From the NCBI RefSeq assembly GCF_014126825.1, contig NZ_CP059900.1, positions 2,618,954-2,682,953 of the forward strand: a DNA stretch of 64,000 bases. Direction: 5' to 3'. The notes under the pieces were generated by a model that saw nothing but the letters and a program-made list of their open reading frames with translations, had not been told where the DNA came from and made no database searches. Each line of letters begins with the position of its first letter. The stretch's first letter is position 1. Origin of the DNA: Tomitella gaofuii. Lineage in GTDB: Bacteria > Actinomycetota > Actinomycetes > Mycobacteriales > Mycobacteriaceae. Below, one piece after another: positions 1 to 64,000 of the stretch. The position numbers were made by a program, and so were the translations under genes.

Positions 1-892
1 CGGCGTACACCGAGAACACCCCGGCGTCCGCATAGGTCTCGATGCCCGAATACACCGAATACGCCAGGCCGCGGGACTCCCGGATCTCCTGGAAGAGCCG
101 CGAACTCAGCCCGCCGCCGACGGCGTGGTTGAGCACGGCGAGCGGCCACCGCAGCTCCGCCTCGCTGCGGCCGAAGGTGGGGATGCCGATGGCCAGGTGC
201 ACCTGCTCGCCGTCGTGCGGATGGACGACGAGTCTTCCGCCGTCCGCCACCGCGGCGCGACCCGACCGGATCGGCGCCGGGGCCGCAGCCTCCGCCGCGT
301 CCCCGCCGGTGGCCGCCAGAGCGCGGCGGACGACGTCGTCGTGGTCGATACTCCCGGCGACGGCCAGCACCATCGACTGCGGCCGGTACCGCCCGCGGTG
401 GAAGGCGCGGATCCGCTCCGCGGTCATCGATTCGATCGATCCGGCCGAGCCGATGACCGGCCGGGCCAGCGGGTGCCCGCCCAGGACAGCCTCCACGAGC
501 AGGTCGCCGACGAGGTCCTCCGGATCGTCCTCGCGCATCGCGATCTCCTCGAGCACCACCTCGCGCTCGAGGTCGACGTCCGCCGGGGCGCAGGCGCCGC
601 GCAGCGCGACGTCGGCGACGACGTCGATCGCCAGCGCGGCGTCCTCGTCCAGCACGTGGGCGTAAAAGCAGGTGTACTCCTTGGTGGTGAACGCGTTGAG
701 CTCTCCGCCGACGGCGTCCATCTCCACCGCGACCGACTGCGCGGTGCGCGTCGGCGTCCGCTTGAACAACAGGTGCTCGAGGAAGTGGGCCGCGCCCGCC
801 TCGTCCGGCCCTTCGTCGCGCGAGCCGACCCCCACCCACAGTCCCACCGCCGCGGAGCGGACGCCGGGCAACCGCTCGGTGACCACGCGCAT
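1..892 (-). CDS. pepR: M16-family zinc metallopeptidase (PepR-like), 3' end cut by window
   Basis: Zinc protease of the pitrilysin/insulinase clan, homologous by family and position to mycobacterial PepR next to gpsI. The inverted zinc motif HFLEH is visible near residue 33 in the context GAAHFLEHLLFK, followed by GGELNAFT and by VLEEIAMREDDPED, which carries the downstream glutamates. The C-terminal half reaches GGGLSSRLFQEIRE and runs off the window at base 1. The start is uncertain. Homology begins a few residues upstream, at RRTVLPSG, but no ATG, GTG or TTG lies in that frame before pnp, and a 17-bp hairpin occupies the space. I therefore use the ATG at 890-892; a CTG at 902-904 or an upstream indel are alternatives. 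Confidence 0.85.
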   Translation of the reverse strand, partial: MRVVTERLPGVRSAAVGLWVGVGSRDEGPDEAGAAHFLEHLLFKRTPTRTAQSVAVEMDAVGGELNAFTTKEYTCFYAHVLDEDAALAIDVVADVALRGACAPADVDLEREVVLEEIAMREDDPEDLVGDLLVEAVLGGHPLARPVIGSAGSIESMTAERIRAFHRGRYRPQSMVLAVAGSIDHDDVVRRALAATGGDAAEAAAPAPIRSGRAAVADGGRLVVHPHDGEQVHLAIGIPTFGRSEAELRWPLAVLNHAVGGGLSSRLFQEIRESRGLAYSVYSGIETYADAGVFSVYA

Positions 893-919
893 GCCGGACG
901 GCAGGACGGTCCGCCGAAC

Positions 920-964
920 GCCCTGAGGGGCCTCCCGGTCTTCGCCTGGGAGGCCCCTCAGGGC
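920..964 (-). terminator. Perfect 17-bp hairpin between pnp and the M16 peptidase
   Basis: Bases 920-936 (gccctgaggggcctccc) are exactly complementary to 948-964 with an 11-base loop. It starts 13 bases past the pnp stop. There is no clear U-run, as is common for actinobacterial terminators. It sits where the N-terminus of the peptidase would be expected, so it probably separates the two transcripts or attenuates read-through. Confidence 0.75.
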
Positions 965-977
965 GTCTGTCGTCGTG

Positions 978-3251
978 CTACTCAGCGGAGGCCTCCGCCG
1001 TTGCCGCGTCGGCCGGCTGATCGGCGTCGTTCTCGTCCACGGGGACGAGGCTGATCTTGCCGCGGTTATCGATGTCGGCGATCTCCACGCGGATCTTGGT
1101 GCCCACGTTCACGACGTCCTCGACCTTGTTCACGCGCTTGCCCTGGCCGAGCTTGGAGATGTGCACCAGGCCGTCGCGCCCCGGCAGCAGCGAGACGAAC
1201 GCGCCGAACGCGGTGGTCTTCACCACCGTGCCGAGGAAGCGCTCGCCCACCTTGGGCAGCTGCGGGTTGGCGATGGCGTTGATCTTGTCGATCGCCGCCT
1301 CCGCGGACGGGCCGTCCGCGGCGCCCACGTACACCGTGCCGTCGTCCTCGATGGAGATGTTGGCGCCGGTCTCCTCGGTGATCGAGTTGATCATCTTGCC
1401 CTTGGGCCCGATCACCTCGCCGATCTTGTCCACCGGGACCTTGACCGTGGTGACGCGCGGCGCGTACGGGCTCATCTCGTCCGGGCCGTCGATGGCCTCG
1501 GCCATGACGTCCAGGATGGTCAGGCGCGCGTCCTTGGCCTGGGTCAGCGCACCCGCCAGCACCTGCGACGGGATGCCGTCGAGCTTGGTGTCCAGCTGCA
1601 GGGCGGTGACGAAGTCCTTGGTGCCGGCGACCTTGAAGTCCATGTCGCCGAAGGCGTCCTCGGCGCCGAGGATGTCGGTGAGCGCCACGTAGCGGGTCTC
1701 GCCGTCCACCTCGTCGGACACCAGGCCCATCGCGATGCCCGCGACCGGCGCCTTCAGCGGCACGCCCGCGTTGAACAGGCCGAGCGTGGACGCGCACACC
1801 GAGCCCATGGACGTCGACCCGTTGGACCCGAGCGCCTCGGAGACCTGGCGGATGGCGTAGGGGAACTCCTCGACGCTGGGCAGCACCGGGATCAGCGCCC
1901 GCTCGGCGAGCGCGCCGTGGCCGATCTCGCGGCGCTTGGGCGAACCGACGCGTCCGGTCTCACCGGTGGAGTACGGCGGGAAGTTGTAGTGGTGCATGTA
2001 ACGCTTGGACTTCTCCGGCCCCAGCGAGTCGATCTGTTGGGCCATTTTGACCATGTCCAGCGTCGTGACGCCCATGATCTGCGTCTCGCCGCGCTCGAAC
2101 AGCGCGCTGCCGTGCGCCCGCGGCACCACGGCCACCTCGGCGGACAGCGAGCGGATGTCGGTGATGCCGCGGCCGTCGATGCGGAAGTGGTCGGTGATGA
2201 TCCGGCGGCGCACCAGCTGCTTGGTGAGCGACCGGAACGCGGCGCCGATCTCCTTCTCGCGGCCCTCGAACTGCGGGCCGACGGCCTCGAGCAGCTCCGC
2301 CTTGATCTCGTCGGTGCGGTCGTCGCGCTCCTGCTTGCCGGCGATGGTCAGCGCCTGCGACAGCTTGTCCGCCGCGGCGGCCTCCACTGCCGCGAAGACA
2401 TCGTCCTGGTAGGCGGGGAACAGCGGGTAGTCGCCGGTGGGCTTGGCCGCCGACGCCGCGAGCTCCTGCTGGGCGCGGCACAGCTCGGCGATGAACGGCT
2501 TGGCCGCCTCGAGCCCCTGGGCGACGACCGCCTCGTTGGGGGCCTGGGCGCCCGCATCGATCTGGCTGATCGCGTGGTCGCTGGCGCCGGCCTCGACCAT
2601 CATGATGGCGACGTCCGCCGGGGTGGACCCGCTGGCGGGCGTGACGATGCGGCCCGCGACCACCATGTTGAACACGGAGTTCTCGAGCTGCTCGACGGTG
2701 GGGAACGCGACCCACTGTCCGGCCGGGTTGGCCTCGGAGGTGACGAGCGCGACGCGCACGCCGCCCACCGGGCCGGAGAACGGCAGGCCCGCGATCTGCG
2801 TCGACGCGGACGCCGCGTTGATGGCGACCACGTCGTACTGATCCTGCGGGTTCAGGCTCATCACCGTGATGACGACCTGGATCTCGTTGCGCAGGCCCTC
2901 GGTGAAGGTGGGGCGCAGCGGGCGGTCGATCAGACGGCAGGTGAGGATCGCGTCCGTGGACGGGCGGCCCTCGCGGCGGAAGAACGACCCGGGGATGCGG
3001 CCCGCGGCATACATCCGCTCCTCGACGTCCACGGTGAGCGGGAAGAAGTCGAGGTTGTCCTTGGGCTGCTTGGAGGCCGTGGTGGCCGACAGCAGCATCG
3101 TCTCCTCGTCCAGGTATGCCACGACCGAGCCGGCGGCCTGCTTGGCCAGCCGGCCCGTCTCGAAGCGGATGGTGCGGGTGCCGAAGGACCCGTTGTCGAT
3201 GACGGCGGTCGCCTCGTACACGCCTTCATCGAGGTAATCGTTTTCGCTCAT
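978..3251 (-). CDS. pnp: Polyribonucleotide nucleotidyltransferase (PNPase / GpsI)
   Basis: 3'-5' phosphorolytic exoribonuclease that degrades mRNA and can add tails; 757 residues, normal for actinobacterial GpsI. Two RNase PH-like domains fill the first ~590 residues ([19 protein letters not shown] and DHFRIDGRG are typical). A KH domain with the GPKG loop starts near residue 605, and an S1 domain ([20 protein letters not shown]) follows near 672. The chosen ATG gives [14 protein letters not shown], matching the family N-terminus, with AGAGAG upstream; longer in-frame extensions to 3569 are out-of-family. It is preceded by a ~0.6 kb gap and by the S15 gene, the widespread rpsO-pnp order. Confidence 0.97.
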
Positions 3252-3866
3252 GAACTCTCTTCTCGTGTGGTGCCCACCCGCCGGCTCTGTGCGTGCGGTG
3301 GACAGGATGCTGCGCTTGCGCCGCCGGACGCCGCGTGCCGGATGCGGTACGTCGGATCCCGTGCACCCGGTGCGGTCGGAGCGGAGGTCGTCGATCGAAG
3401 CCGTCGGAGCCGGTGCTGCGCGCATTCCGGCACGGTGGGCAGCGGATGCCCGGCCCGTGCCCGGCGCGATGCAACGCGTCCGGCGGCCACTACCGAGGAC
3501 CAGCCGCACGCACACGGGTGGATCCGGCGAACCGGAATGCCGGTGTCCGCCGCGCCGTGGGGATTCCACCCCCCGGCGGGCAACCGCCGCCGTCCGCTCC
3601 CCGCGGGGACCGTGCGGCCGGGCTGCCTGGTCGGCGACAGCGCTGGTGGCCAGTACTGGGTCGATGAAATTGTCGTCGGCTCGTAGCGTATCCAGGCCGA
3701 CTCGTCATCGAGCGGCCACAACTTCCGGGTCCGTTCGCCGCGAGTCCGGCGCCGGCTGTCGCCGGACTCGGACGCGGCACGTGCCGGAAACCGGCCGAAC
3801 CTGGTCCGACGTTACCACCGCCGCCCCCGCGAGGGGGACGGCGCGCCACGGACGGCGACACTCCCC
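3252..3866. other. Long intergenic region between pnp and the rpsO terminator
   Basis: About 615 bases without a convincing gene. ORFs in several frames here are arginine/proline-rich and resemble no family. The region must hold the pnp promoter and 5' leader. An A/T-richer patch around 3640-3700 is the most promoter-like part, but I cannot place -35 and -10 boxes with confidence. Confidence 0.5.
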
Positions 3867-3902
3867 GGTCCCGTGCGCGCCGGGAACGGCGCGCACGGGA
3901 CC
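3867..3902 (-). terminator. Hairpin downstream of rpsO (distal of two)
   Basis: Arms 3867-3881 and 3888-3902 (ggtcccgtgcgcgcc and its reverse complement) pair perfectly over 15 bp with a 6-base loop. It is the second of two back-to-back hairpins following the rpsO stop. Confidence 0.75.
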
Positions 3903-3936
3903 GCGGGCCCGCCACCGTGCGGCGGCGGGCCCGCGG
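3901..3936 (-). terminator. Hairpin downstream of rpsO (proximal of two)
   Basis: Arms 3901-3913 and 3924-3936 (ccgcgggcccgcc and its complement) pair over 13 bp, 24 bases past the rpsO stop codon. Together with the adjacent hairpin it forms a tandem terminator isolating rpsO from pnp. Confidence 0.75.
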
Positions 3937-3960
3937 CCTACGCGATCCGGCCGGGGAGGC

Positions 3961-4230
3961 TCAGCGGCGCAGCCCCAGACGCTCGATCAGCGAGCGGTAC
4001 CGGTTGATGTCCACCTGCTGGAGGTACTTGAGCAGGCGGCGACGGCGGCCGACCAGCAGGAGCAGGCCACGACGCGAGTGGTGGTCGTGCTTGTGCTCCT
4101 TGAGGTGCTCGGTGAGCCCGACGATGCGCTTGGTCAGCAACGCGACCTGCGCCTCCGGCGACCCGGTGTCCGTCCCGTGCAGGCCGTACTCGGTGAGGAC
4201 CTGCTTCTTCTCATCGGTGGTCAATGCCAC
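3961..4230 (-). CDS. rpsO: Small ribosomal subunit protein S15
   Basis: 89 residues, the usual S15 length. It binds 16S rRNA in the platform of the 30S subunit. The sequence shows the family hallmarks [31 protein letters not shown] and the basic RRRRLLKYL segment. The GTG start at 4228-4230 yields VALTTDEKK and is preceded by AGGAG at a 7-base distance; the ORF extends upstream but without homology. Two tandem hairpins follow the stop. Confidence 0.97.
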
Positions 4231-4423
4231 GGAGATGCTCCTGATCACTATGGTCCGCGCACGTGATGCCGGCCTGCCGCGACACCCCGCTCCCCCTGCC
4301 TCCGGCCTGGGCGATCCGGGACCCCGCGCACGGTCCGGCGGCGCAGCCACCGCGAACCGCAGCCACGCCAGCGCGAGAGTCTACCACCGCGTCGCGCGGG
4401 CCCATCCGGCCCGTCGAGGCGGC

Positions 4424-5398
4424 TCAGCTCGAAGCGCCGTCCGCGGCGAGCGCAGTGCGCGCACGCTCCACGTCGCCGTCCATCGCCTCGATGAGCGCCT
4501 CGACCGAGTCGAACGGCTCCATCGGGCGGACCCGTGCGACGAAATCGACGGCGACGTGCTGGCCGTACAGGTCGACGTCCTTGTCCAGGACGAAGGCCTC
4601 GACCGTCCGGACCTGCCCGGAGAAGGTGGGGTTGGTCCCCACCGACACCGCGGCCGGGTACGGCACGCCGGCCGCGAGAGCGTCGCCGCCGGTGTCGTAG
4701 CCGTACCGGGTGAACCATGCGGCGTACACGCCGTCGGCGGGGATCGCGGTGAACGGGGCGCTGTCGACGTTCGCCGTCGGATAGCCCAGGTCGCGTCCGC
4801 GCCGCTGCCCCCGCACCACCACGCCCTCGACCCGGTGCGGGCGCCCCAACGCCGCACGGGCCGCCTCCACGTCGCCCGCCGCCACGCACGAGCGCACGTA
4901 CGTCGACGACACCGTCACTTCGTCCTCCGAGAGCAGCGGCACGCCGCGGACGGTGAACCCGAAGCGCTCACCGAGCTCTGTGAGCACCGCGAGGTCGCCC
5001 GCCGCCTTGTGCCCGAACCCGAAGTTGTCGCCCACCACGACCTCGGCGACGTGCAGGCGCTCCACCAGCAGCTCGTGCACGAAGCGCTCGGGCGAGAGCT
5101 TCGAGAGCTCCTGGTTGAACGGCAGCACGAAGAACACGTCGATGCCGAGTTCGCCCGCGAGTTCGGCGCGGCGGGCCAGGGTGCTCAACTGCGCGGGGTG
5201 GCTGCCCGGCCGGATCACCTCGGACGGGTGCGGGTCGAAGGTCATCAGCACCGAGCGGATGCCGCGCCGCCGCGCCGCCTCCACGGCGGCGCCGATCAGC
5301 TCGCGGTGCCCGCGGTGCACCCCGTCGAACACGCCGATCGTGACCACGCACCGGCCCCAGTCCGCGGGGATGTCGTCGAGTCCTCGCCACTTCAACAC
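4424..5398 (-). CDS. ribF: Bifunctional riboflavin kinase / FAD synthetase
   Basis: Makes FMN from riboflavin (C-terminal kinase) and then FAD (N-terminal adenylyltransferase). The 324 residues match the RibF family. The nucleotidyltransferase motif GVFDGVHRGH lies near residue 22, and VVGDNFGFGHKAAGD is typical of the synthetase domain. The kinase domain shows GRDLGYPTANV and SVGTNPTF. The GTG at 5396-5398 gives VLKWRGLDDIP, the family start. It is divergent from the DtxR-type regulator with an 85-base promoter region between them, and lies upstream of rpsO as in other Mycobacteriales. Confidence 0.95.
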   Translation of the reverse strand: MLKWRGLDDIPADWGRCVVTIGVFDGVHRGHRELIGAAVEAARRRGIRSVLMTFDPHPSEVIRPGSHPAQLSTLARRAELAGELGIDVFFVLPFNQELSKLSPERFVHELLVERLHVAEVVVGDNFGFGHKAAGDLAVLTELGERFGFTVRGVPLLSEDEVTVSSTYVRSCVAAGDVEAARAALGRPHRVEGVVVRGQRRGRDLGYPTANVDSAPFTAIPADGVYAAWFTRYGYDTGGDALAAGVPYPAAVSVGTNPTFSGQVRTVEAFVLDKDVDLYGQHVAVDFVARVRPMEPFDSVEALIEAMDGDVERARTALAADGASS

Positions 5399-5483
5399 GG
5401 CACGAATCCTACGTCGGGTCACGACCACCGCTCCCGCGGCCTGCGGTGGGCACGCGCGGCGCCACCGCATAGGCTCGACTCCG

Positions 5484-6308
5484 ATGACCGACGACGCCAT
5501 TGCACCCACTCCCGCCGACCCCGCCCTGCGGGCGCGCGCCGAGGACCCCGCGGCGCCGGAATCGCCCTCGGCCCGCGGCCGCACCGCCGCGGACAATCCG
5601 GCCGCCGCCCTCACGCCCGTGGCGCAGGACTACCTGAAGGTCATCTGGACGGCGACCGAATGGGACGACGAGCCGATGTCCACGAAGCTGCTGGCCGAGC
5701 GGTTGGGCTCCGCGGCGTCGACGGTGTCGGAGACGGTGCGCAGGCTCGCCGACCAGCACCTGGTGGACCACGTGCGCTACGGCGCGATCACGCTGACTCC
5801 GGCCGGCCGCGCCGCGGCGCTGGCGATGGTCCGCCGCCACCGGCTGATCGAGACTTTCCTGGTGCGCGAGCTCGACTACAGCTGGGCGGAGGTGCACGAC
5901 GAGGCCGAGGTGCTCGAGCACGCGGTGTCGGACGTGCTGGTCTCCCGCATCGACGCCAAGCTGGGCCATCCCGAGCGCGACCCGCACGGCGATCCCATCC
6001 CCCGGGCGGACGGGACCCTGCCGCAGATCCCCGGCCTGCGGCTGACGGACCTGGCCGGCGGCGCGTCGGGGTCGATCACCCGCATCTCCGACGAACACCC
6101 CGACATGCTCCGCTACTTCGACGGACTCGGCATCGCGCCCGGCGTCGTGCTTCAGGTCCTCGAACACCGCGACTTCGCCGGCACGATCTCCGTGCGGGTG
6201 CACGGCTCCCGCGACGCCGGCACCGGCCGCACAGTCGAGCTGGGCCGCCCTGCGGCCGACGCGATCTGGCTGGTGCGGCAACCGGCGGATCCGCAGCCGT
6301 CCCGATAG
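5484..6308 (+). CDS. DtxR/MntR-family metal-dependent transcriptional regulator
   Basis: Metal-sensing repressor of the DtxR/IdeR/MntR family, syntenic with M. tuberculosis Rv2788 (sirR). 274 residues: a ~40-residue Ala/Pro-rich N-terminal extension, a winged helix (LGSAASTVSETVRRLADQHL), a dimerisation/metal domain, and a C-terminal FeoA/SH3-like domain from about residue 190 (GITRISDEHPDM region). Likely metal ligands are the Asp of QDYLKVIW (about residue 49), the His of RRHRLIE and the E..E H set in DEAEVLEHA, a MntR-like pattern suggesting manganese sensing. The start is the ATG 5484, as longer versions lose homology. The promoter must lie in the 85-base gap to ribF. Confidence 0.9.
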   Translation: MTDDAIAPTPADPALRARAEDPAAPESPSARGRTAADNPAAALTPVAQDYLKVIWTATEWDDEPMSTKLLAERLGSAASTVSETVRRLADQHLVDHVRYGAITLTPAGRAAALAMVRRHRLIETFLVRELDYSWAEVHDEAEVLEHAVSDVLVSRIDAKLGHPERDPHGDPIPRADGTLPQIPGLRLTDLAGGASGSITRISDEHPDMLRYFDGLGIAPGVVLQVLEHRDFAGTISVRVHGSRDAGTGRTVELGRPAADAIWLVRQPADPQPSR

Positions 6309-6340
6309 CTCGGCCCGCGCCGGTCACCGCAGCATCACGG

Positions 6341-7255
6341 TCACCGCAGCGTCGCCGGGCGCACCACCATCACCGAGGCGGCGCGCCGCCCGCTCTCCTT
6401 GACCAGCGCGATCACGCGTCCGTCCGGGTCGACCACCCCGTAGGTGCCCTTCATCCCCACCGGCTCGAGCCACCGCCCCTGGCTGATCGATTCGGCCTCC
6501 GCCGCCGAGATATCGCGCAGGGGGAAGGCCGTGCGGACGGCGTCGTCCATGCCGAGCCCGATCGATGGCGCCGCCTGGACGTCGACGAGCGGGCGCGCGT
6601 CCTCGACGCGGAACGGACCCACCCGGGTGCGCCGCAGCGCGGTGAGGTGCCCGCCCACGCCCAGCGCGGCACCGAGATCGCGGGCCAATGCGCGCACGTA
6701 GGTCCCGGAGCTGCAGTCCACCTCCACGTCGAGGTCCAGCACGTCGCCGCTGCGGCGCTCGGCGACGATGTCGAAGCGCTGCACCGTCACCTGCCGGGCG
6801 GGGATGGAGACATCCGCGCCGTCCCGGATCAGCGCGTGCGCCCGCCGCCCTCCGATCTTGATGGCGGACACGCTGGAGGGGACCTGCTGGATCGTCCCCC
6901 GCAACCGCTGTGCCGCGGACTCGTAGTCGACGACGCCCACGCCGTGCGCCGGCGCGCCGCCCACCCGGTCTCCGGTGGCGTCGTCCGTGCTCGTCGCATA
7001 GCCCAGCCGAATGGTGGCGGTGTAGGACTTGGTGGTGAGCGCCAGCAGGCCCAGCAGCTTGGTGGCACGCTCGATCCCGATGACGAGCACGCCCGTCGCC
7101 ATCGGGTCCAACGTCCCCGCATGGCCTACGCGACGCGTGCCGAACGCCTTGCGGCACCGCGCCACCACGTCGTGACTCGTCGCCCCCTCGGGTTTGTCGA
7201 CGATGACGAGCCCGGCGTCCGCCAGGCCGGCCTGAGATTTCCCACGCTTGGACAC
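6341..7255 (-). CDS. truB: tRNA pseudouridine(55) synthase
   Basis: Forms pseudouridine 55 in the T-loop of tRNAs. 304 residues. The catalytic aspartate is in GHAGTLDPMATGVL near residue 50, and the substrate-binding segments KSYTATIRLG and CSSGTYVRALARDLG are clear. The C-terminal part is a PUA-like extension as in mycobacterial TruB. It follows pptT with only a 9-base gap, so the two are probably co-transcribed, and is convergent with the DtxR-type regulator. Confidence 0.96.
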   Translation of the reverse strand: MSKRGKSQAGLADAGLVIVDKPEGATSHDVVARCRKAFGTRRVGHAGTLDPMATGVLVIGIERATKLLGLLALTTKSYTATIRLGYATSTDDATGDRVGGAPAHGVGVVDYESAAQRLRGTIQQVPSSVSAIKIGGRRAHALIRDGADVSIPARQVTVQRFDIVAERRSGDVLDLDVEVDCSSGTYVRALARDLGAALGVGGHLTALRRTRVGPFRVEDARPLVDVQAAPSIGLGMDDAVRTAFPLRDISAAEAESISQGRWLEPVGMKGTYGVVDPDGRVIALVKESGRRAASVMVVRPATLR

Positions 7256-7264
7256 AGCGCAGAA

Positions 7265-7945
7265 TTACACCACGACGACAGCGGTGACCACCAACCCGCC
7301 GGCCGCGATCCACCGTCCGTGGAGCGTGTCGAGCCGTCCGCCGTCGACGGTGTGCCCGGGCACGAGGATGCGCGTGCAGAACGTCCCCGTCACGGCGCCG
7401 CCCTCGTCGGCCGGACCGTCGGCCGCGACGGTGATGTCGGCGTCCTCGAAACCGAGCCACCTCCGGGTCAGCGGGAACCACGCCTTGTAGGTGGCCTCCT
7501 TGGCACTGAAGAGCAGCCTGTCCCACGGGACCTGCGGATCCGTGGCGGAGTCGCGCGCGATGCGGTCCCGTTCCGCGGGCAGGCTCACCGACGCGAGCAC
7601 ACCGTCCGGCAGCGGGCCGTTCTGCTCCGCGTCGATGCCCACCGACCGCACCTGCAGCGCGAATCCTAGTGCAGCCGCGCGATATCCGGACGTGTGCGTC
7701 ATGCTGCCGACGATGCCCCGCGGCCAGCGCGGCGCGCCCTTGTCGCCCTTGGGCAGGGCGACGGGCTCCACGCCGAGACGCCCCATGGCCGTGCGTGCGC
7801 AGTGACGGACGCTCGCGTACTCGGCACGGCGGCGTGCCACGGCGCGCGAGATCTGCTGCTCCTCCGCGGGGAACAGCGCGACGTCCGGCGGGTCCGCGAA
7901 AAGCTCGGCGGCCTCGATTCCCCGCGGCAGGATCTCCTCGATCAT
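7265..7945 (-). CDS. pptT: 4'-phosphopantetheinyl transferase (PptT-like)
   Basis: Transfers the phosphopantetheine arm from CoA to carrier proteins of type I FAS, polyketide and peptide synthases, an essential step for mycolate-type lipids. 226 residues of the Sfp/EntD type. Signature motifs VGIDAEQN (metal-binding Asp-Ala-Glu) and FSAKEATYKAWFP are present, and the N-terminal RRAEYASVRHCARTAM segment is typical. The ATG at 7943-7945 overlaps the stop of the upstream phosphoesterase as ATGA, supporting translational coupling. The same pair occurs in M. tuberculosis (Rv2794c/Rv2795c). Confidence 0.95.
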   Translation of the reverse strand: MIEEILPRGIEAAELFADPPDVALFPAEEQQISRAVARRRAEYASVRHCARTAMGRLGVEPVALPKGDKGAPRWPRGIVGSMTHTSGYRAAALGFALQVRSVGIDAEQNGPLPDGVLASVSLPAERDRIARDSATDPQVPWDRLLFSAKEATYKAWFPLTRRWLGFEDADITVAADGPADEGGAVTGTFCTRILVPGHTVDGGRLDTLHGRWIAAGGLVVTAVVVV

Positions 7946-8868
7946 CCGCGCAGCCTCGCCTTGAGCCGCTCGAACTCGGCCTCCTGGCGTGCGCTGACCG
8001 GAAAGTGTCCGCCCCACTTGTTGAGATCGCCGGGGCCGTACCGCGGTTCGGGGAGGATCTGACGCAGCACCGGCTCCTGCAGGCCGCGCCGACGCCATTC
8101 ACGCGGGTATCCCACCGACACCTCCTCGAATCGCACGCCGTCGTAATACGTGGTGCGCGGAATGTGCAGGTGCCCGTAGACGGCGCACACCGCCCGGTAG
8201 CGCCGGTGCCAGTCCGCCGTCTCGTCGGTGCCGCACCACATGGCGAACTCGGGGTGCATGAGCACGTGCGTCGGCTCGCGCACCAGCGGAAAGTGGTTGA
8301 CCAGGACCGTCGGCAGGCCCGGGTCCAGCGCGTCGAGGCGGCGCCTCGTCTCGCGCACGCGCGCCGCGCACCAGGCCTCCCGGGTGGCGTACGGCTGCGG
8401 CGAAAGCAGGAATTCGTCGGTGGCGACCACGCCGCGTGCGCGGCCCTCCGCCAGCCCCGCGGTCTTGTCCGCCGCACCGGTGGGCAGCCAGCTGTAGTCG
8501 TAGAGCAGGAACATCGGCACGACGGTGGCCGGTCCGCCGTCGCCCTCCCACACCGGGTACGGGTCCTCGGGGGTGACGACGCCGATCTCCCGGCAGTCGC
8601 GCACCAGCCGCTCGTACAGGTCCACCCCGTGCAGCTGCACCGGGTCCTTGGCGGTGGTCCACAGCTCGTGGTTGCCGGGCGTCCAGATGACTTTGGCGAA
8701 CCTGCCCGCCAACAGCTCGAGGGTCTCGGCCACCTCGTCGGTGCGCTCGGCCACGTCCCCGGCGACGATGAGCCAATCGTCGTCCGCGCCGGGCCGGAGC
8801 CCGTCCGTCACCGGCCTGTTGCCCCGGTGGCCCACGTGCAGATCACTGACCGCGAGCAATCGCCCCAC
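7942..8868 (-). CDS. pptH: Metallophosphoesterase, phosphopantetheinyl hydrolase-like (PptH)
   Basis: Calcineurin-like phosphoesterase of 308 residues. All metal-site motifs are present in order: DLHVGH near residue 9, GDVAE near 37, GNHE near 65, a conserved NHFP and GHLH near 237. The syntenic M. tuberculosis protein Rv2795c (PptH) removes phosphopantetheine from carrier proteins and opposes PptT, so the four-base overlap with pptT here links the opposing activities in one operon. The activity itself is inferred from synteny, not from a unique motif. Confidence 0.88.
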   Translation of the reverse strand: MGRLLAVSDLHVGHRGNRPVTDGLRPGADDDWLIVAGDVAERTDEVAETLELLAGRFAKVIWTPGNHELWTTAKDPVQLHGVDLYERLVRDCREIGVVTPEDPYPVWEGDGGPATVVPMFLLYDYSWLPTGAADKTAGLAEGRARGVVATDEFLLSPQPYATREAWCAARVRETRRRLDALDPGLPTVLVNHFPLVREPTHVLMHPEFAMWCGTDETADWHRRYRAVCAVYGHLHIPRTTYYDGVRFEEVSVGYPREWRRRGLQEPVLRQILPEPRYGPGDLNKWGGHFPVSARQEAEFERLKARLRG

Positions 8869-8922
8869 GCGTCCTCCTCCGTTCGCCGTGCCCGCCTCGC
8901 GGGCTGTGCCTGTGCCGGCGCG

Positions 8923-10263
8923 CTACGCCGGGGCCGACCCGGGTACCGCCCACCCGCCCGACGCGGCCCGGGCCACGACCGCGCCGAGCCGCACCACGAG
9001 GAACGCCACCAGCCCACACCATATGCCGCGCAGGCCCCAGTCCCAGACGAGGGAGGCCCAGATGATCGGCAGGAAGCCGCCCAGCGCGCCGAGGAGCGTG
9101 GCCGTGCGCAGGAACCGCGCGTCCCCGGCGCCGAGCAGCACGCCGTCGAGCGCGAAGACGACGCCGCCCAGCGGGATCAGCGCCACGAACAGCCACCACA
9201 CGCTCCCGATCCGGCCGAGCACAGCGGGGTCGTCCGTGAAGACCGCCGGCACCGCCGCGTACCCTGCCGCGAACAGCGCGGCCAGCAGCACCGAAAGCGA
9301 GGCCGACCAGCGCGTGATCCGCCAGGCGAGCGCACGGGCGCCCGCCACCCGGCCGCCGCCGAGCGCCGCGCCCACCAGCGCCTGTGCCGCGATGGCCAGC
9401 GAGTCGAGGACGAGCGTGAGGAAGTTCCACAATTGCAGCACCACCTGGTGCGCCGCGAGCGACGGTGCGCCGAACCGCGCCGCTACGGCGGCCGCGGACA
9501 AGAAGCAGGCCTGGAAGCCGAGGCTGCGCAGGATGAGGTCGCGCGCCATTCCCGCCTGCGCGCGCATCACCGTCCACCGCGGACGCAGGCCGATGCCCAC
9601 CACCCGCCGTTCCCGCCACAGCAGGACCAGGAACGCGGCGGCCGCCACCGTCTGCCCGACCAGGTTGGCCACGGCCGAACCGACCAGCCCCAGCTCCGGC
9701 ATCCCGGCCGCACCGAACACGAGAAGGGGACACAGGACGGCGGACACCGCGAACCCGGCGACCACGCACACGAGCGGGCGAACGGTGTCCTGCACTCCGC
9801 GCATCCAGCCGTTTCCTGCCATGGAAACGAGGATCGCCGGCACCCCCAGGACGGCGATCCGCAACCACAGCACCGCGTCGCCGGCGATGGCGGCGTCTCC
9901 GGCCAGCAACCGCAGCAGCGGCCCCTCCAGCGCGAACACCGCGGCCGCCAGCACCACGCCGACGCCGACCGCGAGCCACGTGGCCTGCACACCCTCCCCC
10001 ACGGCCCCCGCGCGGTCGCCCGCGCCGTGCAGACGCGCCGCCCGCGCCGTGGTGCCGTAGCTCAGGAACGTCAGCTGGCTGCCCACCACGCTGAGCACCA
10101 GCGCGCCCAGCGCGAGCCCGGCGAGCGCGTCCGCGCCCAGCCGGCCCACCACCGCCACATCCAGCAGCAAGTACAGCGGCTCGGCCGCCAGCACGCCGAG
10201 CGCCGGCAGAGCGAGGGCGAGGAACCGGCGGACGGTCACGCGGCCGGGACCGCGCTCGGTCAC
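8923..10263 (-). CDS. dinF: MATE-family efflux transporter (DinF-like)
   Basis: Cation-coupled multidrug/toxin exporter in the inner membrane. 446 residues dominated by about 12 hydrophobic segments, with MATE features LALPALGVLAAEPLYLLLD in TM1 and NLVGQTVAAAAFLVLL mid-protein. The start is a choice between GTG 10261-10263, with GGAGGAG upstream, and GTG 10237-10239; I prefer the first. It corresponds to Rv2836c (dinF) by synteny, next to the DHH phosphodiesterase. Substrate unknown. Confidence 0.88.
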   Translation of the reverse strand: MTERGPGRVTVRRFLALALPALGVLAAEPLYLLLDVAVVGRLGADALAGLALGALVLSVVGSQLTFLSYGTTARAARLHGAGDRAGAVGEGVQATWLAVGVGVVLAAAVFALEGPLLRLLAGDAAIAGDAVLWLRIAVLGVPAILVSMAGNGWMRGVQDTVRPLVCVVAGFAVSAVLCPLLVFGAAGMPELGLVGSAVANLVGQTVAAAAFLVLLWRERRVVGIGLRPRWTVMRAQAGMARDLILRSLGFQACFLSAAAVAARFGAPSLAAHQVVLQLWNFLTLVLDSLAIAAQALVGAALGGGRVAGARALAWRITRWSASLSVLLAALFAAGYAAVPAVFTDDPAVLGRIGSVWWLFVALIPLGGVVFALDGVLLGAGDARFLRTATLLGALGGFLPIIWASLVWDWGLRGIWCGLVAFLVVRLGAVVARAASGGWAVPGSAPA

Positions 10264-10324
10264 CCCGCCGGAGACTCCTCCGGCGCGCGCATCCGTGGCC
10301 GGCGGTGCACCCGCGGCCTCGGAC

Positions 10325-11323
10325 TCATCGGCCGAGGGCTGCACGCAGTTCCGCCAGCACGTCGTCGTGCGAGCCCGCCGCCGGATAGCCCGCAGCCGCC
10401 CGGTGCCCGCCCCCGCCCAGGCCCCGCGCCACGGCGGCGACGTCGACCGTCCCCCGCGACCGGAGCGACACCGACCACAGCCCGTGTGGAGCGCCGTCGT
10501 GCGAGGGCCTTTCCTTGAGCACCACGGCGACCTCGGCCTCGTCGCTGGTGCGCACGATGTCGATGACGCTCTCCACCTCTTCCCACTCCACACCGCGGGC
10601 ATCCTCGAGGTGGATCGCCGTGTGGACCATGCCGAGACCCCCCACCGCCTCCCGGTCCAGGCGCGCGCGGGCCAGGACCGTGCCGAGCATCGGCAGCCAG
10701 GCGAACGGATGCGAATCCATCAGGCCCCGCAGCAACGCGGGGCCGTCGAATCCGGTCTCCAGCAGGTCGGCGGTCAAGCGCAGCGAGGCGGTGTCGGCCC
10801 GCCGCAGGCCGCCCGTGTCGGTGACGAGCCCGGCGTAGAGGCACTGGGCGATGTCGGCATCCACCGGCGTGCCCCACGCGCGCAGGATCCGTTCGACGAT
10901 GACGGTGGTCGACTGGGCCTGCGGGTCGACCAGTGCGACGTCGCCGAATCCCGTGTTCGTGCTGTGGTGGTCCACCACGAGCGCGGTGCCGGAGGAGTCA
11001 AGCACACCGGCGAGTTCACCGAGGCGGTCGCTGCTGCTGCAGTCCACCGCCACCGCCACCGCACTGTCCGCGGGGACTTCCTCCGGCGGGCACAGCAGGT
11101 GCGTCCCGGGCAGCAGCGTCAGCGACCGGGGCAGCCGGTGGGGCGCCGGGAACGACGTGCGCACCGGTATTCCGGCACGCTCGAGCGCGAGCGCCAGCGC
11201 CAGCGCGCTGCCGATCGTGTCCGCGTCCGGGTTGACGTGCGAGAGCACGGTGACCGAGGACGCCGCGCGCAGCAAACGCGCCGCATCGTCGGCCCCCACC
11301 GGCCGCGCCACCTCCGTGCTCAC
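10325..11323 (-). CDS. DHH/DHHA1-family phosphoesterase (NrnA/CnpB-like)
   Basis: 332-residue bifunctional-type phosphodiesterase that degrades short oligoribonucleotides, pAp or cyclic dinucleotides. Motif I is HVNPDADTIGS (Asp33, Asp35), motif II is VDCSSSDR (Asp94), and the DHH motif is at 118-120 (VDHHSTN). The C-terminal DHHA1 domain ends in GLGGGGHRAAAG. The nearest characterised relative by synteny is M. tuberculosis Rv2837c (NrnA/CnpB), active on c-di-AMP products and nanoRNA. GTG start at 11321-11323, three bases past the rbfA stop, so coupled translation is likely. Confidence 0.92.
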   Translation of the reverse strand: MSTEVARPVGADDAARLLRAASSVTVLSHVNPDADTIGSALALALALERAGIPVRTSFPAPHRLPRSLTLLPGTHLLCPPEEVPADSAVAVAVDCSSSDRLGELAGVLDSSGTALVVDHHSTNTGFGDVALVDPQAQSTTVIVERILRAWGTPVDADIAQCLYAGLVTDTGGLRRADTASLRLTADLLETGFDGPALLRGLMDSHPFAWLPMLGTVLARARLDREAVGGLGMVHTAIHLEDARGVEWEEVESVIDIVRTSDEAEVAVVLKERPSHDGAPHGLWSVSLRSRGTVDVAAVARGLGGGGHRAAAGYPAAGSHDDVLAELRAALGR

Positions 11324-11326
11324 GAC

Positions 11327-11812
11327 TCAGCCCGCGTCGCCGGCCGGCCCGGCACCGTCCGCGGCGTCGTCGGTGTCCTCGCCGGCGGGACGGCGGTACG
11401 GGTCGGCGTCCCCGGCCGGGCGCGCACCGACCGCGCCGCGCGCCACCGCCTCGTCGGCCTCGCGCGCCCGCGCCAGCAGCTCCTCCATGCGCCGCGCGGT
11501 GTCCGGGACCGTGTCCGCCACGAAGGACAGCGTGGGCGTGAACCGCACACCCGTGCCCGCACCGACGAGGGTGCGCAACTGTCCCTTCGCCCGTTCCAGT
11601 GCCTCGGTGGCCGCCTGCACGTCGGGCTCCGCGTCCACCGACTCACCGCGCACGGTGAAATAGACGGTGGCGTCGTGCAGATCGTTGGTGACCCGTGTGT
11701 CGGTGATGGTGACGTACTCGAGCTGAGGGTCCTTCACCTCGTGTTGGATCGCCGTGGCCACGATCGCGCCGATCCTCTTCGCCAGCCTCCTGGCACGTGC
11801 GTGATCTGCCAT
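11327..11812 (-). CDS. rbfA: 30S ribosome-binding factor A
   Basis: Late maturation factor for the 30S subunit and 16S rRNA 5' end. 161 residues: the KH-like fold is covered by [31 protein letters not shown] and LDRAKG-like [14 protein letters not shown], followed by an acidic, disordered tail (~40 residues) common in Actinobacteria. ATG at 11810-11812 with GGTGAGGG upstream. It lies between infB and the DHH gene in the conserved order. Confidence 0.95.
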
Positions 11813-11989
11813 CACCCTCACCCTTCTTGCGCTGAAAACCTGCACCACCGGGACGCCGGCGGATCGGACCGCCTCCGCGGCCGCGGTGTCCTCGATGTTC
11901 CACACCGGGTCCCTGATGTTCTACTCCGGGCACGGCGAAAGCACTACGCCGGCTCCGCTGGCGGTCGCCCGTGCCCCGCCCGGGAACGC

Positions 11990-12028
11990 ACCGGTGCGGG
12001 TGCCGCGCCTCGCGCCACCCGCACCGGT
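11990..12028 (-). terminator. Hairpin after infB
   Basis: Arms 11990-12002 and 12016-12028 (accggtgcgggtg and its complement) pair perfectly over 13 bp, 18 bases beyond the infB stop and in the 234-base gap before rbfA. Confidence 0.7.
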
Positions 12029-12046
12029 CCCGTGCTCTATCGCCGA

Positions 12047-14862
12047 TCAGTCCCGCGGCTTCTCCCGAAGCTCGTAGGTGTCGATGATATCGCCCACCTT
12101 GATGTCCGAGTACGACAGCGTCATGCCGCATTCGAACCCGTCGCGGACCTCGGTGGCGTCGTCCTTCTCGCGCCGCAGCGACTGGATGGTGACGTTCTCC
12201 GAAACCACCGCGCCGTCGCGGACCAGCCTGGCCTTGCCGTTGCGGCGCACACTGCCCTCGGTGACCATGCAACCCGCGATGTTGCCGACCTTGGACGACT
12301 TGAAGATCGCCCGGATCTCCGCCTTGCCCAGCTCGACTTCCTCGTACACGGGCTTGAGCATGCCCTTGAGCGCCGACTCGATCTCGTCGATCGCCTGGTA
12401 GATGACCGAGTAGTACCGGATGTCCACGCCCTCACGGTTGGCCAGCTCGGTGGCCTTACCCTCCGCGCGCACGTTGAACCCGAGGATCACCGCGTCCGAG
12501 GCGGCGGCGAGGTTGACGTTCGTCTCCGTCACCGCGCCCACGCCGCGGTCGATGACCCGCAGCTGCACCTCGTCGTCGATCTCGATACCCAGCAGCGCCT
12601 CCTCGAGCGCCTCGACGGTGCCCGAATTGTCGCCCTTGATGATCAGGTTGAGCTGGCTGTGCTCCTTGAGCGCCGAATCCAGATCCTCGAGGCTGATGCG
12701 CTTGCGGCCACGCGCGGCGAGAGCATTGCGCTTGCGCGCATTGCGCTTGTCCGCGATCTGCCGGGCGACGCGGTCCTCATCGACCACCAGCAGGTTGTCG
12801 CCGGCACCCGGGACGGAGGTGAAGCCCACCACCTGCACCGGTCGCGACGGCAGCGCCTCGACGACGTCGTCGCCGTTCTCGTCGACCATGCGGCGCACGC
12901 GGCCGTAGGCGTCGCCGGCGACGATCGAGTCGCCGACACGCAGCGTTCCGCGCTTGATGAGCACGGTGGCCACCGGGCCGCGGCCACGGTCCAGGTGCGC
13001 CTCGATCGCCACGCCCTGAGCCTCCATGTGCGGGTTGGCCCGCAGGTCCAGCGACGCATCCGCCGTCAGCAGCACGGCCTCGAGCAGCTCGTCGATGTTC
13101 AGGCCCTGCTTGGCGGAGATGTCGACGAACATGCTGTCGCCGCCGTACTCCTCAGGGATCAGCCCGTACTCGGTCATCTGACCGCGGATCTTGGCCGGGT
13201 CCGCGCCCTCCTTGTCGATCTTGTTGACCGCGACGACGATGGGCACCTCGGCGGCCTGGGCGTGGTTGATCGCCTCGACCGTCTGCGGCATCACTCCGTC
13301 GTCGGCCGCCACCACGATGATCGCGATGTCGGTGGCCTGCGCACCGCGGGCACGCATGGCGGTGAACGCCTCGTGGCCCGGGGTGTCGATGAAGGTGATG
13401 ACACGGTCGTTGCCCTCCAGGTGGGTCTCCACCTGATAGGCGCCGATGTGCTGGGTGATGCCGCCGGCTTCGCCCTCACCCACGTTGGCCTTGCGGATCG
13501 TGTCGAGCAGCCGGGTCTTGCCGTGATCGACGTGGCCCATGACGGTGACCACCGGGGGACGCTGTTCGAGGTCCTCGTCGGTGCCCGCGTCCTCTCCGAA
13601 GGTGAGGTCGAAGCTGTCGAGCAGCTCGCGGTCCTCGTCCTCGGGGCTGACGACCTGGACGACGTAGTTCATCTCGGAACCGAGCAGCTCCAGCGTCTCG
13701 TCCGCCACGGACGCGGTCGCCGTCACCATCTCGCCGAGGTTGAACAACGCCTGCACGAGCGCTGCGGGGTTCGCGTCGATCTTGTCCGCGAAGTCCGACA
13801 GCGATGCGCCGCGGGCGAGCCGGATGGTCTCACCGTTGCCGCGCGGCAGCCTGACGCCGCCGACGGCGGGCGCCTGCATCGAGTCGTATTCCTGGCGCTT
13901 CTGCCGCTTCGACTTGCGGCCGCGACGCGGTGCACCGCCCGGACGCCCGAACGCGCCGGCGGTGTTGCCGCGCCCGCCACGGCCGCGGCCGCGGAACCCG
14001 CCGCCGCCACCGCCACCGGGGCGGAACCCGCCGCCGGCCCCGGGGCGACCGCCGCCGCCCGCACCGGGACGGCCGGGCCGCCCGCCCTGGGGGCGCGCCG
14101 CGCGCTGCGGCATCGCACCCGGGCTCGGACGCTTCGGCATCGACGCAGGCGACGGACGCGGACCGCCCTGGCCCGCGGGCGGACGGCCGCCAGCACCGCC
14201 CTGCGGCGGACGCGGCCCCCCCTGCCCCGGCCCCGGGCGGGGACCGCCCGGGCGCGGTGCCGGACGCGGCGCGGTCGAGTACGGGTTGTTGCCCACCCGC
14301 GGGGCGCGCGGACCCGGCTTGGGGCCGGCGCCCTGTTGACCGGCGGACGCCGCGGCGCCTGCGGGGTCGCGCGACGCGGCGGCACCGGCTTCGCATGCTG
14401 CTGCGCGGGCGCGCCCGGCTTGGGCACGGGCTTCGCATGCTGCTGGGCGGGCGCGGGCCGGCCCTGCTGCTGCTTCGGCGCAGGCTTGGGCTCCTGCGCC
14501 GCCGACTCCTGCCGCGCGGCGGGCGCCGCGGGCTTCGCCGACGGCTTGGGGCCGGGCTTCGGCGCCGACGACGACGGCGACGGCACCGGGGCGCCGCCCG
14601 GCTTCGGGGCCGCCGGCTTGGCCGCGGGGGCCGCACCCTGCGACGGCGCGGCCGGCTTCGGACCGGGCTTCACCGCCCCGCCTGCCGCCGCCCCGCCCGC
14701 GGGCGTATCGAATGATTGGCGGAGCCGCCGCGCGACGGGCGCTTCCACCGTCGACGAAGCGGACTTGACAAACTCGCCCTGGTCCTTAAGACGGGCGAGA
14801 ACTTCCTTGCTTGTGACACCGAGTTCCTTGGCCAACTCGTGCACGCGGGCCTTGCCTGCCAC
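12047..14862 (-). CDS. infB: Translation initiation factor IF-2, with an apparent one-base frameshift
   Basis: GTPase that delivers initiator tRNA to the 30S subunit. The N-terminal module [20 protein letters not shown] starts at the GTG 14860-14862, with AGGAG just upstream. A long Ala/Pro/Gly/Lys-rich linker follows, and then the G domain: GHVDHGKT (about residue 443), DTPGHEAF and NKIDKEG, with the IF-2 C-terminal domains beyond. The frame changes near 14375-14385. Upstream reads [14 protein letters not shown] and downstream reads [14 protein letters not shown] in the next frame, so one base appears missing in GTGCCGCCGCG. With it restored the protein is about 938 residues. The gene is essential, so a sequence error is likelier than decay; an internal GTG at 14294-14296 could give a shorter form. 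Confidence 0.93.
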
Positions 14863-15062
14863 TACTCTCCTCACTGGTGAGGCCGAGCGGCTCAGGCCCG
14901 CACGACCCCGGGTTACCGATGGACGTTCATCGCTGGTACTTCACGGTGTGCTCATGAGTTTCAGTCAGTCCTTCTCAAGAGGTCCTTCTTCTTGCCTTCG
15001 CGGCCGCGGCGGAACTCCTCCGCCCCGGCCACCCGGCGCCGATCGCCCGCGGGGTTCCGCGG

Positions 15063-15434
15063 TCACCGACCGTCCGCCCCGTCGCGCACCGGCACCGTCT
15101 GCGCCATGTACTCGACCAGCGGGCGCGTGTCCGGGTTTCCCCGTACACGCAAGGCCCGGGCGAATGCACGCCGCCGCTCCGCAGCGCGCATGCACTCCCA
15201 GGCGGGGTGGATCCACGCTCCGCGGCCCGGCAGCCTGCGCCGCGGGTCGGGGACGACGCTCGCGGCAGCCGCATCATGCGGAGCGCTCACGCCTGCTTTC
15301 GCCTCCCGCCCCGGACGGAACACCACCCGGAGCAGATCGGACCTGAACCCGCGACCACGACATCCCACACAAGTGCGCACCGGCGCGGCGCTCTCGCCAC
15401 TCCGGTGCCGTGCTTCCGTGCCGAATCGGGCCAT
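15063..15434 (-). CDS. ylxR: YlxR/RnpM family nucleic-acid-binding protein (DUF448)
   Basis: 123 residues. The family core is [11 protein letters not shown] near residue 18 and [12 protein letters not shown] near 66. YlxR proteins lie between nusA and infB across bacteria; the Bacillus homologue (RnpM) binds RNase P RNA. It follows nusA by 8 bases. Function in Actinobacteria is not settled; RNA binding is inferred from the family. Confidence 0.92.
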
Positions 15435-15442
15435 CAGAGAGT

Positions 15443-16558
15443 CTACCGCTCCGGATCGGTCAGTGGCGAACCCGGCTCGGATCCGCGTGCCACGCTCCCG
15501 TCCGGACCGGTGACCGGCGACGCCTCGGGCTGCTGCGCGCCGTCGGCCGGAACCGCAGGCTCGGCGTCGCTGCGGATGTCGATCCGCCAGCCGGTGAGCC
15601 GGGCCGCCAGCCGCGCGTTCTGCCCTTCTTTGCCGATCGCGAGGGACAGTTGGTAGTCGGGGACGACCACGCGCGCCGCCTTCGCCGCCGCATCCACCAC
15701 CGTCACCGAGACGACCTTCGACGGCGACAGCGCGTTGCCGACGAACACCGCCGGATCCTCGTCGAAATCGATGATGTCGATCTTCTCGTCACCGAGCTCG
15801 CGCATGACGTTGCGCACCCGCTGCCCCACCGGGCCGATGCACGCCCCTTTGGCGTTGAGACCGTCGGCCGTCGCATGCACGGCGATCTTCGAGCGGTGCC
15901 CCGCCTCCCTGGCCACGGAGAAGATCTCGACCTCGCCGCGGTCGATCTCCGGGACCTCCAATGCGAACAGCTTGCGGACGAGGTTCGGGTGCGTGCGGGA
16001 CAGGGAGATCTGCGGGCCGCGCTGCCCCAGCGACACGCCGACGACGTAGCACTTGATGCGGTCGCCGTGCTCGTACGTCTCGCCGGGAACCTGTTCCGCC
16101 TGCGGGAGGATGCCCTCCACCGCGCCGGTGTCGTCGCCGATGCGCACGACGACCATGCCGCGCGCGTTCGCCCCGGAATCGCGCTGCACCACTCCGCCGA
16201 CGATCTCGCCCTCACGCGCCGAGAACTCCCCGTAGGTCTTCTCGTTCTCCGCGTCCCGCAGGCGCTGCAGGATCACCTGCCGTGCGGTCGTCGCCGCGAT
16301 GCGGCCGAACCCCTCGGGGGTGTCGTCCCACTCCGAGACGAGGTTGCCGTCGTCGTCGGTCTCCTTCACGAGGACCCGCACGGCGCCCGTCTTCTCATCG
16401 ATGTCGATGCGCGCATCGGGGTGCGCGCGGGTGTCGTGCCGGTCGGCCGTGTGCTTGTACGCCGTGAGCAGCGCCGTGCGCAGGGCGTCGAGGATCGCGC
16501 CGCGGGGGATCTCCTTCTCCTGCTCCAGCGCGTTGAGCGCACCCAGATCGATATTCAT
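15443..16558 (-). CDS. nusA: Transcription termination/antitermination factor NusA
   Basis: 371 residues, the short actinobacterial form without the C-terminal acidic repeats. N-terminal RNA-polymerase-binding domain ([20 protein letters not shown]), S1 domain ([11 protein letters not shown] onward), then two KH domains with [15 protein letters not shown] near residue 240 and [20 protein letters not shown] near 320. The ATG 16556-16558 overlaps the rimP stop as ATGA. NusA modulates pausing and rRNA antitermination, and the rimP-nusA coupling is conserved. Confidence 0.97.
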
Positions 16559-17130
16559 TTGTCCTTCTCCTTCGCTGCAGTGCCCGGAACGGCCCGCTGC
16601 GGGCCGTCGGGCGCCGTGTCCGCCGGCCCCCCGGAAAGCGCGATCTCCCGCGGGTCGGGCTTCGAGAACTCCACCTGCACGACGGCGCGGACGACGCGGT
16701 CCAACGTGATCGGCCGCACGGCCGGACCAGCGCGGCCGGGGACCACCAGGTCCACGACGGCGGGATCCTGCGCGGTGTCCAGCCCGCCGACGCGCCCGAT
16801 CAGCGTCTCCTCGTCCGTGCGGACCTCCGCGCGGCGTCCGCGGGCGCGCCGCCAATGCCGGGGCAGTGTCAGCGGGCGGTCGACCCCCCGTGAGGTGACC
16901 TCGAGCGTATACGGGCTCCGCCCCGTGTCCGCACCGTCGAGCACCCCGGAGACCAGGTCGGTGAACTCGACCACATCGTCGAGCGACAGGCCGTCTTCCG
17001 CGTCGAGGATCACGCGCACCACCGACTTGGCGCCGGCGGCCGTGACCTCCACGTCCTCCACCTCCGCCCCATCGCGCCGGACGGGCTCGGTCAGCAGCGC
17101 CATCACCTGCTCGCGTGTCGGGACCGGCAT
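16555..17130 (-). CDS. rimP: Ribosome maturation factor RimP
   Basis: Needed for maturation of the 30S subunit. 191 residues: the N-terminal alpha/beta domain with [20 protein letters not shown] is highly characteristic, and the C-terminal SH3-like domain follows. The ATG 17128-17130 has AGGAG about nine bases upstream. The C-terminal tail is polar and ends KEKDK, overlapping the nusA start. First gene of the leftward nusA-infB operon and divergent from the exported protein at 17276. Confidence 0.94.
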
Positions 17131-17275
17131 CGTCTCGTTCTCCTCACTCGATACGCGCCGCGGCCGCCCGTCCAGGGTGCCGCGTACCGCGATCACATGC
17201 CGGACGCGGACGCGGCGGCGCGGTACACGCTACGGGTGTCCAGACTATCGCGCCAATACTGGCAGACTGTCCCGC

Positions 17276-17881
17276 GTGCGTCTGCTTCCCACACGAACCC
17301 CGCACGGCACCGCCGGAGCCCCCGGCACGCCGTCGCCCCACGTCACCGCCCCCGCACACCGGGAGTCCGCGGCCCCGAGACCGGCCGCCGCGGTGTCGAG
17401 GCGGTCACTGCTGCGGACCTCGGGCGCGGTGATGCTCGGCGGCGGCGCACTCGTCGCGGTGGGCGCCTCCACGGCCGCGTGCACCGTCGGCTCCCCTGCG
17501 CCGGAGGTGGATCCGCTCCAGGCGCTCGCCGATCAGGCCGGGGCCGACGCCGCCTACGCCGCACGGCTGGCCGCCGTGGATCCGGACCGCGCACAGGTGC
17601 TCCAGGAGATCGCCGCCGAGCGCCGTGCGCACGCGGACGCGCTCACCGCGGAGATCCGCCGCGCGGCCGGAACCACCCCCGAGGCCGCCGACGCGACCAC
17701 GGCCGCCCCCGCCTCCGGTCCTTCCGCGCCGCCGCCGACGCTCGACGGAATGCGCGCGCAGCTCGCGGATTCCCGGCGCTCCGCCGCGGACACGGTGCCG
17801 GACCTGGCCGGATACCGTGCCGGCCTCGTCGGCTCCGTCGGCGCGTCCTGCGCCGCAGAACTGAAGGTGCTTATCCCGTGA
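17276..17881 (+). CDS. Exported alanine-rich protein with twin-arginine-like signal
   Basis: 201 residues. After a disordered N-terminus, residues ~45-75 hold SRRSLLRTSGAVMLGGGAL followed by VGASTAAC, which reads as a Tat-type or lipoprotein signal, although the lipobox is weak (Thr at -3). The mature part is helical and Ala-rich, including QALADQAGADAAYAARLAAVD, and resembles the ferritin-like DUF4439 neighbours of rimP in mycobacteria (Rv2843/Rv2844 region). It overlaps the next gene as GTGA, so the two are made together. Molecular function unknown. The GTG 17276 is the best-placed start but is not certain. Confidence 0.75.
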   Translation: MRLLPTRTPHGTAGAPGTPSPHVTAPAHRESAAPRPAAAVSRRSLLRTSGAVMLGGGALVAVGASTAACTVGSPAPEVDPLQALADQAGADAAYAARLAAVDPDRAQVLQEIAAERRAHADALTAEIRRAAGTTPEAADATTAAPASGPSAPPPTLDGMRAQLADSRRSAADTVPDLAGYRAGLVGSVGASCAAELKVLIP

Positions 17882-18384
17882 CCGAAACCTCCACCCCCAC
17901 AAGCGCTCCCGTCACCGCCGCGGCGGTGACGGACCCCGCGCAGCTCACCGACGCCGACATCACCGCACTGACGTCCGGCTTGGGCGCCGACGACGCCGCT
18001 CTGTACGCGTACGGCACGGCCACCGCGTTCGCGCGGCCCGACCGTCTGCCGCAGATCGCCGAGCACGCCGCCGCGCATCGCGCCCGGCGCGAGGCGGTGA
18101 TCGGGATCCTCACGGCCGCGGGCGCGCCGGTGCCGCCGTCCGCCGCCGGCTACACGCTGCCGTTCCCGGTGGACGACCCGGTGTCCGCGGCCCGCCTCGC
18201 CGTCGCGGCCGAGCACGATTGCGCCGTCGCCTGGCGCTCAGCGCTGGAGCACGCGGACTCCCCCGGCGTCCGCGATTTCTCCGCCACCGCCCTCGCAGAC
18301 GCCGCGGTCCGGGCCGGAAAATGGCGCGTGGCGCTGGGGACCGTGCCCGCGACGGTGGCCTTCCCCGGCACACCCGACGCCTGA
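17878..18384 (+). CDS. DUF4439 ferritin-like domain protein
   Basis: 168 residues. The region from DADITALTSGLGADDAALYAYG to the C-terminus matches the DUF4439 ferritin-like four-helix fold, including conserved AEHAAAHRARREAV and AAEHDCAVAWRSALE segments. No signal peptide is seen. The GTG 17878-17880 overlaps the upstream stop by four bases. Syntenic to Rv2844, an uncharacterised alanine-rich protein near proS. Whether it binds metal cannot be told; the His/Glu content fits but no experiment is known to me. Confidence 0.82.
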   Translation: MTETSTPTSAPVTAAAVTDPAQLTDADITALTSGLGADDAALYAYGTATAFARPDRLPQIAEHAAAHRARREAVIGILTAAGAPVPPSAAGYTLPFPVDDPVSAARLAVAAEHDCAVAWRSALEHADSPGVRDFSATALADAAVRAGKWRVALGTVPATVAFPGTPDA

Positions 18385-18437
18385 AGGGCACCCCCTGGAG
18401 TCCGAGGCGTCGCAGGTCGCGTCCCCGGCCCCGCCGG

Positions 18438-20198
18438 CTAGCGGCCTATCGCGGCGCGGATCTCCGCGGCGGCCTGCTCCGCGGGGATCGTGCGGGTCTC
18501 GCCGCTCATCCTGTCGCGCAGCTCGACCGTGCCCTCGGCCCAGCCGCGCCCCACCACGACGACCAGGGGCACGCCGAGAAGCTCGGCGTCCTTGAACTTG
18601 ACGCCCGGCGAGGCCTTGCGGTCGTCGAGCACCATCGTGACGCCGGCCGCGTCGAGCGCGGCGGCGAGCTCTTCGGCACCGGCCTTCGCCTGCGCGTCCT
18701 TGTTCGCGATCACCAGGTGCACGTCGGCCGGGGCCGCCTCCGCCGGCCAGCGCAGACCCTTGTCGTCGTGATGCTGCTCGGCGAGGACCGCCACCAGCCG
18801 CGAGATCCCGATGCCGTACGAGCCCATCGTGGGCCGCACCGGCTTTCCGTTCTCCCCCAGCACATCCACGGCGAAGGCGTCGGTGTACTTGCGCCCCAGC
18901 TGGAAGATGTGGCCGATCTCGATGCCGCGCGCGGCGCGCAGCACCCCGCCGCCGTCCGGCGACGGATCGCCGTCGCGCACCTCGGCGGCCTCGATGGTGC
19001 CGTCGGCGGTGAAATCACGGCCGGCCACCAGGCCCACCGCGTGCCGCCCGTGTTTGTCGGCGCCGGTGATCCACCGGGTGCCGTCGGCGACCCGCGGGTC
19101 GACCAGGTACCGCACACCGTGCTCGGCGAGAGCCCGCGGGCCGATGTAGCCGCGCACCAGGAACGGATGCGCCGCGAAGTCGTCGGCGTCGAGCATCGCC
19201 ACCTCGGCCGGTTCCAGCGAGGCCTCGAGGCGCTTGCCGTCCACCTCGCGGTCGCCGGGGACGCCCACCGCCAGCAGCTGCCACTCACCGCCCGGCTCGC
19301 GCAACTTGACCAGGATGTTCTTGAGCGTGTCGCCCGCGGTGACGGGACGGCCGTACTCATCCGCGACGCCGCCCGCACCGTTCGCCCAGTCGACGAGGGC
19401 CTCGATGGTCTCCGTGCCGGGGGTGTCCAGCACCCGCGCCGCGGGGGCGTCGTCCCACTCCCGCGCGGGCGGCGCAGGCGTGGTGACGGCCTCGACGTTG
19501 GCGGCGTATCCCGTCTCGGCGCAGCGCACGTAGGTGTCCTCACCGGCCTCGCTGACCGCGAGGAACTCCTCGGATGCGCTGCCCCCCATCGCGCCCGAGG
19601 TGGCCGAGACGATGACGTACTCGACGCCGAGGCGGTCGAAGATCCGCTGATACGCCCCCCGGTGGGCCTGGTACGACGCGTCCAGTCCCGCGTCGTCGAG
19701 GTCGAACGAGTACGAGTCCTTCATGACGAACTCGCGCCCGCGCAGGATCCCGGCGCGGGGCCGCTCCTCGTCACGGTACTTCTCCTTGACCTGGTAGAGC
19801 GTGACCGGGAAGTCCTTGTACGAGCTGTACTCGCCCTTGACCGTGAGCGTGAACATCTCCTCGTGCGTGGGGCCCAGCAGGTAGTCGGCGCCCTTGCGGT
19901 CCTGCAGCCGGAACAGCGCGTCGCCGTATTCGGTCCAGCGATGGCTGGACTCGTAGGGATCGCGCGGCAGCAGCGCGGGCAGCGAGATCTCCTGCGCGCC
20001 GATGCCGTCCATCTCCTCGCGGACCACCTGTTCGACCCTGCGCAGCACCCGCAGGCCCAGCGGCAGCCATGAGTAGACGCCCGGCGCGATCCGGCGCACG
20101 TATCCGGCGCGCACCAGCAGCTTGTGGCTCGCGACCTCGGCGTCGGCGGGATCGTCGCGCAAGGTGCGCAGGAACAGGTGGGACAGGCGAATGATCAC
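18438..20198 (-). CDS. proS: Prolyl-tRNA synthetase (bacterial type with editing domain)
   Basis: Charges tRNA-Pro. 586 residues, prokaryotic-type class II enzyme. Motif 1 surrounds [15 protein letters not shown]; motif 2 is in [24 protein letters not shown]; motif 3 is [14 protein letters not shown]. Between motifs 2 and 3 lies the YbaK-like editing insertion (residues ~225-380). The GTG at 20196-20198 gives [15 protein letters not shown], the family N-terminus. It is convergent with the DUF4439 gene and divergent from yaaA, with 92 bases between starts. Confidence 0.96.
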
Positions 20199-20290
20199 AG
20201 GCGCCCAGCTTAGTAGGCGGGCGCGCGGGCCGCGCACCAGCCACCGGCGCGCCGCCGGACGCGCCGGCGGGTGCACTATCGTCATCACTC

Positions 20291-21037
20291 GTGTTCGTGC
20301 TCCTGCCCCCGTCCGAGACCAAGGCCCCCGGCGGCGACGGCCCCGCCCTGGACCTGTCGACGCTGTCCCTGCCCTCCCTGACCGATACCCGCAAACGCCT
20401 GGTCACGGCCCTGGTGGAGCTGGCCGACGATCCCGACGCGGCGATGGCGGCGCTCAAGCTCGGCCCGCGGCAGGCCGGGGAGGTCGAGCGCGACCGCCGG
20501 CTGTGGGAGTCGCCGACTTTGCCGGCCCTGGACCGCTACACGGGGGTGCTTTTCGACGCGCTCGACGCGCCGTCGTTCACGGACGCGCAACGCCGCCGCG
20601 CCGCCGCCCGCCTGGGCGTCGGTTCGGCGCTGTTCGGCGCGCTGCGCGCCGGCGACATGATCCCCGCGTACCGGCTCTCGGCCGCGTCGCGGCTGCCGGG
20701 GATGGGCACGCTGGCGGCGCAGTGGAAGCCGGATCTGGCCGAGGCGATCCGCGCCGCGGCGGACGGCGGTTTGATCGTCGATCTGCGCTCGGGCGGGTAC
20801 CGGGCACTGGGCCCTGTGCCCGAGGCCGTGACCGCCACCGTGCTCACCGAGATGCCGGACGGCACCCGCAAGGTGGTGAGCCACTTCAACAAGCATCACA
20901 AGGGGCTGCTGGCCCGCGCGCTGGCCACCGCGCCGGCGGCGCCGTCCGACCTCGACGGGGTGGCGCACGCCGCGGAATCCGCGGGATTGCGCGCGGAGAT
21001 CACCGGCGCGCGCGAGCTCGCCGTCATCACGGCCTGA
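20291..21037 (+). CDS. yaaA: YaaA / UPF0246 peroxide-stress protein
   Basis: 248 residues of the DUF328 family. Hallmarks are the N-terminal [26 protein letters not shown], and the C-terminal [16 protein letters not shown]. In E. coli, YaaA lowers intracellular free iron during peroxide stress and binds DNA; that role is inferred here. GTG start. It is convergent with the sirohaem synthase gene. Confidence 0.92.
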
Positions 21038-21079
21038 CGACCCGCACGGCCGGTATGCAGCCCCCGCCTCTCCGGTCGA

Positions 21080-22378
21080 TCAAGCGCCGGACTGCTCCCG
21101 CTCGCCGACACGTGCACCGACGGCCACCACCGGGCCGATCACGGTGACCGCCGGCGGCCGCACCCCGGCCTCCTCGGCGCGTCGTGCGATCTCCACCAGC
21201 GGCGCCCGCACCACCCGCTGATGCGCCGTCGTGCCCTCTTGAATGATCGCCGCGGGCGTGTCCGCGGGACGCCCGGCCGTGATGAGCGCCTCCGCGAACT
21301 CCGCCAGCCTGCGCACGCCCATGAGGATCACCAGCGTGCCGGACAGCCTGCCCAGCGCGTCCCAGTCGACGAGCGAATCGGCGTGGCCGGGGGCCAGATG
21401 CCCGCTCACGACCACCACCTCGTGGGCCACGCCGCGATGCGTCACCGGCACATCCGCCGCCGCGGGCACCGAGAACGCACTGGTGATGCCGGGGACGACC
21501 GTCACCGGGACGCCCGCTTCCGCGCAAGCCAGCAGCTCCTCGAACCCCCGGCCGAACACGTACGGGTCGCCGCCCTTGAGCCGCGCCACGAACCGCCCGG
21601 CGCGAGCATGCTCGATCAAGAGCGCGTTGATCCGCTCCTGCTGCATCGACCGGCCGTACGGGAGCTTGGACGCGTCGATCACCTCGGTGCCCGGCGCCAG
21701 CTCCGCGAGCAGTTCGGCGGGGGCGAGGTGGTCGGCGATGACGACGTCGGCGCGCGCGAGCAGCCGCCGCCCGCGCACAGTGATCAGCTCGGGATCGCCG
21801 GGACCGCCGCCGATCAGCGCCACCCCCGCGGCAGTCGGTCCTTCGCCCGCGGCGGACAGGCCCGACTGCAGCGCGCCGCGCAGCGCCGTGCGCAGGGCGG
21901 CGGAGCGGCGGTGGTCGCCGTGCGCCACCACGCCGACGGTCGCGTCGCCGTGCCGCGTCGTCGCGGGCGTCACCGCGCTGCCCCTCGACCCCGCGTCCGA
22001 ACGCACGCAGAAGATCCGGCGCTCCTCCGCCTCGGCGGAGGCGGCCTCATTGACCGCGGAGTCGTCGGTGGCCACGATCACATACCAGGCGTCGACGAGG
22101 TCGCCGTCGCGGTACTCGCGCGCCACGTGGCGCACCCGGCCCGCCGCCGCCAGCGCCTCGACCGCGGCGGTCACCCGGGGCGAGACCACCGTCACCAGCG
22201 CACCCGACTCGAGCAGCAGCGGCAGCCGGCGCTGCGCCACCGAACCGCCTCCGACCAGCACCACCGGCCGGCCCTGCAAATGCAGACCGGCCAGATAGGC
22301 CGCGCCGGCGGGCTCCACGCCGTGCCGGCTCACCGGGTCGCCGGACACAGGGTCGCCGGACACAGGCCCCTCAGACAC
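21080..22378 (-). CDS. cysG: Bifunctional sirohaem synthase: uroporphyrinogen-III methyltransferase plus precorrin-2 dehydrogenase
   Basis: The N-terminal half (residues ~15-190) is a Rossmann precorrin-2 dehydrogenase/ferrochelatase: [18 protein letters not shown] and [13 protein letters not shown]. The C-terminal half is an SAM-dependent methyltransferase: [35 protein letters not shown] and VPVTHRG. Together they convert uroporphyrinogen III to sirohaem for sulphite and nitrite reductases. 432 residues if the GTG 22376-22378 is used, overlapping the mqo stop by eight bases. Later GTGs within a 15-bp tandem repeat (22335-22364) are alternative starts. Syntenic with Rv2847c. Confidence 0.94.
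22335..22364 (-). repeat. Two perfect 15-bp tandem copies at the cysG start
   Basis: The unit gggtcgccggacaca occurs at 22335-22349 and 22350-22364. On the coding strand each copy encodes VSGDP and includes an in-frame GTG, giving several possible start codons. It adds disordered residues only, so it can vary in number without harm. Confidence 0.9.
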
Positions 22379-23906
22379 CGGCGGGCTGGGCCGGCGTCGG
22401 CGCCGGCACGTCCAGCTGGAGCGCGGAGTCGGTCCACTTCCAGACCTCGTCGAACAGTGCTTTGTCGTCCGCGAGCGATACGCCCAGCGACGGCACCATC
22501 TCCTTGAGCTTGGACTGCCAGCCTGCAAACCGCTTGGGGAAGCACCGCTCGAGGACGTCGAGCATCGCGTGCACGGCCGTCGACGCGCCCGGCGAGGCGC
22601 CCAGCAGGCCGGCGATGGTGCCGTCCGCCGAGTTGAGGACTGCAGTGCCGAACTCGAGCGTTCCGCCCATGCCGTTGCGCTTGATCACCTGCACGCGCTG
22701 GCCTGCGGTGATGAGCTCCCAGTCCTCGGACCGGGCATCGGGTACGAAGGCCGCGAGCGTCTCGATGCGCCCCTCCTCGGACTTGGCGAGCTCGCCGATG
22801 AGGTACTTGGTCAGACCGAACTCCGTCAGCCCCACGCCCACCATCGACATGAGGTTGTTCGGCTTGACCGACAGCGGCAAGTCGGTGAACTTTCCGCTCT
22901 TGAGGAACTTCGGCGACCAGCCCGCGTAGGGGCCGTACAGCAGCCCGCGCTTTCCGCCAATCACGCGGGTGTCCAAGTGCGGCACGGACATCGGCGGCGC
23001 ACCGACGCCCGCCTTGCCGTACACCTTGGCGGCGTGCTGGGCGATGAGCTCGTCGTTGCTGCAGCGCAGGAACTCGCCGCTGACGGGGAATCCGCCGTAC
23101 CCCTTGGCCTCCGGGATGCCGGACTTCTGCAGCAGCGGGAGCGCTCCACCGCCCGCGCCGACGAAGACGAACCGCGCGTTGATCGAGTACTCCTCGCGGC
23201 TGCGCAGGTTGCGCACGCCCACCTTCCAGCTTCCGTCGGAGAGCTGCTTCAGCCCCGTCACCTTGGTACCGAAAGTGAGCGTGGCACCGTCGCGGCCCAG
23301 GTTCGCCAGCAGCTGCTTGCTGAGCGCGCCGAAGTTCACGTCGGTGCCCGCGTCGGTCCAGTTGATCGCGACCGGGTCGGAGAAGTCGCGGCCCCGCGCC
23401 ATCAGCGGCAGGCGGCGCGAGAACTCGTCCTCGCTGGTGGAGAACTCCATGCCCTGGAACAGGGGGTGCCCGGCGAGGGCCTCGTACCGCTTGCCCAGGT
23501 ATTCCACGTCGTCCGCGCCGTGGACGAAGCTCATGTGCGGGATGGGGTTGATGAACTCGCGCGGCTCCGGAAGGATTCCGCGCTCCACCGCGTAGGACCA
23601 GAACTGGCGCGAGATCTGGAACTTCTCGTTGACGCCGACCGCCTTGGTGATGTCCACCGAGCCGTCCGCCGCCTGCGGGGTGTAGTTGAGTTCGCACAGT
23701 GCCGAATGGCCGGTGCCCGCGTTGTTCCAGGGATCACTGCTCTCGGCGCCGGCGGCGTCGAGCTTCTCGACGAGCGTGATCGACCACTCGGGCTGCAACT
23801 GCCGCAGCAACACGCCCAACGTCGCGCTCATGATGCCCGCCCCGACGAGGACGACGTCGGTCTTCACTCCTTGGGGGCTGCGCCTTGCACCTGAGGGATT
23901 CGCCAC
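22371..23906 (-). CDS. mqo: Malate:quinone oxidoreductase
   Basis: FAD-dependent membrane-associated enzyme oxidising L-malate to oxaloacetate with electrons to menaquinone. 511 residues. The dinucleotide-binding motif [20 protein letters not shown] is at residues ~18-37; [42 protein letters not shown] and [19 protein letters not shown] are Mqo signatures. The GTG 23904-23906 has GAGGAAG about ten bases upstream. It overlaps the start of cysG. Syntenic with Rv2852c. Confidence 0.96.
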
Positions 23907-23936
23907 GGGAACTCAACTTCCTCGGTCTGTGTGAGA

Positions 23937-23995
23937 CATGGATCGTCCCCGAGGTTACTCGGGGGTCGCCGCCAATCCGAACCGGACCGCACCCG
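23937..23995 (-). promoter_or_regulatory. Possible mqo promoter and leader hairpin
   Basis: On the minus strand the 143-base gap to the divergent hydrolase holds TAACCT, a TAnnnT-type -10, 18 bases after TTCGGA. A 7-bp hairpin (ccccgag/ctcgggg around 23955-23972) overlaps it. Assignment is by eye only. Confidence 0.3.
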
Positions 23996-24049
23996 CAGGG
24001 CGACCACCATCACCCCCGGTGCGGCGGCACGCCCCGATAGCCTGAAGCC

Positions 24050-25182
24050 ATGACGTCTGCTGCGTGGCACCCTGACGTGCTCGGCCCCGGCTTCGAGGCG
24101 CTCGGGATCCCCCTGGGCGACGACCCGGACGGTGAGGGCGAGATCACTGCGACCCTGGTACGCCGCCTCCCCGCGGAGTCGGGCGCCGCGCCCGCCGGCG
24201 CCGCCCCGCCGGGCGGGGGCGCGCCGTGCTGTACGTGCACGGGTTCACCGACTACTTCTTCCAGCGCCACCTCGCCGAGCACTTCGCTGCCCGCGGCGTC
24301 GCCTTCTACGCCCTGGACCTGCGCAAGTGCGGGCGCTCCCTGCGCCCCGGCCAGACGCCGCACTTCGCCCGCGACCTGGCGGTGTACGACGAGGAGCTGA
24401 CCCGCGCCCTCGCACGGATCCACGCGGACACCGGCGCGCAGGTGCTGCTCATGGGCCATTCCACCGGCGGGCTGGTACTGCCGCTGTGGCTCGACCGCAT
24501 GCGCCGCGACGCCGCACCCCCGCCCGCACCGGTCAGCGGCCTGGTGCTCAACAGCCCATGGTTCGACCTGCAGGGCCCGCCCTCTCTGCGTTCGGTGGGC
24601 ACCGTCGCCGTCGACGTGCTCGGCCGCACGCGCCCGGCGACGATCATCCCCACCGCGCTGTCCGAGGTCTACGGCGCGGCGCTGAGCGCCACGCACGGCG
24701 GGGAATGGACCTACGACCTCGATTGGAAGCCGCTCACCGGCTTCCCGGTGACGGCGGGGTGGCTGCGCGCCGTGCGCCACGGCCACGCCCGCCTGCACCG
24801 CGGTCTCGACGTCGGCGTGCCGTCGCTGGTGCTGCGCTCGACGCGCAGCGTGTTCACCACCACCCCGTCGCCGGCGACCCGCTCCGCCGATACCGTGCTG
24901 GACGTCGACCAGATCGCCCGCTGGTCGGGCTGCCTGGGCGGGCAGAACACCGTCGTGCCCATCGACGGCGCGCTGCACGACGTCTTCCTTTCCGCGCCCG
25001 GCGTGCGTGCCCACGCCTTCCGCGTGCTCGACCGCTGGGCCGACGCCGTCCTCCCCGGCGCCGGCCGACCCCGCGCCGGTTCCGCCGACGCGGACCGCAC
25101 CGCCCCCGGGACCGCGCCGGCCCCGGGGGAAAGCCATGACCGCCCCGCCATCCACGATCACACCGAGGAGAACGCCCGATGA
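24050..25182 (+). CDS. Alpha/beta hydrolase, lysophospholipase-like (Rv2854 family), with one-base frameshift
   Basis: Serine hydrolase of the monoglyceride lipase/lysophospholipase type. After the frameshift the reading is VLYVHGFTDYFFQRHLAEHF, then the nucleophile elbow GHSTGG and a Pro-rich C-terminus; the Asp and His of the triad are expected near LDVDQIARWS and DGALHDVF. Residues 1-57 (MTSAAWHPDVLGPGFEALGI start) lie in another frame that would end soon after 24225. One base appears missing in GGCGGGGGCGCG at 24212-24224. With it restored the protein is ~377 residues. The last codons overlap the mycothione reductase start as ATGA, as in the Rv2854-mtr pair. Confidence 0.85.
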
Positions 25183-26636
25183 CCGATCCCGCCCCATCCT
25201 CCGCAGACGCCGCCGCCGCGAACCCGGCCCCCGCAGATACCACCGGCGCCGAGCACTTCGACGTCGCGGTGATCGGCACCGGCTCCGGGAACACCTTCCT
25301 GGACGAGCGCTACGCCCACCTGAAGGTCGCGCTGCTGGAGGAGGGGGTGTTCGGTGGCACCTGCCTCAACGTCGGCTGCATTCCCACGAAGATGTTCGTC
25401 TACGCGGCGGACGTGGCCGAGACCGTCCGTGGCGCCGCACGCTACGGGGTGGACGCACACGTGGACGGGGTGCGGCGGGCCGACATGGTCGGCCGGGTCT
25501 TCGGCCGGATCGACCCGATCTCCGAGGGCGGCCGCACGTACCGCGTCGAAGACTGCGACAACGTCACCGTCTTCGAGGGGCACGCGCGGTTCGTCGCCCC
25601 CCGGACCCTCGACACCGGCACGGGCAGCATCATCACCGCCGACCAGGTCGTGCTGGCCACCGGGTCGCGGCCGGTCATCCCCGACGCCATCGCCCGCTCC
25701 GGCGTGGACTACCTCACCAACGAGGATGCGATGCGTCTCGAGGCGACACCCGAGCACGTCCTCATCGTCGGCACCGGGTTCATCGCCGCCGAATTCGCGC
25801 ACATCTTCTCCGGGCTGGGCTCGCGGGTGTCGATCATCGGCCGCAGCGGACGGATGCTGCGCCACCTCGACGACGAGATCTCCGCGCACTTCACCGGCCT
25901 CGCCGCGCAGCGGTGGGACCTGCACCTGTCGTCGCCCGTCCGGTCGGCGCAACGGCGGGCCGACGGCACCGGGGCGGAGGTGGAACTCGACGACGGCACG
26001 CTGTTGTCGGGCGACGCGCTGCTGGTGGCGGTGGGCCGGGCCCCCAACGCCGACCTCATCGGCGCCGCCGCTGGCGGGATCGATCTCACCGCAGACGGCC
26101 GGGTGCAGGTGGACGAGTACCAGCGGACCACCGCCGACGGCGTCTTCGCGCTGGGCGACGTGTGCTCGCCGCACCAGCTCAAGCACGTCGCCAACCACGA
26201 GGCGCGCGTGGTGGGCGACAACCTGCTGGCCGAGCGGGCCGCCGGGGGACGGCCCGCGGAACTGCGCGCCGCCGACCACCGCTTCGTGCCGTCCGCGGTG
26301 TTCACCCACCCGCAGATCGCGGCCGTCGGACTCACCGAGGCGCAGGCACGCGCGCAGCACGCGAACGTCACAGTCAAGGTGCAGCGCTACGCCGACGTCG
26401 CCTACGGGTGGGCGATGGAGGACGACGAAGGGCTGTGCAAGGTGATCGCCGACCGCGACACCGGCGCACTGCTGGGCGGGCACATCATCGGCGCCCAGGC
26501 CTCCACGCTGATCCAGCCGCTGATCCAGGCGCTGTCCTTCGGGCTGGGCGCCGCCGAGATGGCGCACGGGCAGTACTGGATCCACCCCGCACTCACCGAG
26601 GTGGTCGAGAACGCGCTGCTCGGCCTGGATCTCTAG
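25179..26636 (+). CDS. mtr: Mycothione reductase
   Basis: NADPH-dependent flavoprotein disulphide reductase that regenerates mycothiol, the actinobacterial counterpart of glutathione. 485 residues. FAD motif VIGTGSGNT at ~31-39 (the variant with GSGN is typical of Mtr), redox-active Cys62 and Cys67 in GGTCLNVGCIPTKM, NAD(P) site IVGTGFIAAEFAHIFSGLG, ALGDV segment, and the C-terminal HPALTE holding the catalytic His/Glu pair. Overlaps the hydrolase stop by four bases. Its presence marks the organism as a mycothiol producer. Confidence 0.96.
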   Translation: MTDPAPSSADAAAANPAPADTTGAEHFDVAVIGTGSGNTFLDERYAHLKVALLEEGVFGGTCLNVGCIPTKMFVYAADVAETVRGAARYGVDAHVDGVRRADMVGRVFGRIDPISEGGRTYRVEDCDNVTVFEGHARFVAPRTLDTGTGSIITADQVVLATGSRPVIPDAIARSGVDYLTNEDAMRLEATPEHVLIVGTGFIAAEFAHIFSGLGSRVSIIGRSGRMLRHLDDEISAHFTGLAAQRWDLHLSSPVRSAQRRADGTGAEVELDDGTLLSGDALLVAVGRAPNADLIGAAAGGIDLTADGRVQVDEYQRTTADGVFALGDVCSPHQLKHVANHEARVVGDNLLAERAAGGRPAELRAADHRFVPSAVFTHPQIAAVGLTEAQARAQHANVTVKVQRYADVAYGWAMEDDEGLCKVIADRDTGALLGGHIIGAQASTLIQPLIQALSFGLGAAEMAHGQYWIHPALTEVVENALLGLDL

Positions 26637-26658
26637 CGGCGGGTCCCCCGGGCGCGGA

Positions 26659-26690
26659 GGGCGCCGGCCGCCGAGCGGCGGCCGGCGCCC
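26659..26690. terminator. Bidirectional hairpin between mtr and the small hydrolase-like gene
   Basis: Arms 26659-26672 and 26677-26690 (gggcgccggccgcc and its complement) pair perfectly over 14 bp with the tetraloop gagc, in a 63-base convergent gap. Confidence 0.85.
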
Positions 26691-26699
26691 GGCCACGCC

Positions 26700-27314
26700 T
26701 CACCAGGGGTTGCTGCGCAGGATGATCTCGGTGGCCAGCCCCGCCGCCAGCGCCTCGCCCCACTGTGCGGCGTCCCCGGACTGCGCGGCGCCCCGCAACT
26801 GCGCCCCGCCCCCGGCCGGCTCCACCACCCGGAAGTCCGAGTAGACGTGCCGCCCGCTCGCGTACGCCTGCGCCCGCGCCTCGGCCGTGGTGAGCACCAG
26901 CGTGGTCGCCACGTCCACGGCCGGGCAGCCCTGATCGAGCACCGCGCCGTCGGCGTCCGCGACGGCGGGGTGGCCGCCGTCGAGCACCACCAGGCTGCTC
27001 ACCCGGCCGAAGTGCCGCGCGGCCGTCTCCCACGCGGCCGGCGCCGCGTCGCCCGTCCCGACGAGGTTCACCCAGTGCAGGCCGAGCTGGTCGAGCGCCG
27101 ACGCCACCTCCTCGTGCGTGGGCGCCGGGGAACCCGTGTCCCACACGAAGCTCTGCAGACCCGAGGCCTCCAGCCGCTCGGTCAGCGGCGCGATCCGCGG
27201 CACCGGGGCGCCGTGCGCCTCGCCCGCGAGGATGAGCACGCCGGGCGCGCCGTCCGCCCCGCCGACGACTACCGTGCGGGGCTGCCCGCTGATCGTGATG
27301 CTCCGTTCGGTCAT
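26700..27314 (-). CDS. Small alpha/beta-hydrolase-like protein of unknown function
   Basis: 204 residues. The layout GVLILAGEAHGAPVPRIAPL then LGLHWVNLVGTGDAAPAAW then VSSLVVLDGGHPA recalls an alpha/beta-hydrolase core. At the expected nucleophile elbow the sequence is GTGDAA rather than GxSxG, so it may not be an esterase. The ATG at 27312-27314 gives MTERSITISGQPRTV; longer ORF versions are Arg-rich and unlikely. It lies downstream of map and convergent with mtr. No family assignment is secure. Confidence 0.65.
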   Translation of the reverse strand: MTERSITISGQPRTVVVGGADGAPGVLILAGEAHGAPVPRIAPLTERLEASGLQSFVWDTGSPAPTHEEVASALDQLGLHWVNLVGTGDAAPAAWETAARHFGRVSSLVVLDGGHPAVADADGAVLDQGCPAVDVATTLVLTTAEARAQAYASGRHVYSDFRVVEPAGGGAQLRGAAQSGDAAQWGEALAAGLATEIILRSNPW

Positions 27315-27447
27315 GGGAGACCACGGTACGCGGTGACAGCCTGCCCGGGGGCATGTCCCGGCGTGCGGCGCGCCACTCCGGCATACGCTCCGGATCCGTA
27401 CCGGCGGGCGCCGGTGCACCGCTGCCGGGCGCGCACGTCCGCAGCCG

Positions 27448-28305
27448 TCAGGGCAGCGTGAGGATCTCCGCGCCGGAGCCCGTGACCACCAAGGTGTGCT
27501 CGAACTGCGCCGTCCACGAGCGGTCGGCGGTGACCACGGTCCAGCCGTCGTCCCACATCTCGTAGTCGACCCCGCCGAGGGTGATCATCGGCTCGATGGT
27601 GAAGGTCATGCCCTCTTCGATCACCGTGTCCACGTTCGGCTCGTCGTAGTGCAGGACCACGAGGCCGTTGTGGAAGGTGGGGCCCACCCCGTGCCCGGTG
27701 AAATCCCGGACCACCCCGTAGCCGAAGCGGTTGGCGTAGGACTCGATCACCCGGCCGATGATGTTGAGCTCCCGGCCGGGCTTGACGGCCTTGATCGCCC
27801 GCATGGTGGCCTCGTGCGTGCGCTCGACGAGCAGTCGCGCCTCGTCGTCCACCTCGCCTGCGAGGAAGGTCGCATTGGTGTCGCCGTGCACGCCGTCGAT
27901 GTAGGCGGTGACGTCGATGTTGACGATGTCGCCGTCGGCGATCACCGTCGAGTCGGGGATGCCGTGGCAGATGACCTCGTTGAGCGAGGTGCAGCACGAC
28001 TTGGTGAATCCCCGGTACCCGAGCGTGGACGGGTAGGCGCCGTGGTCGCACATGTACTCGTGGGCGATGCGGTCGAGTGCGTCGGTGGTGACGCCCGGCG
28101 CCACGGCGGCGCCCGCCTCCGCCAGCGCCGCAGCGGCGATCTTCGAGGCGGTGCGCATGGCCTCGACGGTGTCAGCGTCCTGCACCCACGGTTCGCTGCC
28201 CTCGCGCGCGGTGGGCTTCCACGCGTACTCGGGACGCTCGATGTCCTTGGGGACGGAGCGTACGGGGGTGGGGTCGCCGGGTGTGAGCGGTGCGCGTCGG
28301 GCCAT
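27448..28305 (-). CDS. map: Type I methionine aminopeptidase (MapB-like)
   Basis: Removes N-terminal Met from new proteins. 285 residues, the same length as mycobacterial MapB, including the ~40-residue N-terminal extension with [17 protein letters not shown]. The five metal ligands are recognisable: Asp in [10 protein letters not shown] and in HGDTNATF, His in GHGVGPTFH, Glu in FTIEPMI, Glu in FEHTLVV. The substrate His lies in [11 protein letters not shown]. The ATG 28303-28305 is the family start. Divergent from galT with 55 bases between them. Confidence 0.96.
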
Positions 28306-28360
28306 GGTTGCGAGCCTATCGCCGCGCCGCGGTGGCGGGCGCACCGGAGGCTCCGCCACC

Positions 28361-29437
28361 ATGGGGGCCGTGACCGACGCCCCGCTCGTGCGCAAGACCT
28401 CCACCACGCTGTCCGACGGCCGCGGCCTGCACTACTTCGACGACACCGAGCCGTACCTGTCCGGCCGCGCCACCCGAACCCCGCACGACCCGAGGCCCCC
28501 GTCCCCGCGCGCCGCCGCCGGCGAACCGCGGTGGGATGCGCGCACTGGCGAATGGGTGACGATCGCACCGGCCCGCATGGACCGCACCCACCTCCCCGCG
28601 CCGGGAGCGAACCCGCTGGCACCGTCGACGGCCCTGCGCAGCACCGAGATCCCCGCGCACGACTACGACGTGGTGGTGTTCGAGAACCGGTTCCCCGCGC
28701 TCCCCCGCTGCGAGGTGATCTGCTACTCGTCCGACCCGGCGGCCACCGTCGCGTCGCTGCCCGCGCGGCGGATGCGCACGGTGATCGAGGCCTGGGCGGA
28801 CCGCACGGACGCGCTGGGCGCGGCGGACGGGGTCGAGCAGGTGTTCTGCTTCGAGAACCGCGGAGTGGAGACGGGCGTGACGCTGACCCACCCGCACGGG
28901 CAGATCTACGCGTACCCGTTCGTGCCCCGCGAGGCCGCGACGGTGCTGCACCGGGCACGCGAGCACCGCGCGGCCACCGGCGGGAACCTGCTGCGCGAGC
29001 GGATGCTCGGCGAGTTGGACGCCGGCGCCCGCGTGGTGGTGTCCGGACGGCACTGGGCGGCCTACGTCCCGCACGCGGCCCGCTGGCCCGTGGAGGTGGA
29101 GGTGGCACCGCTGCGTGACGTGCCGGACCTGTGCGCGCTCGACGACGACGAGCGCGCCGAGCTGGCCGTCCTGTACCCGGAGCTCATGGCGCGACTGGAC
29201 CGGTACTTCACCACCGCCGACGGCACGCCGATCCCGTTGCCGTACATCGCCGCCTGGTACCAGGCCCCCGCCTCCGACCACGGCGGCGACTTCCGGCTGC
29301 ACCTGCGGATCATGTCGATGCGCCGCTCCCCCGACAAGCTGAAGTACCTGGCCGGATCCGAATCCGCCATGGGCGCGTGGATCAACGATGCCGTCCCCGA
29401 GGAGATCGCCGCCCGCCTGCGGGAGGCGGCGCGGTGA
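28361..29437 (+). CDS. galT: Galactose-1-phosphate uridylyltransferase
   Basis: Leloir enzyme exchanging UMP between UDP-glucose and galactose-1-phosphate. 358 residues. The catalytic His is in [15 protein letters not shown], with the conserved [17 protein letters not shown] and [10 protein letters not shown] upstream. The C-terminal domain includes [19 protein letters not shown]. The ATG 28361 has GGAGG ten bases upstream; GTG 28370 is a possible alternative. It overlaps or abuts galK, so galTK form a small operon. These genes are elsewhere in M. tuberculosis, so the site differs. Confidence 0.95.
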
Positions 29438-29460
29438 CGCCCCACGGCCCGGAGGGCGCG

Positions 29461-30686
29461 ATGACGACGGAACCGCGGTCCGCCGCCGAGGGGGCGCGGC
29501 GCGCCGACGCGCTGTTCCGCCGGGTGTTCGGCGGTACGCCCCGCGGCGTCTGGTCCGCGCCCGGCCGGGTGAACCTGATCGGCGAGCACACCGACCACAA
29601 CGGCGGGCTGTGCCTGCCGATCGCCCTCGGACACCGCACCTACGTGGCGCTGCGTGCCCGCGCAGACGGCGCGGTGCGCGTCGTCTCCGCCCAGCACCCG
29701 CACGACGGGCCCGCGACGCTCTCCTCCCCGGTCACGCCGGGACGCGCGGCCGCCGTGACCGGCTGGCCGGCCTACATTTTCGGCGTCGCCTCCCTGCTGC
29801 GCGCGCACCTGGGCGCAGCCGATCCGGCCGCAGCCGTGCCGGGCGCAGCCGTGCCGGGCGCGGACATCGCCATCGACTCGTGCGTGCCGCAGGGCGCCGG
29901 ACTGAGCTCGTCGGCGGCCCTGGAATGCGCGGTGGCGTGTGCGCTGGCGGCCGTGGCGGGCGCGGACATCGGCGATCCGCACCTGCGCAGTGTCCTGGTC
30001 GACGTAACCCGGGCCGCAGAGAACGACGTGGTCGGGGTGCCGTCGGGCGCGATGGACCAGTCGGCCGCGCTGCTGGCGGCCGCCGGGCACGCGCTGCTGC
30101 TCGACGCCGCCGACGGAACCGCGACGCCGGTCCCCTTCGACACCGCGGCGATGGGCGCGTCCCTGCTGATCGTCGACACCCGCACGGCGCACGCCCTCGT
30201 CGAGGGCGGCTACGCGACCCGCCGCGCCGAATGCGCCGCCGCGGAGCGGGCCCTGGGGGTGCGCACGCTGAGCGGGGCGGACGATGCCGACGTGTGGGGC
30301 TCGCCGACCCGCTCCTGCGGGCCCGTGCGCGGCACGTGCTCACCGAGAACGCCCGGGTGCGCGCGTTCGTCGAAGAGCTGGCGGCGCCGGTGCCCGCGCC
30401 GCAGCGGCTCGGCGCCCTGCTCGACGCTTCGCACGCCTCTCTGCGCGACGACTTCGCCGTCTCCACCGACGAACTCGACTGTGCGGCGGACGCGGCGCGG
30501 GAGGCCGGAGCGTTCGGCGCCCGCATGGTGGGCGCGGGGTTCGGCGGCGCGGTGCTGGCACTCGTGCCCGCGGACGGCGCGGCGCGCATCGCCGAACGGA
30601 TCACAGACGCCTTCCGCGCGGCCGGCCTGCCCGACCCCGCCTGCTACCCGGCGCACCCCTCGGCACCGGCCCGCAGCGAGCGTTGA
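29461..30686 (+). CDS. galK: Galactokinase, with one-base frameshift
   Basis: Phosphorylates galactose at C1 (GHMP kinase). N-terminal signature GRVNLIGEHTDHNGGLCLP near residue 35, ATP loop VPQGAGLSSSAALECAV near 140, and GVPSGAMDQSAAL. The third motif MVGAGFGGAVLAL lies in a different frame. The switch is at 30293-30302 in TGTGGGGCTCGCC, where one G appears missing. Restoring it gives a 408-residue protein continuing DPLLRARARHVLTENARVRAF. ATG 29461 with GGAGG upstream; a GTG at 29434 overlapping galT is possible. Confidence 0.9.
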
Positions 30687-30863
30687 ACGGCGGTGCCCGC
30701 GCGGCCCAGCGGTGCCACGGATCCCTGGGAGCCGCCCCGGCCTCACCGGATCTGAATCAGTGCGGGTGACACGCGCGAATGGACATCTGCGCATCGCGGT
30801 CGGCCCCTGCCCGATCAGCCGCGGTCGACGCAACGCGTATCGGACGTTTGCGGTCCCGAGCAC

Positions 30864-30913
30864 GGTTGACATGGTTGCCGCCACGGATCCAAACTAGGTT
30901 GACAAGGTTGACG
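30864..30913 (+). promoter_or_regulatory. Promoter/operator repeats of the toxin-antitoxin operon
   Basis: GGTTGACATGGTTG at 30864-30877 and GGTTGACAAGGTTG at 30897-30910 differ at one base and are 33 bases apart, three helical turns. Each is itself a doublet of GGTTG at 9-base period; a third GGTTGAC lies at 30906-30912. TTGACA at 30866 and 30899 resemble -35 boxes. The GGAGG ribosome-binding site is at about 30920. Likely antitoxin-binding sites for autorepression. Confidence 0.55.
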
Positions 30914-30933
30914 CACGGGGGAGGCAAGGACAC

Positions 30934-31476
30934 GTGGACACCATCGAACACGGCCCGCACAAGCAGACGGCCGACGAGTTCAAACGCGAACTGCGCCGGT
31001 ACGTCGACGAGCGCATCGACGCGCTCCAGATCCCCACGGAGCACATCGACCTCCTCGACGCTCGGGCCGTCGCCGGCCATATGATCGCCTCGATACCCGC
31101 CCTGCACCTGCACCCGTACGACGAGGCCGCAGGCCCCTTCTACGACTCCGCAGGACTCGAGAAGTGGCTCGGCGTCAGCCGACAGGCCATCAACAAGAGG
31201 GTGCACAGCGGCACACTCATTTCCGCCCGGCTCGGCGGCGGCAAGCACGTGTATCCGGCATGGCAGTTCATGCCGAACGGGCAGGTGTACCCGGCGCTGC
31301 TGCCTGCGTGGCTGCTGCTGCGGAAGCACAGCGACGCGTGGACCGCGATCTTGTGGCTTTCCGCAGACGATCCCGAGCTGGACGGGCACAGCGCCGCCGA
31401 CTGGCTGACCAGCGACCGCGACCCGGAACCGGTCTATGCCGCAGCCCGTGCCGACGTCGCCCGGTGGTCCGCGTGA
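30934..31476 (+). CDS. HTH antitoxin of a RES-type toxin-antitoxin pair
   Basis: 180 residues. A helix-turn-helix is visible at about 74-97 (SAGLEKWLGVSRQAINKRVH), and the C-terminal part WLSADDPELDGHSAADWL matches the toxin-binding tail typical of Xre-MbcA-ParS antitoxins. The N-terminal ~60 residues are charged and helical. GTG start with GGAGGCAAGGA upstream; the stop overlaps the toxin start as GTGA. Antitoxins of this group neutralise RES toxins and repress their own promoter; the repeats upstream fit that. Not recognised as a named gene. Confidence 0.8.
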   Translation: MDTIEHGPHKQTADEFKRELRRYVDERIDALQIPTEHIDLLDARAVAGHMIASIPALHLHPYDEAAGPFYDSAGLEKWLGVSRQAINKRVHSGTLISARLGGGKHVYPAWQFMPNGQVYPALLPAWLLLRKHSDAWTAILWLSADDPELDGHSAADWLTSDRDPEPVYAAARADVARWSA

Positions 31477-32093
31477 GCCGCGACCAACCGGCGATCGAAT
31501 CCCCACGGGGCCGGAACCTGGCCGGATTTCCCTGTGCCCGGATCAACACGGACGTCACCGTTTGGCGAGGCCACAATCGCCATCGCGGCCCCTGGTGGTT
31601 CTCCTCCGCAGGCGGACGTTTCGACTTGCCCGCACCGCATGGCACCTGCTACCTGGCTTATGACGAGCAGACCGCGGTCCGCGAGACCATCGGCGACAAG
31701 CTCGCCGCCCACCAGGTCATCACAGCCGAATTCGCGGCCGGACGGGTCGTCTCCGCTCTGCGGCTACCGCACCCGTTCTCAACTGCAGACACCTGCCACA
31801 CGGATGCCGCCGGATACGGGCTTACGCGGGAACTGTGCACCATCACCCCCTACGACATCCCCCGAAAGTGGGCCGCCGCGTTCCGCGAGGCCGGCTACGG
31901 CGGTATCCAGTACCAAACCCGATTCACGACCGGTGCTGGGCCCAACGCCGCCGCAACCTTCGGAACCGCGGGGGAGGCGAACTGGGGCGCCGACCCCGCG
32001 CCCGCATCATTCTCGCGCGCCGCCCGGCGAGCCGGCATCGCCGTCGCAACCGTACCCGGCCGCGTCCGCATCACCATGCCGCCCGGGGCCTGA
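31473..32093 (+). CDS. RES-domain toxin (NAD+ phosphorylase/hydrolase family)
   Basis: 206 residues. RES toxins such as MbcT deplete NAD+ or modify targets; activity here is inferred. The core motifs are Arg32 in VWRGHNRHRGPWWFSS, GRFDLPAPHGTCYLAYDEQ, Glu71 in TAVRETIGD, and GYGGIQYQTRFTTG. The third eponymous residue, usually Ser in a YxSR context, is Thr149 (YQTR), a variation to note. GTG start overlapping the antitoxin stop. It lies between galK and the PBP gene, near where M. tuberculosis has relBE next to Rv2864c, so the locus seems to accept toxin-antitoxin modules. Confidence 0.85.
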   Translation: MSRDQPAIESPRGRNLAGFPCARINTDVTVWRGHNRHRGPWWFSSAGGRFDLPAPHGTCYLAYDEQTAVRETIGDKLAAHQVITAEFAAGRVVSALRLPHPFSTADTCHTDAAGYGLTRELCTITPYDIPRKWAAAFREAGYGGIQYQTRFTTGAGPNAAATFGTAGEANWGADPAPASFSRAARRAGIAVATVPGRVRITMPPGA

Positions 32094-32165
32094 ACGTCGG
32101 GAGGATGCTCCGACCTCCTCGCATCAAGAACGACCTCAGAGGCTACGACCACCCCGCATCGCCGG

Positions 32166-34007
32166 TCAGGCCATGTACCCGTCGGGCAGGCCCAGGAACA
32201 TCTCGCGCACCACCGCGACGGCGTTGTCGGAACTGCCGCCGCCCACGATCAGCGACGCGAACGCGATGTCGCCGCGGTACCCGGCGAACCAGGCGTGCGA
32301 CCCGCCCTCGTACTCGGCCTCTCCAGTCTTGCCGTACACCTCCCCCTGGTCGGCGATGCGCGATCCGGTGCCGCTGGTGACCACCTGACGCATCATCAGC
32401 CGCAGTCCGTCCACCATCTCGGGGGTGATCGGTTCTCCGGCGTCCTCCACCGTGGTGGGGTGCCCGCTGATGAGCTGCGGCACCGGCGTGGAGCCGTGGG
32501 CCACCGTCGCCGCCGCCAGCGCCATGCCGAAGGGGGTCACCAGATCGCGGCCCTGGCCGAAGCCGTCCTCGCTGCGCTGGACGATGTCCGCGGCGGGCTG
32601 GATCCGGCCGGTCAGCGTTGTGATGCCGTCGATGCCGTAGTTCACGCCGATGCCGTACATCGCGGCGGCGTCCGGCAGCGCATCGGCCTGCATGCGGCTC
32701 GCCAACTCGGCGAAGGTGGTGTTGCAGCTGGCCGCGAAAGCGGTGCGCATCGGCACCGTGCCCAGCGCGAAGTGCGCATAGTTGGGGATGGTGCGCGTCC
32801 CGATCGTCACCTCTCCCGGGCACGCGAGCATGGTCTGGGGCGTCGCCAGCCCCTCCTCGATGGCGGCGCCCGCGGTGACGATCTTGAAGGTGGAGCCCGG
32901 CGGGTACAGGCCCTGCAGCGCGATGGGCCCCTTCGCGTCGGCCGCATCGTTCTGCGCCACCGCGAGGATCTGGCCCGTGGACGGCTGGATCGCCACGAGC
33001 ACCGCCGGCTTGTCGGTGATCCCGACCGCCGTCTGCGCGGCGATCTGCACCGACTTGTCCAGGCCCACGCGGACCGCGGGCGCGGGCACGGGGGCGGTCT
33101 CGGTGAGCACGTCCACCACCGCACCGTCGCGGTTGACGCTCACCACCCGCCAGCCCGGCGTGCCGTAGACGTCGTCGCGCACCACCGATTCCAGGTTGCC
33201 GACCACGTCGTTGGCCAGCAGCGGGTCCGTAGGGATCAGGTCCGGCTGCTCGGACAGCGCCACCCCCGGCAGCGCCTCCAGTTGCGGCCGCAGCGCATCG
33301 GCCTCGTCGGACGTCAGGCGCGTGATCGCGTAGTTCCCGTCCAGCGAGGACGCCTGCTCCGCGATGGACTGGGCCGACACCGACGGGTCGGCGGGCTTGA
33401 GCAGGCGTTCCAGCGCGGACGCCGTCGCCCCCAGCGCACGGCCTGCCTCCGTCGCGGACACCAGCACCTGCACGCTGATCCCCGGTTCCAGCACCGGCGC
33501 GCCGTCGTGCCCGATCACCGGCGCGCGCGGCGCCGCGATGGTGCGCAACGACATGGTCTGATCGCCGCCCAGCCCCGGGTTGACGGCGGCGGGAGTCCAC
33601 CGCACCGCCCAGTCGCCCTGTGTGCGCACCAGGGGCAGCGTGCCCGTATACCGCCAGACCCGCCCCTGGGGCAGCGTCCACTCGTAGGTGTATTCGGCCC
33701 GCGCCGTCGCCCCCTCGGTACGCACCGCCCCGATGGAGGCGGTCATCGACTCGGCCTGCAGTCCGTCCCACGCCGCCGCGAGTCCCGCGCGCGCGTCGTC
33801 GGGCGCGTCGGTCTGCGCCGCGGCACGATCGACGTCGTCGTCCGCGAAGCCCGCCGCGAAGTCCCGGGCCGCCGAGCCCGCCGTCTCCGGACCGTCCGCG
33901 CACGCCACCGACCCCAGCAGTACCAGTACGGACGCGGCGCACGCCCCGGCCAGCCGGACACGCAACACCCGTCGGGGGCCGGCCGTCCGGCAGTGGTGAA
34001 CAGTCAT
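32166..34007 (-). CDS. Penicillin-binding lipoprotein (class B transpeptidase, Rv2864c family)
   Basis: Peptidoglycan DD-transpeptidase anchored as a lipoprotein. 613 residues: signal with a lipobox-like LGSVAC (Cys36), an NTF2-like MecA-N domain (~45-155), a dimerisation domain, and the transpeptidase domain. Active-site Ser372 and Lys375 in YPPGSTFKIV, SxN at 427-429 (AASCNTTF), and KTG in VYGKTGEAEY. Related to M. tuberculosis Rv2864c, a meropenem-binding PBP. Convergent with the RES toxin. Confidence 0.94.
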   Translation of the reverse strand: MTVHHCRTAGPRRVLRVRLAGACAASVLVLLGSVACADGPETAGSAARDFAAGFADDDVDRAAAQTDAPDDARAGLAAAWDGLQAESMTASIGAVRTEGATARAEYTYEWTLPQGRVWRYTGTLPLVRTQGDWAVRWTPAAVNPGLGGDQTMSLRTIAAPRAPVIGHDGAPVLEPGISVQVLVSATEAGRALGATASALERLLKPADPSVSAQSIAEQASSLDGNYAITRLTSDEADALRPQLEALPGVALSEQPDLIPTDPLLANDVVGNLESVVRDDVYGTPGWRVVSVNRDGAVVDVLTETAPVPAPAVRVGLDKSVQIAAQTAVGITDKPAVLVAIQPSTGQILAVAQNDAADAKGPIALQGLYPPGSTFKIVTAGAAIEEGLATPQTMLACPGEVTIGTRTIPNYAHFALGTVPMRTAFAASCNTTFAELASRMQADALPDAAAMYGIGVNYGIDGITTLTGRIQPAADIVQRSEDGFGQGRDLVTPFGMALAAATVAHGSTPVPQLISGHPTTVEDAGEPITPEMVDGLRLMMRQVVTSGTGSRIADQGEVYGKTGEAEYEGGSHAWFAGYRGDIAFASLIVGGGSSDNAVAVVREMFLGLPDGYMA

Positions 34008-34061
34008 CGCGGCAATGATAAGTCGCCGCGCGGCGCCGCACCGATCCGCCGCCGCGCGCCG

Positions 34062-34898
34062 TCAGTCGATGAGGACCGTCGCGAACGTCGCCACCTGTCG
34101 GAATCCGATCCGGGCGTAGGAGGCCCGGGCGGGCGCGTTGAAGGAGTTGACGTACAGGCTGGGCGTGCGGCCGGCCGCACGCAACTCCGCGCACACCGTC
34201 GCAGTGCCCCGCGTGCCCAGTCCGCGCGCGCGTTCGCCGGGCCGCACCCACACGCCCTGGATCTGCCCCACCCGGTCCGAGTACGAGCCCACCTCGGCCT
34301 TGAACAGCACCCGCCCGTCGGCGATGCGCGCCCAGGCGCGGCCCGCGCGGATCGTGGCGGCGACGCGCTCCCGGTAGCCCTGGCCGCCGTCGTGCAGCCG
34401 CGGGTCGATGCCGACCTCCTCGATGAACATGGCGACGGCGGCCTCCAGGTACGGCGCGAGGTCGTCCATCGTCACCCGCCGCACCTCGGGGTCCGGCATC
34501 ACCGCCGGGGCCCCGTCGAGCGCGAGCAGCGGCTGGTCGGAACGGACCTCGCGCGCAGGACCCCAGCGCGGCTCGAGCACCGCCCACATGGGGATGGCCA
34601 GCTCGCTGCGCCCCACCAGCGAGGTGCACAGGCGCGGCCCGCGCAGCGCCCGGTCCGCGAAGGCCTCGACATCGTGGCGGGTGCCGGCGAGCGGCACGAG
34701 GTTGCCGCCGGAGAAGCACAGTGCCCGCTCCGGGCCGCCCCGGGTCCACATCTCGCCGCCGAGGGCACTGCGCCCGAGGCCACGCTGTTGCACCCGCGCG
34801 GCGATCATGCATGCCGCCACCGGGTCCGCGCCGAGGGCGCGCACGACCGCATCACGTTCCCGCGTCCCCAGCACCCTGGTCCCCAGCAGCTTCAGCAC
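34062..34898 (-). CDS. GNAT-family acetyltransferase with DUF4081 domain
   Basis: 278 residues. N-terminal DUF4081-like region (MLKLLGTRVLGTRERDAV to ~150) followed by a GNAT fold with the acetyl-CoA loop GVWVRPGERARGLGTRGTA and the C-terminal LYVNSFNAPARASYARIGF. Syntenic with Rv2867c between the PBP and ispG. The substrate is unknown; possibly an N-terminal or small-molecule amine. GTG start at 34896-34898. Confidence 0.9.
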   Translation of the reverse strand: MLKLLGTRVLGTRERDAVVRALGADPVAACMIAARVQQRGLGRSALGGEMWTRGGPERALCFSGGNLVPLAGTRHDVEAFADRALRGPRLCTSLVGRSELAIPMWAVLEPRWGPAREVRSDQPLLALDGAPAVMPDPEVRRVTMDDLAPYLEAAVAMFIEEVGIDPRLHDGGQGYRERVAATIRAGRAWARIADGRVLFKAEVGSYSDRVGQIQGVWVRPGERARGLGTRGTATVCAELRAAGRTPSLYVNSFNAPARASYARIGFRQVATFATVLID

Positions 34899-35029
34899 CG
34901 GCCCACTCCGCCGCTCGCGTGCGGGCCGCCCGTCCGTTCGGACGGCCCCGTCCTGTCAACATTGCCACGCGCGGAGTCGATCCGCCCGCAAACCCCGCCC
35001 TGACGTCGCGGTAAGGCGACGCGGTGCGC

Positions 35030-36202
35030 TCAGGACACCGTGACCGACGGTCCGGTGCCCGCCGCTGTGCCGTCCTCAGCGCCGTCGCCCATCTCCTCGG
35101 CGATGCGCATGGCCTCCTCGATGAGCGTCTCGACGATCTGCGCCTCCGGCACCGTCTTGATCACCTTGCCCTTGACGAAGATCTGGCCCTTGCCGTTGCC
35201 GGACGCCACGCCCAGGTCGGCCTCGCGCGCCTCGCCGGGGCCGTTGACGACGCACCCCATCACGGCGACGCGCAGCGGCACCTCCATGCCTTCCAGGCCC
35301 GCCGTGACCTCGTCGGCGAGCTTGTAGACGTCCACCTGCGCGCGCCCGCAGGACGGGCACGAGACGATCTCGAGCTTGCGGGGGCGCAGGCCCAGCGACT
35401 GCAGGATCTGCGTGCCCACCTTGACCTCTTCGACCGGCGGGGCGGACAACGACACCCGGATCGTGTCGCCGATCCCCTGCGACAGCAGGGCGCCGAAGGC
35501 GACTGCCGACTTGATGGTGCCCTGGAACGCCGGGCCCGCCTCGGTGACGCCCAGGTGCAGCGGGTAGTCGCACTGCTCGGCCAACTGCCGGTAGGCCTCG
35601 ACCATCACCACCGGGTCGTTGTGCTTGACCGAGATCTTGATGTCGTGGAAGCCGTGCTCGGCGAACAGCCCGGCCTCCCACAGCGCCGATTCCACCAGCG
35701 CCTCCGGCGTCGCCTTGCCGTACTTCTTGAGCAGACGCGGGTCCAGCGACCCCGCGTTGACACCGATGCGGATGGGGACGCCGGCGTCCCCCGCCGCCCG
35801 CGCCACCTCGCCGACGCGGCCGTCGAACTCCTTGATGTTGCCGGGGTTGACGCGGACCGCCGCGCACCCGGCGTCGATGGCGGCGAAGATGTAGCGCGGC
35901 TGGAAGTGGATGTCGGCGATGACCGGGATCTGGCTCTTGCGGGCGATCGCCTCGAGCGCGTCCGCGTCCTCCTGCCGCGGGCACGCCACCCGGACGATGT
36001 CGCACCCCGACGCCGTCAGCTGGGCGATCTGCTGCAACGTGGTGTTGACCTCGTGCGTCTTGGTGGTGGTCATCGACTGCACGGACACCGGGAAGTCGCT
36101 GCCCACGCCCACGCTGCCCACGTGCAGCTGGCGCGTCTTGCGGCGCGGAGCCAGGACCGCGGCCGGCCCGGTCGGCATTCCGAGACCCACGGGGCTCGTC
36201 AC
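35030..36202 (-). CDS. ispG: 4-hydroxy-3-methylbut-2-enyl diphosphate synthase (flavodoxin)
   Basis: MEP-pathway iron-sulphur enzyme converting MEcPP to HMBPP. 390 residues. The TIM-barrel half begins [20 protein letters not shown] and includes [12 protein letters not shown]; the [4Fe-4S] cysteines are in [11 protein letters not shown] and [11 protein letters not shown], with the Glu ligand following. I use the GTG 36200-36202 ([10 protein letters not shown]), with GAGAGG about ten bases upstream; the ATG 36209-36211 is an alternative. Downstream of rip1 and dxr, so two MEP steps are neighbours. Confidence 0.96.
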
Positions 36203-36361
36203 AACTATCATCCTCTCGAAGGTGAGCACCTGCGCTCCGGCTTGATCCGCCGGGGCTCTGCTCCGATTGTCCTCCACTGCGGCCGCCGGCTCCACGGTCG
36301 CCCGTGATGGTGACGTTCGCCACGTCCCGCGGCACGCTCGGCGCCGCAGGGTGCGGGCCGC

Positions 36362-37573
36362 TCAGAACACCCGGATCGGGTTGACGATGTCCGCCGTCAC
36401 CGTCAACAGCATGAACCCGCCGAGCACCACCGCTATCGCCAGGGTGACGGGCATGAGCTTCATGTAGTCGACCGGAGCGCCCGCCGCCTTGCCCCGCATC
36501 CTGCGCACGGCGTCGCGGATCTTCTCGTAGATGACCACGGCGATGTGGCCGCCGTCGAACGGCAGCAGCGGCAGCACGTTGAGCAGCGCGAGGAAGAAGT
36601 TCAGCTGCGCCAGCAGAAAGACGAAAGCCTGCCACATATCACGTTCGACGAACTCGCCGCCGAGCCTGCTCGCCCCGACGACGCTCATCGGGGTCTCGTC
36701 GCTGCGGTGCCCGCCGAAGATCGACTCGACCAGGTTGGGCACGCGCGAGGGGAAGTCCAGCAGCGCGTTCCAACTGAGCACGGCGATCTCGCCGGTGAAC
36801 TCGAGCGACCCGGGCACCGCGGTGAGCGCGTTGAAGTGCTCCAGCCCCGCCACCGACCGCCCGGCGCCGATCGCACCGACGGTCTCGCTGCGCTGCGCGC
36901 CGGTCGCGGGGTCGGTGACCTGCCGCTGCACCTGCTCGACCTGCACGGGGATCGTCAGCGTCTCGCCGCTGCGCTCGACGACGAACGGCACCGTGCCGGA
37001 GCTGTCCCGCACGGCGGCGACGAGGTCCGGCCAGGTCTCCACGGCGGTGCCGTCGATCTTCTTCACGACATCGCCGGATTCGAGCCCGGCCTGCTGCGCC
37101 GGCCCGGTGCCCGTGCAAGGCACCAGGGTGCCGTCGGCCCGCTGCTCCGGCGACGAGCACGACAACGTGCCCAGCTTCGTCTGCGGGGCGTCGATCTGCG
37201 GCAGCCCCGAGCCCAGCGCCAGCCCGTAGATGAGTACGAGGCCGATGAGGATGTTCATCACCACGCCGGCGAGCATCACGACGATCCGCTTCCACGCCGG
37301 GAAGCGGAACATGGCCCGGTCCGCCTCGTCGGGCGCGAGCTCGTCCATCGCCGTCATGCCTGCGATGTCGCAGAACCCGCCCGCCGGCACCGCCTTGAGC
37401 CCGTACTCCGTCTCCCCCCTGCGGAAGGAGAACACCTTGGGGCCGAAGCCGATGAAGTAGCGGCGGACCTTCATCCCGAACAACTTGGCCGCGCCGAGAT
37501 GCCCGAACTCGTGCAGCGCGATCGAGACGCCGATGCCGAAGGCGAACAGGATCACGCCCAGTACGAAATCCAC
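36362..37573 (-). CDS. rip1: Site-2 intramembrane zinc protease (Rip1/RseP family)
   Basis: Cleaves membrane-bound anti-sigma factors after a first cut. 403 residues. The zinc motif HEFGH is at 21-25 in the first membrane segment, and the second site NVLPLLPFDGGH near 333-344. A PDZ domain lies between (GLESGDVVKKIDG). Four hydrophobic segments. Starts at GTG 37573, six bases after the dxr stop. Syntenic with Rv2869c. Confidence 0.95.
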   Translation of the reverse strand: MDFVLGVILFAFGIGVSIALHEFGHLGAAKLFGMKVRRYFIGFGPKVFSFRRGETEYGLKAVPAGGFCDIAGMTAMDELAPDEADRAMFRFPAWKRIVVMLAGVVMNILIGLVLIYGLALGSGLPQIDAPQTKLGTLSCSSPEQRADGTLVPCTGTGPAQQAGLESGDVVKKIDGTAVETWPDLVAAVRDSSGTVPFVVERSGETLTIPVQVEQVQRQVTDPATGAQRSETVGAIGAGRSVAGLEHFNALTAVPGSLEFTGEIAVLSWNALLDFPSRVPNLVESIFGGHRSDETPMSVVGASRLGGEFVERDMWQAFVFLLAQLNFFLALLNVLPLLPFDGGHIAVVIYEKIRDAVRRMRGKAAGAPVDYMKLMPVTLAIAVVLGGFMLLTVTADIVNPIRVF

Positions 37574-37579
37574 TGCCCG

Positions 37580-38737
37580 TCAGCCCTCCTGCCCGACCAG
37601 CGCGGCGGCGCGCCCACGCGCCCACTGCTCCGCGGCCAGCACCTCGTCGACGCCGGCCGGATCGGCCGCCCACCGGTCGCCCTCCGCGAGCACCTCGGCC
37701 ACCGTGCCCACGATCCGCGGGAACCGTATGCGGCCGGCCAGGAACGCCGTGGCGGCCTCCTCGTTGGCCGCGTTGAACACGGCCGGCATGCACCCGCCCG
37801 CCATGCCCGCGCTGCGCGCCAACTCCACCGCGGGGAACACCGCGGCGTCGAGCGGCTCGAACTCCCAGGTGGACGCGACGGTGAAGTCGCACGCCCGCGC
37901 CGCGCCGGCGATGCGCTCGGGCCAGCCCAGCGCCAATGCGATCGGCAGGCGCATGTCCGGCGGGCAGGCCTGCGCAATCGTCGAGCCGTCGTGGAAGGTC
38001 ACCATCGAGTGCACCACCGACTGCGGGTGCACGGTGACCGCGATCCGGTCGTAGGGCACGCCGAAGAGCATGTGGGCCTCGAGCAGCTCGAGGCCCTTGT
38101 TGACCATCGTCGCAGAATTGAGGGTGTTCATCGGGCCCATCGACCACGTGGGGTGCGCCCCGGCCTGCTCGGGTGTGACGTCCGCCAGCTGCTCCGCCGT
38201 CCAGCCGCGGAAGGGGCCGCCCGACGCCGTGAGCACCAGGGCCGCCACCTCGTCCGCGCGGCCCGCACGCAGGCACTGCGCCAACGCGGAATGCTCGGAA
38301 TCGACCGGCACGATCTGCCCCACCGCCGCGGCGGCCAGCACCAGCGGGCCGCCGGCGATGAGCGACTCCTTGTTCGCCAGCGCCAGGCGCGCACCCGTCT
38401 CCAGGGCCGCGAGCGTGGGCCGCAGCCCCAGCGAACCGACGAGGCCGTTGAGAACCACGTCGGCCTCCACGGAGCGCACCAGATCCTCCGCCGCCGACGG
38501 ACCCGACCGGACGGGGAAGCCCACGACATCGGCCAGGCGGGCCGCCGCTGCGGGGTCGGCCACGGCCACCTCGCGCGCCCCGGTGGCGCGGATCTGCCGG
38601 GCCAGCAGCTCGACGTCGGCGCCGCCGGCGGCGAGGCCCACCACCTCGAGCCGTTCCGCGGCCGCGGAGATCACCTGAAGTGCCTGGGTGCCGATGGAAC
38701 CGGTGCTCCCCAGGAGCAGTACACGCGTTCTCGTCAC
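37580..38737 (-). CDS. dxr: 1-deoxy-D-xylulose-5-phosphate reductoisomerase
   Basis: Second enzyme of the MEP isoprenoid pathway; fosmidomycin target. 385 residues. NADPH motif [13 protein letters not shown] at the N-terminus, [24 protein letters not shown], and the substrate/metal site TASGGPFRG and [26 protein letters not shown]-terminal domain [15 protein letters not shown] 38735-38737 gives [11 protein letters not shown]; a GTG 12 codons upstream (38771-38773) is possible. Co-transcribed with rip1. Confidence 0.95.
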
Positions 38738-38891
38738 CGCACCATTGTTCCCGACGCCCCGACCCGCGGCCACCTCCGGGCCCGGCGCACACTCCCCGCA
38801 GGCCGGCCCCGCTGTTTACGACCCCGTGTCGTATCCGGCCCCGGAATGTGCCAGGATTGGGGCCGACACAGTGACACCAGGAGGTTCGGCC

Positions 38892-39170
38892 GTGGCCACA
38901 CAGCAGCAGGTGCATCCCTCCCTCGAGAAGGCCATCGAGGAATCCCGCATCGACCCCGCGGACGAGCCGTCGGTCGGCTGGGGCTGGCACGGCCAGGCCA
39001 CCAAGACCTTCCGTATCGCCGGCTGGTTCTTCGCGCTGTTCCTGCTCCTGATGATCTTCAACAACATCGAGACGGCGACGGCCATCATCTACCTGTGCGT
39101 CTCCGCTGCGGTGGTCGTCGGTTTCCTGCTGATCGACATCTACACGCGGCACAACCGCTGGAACCGCTGA
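38892..39170 (+). CDS. DUF2631 small membrane protein
   Basis: 92 residues with two transmembrane helices (RIAGWFFALFLLLMIFNN and AIIYLCVSAAVVVGFLLI) after a polar N-terminus containing EPSVGWGWHG, the DUF2631 hallmark. GTG 38892 with AGGAGG seven bases upstream. Found next to dxr-rlmN in Mycobacteriales (Rv2876 family). Function unknown. Confidence 0.9.
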   Translation: MATQQQVHPSLEKAIEESRIDPADEPSVGWGWHGQATKTFRIAGWFFALFLLLMIFNNIETATAIIYLCVSAAVVVGFLLIDIYTRHNRWNR

Positions 39171-39188
39171 CCGGTCTCTGACACCGTG

Positions 39189-39223
39189 CAGGACCGGCCC
39201 CGGAGCATCCGGGGCCGGTCCTG
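39189..39223. terminator. Bidirectional hairpin between DUF2631 and rlmN
   Basis: Arms 39189-39203 and 39209-39223 (caggaccggccccgg and its complement) form a perfect 15-bp stem with a 5-base loop in a 64-base convergent gap. On the plus strand it is followed by the T-rich tctcttctg. Confidence 0.9.
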
Positions 39224-39234
39224 TCTCTTCTGCT

Positions 39235-40443
39235 CTACCTCTCCGTCGCGGCGAGCTGGCCGCACGCGGCCGCGATCTCCTGGCCGCGCGTGTCGCGCAC
39301 AGTGCAAGAGACACCCGCCGCACGCACCCGCCGCACGAACTCGCGCTCGACCGGTTTGGGGGCCGCGTCCCATTCGCTGCCCGGAGTGGGGTTAAGCGGG
39401 ATGAGGTTCACGTGCACGAGCGACCCGAGCGCGGCGCGGAGCTTCTTGCCCAGCAGATCTGCGCGCCACGGCTGGTCGTTGACGTCGCGGATCAGCGCGT
39501 ACTCGATGGACACACGGCGTCCGGTGCGGTCCGCGTAGTACCGGGCCGCGTCGAGCACCTCCGCCACCGACCACCGATTGTTTACCGGGACGAGGGTGTC
39601 GCGCAGCTCGTCGTCCGGGGTGTGCAGGGACACGGCCAGCGTCACCGACAGGCCCTCGTCCGCGAGCTTGCGGATCGCCGGGGCCAGCCCCACCGTCGAC
39701 ACCGTCACCGACCGTTGCGACAGCCCGAAGCCGTCCGGCGCGGGGTCGGTGATCCGCCGGACCGCGGCCACCACCCGCTTGTAGTTGGCCAGCGGCTCCC
39801 CCATGCCCATGAACACGATGTTCGAGAGCCTGCCCGGACCGCCGTGCACCTCGCCGTCGCGCATCGCCGCCGCGGCCGCACGGACCTGATCGACGATCTC
39901 CGCCGTGGACAGGTTCCGGTCGAGGCCGCCCTGCCCCGTCGCGCAGAACGGGCAGGCCATCCCGCACCCAGCCTGGCTGGAGATGCACAGCGTCGCGCGG
40001 TCCGGGTACCGCATCAGCACGCTCTCGAGCAGGGTGCCGTCGCCCGCCCGCCACAGGGTCTTGCGCGTGGTGCCGTCGTCGCAGGCGATGTGCCGCACCG
40101 CGGTGAGCAGCGGCGGGAACAGGGCCTCCGACACCGATTCGCGCATCGCCGCCGGCAGATCCGTCATCTCGGCCGGGTCCGCGACGAGCCGACCGTAGTA
40201 TTGGCGGGCCACCTGATCCGCACGGAACTTCGGCAGACCCAGCTCCCCCATCGCCGCCCGGCGACCCTCTGCGTCCAGATCCGCCAGGTGCGTCGGCGGA
40301 AGCCCGCGCCGCGGCGCCGAGAACACCAGGCGGACGGGCGTGCTGGCGCCCGCCGCTCCGGGACTGTCCGTCGTCGGCTCCGCCGGCCCCGGGGCGGCGG
40401 ACTGCGCGTCCTGCGTGGATGGATGCTGCGTACGACCGGCCAT
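39235..40443 (-). CDS. rlmN: Dual-specificity 23S rRNA / tRNA adenine-C2 methyltransferase
   Basis: Radical SAM enzyme methylating A2503 of 23S rRNA and A37 of some tRNAs. 402 residues. The cluster motif is in [50 protein letters not shown] and the C-terminal [18 protein letters not shown] (second catalytic Cys) are diagnostic. A disordered ~45-residue N-terminal extension precedes the domain. ATG 40441-40443. Confidence 0.96.
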
Positions 40444-40559
40444 GATCACCGATTGTCCCAGATCGCCGGCGGAATCGCCGCCCCGCCCCGTCTGACGCCC
40501 GACCCGCCCGGTGCGCCGAGAACCGTGCGCGCGGTGCCGCTGTGGGGGATCATCGGGGC

Positions 40560-40982
40560 ATGAGCACCGACGACCAGTACGGCACACCGCCCACGCCGTC
40601 GACGGGTACCGACACTCCCCCCGCCGGCGCCGACGCCACGCCGTCCGCGGCGCACACGAGCCCCGCAGGCGCAAGCGCGACCGCCGCCACCACCGCGTCG
40701 GGTTCGACCAAGCAGGGACGCAAGCGCGTCGACCTGGCGAAGAATTCGCGCACCGCCCGCGCCTGGTCGGCGTGGATCGTCGGCGCGATCATCCTGATCT
40801 TCCTGCTCGTCTTCATCATCCAGAACTCCGACTCCACCCCGGTGCAGATCTTCGGGTGGGAGTTCTCGCTGCCACTGGGGGTGACGATCCTGCTCGCCGC
40901 GATCGGCGGGGCGCTCATCACCGCACTGATCGGCGCCGCGCGGATGCTCCAGATGCGCCGGGCGGCGCGCAAACAGCGCTAG
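40560..40982 (+). CDS. LapA-domain (DUF1049) membrane protein
   Basis: 140 residues: a Thr/Ala/Pro-rich tail of ~65 residues, then two transmembrane helices ([18 protein letters not shown] and [19 protein letters not shown]) with the LapA hallmark [21 protein letters not shown] between them, and a basic C-terminus. LapA proteins take part in envelope assembly in E. coli; the role in Actinobacteria is unknown. ATG 40560. Convergent with cdsA. Confidence 0.88.
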
Positions 40983-40995
40983 ACGCCACCGACGA

Positions 40996-41895
40996 TCAGA
41001 ACGCGAGTCCCAGCACCACCCACACGGCGACCGCCGACGGCAGCGCCGAATCGAGCCGGTCCATGATCCCGCCGTGTCCGGGCAGCAGCGCACCCATGTC
41101 CTTGATGCCCAGGTCCCGCTTGAACTGCGATTCCACCAAGTCGCCGAGCGTCGACGTCACCACGATGACGGCCCCGAGGATCGCCCCGACCCACCAGGCC
41201 TCGCCCAGGATCAACGTCACGGTGAGCACGCCCCCGACGACGCCGAAGAGCAGCGATCCGCCCAGCCCCTCCCACGACTTCTTGGGGCTGATCGCCGGGA
41301 CCATCGGATGCTTGCCCAGCAGGACTCCGGCGGCGTATCCGCCCACATCGGAGCACACCACGCCGATCATCAGGCAGAACACCTTGCCGGCGCCGTTGTC
41401 GCCGTCGAGCACCAGCAGCGCGCCGATCGACGCGAACAGCGGTATCCAGGCGGCGACGAAGACGCCGACGGCCATGTCGCGCGTGTAGTTCCGGGGGGTC
41501 GCGTCCAGGCCGGCGCTCACCAGCCGCCAGATCATGATGACCAGCACGGTCACGGCGAATGCGCCGAACGTCGCGGACGCGCCGTACGGCCAGGTCAACC
41601 AGATCATCGCCTGGCCGCCGATCAGCAGCGGCACCAGCGGCACGTCTATTCCGCCCTGGCGCAGCCGTGCGCACACCTCCCAGGTGGCGATCGCGGCGGC
41701 GACGGCGACGACGGCCACCCAGGCGGTGGGCGCGAACAGCAGCACGCAGATGACGAGCGCGCCGAGCGCGACCCCGACGCCGATCGCCGCGGGCAGATTG
41801 CGCCCCGCCTTCGACGGCGGCTTGTCCGGCTGCTGCTGGGTGGCTTCGCCGCCTGCCGTCACTGGGCCTCCTGGTGTGGTCTGGTAGTCACGCAT
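40996..41895 (-). CDS. cdsA: Phosphatidate cytidylyltransferase (CDP-diacylglycerol synthase)
   Basis: Makes CDP-diacylglycerol for phosphatidylinositol, cardiolipin and PE synthesis. 299 residues, eight or so membrane segments after a ~35-residue polar N-terminus. The family signature is at the C-terminus, around SQFKRDLGIKDMGALLPGHG followed by GIMDRLDS; SPKKSWEGLGGSL is the other marker. ATG 41893-41895. Next to frr, as in Rv2881c/Rv2882c. Confidence 0.95.
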   Translation of the reverse strand: MRDYQTTPGGPVTAGGEATQQQPDKPPSKAGRNLPAAIGVGVALGALVICVLLFAPTAWVAVVAVAAAIATWEVCARLRQGGIDVPLVPLLIGGQAMIWLTWPYGASATFGAFAVTVLVIMIWRLVSAGLDATPRNYTRDMAVGVFVAAWIPLFASIGALLVLDGDNGAGKVFCLMIGVVCSDVGGYAAGVLLGKHPMVPAISPKKSWEGLGGSLLFGVVGGVLTVTLILGEAWWVGAILGAVIVVTSTLGDLVESQFKRDLGIKDMGALLPGHGGIMDRLDSALPSAVAVWVVLGLAF

Positions 41896-41955
41896 GTCGT
41901 CGAACCGCCCCGCGCACGGCGCACCGACGGCGGGACCGCCCGGCGCCCGCGCCGG

Positions 41956-42513
41956 TCAGACCTCCAGAAGTTCGGATTCCTTGTTCTTGACCATCTCGTC
42001 GATCTGGCCGACGTACCGGCCCGTCGTCTTGTCGAGTTCCTTCTCGGCGCGGGTGACATCGTCCTCGCCGGCGTCGCCGTCCTTCTGGATCCGGTTGAGC
42101 TCGTCCATCGCCTTGCGGCGCACGTTGCGCACCGCCACCCGGGCCTCCTCGGCCTTGGCCTTGGCCTGCTTGACGAACTCGCGACGGCGCTCCTCGGTGA
42201 GCTGGGGAACCGACACCCGGATGATCGTGCCGTCGTCGGTGGGGTTCACGCCCAGGTCCGAGTTGCGGATGGCCGTCTCGATCGTGCCGAGCATCGACAC
42301 CTCGTACGGCTTGATGACGACCATGCGCGGCTCCGGCACCGAGATGCTGGCGACCTGGGTGATCGGGGTCGGGCTTCCGTAGTATTCGACGACGACCCGG
42401 GAGAACATGCCGGGGTTCGCCCGGCCGGTGCGGATGGAGCCGAGATCATCCCGGGCGACCTCGATCGCCTTCTCCATCTTCTCCTCGGCCTCGAAGAGAG
42501 TTTCGTCGATCAC
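41956..42513 (-). CDS. frr: Ribosome recycling factor
   Basis: Splits post-termination ribosomes with EF-G. 185 residues, exact family length. Three-helix bundle residues [21 protein letters not shown] at ~26-46, [13 protein letters not shown], and the C-terminal helix pair [22 protein letters not shown] start. Downstream of pyrH by 119 bases. Confidence 0.97.
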
Positions 42514-42632
42514 GGCATTCCTCCGTCGGTTATGGGTCTGCGCCGGGCGCCGGCCGGCACTGTCACTGCGCCGGCCTACGGTGTCCGTCCGGCAAAACTA
42601 TCGCGCCCCGGCCATGCCGGGGGTATCGGCGG

Positions 42633-43352
42633 TCACGAACGCACCAATGTACCGATCTTCTCACCTGACACGGCCCGCGCGATATTGCCTTCCGTCAGGA
42701 GATTGAACACCAGCAGCGGCATGGCGTTGTCCATGCACAGGCTGAACGCCGTCGCATCCGCGACCTTGAGGCCGCGCACGAGCGCCTCCTCGTGGGTGAT
42801 CTCGTCGTACATCGTCGCGTCGGGGTCCTGACGCGGGTCCGCCGAGTACACCCCGTCGACGGACTTGGCCAGCATCACCACCTCCGCGCCCACCTCGAGC
42901 GCACGCTGCGCAGCGGTGGTGTCGGTGGAGAAGTAGGGCATCCCCATGCCGGCGCCGAAGATCACGACCCGCCCTTTCTCCAGGTGGCGGACGGCCCGGC
43001 GTGGGATATACGGCTCGGCCACCTGCCCCATCGTGATGCCGGTCTGCACGCGGGTGTCGATGCCCCGCTTCTCCAGGAAATCCTGCAGGGCGAGCGAGTT
43101 CATCACCGTGCCGAGCATGCCCATGTAGTCCGAGCGCGACCGTTCGAGACCGCGCTGCTGCAGCTCGGCGCCGCGGAAGAAGTTGCCGCCGCCGATCACC
43201 ACGGCCACCTGCACGCCGTCGCGCACGATCTCGGCGATCTGCGTGGCCACGGCCTCGACCACATCGGGGTCCAGGCCCACGCGCCCGCCGCCGAACATCT
43301 CGCCGCCGAGCTTGAGAAGCACGCGGCGGTAGCCGTTGGGGTTGTTCGCCAT
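42633..43352 (-). CDS. pyrH: Uridylate kinase
   Basis: Phosphorylates UMP to UDP. 239 residues, amino-acid-kinase fold. [13 protein letters not shown] at the N-terminus, [11 protein letters not shown] (phosphate loop), [16 protein letters not shown], and [15 protein letters not shown] are typical of bacterial hexameric UMP kinases. ATG 43350-43352; upstream in-frame residues are unrelated. Confidence 0.97.
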
Positions 43353-43420
43353 GCTCAGTCCTGACTTCTTCCCGGCCCCACGGACCTTCGAATGCGCAAT
43401 CCCACCGGATACGCCGGGAC

Positions 43421-43458
43421 GGGACCGTCCACGGGCCACTTGGGCCCGGGACGGTCCC
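43421..43458 (-). terminator. Hairpin after tsf
   Basis: gggaccgtcc (43421-43430) pairs with 43449-43458. The stem continues with cgggcc/ggcccg (43432-43437 and 43443-43448) past a single bulged base, with a 5-base loop. It starts about 30 bases past the tsf stop and before pyrH. Confidence 0.75.
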
Positions 43459-43487
43459 GCCGGCGCATCGTCATCGGCCCCAGCCGA

Positions 43488-44312
43488 TCAGGCCTGCCCC
43501 ACCTCGAAGCGGTGGAAGGCCGTGACCTCCGCGCCCGACTCCGCGAGCACGGCCTTGACGGTCTTCTTCGAGTCCGACACGGACGGCTGCTCGAGCAGCA
43601 CGACGTCCTTGAAGAACCCGTTCACCCGGCCCTCGATGATCTTGGGCATCGCCTGCTCGGGCTTGCCCTCCTCGCGGGCCGTCTCCTCGGCGATCCGACG
43701 CTCCTTGGCGACGGTCTCCTCGGGCACCTCGTCACGGGAGGTGTACTTGGCCTTCATGGCCGCCACCTGCATCGCGGCACCGCGCGCGGCCTCCGCCGCG
43801 GCATCGCCCTCGCCGGTGTATTGCACGACGACACCCACAGCCGGCGGCAGGTCGGTGCTGCGGCGGTGCATGTACACGGCCACCTGCCCGTCCAGGGAGG
43901 CGACGCGGCGCAGCTCGAGCTTCTCGCCCAGCTTGGCCGACATGGCCTGGACGACCTCGCCGACGGTGCTGCCGTCCAGCGGCAGCGCCTCGAGGGCGGC
44001 GACGTCGGCCGGACGCGCCTCCGCAGCGGCAGCGACGATCTTGTCCGCCAGCTCCTGGAACTGCTCGTTCTTGGCGACGAAGTCGGTCTCGCTGTTGAGC
44101 TCGATCAGCACGCCGCCCTTTTCGGCGACGAGCCCCTCGGCCGTGGCGCGCTCGGCACGCTTGCCCACGTCCTTGGCGCCCTTGATGCGCAGGAACTCGA
44201 CGGCCTTGTCGAAGTCGCCGCCGTTCTCCTCCAGAGCCTTCTTGCAGTCCATCATTCCGGAGCCGGTGAGCTCCCGGAGCCGCTTGACGTCAGCGGCGGT
44301 GTAGTTCGCCAT
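43488..44312 (-). CDS. tsf: Elongation factor Ts
   Basis: Nucleotide exchange factor for EF-Tu. 274 residues. [19 protein letters not shown] (UBA-like N-terminal domain), then the core with [13 protein letters not shown]. The C-terminal [16 protein letters not shown] matches the family. ATG 44310-44312, 50 bases after the rpsB stop: the conserved rpsB-tsf operon. Confidence 0.98.
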
Positions 44313-44362
44313 CGAGGCGAGCCTCCTCGGTGATTGGGCCCTCGGCCGGGCCGTGCGGGTCT

Positions 44363-45232
44363 CTACTGCTGGGCGTCGGCCGGGGCCTGCGCCGCCTCTT
44401 CGGCGGGCTTGCCGGCCTCGGCGGCGGGAGCGGACTCCTCGGCGGCGGGAGCCTTCTCTGCATCACCGGAGAGCAGCTCCTGCTCCCACTCCGGCAGCGG
44501 CTCGCCGGCTGCGGCCTCCGGCTTGTCGTCGCCGGCATTGCGGGCGGCGCGCGACTGCACGCCATCGGCCGCGGCCGTGGCGACGACCTTGGTCAGCAGC
44601 GCGGCGCTGCGGATGGCGTCGTCGTTGCCCGGGATAGGGTAGTCGACCAGGTCCGGATCGCAGTTGGTGTCGAGGATGGCGACGACCGGGATGTTGAGCT
44701 TGCGCGCCTCGGAGACCGCGAGGTGCTCCTTGTTGGTGTCCACGATCCACACGGCGGACGGGATCTTCGCCATGTCGCGGATGCCGCCGAGCGTGCGCTC
44801 GAGCTTGTTCTTCTCACGCGTGAGCATGAGGATTTCCTTCTTGGTGCGCCCCTCGAAGCCGCCGGTCTGCTCCATCGTCTCGAGCTCCTTGAGGCGCTGG
44901 AGGCGACGGTGCACCGTCTGGAAGTTGGTGAGCATGCCGCCGAGCCAACGCTGGTTGACGTACGGCATGCCGACGCGGGTGGCCTCCGCGGCGATGGACT
45001 CCTGCGCCTGCTTCTTGGTGCCGACGAACAGGATGGTGCCGCCGTGGGCGACGGTCTCCTTGACGAACTCGTACGCCTTGTCGATGTACGTCAGCGTCTG
45101 CTGCAGGTCGATGATGTAGATGCCGTTGCGGTCGGTGAAGATGAACCGACGCATCTTGGGGTTCCACCGGCGGGTCTGGTGCCCGAAGTGGGCGCCGCTG
45201 TCGAGCAGCTGCCTCATAGTCACTACGGCCAT
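44363..45232 (-). CDS. rpsB: Small ribosomal subunit protein S2
   Basis: 289 residues. Core markers: [42 protein letters not shown] and [20 protein letters not shown]. The C-terminal ~60 residues are an acidic Ala/Glu-rich tail usual in Actinobacteria. The ATG 45230-45232 has AAGGA some eleven bases upstream; a palindrome lies in the leader at 45264-45283. Divergent from the M23 peptidase. Confidence 0.97.
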
Positions 45233-45584
45233 GGTGATGCCATTCCTTTGTTCACGGTTGCCGCGGCGACCGGCCGGTCGCCGCCCTGGCGCCCGCGGAT
45301 CCACCGAACCCGCATCGGACGGACCTGGGATCCGTCCGCGCTGCGGGACCGTCGGCGGTCCTGGTACCGGCACCGGAGTGCCGGGGGTGCGGACGCGCGA
45401 AGTCAATCCGCCCGGGGACGGATCGCCGGTCCAGTGTACGTCGTCGGCGCCCCGGCAAGAAACCGAGTCCGCCCGGGCGCCGGTTGTCAACCGATCCGGT
45501 GTTCGATGGGGACGGCGGCCCGGTTGTCCACAGCCGCGCCCGGCGACGCCGCCGCGCTGCGCCCGCACCGTCGACACTGGGCGC
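45233..45584. other. Divergent intergenic region rpsB / M23 peptidase
   Basis: 352 bases with no convincing ORF. It must carry the rpsB-tsf promoter and leader and the promoter of the peptidase. Structures seen are the 20-bp palindrome at 45264-45283 and a 7-bp hairpin (ccggcac/gtgccgg) around 45367-45384. No clear sigma-factor boxes could be assigned. Confidence 0.5.
45264..45283 (-). promoter_or_regulatory. 20-bp perfect palindrome in the rpsB leader
   Basis: cggcgaccgg followed by ccggtcgccg, an uninterrupted palindrome 31-51 bases upstream of the rpsB start codon. In mRNA it can fold as a short hairpin close to the ribosome-binding site; as DNA it could be a dimeric-protein site. Ribosomal protein leaders are often autoregulated, but no S2 site can be proven here. 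Confidence 0.45.
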
Positions 45585-46190
45585 ATGCCCGCCCCCCGCA
45601 GCACGTCGCCGCCGCAGCACGCGGCCCCCCGCACCCCTGCACGCTCTGCCGGGCGGATCGCCGCGGCGCTGTGCCTCACCGCGGCATGCGCCGCCCCCGC
45701 GCTCGCGGTACCCGCCGCGCCGCCTGCGGCCGGCATCGACGGATCCGCGCAGGCGGTCACGCGGCCGACCGGAACCCGGCCGGCCGTCTACGACTGGCCC
45801 CTGGGGGGGGCTCCGGAGGTGACGCGGGGCTTCGACAAGCCGCAGTTCCGATACGGTCCGGGGCACCGCGGAGTGGACCTGGCCGCCGCCCCGGGCGTCC
45901 CCGTGCGCGCCGCCGGCCCGGGGGTCGTCGCCTTCGCCGGCCCCGTGGCGGGGCGGGGGGTGGTGTCGATCGACCACCCGACCGGGCTGCGCACCACGTA
46001 CGAGCCGCTGACACCGGCGGTGCACGCGGGCGATCCCGTCACCACGGGCACGGTGATCGGCCGGCTGTCGGCGGGGCACACGGGCTGCCCCCGCGCAGCG
46101 TGCCTGCACTGGGGCCTGCGAGACGGCCGGGACTACCTCGACCCGCGTTCGCTGCTGGGCACGATCACCGTCCGGCTGCTGCCCGTGTAG
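45585..46190 (+). CDS. Exported M23 (LytM-type) metallopeptidase domain protein
   Basis: 201 residues: a signal peptide at ~22-41 ([18 protein letters not shown]) then a LytM domain. Zinc-site residues are His94 and Asp98 in [12 protein letters not shown] and the later motif [10 protein letters not shown]. The HxH pair of active LytM enzymes is not fully visible there (LHW), so it may be a degenerate or regulatory version. Syntenic with Rv2891 beside rpsB. Acts outside the membrane on peptidoglycan if active. Convergent with xerC. Confidence 0.88.
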
Positions 46191-46214
46191 CCGGCACTGC
46201 CGCGGCGTGCGGAG

Positions 46215-47245
46215 TCAGGCCCGGGGATGCGCCCTGTCGTGCACTGCCCGCAGCCGCGCCACCGACACGTGTGTGTACAGCTGCGTCGTGCTCAGGCTCG
46301 CATGCCCGAGCAACTCCTGGACCACGCGCAGATCGGCACCGCCTTCGAGCAGGTGGGTGGCCGCGGAATGGCGCAGCCCGTGCGGGCCCATGTCCGGCGC
46401 GCCCGGGATCGCGGCGAGCACCTCGTGCACGGCCGTGCGGGCCGCGCGCTGGCCGAGCCGCCCGCCACGCACGCCCAGCAGCAGCGCCGCGCCCGAGCTC
46501 CCCGCGGCCAACGCGGGGCGGCCGTGGCCCAGCCACTCGTCGAGCGCGGCCTGTGCAGGGGCGCCGTACGGCACCACGCGCTCCTTGTCGCCCTTGCCGA
46601 TCACTCGCAGCACGCGCCGTTCCGTGTCGACCGCGTCGATGTCGAGGGAACACAGCTCGCCCACACGGATCCCGGTGGCGTAGAGCAGCTCGACGATGAG
46701 ACGGTCGCGCAGCGCCACCGGGTCGCGTTCACGGGCGCCCGACTCGGCCGCGGCGAGCGCATCGGCCGCCTGCTCTGGCCCAGCACCGGCGCAGTGTGCG
46801 GTGCGGCCGCGGCGCCGCCAGGCGCGTGCCGTCGTCGCGAACCGACCAGGCCACGACGGGACGCCCACGACACGAAGGTCCGGGCCACCGACGTGCGCCG
46901 CGCGAGGGAACTGCGTGCCGCACCCGCCGACGCCGACTCCGCGAGCCACCCGCGCAGGTCCGCCAGCGACAGCGCGTGCAGCAGCGCGCGCCCGTCCACC
47001 GTGTTTCCGTCCCCCGTGCTCCCGTGGCCCGTGTTCCCGGCGCCGGAGGCCCCTTCGTGCGCCCGGACCGCATAGCGCAGGATCGACTCGACGTCGCGGC
47101 GGTACGCGCGGCGCGTATGCGGCGACAGGCCGCGCTCGAACTCGAGGTGCGCGCCGAACTCGTCCACGACACCGGTCAGGTACGCCGGAAGCGGCCCCGC
47201 GGCCGGGTCCCTCCGCGCCGGATCGGCATTCGAAAGTGACGCCAT
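46215..47245 (-). CDS. xerC: Tyrosine recombinase XerC, reading frame broken by small indels
   Basis: Site-specific recombinase resolving chromosome dimers at dif with XerD. N-terminal SAM-like core-binding domain: [20 protein letters not shown] and [18 protein letters not shown]. The catalytic domain holds the Arg in [34 protein letters not shown] and [15 protein letters not shown] with the nucleophilic Tyr. The two halves are in different frames. By comparison with the family, changes are needed near 46833-46842 (one extra base), 46784-46794 and 46773-46782 (one missing base each). Active-site residues are intact, so error rather than decay is likely. ATG 47243-47245. Confidence 0.85.
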
Positions 47246-47302
47246 GCGCACAGCATGCCACCGGTGTCACGGGCGGGGCGGCGGCGGAGCACAATCGGCA
47301 CA

Positions 47303-48540
47303 ATGCCGCCGAAGACCACGCCCGCCGGGCCCGCACGCGCGATCCCGGTGCCGACCCTCCTGACGCTGGCCCTGGTGTCCGCGATCGCTCCACTGGCCAC
47401 CGACATGTATCTGCCCGGGCTGCCGCAGGTGGGCGTCGACCTCGCCGCGGACGATGCGCTGGTGCAGCTCACGCTGATGACGTTCATGCTGGGGCTCGCG
47501 GCGGGACAGCTCGCCATCGGGCCGCTGTCCCGACGGCCTCGGGCGGCGCCGGCCGCTGCTCGCCGGGACGGTGCTGCTGGCGGCGGCCGGACTGGCGTGC
47601 GCACTGGCGCCGTCGATCACGGTCCTGGTCGTCGCACGGTTCCTGCAGGGTTTCACCGGCGGCATCGGCGTGGTGCTGGCGCGTGCGGTGATCGCCGACC
47701 GCACCTCCGGCGACCGCGCGGCCCGGCTGTTCAGCATCATGATGATCATCACCGGGGTGGCACCGGTGGTCGCGCCGCTGCTGGGCGGCGCGCTCGTCGG
47801 CCCCCATCGGCTGGCGCGGCGTGTTCTACGTGCTCACCGGCCTGGCCGTACTCATGCTGTTGTGCGCGTGGCGTTTCGTGCCGGAGTCGCTGCCGGCCGC
47901 CCGCCGGCATCCTGTCGAACCGCGCGCCGTGGGGCGGAGCATCGGCGCGGTCCTGGCCACACGCGTCTACCTCGGCTACGCCGCGACCTTCGCGGCGGCC
48001 TTCGGCGCGCTGTTCGGCTACATCTCCGCGTCCCCGTTCATCCTGCAGGGCATCATGGGCTTCTCCCCCGGCGTGTTCTCGGTGCTGTTCGCCCTCAACG
48101 CCGTCGGCCTCACCGGCGCGAACGCGGTCAATTCCCGCCTGATCGGGCGCTTCCGGCCGCACACCTTGCTGTCGTTTGGCGTCGGGTCGCTCGTCGCGGT
48201 CTCCGTCGCGATGCTCGCGGTCGTCCTGGCCGACTTCGACGCGCGGTGGCCGCTGCTCACCGTGATGTTCCTGCTGACCTGCTCGATCGGTTTCATCTTC
48301 GGCAATGCCACCGGGCTGGCCCTCGACGCAGTGCGGACCCGGGCGGGAACGGGCTCGGCGGTGCTCGGCGCACTGCAGTTCACCGTGGGCGCCGTCGCAG
48401 CGCCCGTCGTCGGCCTCGGCGGCGGGGCGTCGGCGGTGCCCATGGCGATCACCGTCGCCGTGTCCGCGTGCTGTTCGGCGGTGGCGTTCAGCACGACGGC
48501 GGCCGGGCGGGGACGCCGCCGCGCCCCCGCCCGCGGTTAG
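47303..48540 (+). CDS. Bcr/CflA-family MFS drug exporter, two +1 frameshifts
   Basis: Twelve-helix drug:proton antiporter. TM1 shows the Bcr/CflA signature [11 protein letters not shown]. The frame shifts once near 47528-47532, in CTGTCCCGACGG where one C seems extra (normally [15 protein letters not shown]). It shifts again at 47801-47805, in a CCCCC run, before [15 protein letters not shown]. Joined, the three pieces give a continuous ~411-residue transporter through [20 protein letters not shown] to RRAPARG. Its stop overlaps that of dprA by a few bases. Substrate unknown. Confidence 0.83.
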
Positions 48541-49737
48541 CGCGCGGCCGGTCCCCCGGCGCGCGCCAGCGCCCAATCCTCGCCTGCGCGGACCGCGAGC
48601 CCGTGGAGCTCGAGAACCGCCAGCGCGCCCATCGTCTGTCCCAGACTCACCCCGGCCTCGACGGAGATCTCCTCACTGGACCGGGCGCCCCGCGCGGGCA
48701 GACCGTCGTGGACGGCCAGCTGCACGGCGGTGAGTCCATCCGTCGGCCGTGCGGGCCCGCCGGCTCCCGGCGGGGCCCCGAGCGCCCCGAACGGACCCGC
48801 CACCTCCATCACGTCCTCGGCGTCCGCGGCGAGGTTGGCCCGGTCCTGGCGCAGGAGCATGTGGCAGCCGGCGGACGTCGCCGAGGTCACCGGACCCGGT
48901 ACCGCCAGCAGGCTCCGGCACATCCGCTCCGCCCAACCGGCGGTGTTCAGCGCCCCGCTGCGGCGCCCGGCCTCCACCACCACGGTGGCGTCGGTGAGCC
49001 CCGCCACCAGGCGGTTGCGCGCCAGGAAGCGGTGCCGCCCCGGGACGATGCCGGGCGGATACTCCGAGAGCACCGCGCCGGACTCGGCGATCGCACGCAA
49101 CAGCCGCGCGTGCCCCGCCGGGTAGGCGCGGTCGACGCCGCAGGCGAGGATCGCCACCGTCGTCCCACCCGCGCCGAGGGCCGCCCGGTGCGCCGCCCCG
49201 TCGATCCCGTAGGCGGCGCCCGACACCACCAGGTAGTCCTGCGCGGCGAGGTCCCCCGCGATCTCCGCGGCGACGTGCTCCCCGTACCCGCTCGCCGCGC
49301 GGGTGCCGACGATCGCCACGGCGCGCGATTCCAGGCGCCCGAGCGCCATGGCACCCACCGTCCACAGCGCCACCGGCGGCGATCCGTCCACGGCCGCATC
49401 CGGCAGCCCGAACTGCTGCGTCCGCAGCAGCGGCCACTCGTCGTCGTCACGGGTGACCAACCTCCCGCCGAGGTGCGCGATCGCCGCCAGGTCACGCTCG
49501 GCGGAGTCGACGGCGTACCGGGCGCGGGTCGCCGACGCGACCGCGTCCGGCAGTCCCGCGCGGGAGCGGACCGCCTGCGCGGCGGCCACCGGATCGCCGC
49601 GGTGCTCTGCTCGATGAACTCGAGCAGCGCGCCGCATGGCGCCTCCGCCACGCGGGACAGGTACGCCCACGCCGCCAGCCGCCGGCGTGCGGCCGGCCCG
49701 CCGCGGGGGAGCCCGCCGGGTCGGTGTCGAGGTTCAT
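48537..49737 (-). CDS. dprA: DNA-processing protein DprA, two one-base frameshifts near the 5' end
   Basis: Rossmann-fold protein that loads RecA onto incoming single-stranded DNA in transformation. Markers: IVGTRAASGYGEHVA, SGAAYGIDGAAHRAAL, ACGVDRAYPAGH, GRHRFLARNRLVAGL and VEAGRRSGALNTA, plus a C-terminal winged helix. The ATG 49735-49737 overlaps the comM stop as ATGA and begins MNLDTDPAGSP. The frame then changes near 49692-49702 (one C missing in GGGCCCGG) to LAAWAYLSRVAEAPCGALLE, and near 49601-49612 to HRGDPVAAAQAV. Corrected length is ~400 residues. Confidence 0.87.
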
Positions 49738-51242
49738 GCCGCGCTCCTGTCCCGCAGATACAGCGCCGTCGCGGTGTCGTCGGCCGTGGGCACCGTGTGT
49801 CCGGCCAGGTCGGCGAGGGTCCACGCGACGCGCAGGCACCGGTCGACGCCGCGCGGAGTCAGCCGGCCTCGCCGCAGAGCCGTCTCGATGGGCGCCCGCG
49901 CCGGCGCGGACGGCCGGAACTCCCTGCGCAGCGCCGAACCGGGCACCGCGCTGTTGGTCGTCCACCCTCGGCCCCGCCAGCGGGCGGCCGCCGCGGTGCG
50001 TGCCGCGGTGACCCGCTCGCGCACCCGGGCGGACGACTCCCCCGCCTCGTGCGTCAGCATTCCGCCCGTCGGCCGGCGCAACACCAGGCGCAGGTCGACC
50101 CGGTCCAGCAGCGGGCCCGACAACCTGCCGAGGTATCTGCGCCGGACGGTGGGGGTGCAGATGCAGTCGACGTCCTTCGCCGGCGCGCACGGGCACGGAT
50201 TGGCCGCCAGCACCAGTTGAAACCGTGCGGGGTAGCGGGCTACCCCGTCGCGCCGGGCGATCCGCACCTCACCGTCCTCCAGCGGGGTGCGCAATGCCTC
50301 GAGAACGGCCGGCGGCAACTCCGGGCATTCGTCGAGGAACAGCACCCCGCGATGCGCGATGCTCACCGCCCCGGGCCGTGCGTAGCCGGCCCCGCCGCCG
50401 ACCATGGCGCTGACGCTCGTCGTGTGGTGCGGCGCGACGAACGGCGGATGCACGACCCGCGGCGCCGCCGCCGTGAGCATCCCGGCCGTCGAGTGGACCG
50501 CGGTCGCCTCCAGGCTCTCCTCCTCCGTCAGCGCCGGAAGAATCCCCGGCAGCCGCTGCGCAAGAAGTGTTTTCCCCACCCCGGGGCTCCCGGTGAGCAT
50601 GAGGTTGTGCGCCCCGGCCGCGGCGATCTCCAGCGCGCGGCGCGCCTCGAGCTGGCCGACGACGTCCGACAGGTCCGCCACCTCCGCCCGCGCCGGTGCG
50701 GGCGCCGGGCCCGGCGACGCGAGCGCGGTACCGCCCCGCAGCCACGCGGCGAGCTCGGCCAGATGCACGGTGCCGTGCACCGCGATGCCGCGCACGGCCG
50801 CGGCCTCGCCGAGGTTCTCCGAGGGGACCACGACGGCCCGGCAGCCCGCGTCACGCGCGGCGAGCACCGCCGGCAGCACCCCGCGGACGGCGCGGACGCG
50901 GCCGTCGAGTGCGAGTTCCCCCAGGAGCACCGTCTCGCGGAGTCGACGCGCGGGCAACCCCGCCTGCGCATTCAACACTGCGCAGGCCAGGGCCAGGTCG
51001 TAAAGCGACCCGACCTTGTGCAGGGTGGCCGGCGAGAGCGCCAACACCACCTTGGTGCGGGGCCACTGCTCCCCCGCGTTGGCCACCGCAGCGCGGATCC
51101 GGTCACGCGCCTCCTGCAGTGCCGTGTCCGGAAGCCCCACCAGGTGCACACCCGGCAGGCCGCCGCCGACATCGGCCTCCACCTCGACGATATGGCCCGC
51201 AAGCCCGGTCAACGCCACGGAATACGCCCGGCCGAGCGCCAT
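49734..51242 (-). CDS. comM: ComM/YifB-family Mg-chelatase-like AAA ATPase
   Basis: 502 residues: an N-terminal Lon-protease-like fold (ETVLLGELALDGRVRAVRGVLP), then an AAA+ domain with Walker A TGSPGVGKT and Walker B GVLFLDECPE, and a C-terminal DNA-binding part. A cysteine-rich loop NPCPCAPAKDVDCIC lies between. ComM is a branch-migration helicase promoting integration of transforming DNA; dprA directly follows with a four-base overlap. ATG 51240-51242 overlaps the yraN stop. Confidence 0.94.
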   Translation of the reverse strand: MALGRAYSVALTGLAGHIVEVEADVGGGLPGVHLVGLPDTALQEARDRIRAAVANAGEQWPRTKVVLALSPATLHKVGSLYDLALACAVLNAQAGLPARRLRETVLLGELALDGRVRAVRGVLPAVLAARDAGCRAVVVPSENLGEAAAVRGIAVHGTVHLAELAAWLRGGTALASPGPAPAPARAEVADLSDVVGQLEARRALEIAAAGAHNLMLTGSPGVGKTLLAQRLPGILPALTEEESLEATAVHSTAGMLTAAAPRVVHPPFVAPHHTTSVSAMVGGGAGYARPGAVSIAHRGVLFLDECPELPPAVLEALRTPLEDGEVRIARRDGVARYPARFQLVLAANPCPCAPAKDVDCICTPTVRRRYLGRLSGPLLDRVDLRLVLRRPTGGMLTHEAGESSARVRERVTAARTAAAARWRGRGWTTNSAVPGSALRREFRPSAPARAPIETALRRGRLTPRGVDRCLRVAWTLADLAGHTVPTADDTATALYLRDRSAA

Positions 51243-51697
51243 CAGAGAGCACCTTGGTAGTGCTCGACATAGGCCGTGTCGTCGGTGACGACCACGCCGA
51301 CCACGTCGAGACGCACCTCGTCGACAGACCATGCCTGCTCGCTGAGCCAGCGTGCAGCGAGCCGGCGCAACCTGCGCGCCTTCGCCACCGTCACCGCCTC
51401 CGCCGGCGCGCCGAACCCCTCGCCGCGGCGGGTCTTCACCTCGACGAACACCACCGCGTCACCGTCCATGGCGACGATGTCGAGTTCCCCTTCCCGGCAG
51501 CGCCAGTTCCGTTCGAGCACCGTCATCGCATCCTCTTCGAGGTACGCGGCCGCGACGTCCTCGCCGAAATCCCCCAGTTCACGCGTCGTCCATGCCGCCG
51601 CCCCCGGAGCGGGCGTGTGCCAGACGGCGCCGCCGATCCCGGGCGCCTTGCCGGTCACCAGCGTCTGTGTGCTCCCCCATGCCTGTGCGCGGTGCAT
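51242..51697 (-). CDS. yraN: YraN/UPF0102 family nuclease-like protein
   Basis: PD-(D/E)xK-type fold. The core is LGDFGEDVAAAYLEE, WRCREGELDIVAMDGD and VVFVEVKTRRG with the catalytic Asp, Glu and Lys. 151 residues from ATG 51697 with a ~30-residue N-terminal extension; the true start may be nearer the core. Usually linked with comM and dprA; function unknown. One-base overlap (TGATG) with comM. Confidence 0.88.
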   Translation of the reverse strand: MHRAQAWGSTQTLVTGKAPGIGGAVWHTPAPGAAAWTTRELGDFGEDVAAAYLEEDAMTVLERNWRCREGELDIVAMDGDAVVFVEVKTRRGEGFGAPAEAVTVAKARRLRRLAARWLSEQAWSVDEVRLDVVGVVVTDDTAYVEHYQGAL

Positions 51698-51933
51698 CCG
51701 CCCCCCTCGTGTCGCACGCGGCCGGCGCGTGCGACGCCGGCCGGCGGCATCATCGGGCGATGCCGCCGACGACGATCCTGCCCGGACAGTCCCCCCGTTC
51801 CGGCGCCGAACGCGCACCCGGACGAAATCTGTGGAGTACCGATCCGGTTGTGGAGAACCCGGCCGTACGGGGCCGTTCGCGGGCGGCGCCGCGACGCCGA
51901 TGTGGTATTGCCGGTGACCGCCCGGGGCACGGG

Positions 51934-51983
51934 GAGACCGCGCGGGGCTGTGGGGAGGACGGCGGGACGAGACCGCGCGGGGC
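51934..51983. repeat. Pair of 15-bp direct repeats in intergenic DNA
   Basis: gagaccgcgcggggc occurs at 51934-51948 and again at 51969-51983, in the 288-base gap between DUF2469 and yraN. No other structure is seen in the gap. Confidence 0.6.
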
Positions 51984-51985
51984 GG

Positions 51986-52309
51986 CTACCGCCCGAAGTC
52001 GCCGCCTTCGGGCAGGTCGAGGTCGGGTTTGTCGACCTCTTCGATGTTGACGTCCTTGAAGGTGAGCACCCGGACGTTCTTGACGAACCGCGCGGGACGG
52101 TACATGTCCCACACCCAGGCATCCGACATCCGCAGCTCGAAATAGACCTCGCCGTCCGCGTTGCGGGGCAGCAACTCGACCGAGTTGGCCAGGTAGAACC
52201 GCCGCTCGGTCTCCACCACATAGGTGAACTGCCCGACGATGTCCTTGTACTCCCGATACAGCGAGAGTTCCATCTCGGTCTCGTACTTCTCGAGGTCCTC
52301 GGCACTCAT
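51986..52309 (-). CDS. DUF2469 protein
   Basis: 107 residues, acidic and highly conserved in Actinobacteria (Rv2901c family). ATG 52307-52309 gives MSAEDLEKYETEMELSLYRE, and DIVGQFTYVVETERRFYLAN and DMYRPARFVKNVRVLTF follow. No enzymatic motif. Lies between rnhB and yraN in the conserved order. Function unknown. Confidence 0.93.
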   Translation of the reverse strand: MSAEDLEKYETEMELSLYREYKDIVGQFTYVVETERRFYLANSVELLPRNADGEVYFELRMSDAWVWDMYRPARFVKNVRVLTFKDVNIEEVDKPDLDLPEGGDFGR

Positions 52310-52391
52310 GGGTGCTGTTGCGCTCCTCCCGTGACTCCGTTGCGGCGCTGCCGCCGGTCCGCCCGCGATGTGTACGGGCCCGGACCCCAGA

Positions 52392-53123
52392 CTAGCCTTG
52401 CGCCGCCCGCGCTCCATCCACGGCGGACCCCGTGGCGCAGCGTGCGGCCGACGACGCGATGTTGGCGTAGGAGAAGCGGTGCACGCGGCTGGGCCCCATC
52501 TCTTCGAGCGCGGCGCGATGCGCCGCCGTCGCATACCCCTTGTGCACGGCGAAACCGTATCCGGGCACCTCCGCGTCCAGCGCGGCCATCGCCCGGTCCC
52601 GCGCCACCTTGGCCAGCACGCTGGCGGCCGCCACGCACGCCGACGCCCCGTCGCCCCCGATCACCGACAGCGACGCCGACGGCATGCCCGCGACACGGAA
52701 GCCGTCCGTCAGCACGTACCCGGGCGGCCGGCCCAACCCGGCGACCGCACGCCGCATCCCCTCGATGTTCGCGGCGTGCACGCCGGATTCGTCCACCTCG
52801 TCCGGACCGATGAACACGATGGCGTGCGCGACGGCGAGCCGCTGGATCACCGGGAACAGCTCCTCGCGTGTGCGCGCCGTGAGCTGTTTGGAATCGTCGA
52901 GCCGGGCCAGGGCGGCGTGGCGCCGCGGGCCCAGGATGCACGCCGCCACCACCAACGGCCCGGCGCAGGCACCCCGGCCGGCCTCGTCGACGCCCGCCAC
53001 CGGCCCCAGGCCCGCCCGGTACAACGCGGCTTCCATCGCGCGCAGCCCGGATGCGCCGCGCACGACGGTCCGCGGCGGCCACCGACCGTCACGCCGGGCG
53101 GTGCGGCGTCCCGTCTCCGTCAC
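52392..53123 (-). CDS. rnhB: Ribonuclease HII
   Basis: Cleaves RNA in RNA-DNA hybrids and at single ribonucleotides. 243 residues. Catalytic Asp46-Glu47 in [32 protein letters not shown], the Asp in VLTDGFRV and the [12 protein letters not shown] segment are typical. GTG start. The N-terminal 30 residues are basic and non-conserved. Follows lepB by 24 bases. Confidence 0.95.
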
Positions 53124-53147
53124 GGCCGCCCCGTCATGACTGCCACG

Positions 53148-54041
53148 TCACGACTGCGGGTCGGGCGACGGGATCGAGCCGATGCGGCTGAACGGCAGAA
53201 CGATCCAACGCGCCTTGCCGATGATGTTGTCGACGGGAACTGTCCCCGACGCGGCGTCGCCCATGTGATAGCGGGAGTCCGCCGAATCGGTGCGGTTGTC
53301 CCCCATCACCCAGACGTGGTCCTTCGGCACCGTCACGGGCCCGAAGTACGGCCCCTGGCAGGGAGAATCCGCTCCGGGCAGCGGCGACGGCGGATTCTTC
53401 ACGTACGGCTCGTCGAGCAGCGTGCCGTCCACGGTGACGCCCTTGTCACCGGGGAGGCACTGCACCGTTTGCCCTTCCACGGCGATCACCCGCTTGACCA
53501 GGTCGTTCTCATCCGGCGGCACAAGGCCGATGAAGGAGCCGACCTCTTGCAGCCCGCGGATGAAGGTGTTGGACGATCGGTTGGAGTCGAAGTGCTCGTT
53601 CCACGACGGCGGCCCCTTGAACACCACCACATCGCCCGGGCGCGGGTCGGTGAAGCGGTAGGTGAGCTTGTCGACCACGATGCGGTCGCCGGTGCAGCCG
53701 GGGCATCCGTGCAGGGTGGTCTCCATCGATTGCGAGGGGATCAGGTAGACGCGGGCCACGAACGTCTGCAGCAGAACGCTGAGCACGACGGCCACGACGA
53801 CGAGAATGCCGATCTCGCGCACCGCGCGGACGAACCGGCGCGGCTTCTTCTTGCCGCCGGAATCGCCGCCGGCGCCGGAATTGCCGCCGGCGCCGTCATC
53901 CGCCGCGCCCGGCGCTGCGGCGGGGCCTCCCTCGGCGTCGTCCGGCCGGTCCTGATACGCGCCATCCGCAGCACTCGCGTGCTGCGGATGGTCGTGTGGC
54001 CCGTTGCGGGCGGATCCGTGGGGCGTCGTTTCGTCGGTCAC
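53148..54041 (-). CDS. lepB: Signal peptidase I
   Basis: Removes signal peptides after export. 297 residues: ~65 polar residues with GGNSGAGGDSGG repeats, a transmembrane helix at ~77-95, and the catalytic Ser105 in IPSQSMETTL. The Lys is in LVKRVIAVEGQTV and the GDNRTDSADSR box follows. Between them a Cys-rich HGCPGCTGD loop is seen, usual in Actinobacteria. Downstream of rplS by 41 bases. Confidence 0.96.
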   Translation of the reverse strand: MTDETTPHGSARNGPHDHPQHASAADGAYQDRPDDAEGGPAAAPGAADDGAGGNSGAGGDSGGKKKPRRFVRAVREIGILVVVAVVLSVLLQTFVARVYLIPSQSMETTLHGCPGCTGDRIVVDKLTYRFTDPRPGDVVVFKGPPSWNEHFDSNRSSNTFIRGLQEVGSFIGLVPPDENDLVKRVIAVEGQTVQCLPGDKGVTVDGTLLDEPYVKNPPSPLPGADSPCQGPYFGPVTVPKDHVWVMGDNRTDSADSRYHMGDAASGTVPVDNIIGKARWIVLPFSRIGSIPSPDPQS

Positions 54042-54082
54042 TACGACAGGCTAGACGACGCTCCGCCGGGGATCGGCGCGCG

Positions 54083-54424
54083 TCAGCGCTTCTCCTTGAT
54101 CTTGGCGGCCTTGCCGTGCAGATCACGCAGGTAGTACAGCTTGGCGCGGCGCACGTCACCGCGGGTGACGACCTCGATCTTGTCGATGTTGGGGCTGTGC
54201 ACCGGGAAGGTGCGCTCCACGCCGACGCCGAAGGAGACCTTGCGGACGGTGAAGGTCTCGCGGATTCCACCGCGCTGACGCCGGATCACGACGCCCTTGA
54301 AGACCTGCACGCGCTCCTTGGAGCCCTCGATGACCTTGACGTGCACATTGAGGGTGTCGCCGGGGCGGAAATCCGGGATGTCGTCACGCAGCGACGCGCT
54401 GTCGATTGAGTCCAGGGTGTTCAT
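54083..54424 (-). CDS. rplS: Large ribosomal subunit protein L19
   Basis: 113 residues, normal length. [26 protein letters not shown] and [22 protein letters not shown] are diagnostic. ATG 54422-54424 with AAGGATGG upstream. L19 sits at the 30S-50S interface. First gene before lepB-rnhB. Confidence 0.97.
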
Positions 54425-54764
54425 CGTCGATCCATCCTTGTCAGATGCGCTCGAGCAGAGGAACCCGGCGGCCGGGGCTCGACCGGTTCATGCTCCGAAT
54501 CAGTATGTGCGCCGCCACCGCGTGCGCCGGGGGCCGTGCGTCCTGCAGATGCTCGAGACCTGCAGGCTGCGCGTCCGGTGGATGCGCCCCTTCGGCACGT
54601 GCGGCGGCGTGCGGCGGACGGGCACGCGGACGCACCGCACCCGCCGCAGGCAACCACGTCATTGTGCCAGAGCAGCCGCCCGCCCGCGAAATCGGCCTGT
54701 GCGGGACGCTGCGGCGGCCGGGCGGGCGCGATATGTTCCCGGCCGGAGCGGACCGGGATCGCGG
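54425..54764. other. Intergenic region rplS / tex 3' end
   Basis: 340 bases without a credible gene if tex ends at 54765. ORFs here are Arg/Ala-rich shadows. A 7-bp stem ggccggg/cccggcc (54716-54722 and 54738-54744) just past tex may act as a terminator; the rplS promoter must also lie here. M. tuberculosis carries lppW in this interval; no trace of it is seen. Confidence 0.5.
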
Positions 54765-57268
54765 TCAGCGCAGACCGGCACGGCGCAGCGCGTCGGCCAT
54801 CGCGCCGCCGCCACCGTCACCGCCCGCGGAGCGCTTGCCCCGGCCGCGCCCCCATCGCGGTTGCCTGCGCGCTTGCCGCCGTCGCCTTTACCCTTGCCGC
54901 CGGCCCCCTTGCCCCCGGCGCCCTTGCCCCCGGCGCCCTTGCCGCCGGGCGCGCGGGCCCCTCCACGCGAGCCCGGCTCGTCATCGAGGCGCAGGGTGAG
55001 GCTGATGCGCGAACGCTGTTCGTCGACGTCGAGGACCTTCACCTTGACCACCTGCCCCGACGACACGACCTCGTGCGGGTCCGAGACGAACCGGTCGGAC
55101 ATCGCGGAGACGTGCACGAGGCCGTCCTGGTGCACGCCCACGTCGACGAACGCGCCGAAGGCCGCGACGTTGGTGACCACGCCCTCGAGGACCATGCCGG
55201 GCCGCAGGTCCGTGATCTTCTCCACGCCCTCGGCGAACGACGCCGTGACGAACTCCGGTCGCGGATCGCGCCCGGGCTTCTCGAGCTCGGCGAGGATGTC
55301 GGTGACGGTGGGCACACCGAAGCGCTCGTCCGCGAAGTCCTGCGGCCGCAGCCCCCGCAGCAGCGCGGACCGCCCCATCAATCCCGGCACGTCATGCCCG
55401 GTGGCCTCGAGGATGCGCCGCACCACCGGATACGCCTCGGGGTGCACCGCCGAGGCGTCGAGCGGGTCGGCGCCCGCGGGAATCCGCAGGAACCCGGCGC
55501 ACTGCTCGAACGCCTTGGGGCCCAGCCGGGCCACGTCGAGAACCTCCTTGCGCGTGTTGAACGGGCCGTGGGCCTCGCGGTGCGCGACGATGTTCTCGGC
55601 CAGCGTCGTCGCGATCCCGGACACGCGGCGCAGCAGCGGCGCCGAAGCGGTGTTGACGTCGACGCCCACCGCGTTGACGGCGTCCTCCACCACCGCGTCG
55701 AGGCTGCGCGCGAGCTTCGTCTCGGACACGTCGTGCTGGTACTGCCCGACGCCGATGGACTTAGGGTCGATCTTGACCAGCTCGGCCAGCGGATCCTGGA
55801 GCCGCCGGGCGATCGACACCGCGCCGCGCAGCGACACGTCGAGATCCGGGAACTCGCGCGCTGCGTACTCGGATGCCGAGTACACCGATGCTCCCGCCTC
55901 GGACACCACCACCTTGCGCAGGGGCGCCGCACCGCCCGCCGCGGCGAGCAGCTCGGCTGCCAGCGCGTCGGTCTCGCGCGAAGCGGTGCCGTTGCCGATG
56001 GCGATCAGCTGCACGCCGTGCTTGTCGATCAGCGCCGCGAGCGCCGCCAGGGCCTGGTCGTGGCGCCGCTGCGGCGGATGCGGATAGACCGTCGCCGTCT
56101 CGAGAAGCTTGCCCGTGCCGTCGACGACGGCGACCTTGACGCCGGTCCGGAAGCCCGGGTCCAGTCCCATCGTCGCGTGATTGCCCGCCGGGGCCGCGAG
56201 CAGCAGGTCCTTGAGGTTCTGCGCGAACACGTCCACCGCGGCGGATTCGGCGTTCTGGCGCAGCCGCAGCCGCAGGTCGATGCCCAGCGACAGCATGAGT
56301 TTGGTCCGCCATGCCCAGCGGACGGTGTCGGCCAGCCAGCCGTCCGCCGCGCGGCCGCGCGCGGCGATCCCGAACCGCGCCGCGATGGCGGTCTCGTACA
56401 CCGACACTGGCCTCGCGGCCGGGTCCGCCGCCGTGTCGGTCTCCCCCGGCTCCGGGTCGAGGGTGACCCGCAGGACCTCCTCCTTCTCCCCGCGGAAGAC
56501 GGCGAGGATCCGGTGCGAGGGCAGCGTGGTGAACGGCTCGGAGAAGTCGAAGTAGTCGGAGAACTTCGCGCCGGCCGTCTCCTTGCCGTCGCGCACCGCG
56601 GTGGACAGGCGCCCGCGGCCCCACATGGTTTCGCGCAGTTCGCCGACCAGGTCCGCGTCCTCGGCGAAACGTTCCACCAGGATGGCCCGGGCCCCCGCGA
56701 GCGCGGCGGCGGTGTCGTCGATGCCCTTGTCCGCGTCGACGTACCGCGCGGCGGCCGTGTCCGGATCGGTGTCGGGGTCGGTGAGCAGCAGCTCGGCGAG
56801 CGGCCCGAGGCCCGCCTCCCTGGCGATCTGCGCCTTGGTCCGCCGCTTGGGCTTGTAGGGCAGGTAGATGTCCTCCAGCCGCGACTTGGAGTCCGCGGCG
56901 ACGACGGCGTTCTGCAGCGCCGCGGTGAGCTTGCCCTGCGACGCGATGGACTCGAGCACGACGGCGCGCCGCTCGTCCAGCTCGCGCAGGTACCGCAGGC
57001 GCTCGTCGAGCCGCCGCAGCTCGGTGTCGTCGAGGCCGCCGGTGGCCTCCTTGCGGTAGCGGGCGACGAACGGCACCGTCGCCCCGTCATCGAGCAGCGC
57101 CACCGCCGCGGCGACGCGGGATTCCGCCACCCCGAGCTCGTCGGCCACCCGCACCGTCACCGTCGGCAGGCTGCACAGCGCGGCCGCGGCCTGCGCGGCC
57201 GGGTCGTGCGTCGCCTGCTCCCCCGTCGTGGCGGTCTGCGTCGTCTCGGGCGTGTCGGACACCGTCAC
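54765..57268 (-). CDS. tex: Tex-like RNA-binding transcription accessory protein, 3'-terminal frameshift
   Basis: Multidomain protein: N-terminal helical region ([20 protein letters not shown]), a YqgF-like domain ([20 protein letters not shown]), helix-hairpin-helix repeats ([18 protein letters not shown]) and a C-terminal S1 domain ([20 protein letters not shown]). A Gly/Lys repeat tail follows. Near 54842-54853 one base seems missing in GGGGGCGCGG; restoring it gives the ending [20 protein letters not shown] and a stop at 54765, ~834 residues. Unrestored, the frame runs on to 54659. The GTG 57266-57268 overlaps the trmD stop as GTGA. Confidence 0.93.
54891..54950 (-). repeat. 15-bp tandem repeat encoding GGKGA units in tex
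   Basis: The unit cccttgcccccggcg is perfect at 54906-54920 and 54921-54935, flanked by degenerate copies at 54891-54905 and 54936-54950. It encodes Gly/Lys-rich units that probably help RNA binding after the S1 domain. Confidence 0.85.
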
Positions 57269-58095
57269 CCGGGCCCCCTTCGTGTCGTCGGTCGTGTTCG
57301 GTCCGCCTCCGCCAGCAGGGCGTGGTCGGCCGGGCCCAGTTCCGCGGACTCGAGCAGTTCCGGGCGCCGCGCCGCCGTGCGCAGCAAGGACTGCTCCCGC
57401 CGCCAGCGGTCCACCCGCGCATGGTCCCCGGACAGCAGGACCTCCGGCACGTCCAGGCCCCGCCACGAGTGGGGGCGGGTATAGCTGGGCCCCTCGAGCA
57501 GCCCGTCGGAGAACGAATCGTCCTGGTGCGAACGCGCGTTGCCCAGCACGCCGGGGCGCAGCCGGGCCACCGCCTCGATCATCACCATGGTGGCGACCTC
57601 GCCGCCGATGAGCACGTAGTCGCCGATGGAGACCTCCTCCACCTGCACCCGCCGCGCGGCGTCGTCGATCACCCGCTGGTCGATGCCCTCGTACCGGCCG
57701 CAGGCGAAGACGAGGTGGCGTTCCCGGGCCCAACGCTGCGCCGTCGCCTGGGAGAACGGCCGGCCCGCGGGGCTGGGCACGACGAGCAGCGCGCCGTCCG
57801 GGCACACGTCGTCGAGGGCGGCGCCCCAGACGTCCGGCTTCATCACCATGCCGGGGCCGCCGCCGTACGGCGCATCGTCGACGGTGCGGTGGACGTCGTG
57901 GGTCCACTCGCGCAGGTCGTGCACGCGCACCTCGACGAGCCCGCGCGCCGACGCCTTGCCCAGCAGCGATGCGCGCAGCGGCTCGAGGTACTCGGGGAAG
58001 ATCGTGACGATGTCGAAGCGCCCGGGCGACCGCTCCGAGGCCGCGCTGTCGTGTCCCTCGCCGCACGGACCCCCGTCGTGTCCGGGGGCCGTCAC
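57265..58095 (-). CDS. trmD: tRNA (guanine-37-N1)-methyltransferase
   Basis: SPOUT-class enzyme preventing +1 frameshifting at proline codons. 276 residues. [66 protein letters not shown] and [10 protein letters not shown] are invariant in TrmD. GTG 58093-58095 overlaps the rimM stop as GTGA; the first ~25 residues are an extension. Confidence 0.97.
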
Positions 58096-58691
58096 CGCCC
58101 GTCCCCCGGCGCCGCATCGGGCGCCGCCGAGTCCGCCTCGGAGAAGTCGAGCAGCCCCCTCGGGGGGTCGATGCGCACGAACCCGTCGGCGAGGGACACC
58201 TCGGTGACGATCGCGGAGACGAACGGCACGAGCACCTCGCCCGGATCTCCCGGGCCTGCGCTGCCGCGTCGCTCTCCGGCGTCCCGGCGGATCGCGAGGA
58301 GCTCGCCGCCGGCCGTGTGCACCACCTCGGCGACGACGCCCAGGCGGCCGCCGTCGACCAGCCGCGCCTCGAGCCCTTCGAGCTCGTGGTCGTAGAACTC
58401 GTCGGGGTCCGACGAGCGGGGAAGGTCGTCGCTGTCGACGACGAACAGCGTGCCGCGCAGCGCGTCCGCCGCCGCCCTGTCGGCCACCCCTGCCAGACGC
58501 AGCAGAAGCCGCCCGGCATGTTCCCGGGCGGCTTCCACCGTGTACTCCTGTGCCGCGGACTCGCGCGGGCGGCGCCCGCGCAGGATCGACCCGACCGCGA
58601 AGCGCTCGTCCGGCGCATCGGTCCGGATCTCGACGGCGAGCTCGCCGCGGATGCCGTGCGACTTGGCGACGCGCCCGATCACAAGCTCCAT
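58092..58691 (-). CDS. rimM: Ribosome maturation factor RimM
   Basis: Binds S19 and aids 30S head assembly. 199 residues. N-terminal [21 protein letters not shown] and the C-terminal PRC-barrel with [14 protein letters not shown], plus [15 protein letters not shown] and [12 protein letters not shown] 58689-58691. Usual position between the KH protein and trmD. Confidence 0.96.
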
Positions 58692-58777
58692 GACAGTGTC
58701 CGTCCTCTGCTGCTCAGCTCGTGCGTGCGCCGCTCCGCGCGGGACGGACCCGGCGGCCTGTGCGGTCCCGGCGTGTC

Positions 58778-59023
58778 TCAGCGGTCGGTGTCGACGACAT
58801 CCACGCGGATGCCGCGGCCCCCGACGCTCGAGACGACCGTCCGCAGCGCGGTGGCAGTGCGGCCCCCGCGGCCGATGACCTTGCCCAGGTCGTCGGGGTG
58901 CACGTGCACCTCGACAGTCCGTCCACGGCGGCTGCTGACGAGGTCCACCTGGACGTCGTCGGGATTGTCCACGATGCCGCGCACCAGGTGGTCCACGGCG
59001 TCGGCGACGACCTCTGCGTTCAC
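58778..59023 (-). CDS. khpA: KH-domain RNA-binding protein (KhpA family)
   Basis: 81 residues, a single KH domain with the GRGG loop in [21 protein letters not shown]. Such proteins partner with KhpB/Jag-like RNA-binding proteins in other bacteria. GTG 59021-59023 overlaps the rpsP stop as GTGA. In the rpsP-trmD operon as in Rv2908c. Confidence 0.95.
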
Positions 59024-59490
59024 TTGTCCGCGGCCTCGCCGGCGTCGTCGGACTTCGCCTCGTCGGCGGGCGCCTCGTCCGCCGCGGCCTCGTCGGCCTT
59101 CTTGGCGGACTTCTTCTTGGCGGTCACGGCCTCGGTCACCGGGGCGCTCTCCGCCTCTGCCAGCGCGGCGTTGAACAGGTCCAGCTTGGAGGGCTTGGCC
59201 TCGGCGACCTTGAGGGTGCCCTCGGCGCCCGGCAGGCCCTTGAACTTCTGCCAGTCGCCGGTGACCTTGAGCAGGCCCAGCACCGGCTCGGTGGGCTGCG
59301 CACCGACGCTCAGCCAGTACTGCACGCGCTCAGAGTCGATCTCGATGATGCTCGGCTCTTCCTTGGGCTGGTACCGGCCGATGGTCTCGATGGCGCGGCC
59401 GTTGCGGCGCGTGCGGGAGTCGGCCACGATCACGCGGTACTGGGGGGTGCGGATCTTGCCGAGACGGGTGAGCTTGATCTTGACAGCCAC
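59020..59490 (-). CDS. rpsP: Small ribosomal subunit protein S16
   Basis: 156 residues: the ~85-residue S16 core ([36 protein letters not shown] and [21 protein letters not shown]) plus a long Ala/Lys/Glu/Asp-rich tail as in other Actinobacteria. GTG start. First gene of the rpsP-khpA-rimM-trmD-tex operon. Confidence 0.97.
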
Positions 59491-59660
59491 TGCTGTGGTC
59501 TCCTTGGTGATGTCACGTGCAATTCAGCGGCGCCCCACGGCTCGGGACGCCCGGTTTTGCCTCTTTCCTGTGACCGCCGCGCGGCACGGAACCGGAAGCG
59601 GCGAGCGCCTGACATTCTGCCAGACCCCTCGCGACGGCAGAAATCCGGTGGCCCGTCGCG

Positions 59661-60812
59661 CTACGCGTGCACGCCGGGAGCGACCGGCATCCCGCCCGCG
59701 ACGATGAGGGCGGGCGCGCGGAGCACGCCGGGGTCGTCGCGCGGGTCGGCGGGATAGACCACGAGGTCGGCCCGCGCATCATCGCGGTCCAGCCCGTAGA
59801 GCCCCGCATGCGACTCGTCCGCACCGGTGAGCCACCTGCGCCCGCGCCACGACGCCGCGGCCACCGCGGCCGCGTCGCCGAGACCGGCCGCGGCCAACGC
59901 CTCGACCTCGTCGACGATGCGGCCGTGGTCGATCATCCCGCCGGCATCCGTCCCCGCATACACCGGGATGCCCGCATCGAGCACCGAACGCATGGTTTCG
60001 CCCAGCCGCCCGTGCAGCGCCCGCATGTGCGCGGCGTAGACGGGGTACTTGCCGGCGCCGTCGGCGATGTCCGGGAAGTTGGCGATGTTGATCAGCGTGG
60101 GGACCAGCGCGGTGCCCTGGCGCCGCATCATGTCGATGGTCTCGGCGGTCAGCCCCGTGCCGTGCTCGATGCAGTCGATCCCCGCGCGCAGCAGGCCCGG
60201 CAATGCGTCCTCGCCGAACACGTGCGCGGTGACCCGCGCGCCGGCCGCGTGCGCCCGGGCGATGGCCCGGGCGAGGATGTCGTCGTCCCAGAGCGGGGCC
60301 AGGTCGCCGACGGAGCGGTCGATCCAGTCGCCCACGAGCTTCACCCACCCGTCGCCGGCCCGCGCCTGCTCCTCGACCGCGTCCGGCAGTTGCGCCGGAT
60401 CGTCGAGGGCCAGCCCGAGCTCGCGCAGGTAGCGCTTGGGCCGTGCCAGGTGCTGCCCGGCGCGGATGATCCGCGGCAGCCCGGGGACCGCGTCGAGGCC
60501 CCGGGTGTCGACGGGAGCGCCGCAGTCGCGGACCAGCAGGACTCCGCGGTCGCGTTCGAGGCGTGCCTGCGCGAGGCATTCGTCGGGGCCGACGCCGCGG
60601 CTGCCGCGCCCGACGCCGACGTGGCAGTGCGCGTCCACCAGTCCGGGGAGCAGCCAGCCGCCGTCGCCGAGGTCGCGCGCCCCGGCGACCGGCGCGGTGG
60701 TGAGCCGCCCGTGGTGCAGATACCACTCGACGCGCTCACCGCCGGGGAGCGCGGTGCCCCTGATCCGCCACGGCCCTTCGTCGCCGAGGCCCGGCGCGCC
60801 GGGCCCGGTCAC
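59661..60812 (-). CDS. Amidohydrolase-superfamily protein (imidazolonepropionase/prolidase-like)
   Basis: 383 residues, metal-dependent TIM-barrel hydrolase. LLPGLVDAHCHVGVG supplies the first HxH pair; WVKLVGDWID the bridging Lys (about 157); VTAHVFGED and CIEHGTGL two further His; YAGTDAGG the Asp. The site therefore looks complete and binuclear. Related to Rv2915c, next to ffh. The substrate is not known. GTG 60810-60812 overlaps the ffh stop as GTGA. Confidence 0.88.
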   Translation of the reverse strand: MTGPGAPGLGDEGPWRIRGTALPGGERVEWYLHHGRLTTAPVAGARDLGDGGWLLPGLVDAHCHVGVGRGSRGVGPDECLAQARLERDRGVLLVRDCGAPVDTRGLDAVPGLPRIIRAGQHLARPKRYLRELGLALDDPAQLPDAVEEQARAGDGWVKLVGDWIDRSVGDLAPLWDDDILARAIARAHAAGARVTAHVFGEDALPGLLRAGIDCIEHGTGLTAETIDMMRRQGTALVPTLINIANFPDIADGAGKYPVYAAHMRALHGRLGETMRSVLDAGIPVYAGTDAGGMIDHGRIVDEVEALAAAGLGDAAAVAAASWRGRRWLTGADESHAGLYGLDRDDARADLVVYPADPRDDPGVLRAPALIVAGGMPVAPGVHA

Positions 60813-62410
60813 TTCGCCTTCCCGTCCTTCCCGGGCAGATCCAGCTGCGACAGGTCGATGCCCTCAAGCCCCGGGGGCAGCTTGTCGAGGCCCTTCGGCA
60901 TCGACGACAGGTCCGGCATCCCGCCGGGCATCCCACCCGGCATGCCCGGGAATCCGCCCGGCATGCCGCCGGGGAAGCCGCCCTTGACCTTGGGCGGCGT
61001 GGGACCGCGCCCGCCCTTCTTGCCCTTCTTGCCCTTCTTGCCCCGCTTGCCCTTGCCCTTGCCGTGGCCGCCCGGGCCGCCCATGCGGCCGGCCATGGCC
61101 GACATCATCTTGCGCGCCTCGAAGAACCTCTCGACGAGCTGGTTGACCTCGGTGACCGTCACCCCGGACCCGTTGGCGATGCGCAGCCGGCGCGAGCCGT
61201 TGATGATCTTCGGGTTGTCGCGCTCGGCCGGGGTCATGCCGCGGATGATCGCCTGAACCCGGTCGAGCTGCTTCTCGTCGACCTGGCCCAGCGCCTCCTT
61301 CATGTCGCCGGCGCCGGGGAGCATGCCGACGAGGTTGGCGAGCGGACCCATCTTGCGGATGGCCATCATCTGCTCGAGGAAGTCCTCCAGCGTGAGCTCG
61401 CCGCTGCCGATCTTCTGGGCCGTGGCCTCCGCCTGCTGCGCGTCGAAGACCTGCTCGGCCTGCTCGATGAGGCTGAGCAGGTCGCCCATGCCCAGGATGC
61501 GGCTCGACATGCGATCCGGGTGGAACACGTCGAAGTCGCCGAGCTTCTCGCCGGTGGAGGCGAACATGATCGGGCGGCCGGTCACCTGCCGGACGCTCAG
61601 CGCGGCGCCGCCGCGCGCGTCGCCGTCGAGCTTGGTGAGGACCACGCCCGTGAACCCGACGCCCTCGCGGAAGGCGTCCGCGGTGCTCACCGCGTCCTGG
61701 CCCACCATCGCGTCAAGCACGAACAGGACCTCGTCCGGCTGCACGGCGTCGCGGATGTCCGCGGCCTGCTTCATCAAAACCTCGTCGACGCCCAGCCGTC
61801 CGGCGGTGTCGACGATGACGACGTCGTGGACCTTGGTGCGGGCCTCCTCGACACCCGCGCGCGCCACCGCGACCGGGTCGCCGACACCGGCCCCCTGCGC
61901 CTCGCCCTCGCTGCTCGCGCCGGGATGCGGCGCGTACACGGGCACCCCGGCCTGCTCGCCGACCACCTTCAACTGCGTGACGGCGTTGGGCCGTTGCAGG
62001 TCGCAGGCGACGAGCATCGGCGTGTGCCCCTGCTCGCGCAGCCACACCGCCAGCTTTCCGGCCAGCGTGGTCTTGCCCGCGCCCTGCAGGCCCGCGAGCA
62101 TGATCACCGTGGGCGGCGTCTTCGCGAGGTTCAGCCGCCGGGTCTCGCCGCCGAGGATGCCGATGAGCTCCTCGTTGACGATCTTGACCACTTGCTGCGC
62201 CGGATTGAGCGCACCGGAGACCTCCGCCCCTTTGGCGCGTTCCTTGATGTTCTTGATGAACTCACGGACCACGGGGAGTGCGACGTCGGCCTCGAGCAGG
62301 GCCAGGCGGATCTCGCGGCAGGTGGCGTCGATATCGGCGGGCGACAGCTTGCCCTTGCCGCGCAGGTCCTTGAGCGACGAGGTGAGTCTGTCGGAGAGGG
62401 ATTCGAACAC
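60809..62410 (-). CDS. ffh: Signal recognition particle protein Ffh
   Basis: GTPase targeting nascent membrane proteins with 4.5S RNA. 533 residues: N domain (VFESLSDRLTSSLKDLRGKG), G domain with GLQGAGKTTLAGKLA, DTAGRLGVDE and TKLDGDARGG, and the methionine-rich M domain (FLEQMMAIRKMGPLANLVGM). The tail has KGKRGKKGKKGKKGG and Gly-Met-Pro repeats (GGMPGGFPGMPGGMPGGM). GTG 62408-62410 with GGAG upstream. In M. tuberculosis glnD lies next upstream; here it does not. Confidence 0.97.
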   Translation of the reverse strand: MFESLSDRLTSSLKDLRGKGKLSPADIDATCREIRLALLEADVALPVVREFIKNIKERAKGAEVSGALNPAQQVVKIVNEELIGILGGETRRLNLAKTPPTVIMLAGLQGAGKTTLAGKLAVWLREQGHTPMLVACDLQRPNAVTQLKVVGEQAGVPVYAPHPGASSEGEAQGAGVGDPVAVARAGVEEARTKVHDVVIVDTAGRLGVDEVLMKQAADIRDAVQPDEVLFVLDAMVGQDAVSTADAFREGVGFTGVVLTKLDGDARGGAALSVRQVTGRPIMFASTGEKLGDFDVFHPDRMSSRILGMGDLLSLIEQAEQVFDAQQAEATAQKIGSGELTLEDFLEQMMAIRKMGPLANLVGMLPGAGDMKEALGQVDEKQLDRVQAIIRGMTPAERDNPKIINGSRRLRIANGSGVTVTEVNQLVERFFEARKMMSAMAGRMGGPGGHGKGKGKRGKKGKKGKKGGRGPTPPKVKGGFPGGMPGGFPGMPGGMPGGMPDLSSMPKGLDKLPPGLEGIDLSQLDLPGKDGKAK

Positions 62411-62445
62411 CGGTTGCGCTCCCGTTCGCTTGCTCTGGTGGTGTA

Positions 62446-62479
62446 TCGGGGTGCCGCACGCAGGACTGCGGCACCCCGA
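62446..62479 (-). terminator. Hairpin between glnB and ffh
   Basis: Arms 62446-62458 and 62467-62479 (tcggggtgccgca and its complement) form a perfect 13-bp stem with an 8-base loop, ending the amtB-glnB transcript and followed by ffh. Confidence 0.85.
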
Positions 62480-62547
62480 CAGCCTAGCGAGTGCGCCGCC
62501 ACCGCCGCGCGGGCGCACCGCGCGGGCCCGGAAGTACACCCCCCAGC

Positions 62548-62596
62548 GGAATCACACGGCCGGGCGGGATCACACGGCCGGGCGGGATCACACCGC
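62548..62596. repeat. ~18-bp tandem repeat at the 3' end of glnB
   Basis: ggatcacacggccgggcg is perfect at 62567-62584. It is preceded by a copy with one extra A (62548-62566) and followed by a partial copy (62585-62593) that contains the glnB stop codon. It looks like slippage duplication of the gene's last bases into the spacer. Confidence 0.85.
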
Positions 62597-62941
62597 GTCC
62601 GCGCCCAGCTCCCCGGTGCGCACCCGCACCACCTGCTCGACCCGGGTCACCCACACCTTGCCGTCGCCGACCCGGCCGACGTCGCCGTCACCGGACCGGG
62701 CCGCCGCGACGAGCGCGGCGACCACCGCGTCGACGGCGGTATCGGCGACGACCACCTCCACCTTGGCCTTCGTGTGCATGTCCACCGCGAACTCGCTGCC
62801 GCGGTAGAGCTCGGTGTGCCCCTTCTGCCGGCCGCGGCCCCGCACTTCGGTCACCGTCATCCCGTGCACCCCCGCGGCACTCAGCGCCGCCTCGACCTCA
62901 TCGAGCGCCACGGGGCGGATGATTGCGGTCACGAGCTTCAC
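62588..62941 (-). CDS. glnB: PII nitrogen-regulatory protein with Phe51
   Basis: PII sensor of 2-oxoglutarate and ATP/ADP, controlling AmtB and nitrogen metabolism. 117 residues (usual 112). Core KLVTAIIRPVALDEVEAAL, TVTEVRGRGRQKGHTELYRG and the C-terminal RVRTGELGADAV. In the T-loop Tyr46 is kept, but the modification site 51 is Phe (RGSEFAVD), so uridylylation or adenylylation there is impossible. The B-loop carries about five extra residues (SGDGDVGRVGDGK). GTG 62939-62941 with AAGGAG upstream. Paired with amtB; glnD absent nearby. Confidence 0.96.
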   Translation of the reverse strand: MKLVTAIIRPVALDEVEAALSAAGVHGMTVTEVRGRGRQKGHTELYRGSEFAVDMHTKAKVEVVVADTAVDAVVAALVAAARSGDGDVGRVGDGKVWVTRVEQVVRVRTGELGADAV

Positions 62942-63042
62942 GTGGACTCCTTCGTCGTGGCCCCAGGTCAGGGGTTCCGGAGGCGCCGAGGATACCGTCG
63001 CGACGACCGCCGCCCGACGCAGCGGCACCGCCGGCGAGTGCC

Positions 63043-64000
63043 TCACGACGGCCCGCGCCCGCCACCGGTCACCGCATACTCACGATCCTGCCCCGCTGCG
63101 GCCGGATCGGCACCCCGGACGCCGGACTCCGCGGCGGAATGGTCGATTCCGGCGTGCCCGGGGCTTGGCACCTGCCGGCCGGCGGTGCGGCCCCAGTCGT
63201 AGGCGGACTCGGCGTGCTGGCTCAGATCGATCCCGGCGATCTCGTCCTCCGGGTCCACCCGCAGCCCTATGCATGCCCGCACCGCCAGGGCGATCACCGT
63301 CGTCACGACGGCGGCGTAGACCATCACCGCCGCGGCTCCCACGGCCTGCCGCCACAACTGGTCGGCCCCGCCGCCGTAGAACAACCCGTCCACGCCGGTG
63401 GGCGCGGCGGACGTGGCGAACAGCCCCACCAACAGCGTCCCGATGAGCCCGCCGACCAGGTGCACACCGACCACGTCGAGCGAATCGTCGTAGCCGAGGC
63501 GGAACTTGACCCCTACCGCCAGGGCGCAGGCCGCACCCGAGACCACGCCGATCACCAACGCCCCCACCACGTCGACCGACGCGCACGCGGGGGTGATGCC
63601 CACCAGGCCCGCGACGACCCCGGAGGCCGCGCCCAGCGTGGTGTGGTGGCCGTCCCGGATGCGCTCGACCACCAGCCAGGCGAGCATGCCGGCGCACGCC
63701 GCCACGATCGTCATCACCAGCACCGACGCCGCCGCGCCGTCGGCCGCCAGCGCGGACCCGGAGTTGAACCCGATCCACCCGAACCACAGCAGCGCCACGC
63801 CGATCATCACCAGCGTCAGGTTGTGCGGCCGCGACGGGTGGGTACGCCACCCCCGGCGCACGCCCAGCACCGTCGCGAGCACCAGCGCCGCCACGCCGGC
63901 GTTGATGTGCACCGCGGTGCCGCCGGCGAAGTCGATGGCGTGCAGGTCCGAGATGATCCAGCCGCCCTCCCCTGACACGAGCCCGTCCGCGGCGAACACC
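63043..64000 (-). CDS. amtB: Ammonium transporter AmtB, 5' end outside window
   Basis: C-terminal ~319 residues. The twin-His pore residues are in AVHINAGVAALV and VGVHLVGGLIGTLLVG; WFGWIGFNSGSAL and the GVKFRLGYDDSLDVVGVH region are family marks. About eight hydrophobic segments remain. The cytosolic C-terminus continues DPEDEIAGIDLSQHAESAYD, the PII-responsive part, and is extended by ~45 residues. Gene order amtB-glnB is standard, with 101 bases between. It enters from beyond base 64000. Confidence 0.95.
   Translation of the reverse strand, partial: VFAADGLVSGEGGWIISDLHAIDFAGGTAVHINAGVAALVLATVLGVRRGWRTHPSRPHNLTLVMIGVALLWFGWIGFNSGSALAADGAAASVLVMTIVAACAGMLAWLVVERIRDGHHTTLGAASGVVAGLVGITPACASVDVVGALVIGVVSGAACALAVGVKFRLGYDDSLDVVGVHLVGGLIGTLLVGLFATSAAPTGVDGLFYGGGADQLWRQAVGAAAVMVYAAVVTTVIALAVRACIGLRVDPEDEIAGIDLSQHAESAYDWGRTAGRQVPSPGHAGIDHSAAESGVRGADPAAAGQDREYAVTGGGRGPS

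Follow-up and report, generated by a model that had tools for sequence, protein, structure and literature searches.

A PII protein without a GlnD partner in Tomitella gaofuii and its genus, probably an effector-only sensor

Three traits go with a PII protein that is modified by GlnD, namely Tyr51, a glnD gene in the genome or next to glnK, and Phe11, and none of them is found for the PII of Tomitella gaofuii described here. The gene lies in a stretch of 64,000 nucleotides (the window; G000:C1:2618954-2682953), part of a genome (G000) that is one contig of 4.35 Mb and 99% complete. A preliminary description of this DNA had noted the missing tyrosine and the missing gene and had proposed a PII that senses effectors only, with no covalent switch.

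Judged from its sequence, the window's protein is a member of the PII (P-II) family: the domain spans it entirely (PF00543, 99.8 bits against a cut-off of 25), and a whole-genome search found this single PII gene, with no second GlnB/GlnK carrying Tyr51. The span first proposed for the gene (62588..63043) is correct at its lower end; at the upper end it follows an open reading frame of 152 aa that takes in an in-frame stretch upstream of the gene (Table 1). The best PDB match is 3lf0/3bzq (E 3.8e-37), and the three PDB alignments shown have a gap of 5 at the B-loop. We take 3lf0/3bzq and 6yc6/6yc7 to be actinobacterial GlnK/PII structures (C. glutamicum GlnK; M. tuberculosis PII). The B-loop reads SGDGDVGRVGDGK against TGKIGDGK, a difference of 5 extra residues whose placement is ambiguous by one residue; the preliminary estimate of about five was accurate, and by alignment the insert is common to all five members of the genus, Tyr51 and Phe51 species alike. 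In the predicted monomer structure of the window's PII (mean pLDDT 83), the T-loop (residues 42-52) and the B-loop (87-91) fall below 50 and the insert is not placed by the model.

Table 1. Features of the PII locus, with positions in the window
Feature	Position	Strand	Details
glnB/glnK, PII signal protein	62588..62941	-	117 aa, GTG start at 62941; PF00543 E 1.2e-28 and NCBIfam P-II matches
Codon 51 of PII	62789..62791	-	TTC = Phe, replacing Tyr; read from sequence
Codon 49 of PII	62795..62797	-	AGC = Ser
B-loop insert of PII, 5 residues (about DGDVG), ahead of the GDGK motif	62675..62689	-	Alignment
amt, ammonium transporter	63043..64000, continues beyond window end	-	tblastn synteny; PF00909 at G000:C1:2682152-2683378
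ffh, signal recognition particle protein	60809..62410, start taken as GTG 62410	-	tblastn synteny, conserved start region; named from own sequence
Hairpin in the glnB-ffh gap	62446..62479	-	Stem of about 14 pairs, shuffle z -2.9; without T-run
Tandem repeat that overlaps the stop codon of glnB (unit 18 bp, 2.8 copies)	62546..62596	.	Sequence

The nucleotide pocket is largely intact: T29, G37, Q39, K58, G87, G89, K90, R101 and R103 are all there, and these nine residues, together with Arg47, are retained across the genus. Residue 9 is Arg (not Lys) and residue 83 is Ser (not Thr), in the window's PII and in its genus. Of the nine, Q39, K58 and K90 are residues that we take to contact the ATP phosphate or the nucleotide. 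For the rest the assigned roles come from PMC7919409 (cited, like the other papers marked "in part", from the accessible portion of its text), in which G87, G89, R101, R103 and T29 make ATP phosphate or nucleotide contacts in GlnK. Residue 11 is Val in all five members of the genus, to be compared with a Phe that is invariant in 138 primary PIIs from genomes with GlnD.

The reading of residue 51 as Phe in the preliminary description was right, as was its statement that Tyr46 is kept, which extends to all five members of the genus. Across the genus, codon 51 is TTC in G000, G002 and G003 and TAC in G001 and G004; the T-loop is GHTELYRGSEF in the former and GHTE(V/I)YRGAEY in the latter, such that Ser49 accompanies Phe51 in three species and Ala49 accompanies Tyr51 in two.

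GlnD itself was sought through the whole genome. The UTase_glnD model found no GlnD in G000 and gave only three partial matches (26.9-27.7 bits), so that a GlnD encoded elsewhere could be rejected: they are GlnE (NF010707, 1201 bits), CCA tRNA nucleotidyltransferase (TIGR02692, 812 bits) and RelA/SpoT (TIGR00691, 702 bits). Because three actinobacterial GlnD proteins run as positive controls score 333, 338 and 654 bits, this search would have detected a GlnD, and the earlier claim that glnD is missing holds for the entire one-contig genome. The four other genus genomes gave no GlnD match above the cut-off and one PII each.

At the locus, ffh directly follows glnB at the place held by glnD in relatives. 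The order amt-glnB-glnD-ffh, which the preliminary description had given for M. tuberculosis, was seen by tblastn in the relative that we examined, Corynebacterium meridianum (L018), and the claim that glnD is gone from this place is borne out in the genus: four members have amt-glnB-ffh and the fifth, G004 (L095), has glnB-ffh without amt at the locus. Amt was not found anywhere in the G004 genome (81% complete). Searches for a glnD remnant beside glnB, with five GlnD proteins against the five genus loci and five other loci from genomes without GlnD, gave no tblastn match at E<=1e-3, and the best match of a permissive search had E 0.02. Four relatives outside the genus that are also without GlnD (G100, G394, G059 and G073) likewise have no glnD at its place, and a 1.7 kb gap in G317, considered as the possible site of a glnD relic, holds a 517-aa ORF, the best GlnD match in that locus being E 3.7. 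The gene upstream in the genus, which matches the ffh query at 32-43%, is presumably ftsY. The terminator described after glnB was not substantiated: there is a strong hairpin, yet it has no T-run and no terminator-like match was found around it. Its stem is identical in G000, G002 and G003 and was not seen in G001 or G004, and it may belong to the leader of ffh or be a terminator lacking the T-run; Rfam returned nothing at gathering scores between 57000 and 64000.

One correction to the preliminary description is that within the genus the two losses do not coincide, since glnD is absent from five of five genomes and Tyr51 from three of five. The PII tree unites the Phe51 species on one branch with an SH-aLRT support of 98. 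As GlnD is missing from all five and Tyr51 only from this single branch, glnD was probably lost first, with Tyr51 changing to Phe later, an order that parsimony favors and does not prove. The PII reading frame is full length in all five members, and between G000 and G003 PII has dN 0.071 and dS 0.597 (ratio 0.12; 0.16 for the part of amt in the window), rates that indicate purifying selection on PII among the Phe51 species.

To place the genus, we considered 401 genomes of the family, of which 357, in 29 of 31 genera, have GlnD (NF002895, E<=1e-30). The genera without it are that of the window (5/5) and one small-genome genus (2/2, no PII found). PII is present in 21 of the 44 genomes without GlnD (the five of the genus and 16 of 39 others), and 23 have neither gene. 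For 24 of these 44, absence was defined as the complement of the GlnD match list, and a second model found no GlnD in them; that the absence might be an artefact of the model was rejected, as the highest score that this second, actinobacterial GlnD model reaches in any of the 44 is 38.4 bits, its cut-off being 799. Of 201 Corynebacterium genomes, 142 gave a PII match and 105 a GlnD match (NF001265, E<=1e-20), from which set difference gives 38 with a PII match and no GlnD and 58 without both.

We read 191 PII loci, 143 from 137 genomes with GlnD and 48 matches from 48 genomes without it. Four of the latter matches were dropped (G458, G499 and G479 truncated, G515 divergent), and seven weak PII-like second matches in GlnD-containing genomes (22.2-62.9 bits) and 14 of 87 newly listed GlnD-containing Corynebacterium loci were left out. 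The G455 row, cut by a contig end, is in the residue 51 and locus counts and is excluded from the tree, the residue counts and the comparison of invariant columns; G542 was counted as having GlnD although its match comes in two pieces. Tyr51 is present in 139 of the 143 loci from genomes with GlnD, the remaining four being second copies beside a Tyr51 copy, and every one of the 137 genomes keeps a Tyr51 PII. The 44 intact PIIs from genomes without GlnD have Tyr in 32 cases, Phe in 10, Val in one and Ile in one (12/44 changed), such that in the family, too, loss of the enzyme often leaves Tyr51 in place. The 5-residue B-loop insert is limited to the five genus members among the 191 loci; longer B-loops elsewhere occur in G525 (canonical, two residues) and G515 (divergent, three), both genomes without GlnD.

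Several unusual PIIs were seen in Corynebacterium. The four second copies (L183, L184, L185 and L244) have Phe51 and the T-loop GNKEIYRGAQF, and from sequence each is possibly an unmodifiable paralogue beside a modifiable PII. In one clade of 15 PIIs from genomes without GlnD (L107-L109, L111-L113, L207 and L210-L217) the T-loop, with GHTE lost, takes the form (V/I)E(Y/F)YRGxx(Y/F)(S/T)S; so altered, it may serve a different target. The G515 protein (L219), also from a genome without GlnD, is a divergent PII-like protein with a shortened T-loop.

The contrast at residue 51 (12/44 against 0/137 genomes) has a Fisher's p of 1.2e-8, a value inflated by relatedness. On the PII tree, a gene tree of 93 columns with many open forks and no species tree behind it, there are 7 changes at residue 51 and 15 in GlnD, and several of the 15 would be gains of the gene, a hint that some rows are misplaced. 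Six of the seven residue 51 changes lead to genomes without GlnD, and the seventh leads to the second-copy paralogue found in GlnD-containing genomes; with the share of tree length as the expectation, p is 0.075 with the paralogue (6/7) and 0.019 without it (6/6), and an independent-pairs sign test, with 5 pairs only, has a median p of 1. PIIs from genomes without GlnD also have longer root-to-tip distances (median 1.07 vs 0.55), and a general loosening of constraint may account for some of what is seen. A link between glnD loss and residue 51 change is thus plausible and repeated in these comparisons, though statistically weak once relatedness is counted.

With the four second-copy Phe51 paralogues set aside, 31 columns (30 residues and one B-loop gap column) are invariant in the 138 primary PIIs from genomes with GlnD, and 15 of them are also invariant in all 44 PIIs from genomes without it: A6, L20, T29, G35, G37, Q39, G48, K58, G87, D88, G89, K90, W92, R101 and R103. 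Grouping the latter PIIs by hand from the tree into 16 lineages, we find that, of the columns invariant with GlnD, F11, H42 and Y51 vary in six lineages each, K9 in five and F55 in four, and that, of the near-invariant ones, A49 varies in seven, T12 in five and K85 in ten. The division between kept and varying residues is not a clean one: among effector contacts, K9 varies in 12 and G41 in 14 of the 44 proteins, and position 38 is occupied by Arg, Gln, Met or Asn; in cyanobacterial PII, residue 9 contacts both 2-oxoglutarate and the target (PMC6243067, in part). Arg47, by which AmtB is plugged (PMC6243067, in part), is retained in 43 of 44. Adenylylated Tyr51 of C. glutamicum GlnK stacks on Phe11 of the neighbouring chain (PMC7919409, in part), and both partners of this contact are therefore freed in genomes without GlnD and never in the primary PIIs read from genomes with it.

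We propose, with a probability of about 0.77, that the PII of this genus is a non-covalent, effector-only sensor left after the loss of GlnD, most likely gating Amt; that it is unmodified in the cell and that Amt is its target are what we infer. Without GlnD, adenylylation of the single PII at residue 51 would have ended, and ATP, ADP and 2-oxoglutarate would set the conformation of a T-loop that most likely opens or plugs the adjoining Amt channel via Arg47; the input lost would be glutamine, which GlnD senses. Loss of glnD would have come first and lifted the constraint on Tyr51, allowing Phe51 to be fixed in one branch. The original proposal thus survives, most effector residues being intact and neither a GlnD nor a second PII being found. 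The amt-glnB pairing persists in four of five genus genomes; since G004 is without amt, Amt may not be the sole target. E. coli GlnK Tyr51Ala still associates with AmtB following an ammonium shock, as 2-oxoglutarate drops, and later dissociates (PMC4274968, in part), which means that the Amt role can be filled without the tag, and by analogy the genus PII would handle Amt likewise in nature. On the other hand, as far as AmtR control goes, the C. glutamicum Y51F variant behaves as if glnK were deleted (PMC7919409, in part), and loss of Tyr51 is therefore not neutral everywhere. A further idea, which we regard as tentative and on balance unlikely, is that the B-loop insert, which all five species carry where the ATP/ADP phosphates bind, adjusts how nucleotides and 2-oxoglutarate are sensed, with effectors alone supplying the information once given by GlnD, and that, more widely, repeated glnD loss in one family exposes the surface held by the covalent switch (Phe11, His42, Ala49, Tyr51 and Phe55).

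Could the protein instead be a relic, drifting to loss after glnD went, with Phe51 a mark of decay rather than a feature of a working sensor? The Corynebacterium genomes that have a PII match alone (38/201) or neither gene (58/201), the truncation of 3 of 48 PII matches in genomes without GlnD and the faster evolution of such PIIs all fit a path of this kind. We nevertheless think it an unlikely account of this genus, given the dN/dS of 0.12 between Phe51 species, the full-length frame in all five members and the nine pocket residues that are unchanged in 44 of 44 PIIs from genomes without GlnD. An error of assembly or sequencing is scarcely credible, as the identical codon 51 in three genomes, one of them a single contig, argues against TTC being a misread TAC or TAT.

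The remaining alternatives keep a covalent switch and move it. Ser49, which appears with Phe51 in three species where Tyr51 is accompanied by Ala49 in the other two, is the residue phosphorylated in Synechococcus elongatus PII (PMC6243067, PMC4285133; both in part), and by analogy the one switch might have been exchanged for the other. This seems improbable because Ser49 and Phe51 occur together in one lineage only, other Phe51 lineages having Ala49 or Thr49, and because G311, a relative with GlnD, has Ser49 together with Tyr51. Even less probable, in our view, is that another nucleotidyltransferase, GlnE for example, modifies the T-loop elsewhere, for instance at Tyr46: GlnE is encoded in G000 and Tyr46 is kept in the five species, but in an M. 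tuberculosis glnD deletion GlnK was not modified by GlnE (PMC3612183, in part), and Tyr46, kept in 142/142 PIIs with GlnD and 43/44 without, tracks no switch.

The effector-only PII proposed here resembles actinobacterial GlnK (C. glutamicum GlnK, M. tuberculosis PII) in its family, its place after amt and its nine pocket residues, and differs from the GlnK of the amt-glnK-glnD operon in lacking glnD, in having Phe51 and Val11 where that protein has Tyr51 and Phe11, and in its 5-residue B-loop insert. PIIs without modification are already known elsewhere. In sensing effectors only it would be like PIIs without known modification in plants and many other organisms (PMC4285133, in part), among which GlnK-Amt pairing also occurs (PMC4274968, in part), although here the state looks derived, being nested in a family in which most genomes have GlnD. 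As in E. coli GlnK Tyr51Ala, which still answers effectors (PMC4274968, in part), residue 51 is unmodifiable; unlike in that variant, the change is natural and common to three species, and the enzyme is also gone. With S. elongatus PII the protein shares Ser at 49, known here from sequence, and differs from it in Phe51. In the literature within reach (titles and abstract openings, with most subscription journals outside it), we found no account of glnD loss together with Tyr51 loss in actinobacteria. A review describes glnD as ubiquitous in actinobacteria (PMC4285133, in part), which is not borne out by the 44 of 401 family genomes without it.

Results on what the covalent PII tag does in actinobacteria differ between species: an M. 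tuberculosis glnD deletion grows without a major defect under nitrogen limitation, and in S. coelicolor the deletion gave no such defect (PMC3612183, in part), whereas C. glutamicum Y51F acts like a glnK knock-out (PMC7919409, in part). The genomes that have lost glnD, the 21 that keep PII among them, are a natural experiment that may separate the residues held by effectors and Amt from those held by GlnD, and a PII that most likely works without the tag helps to reveal which of its functions depended on it and which did not.
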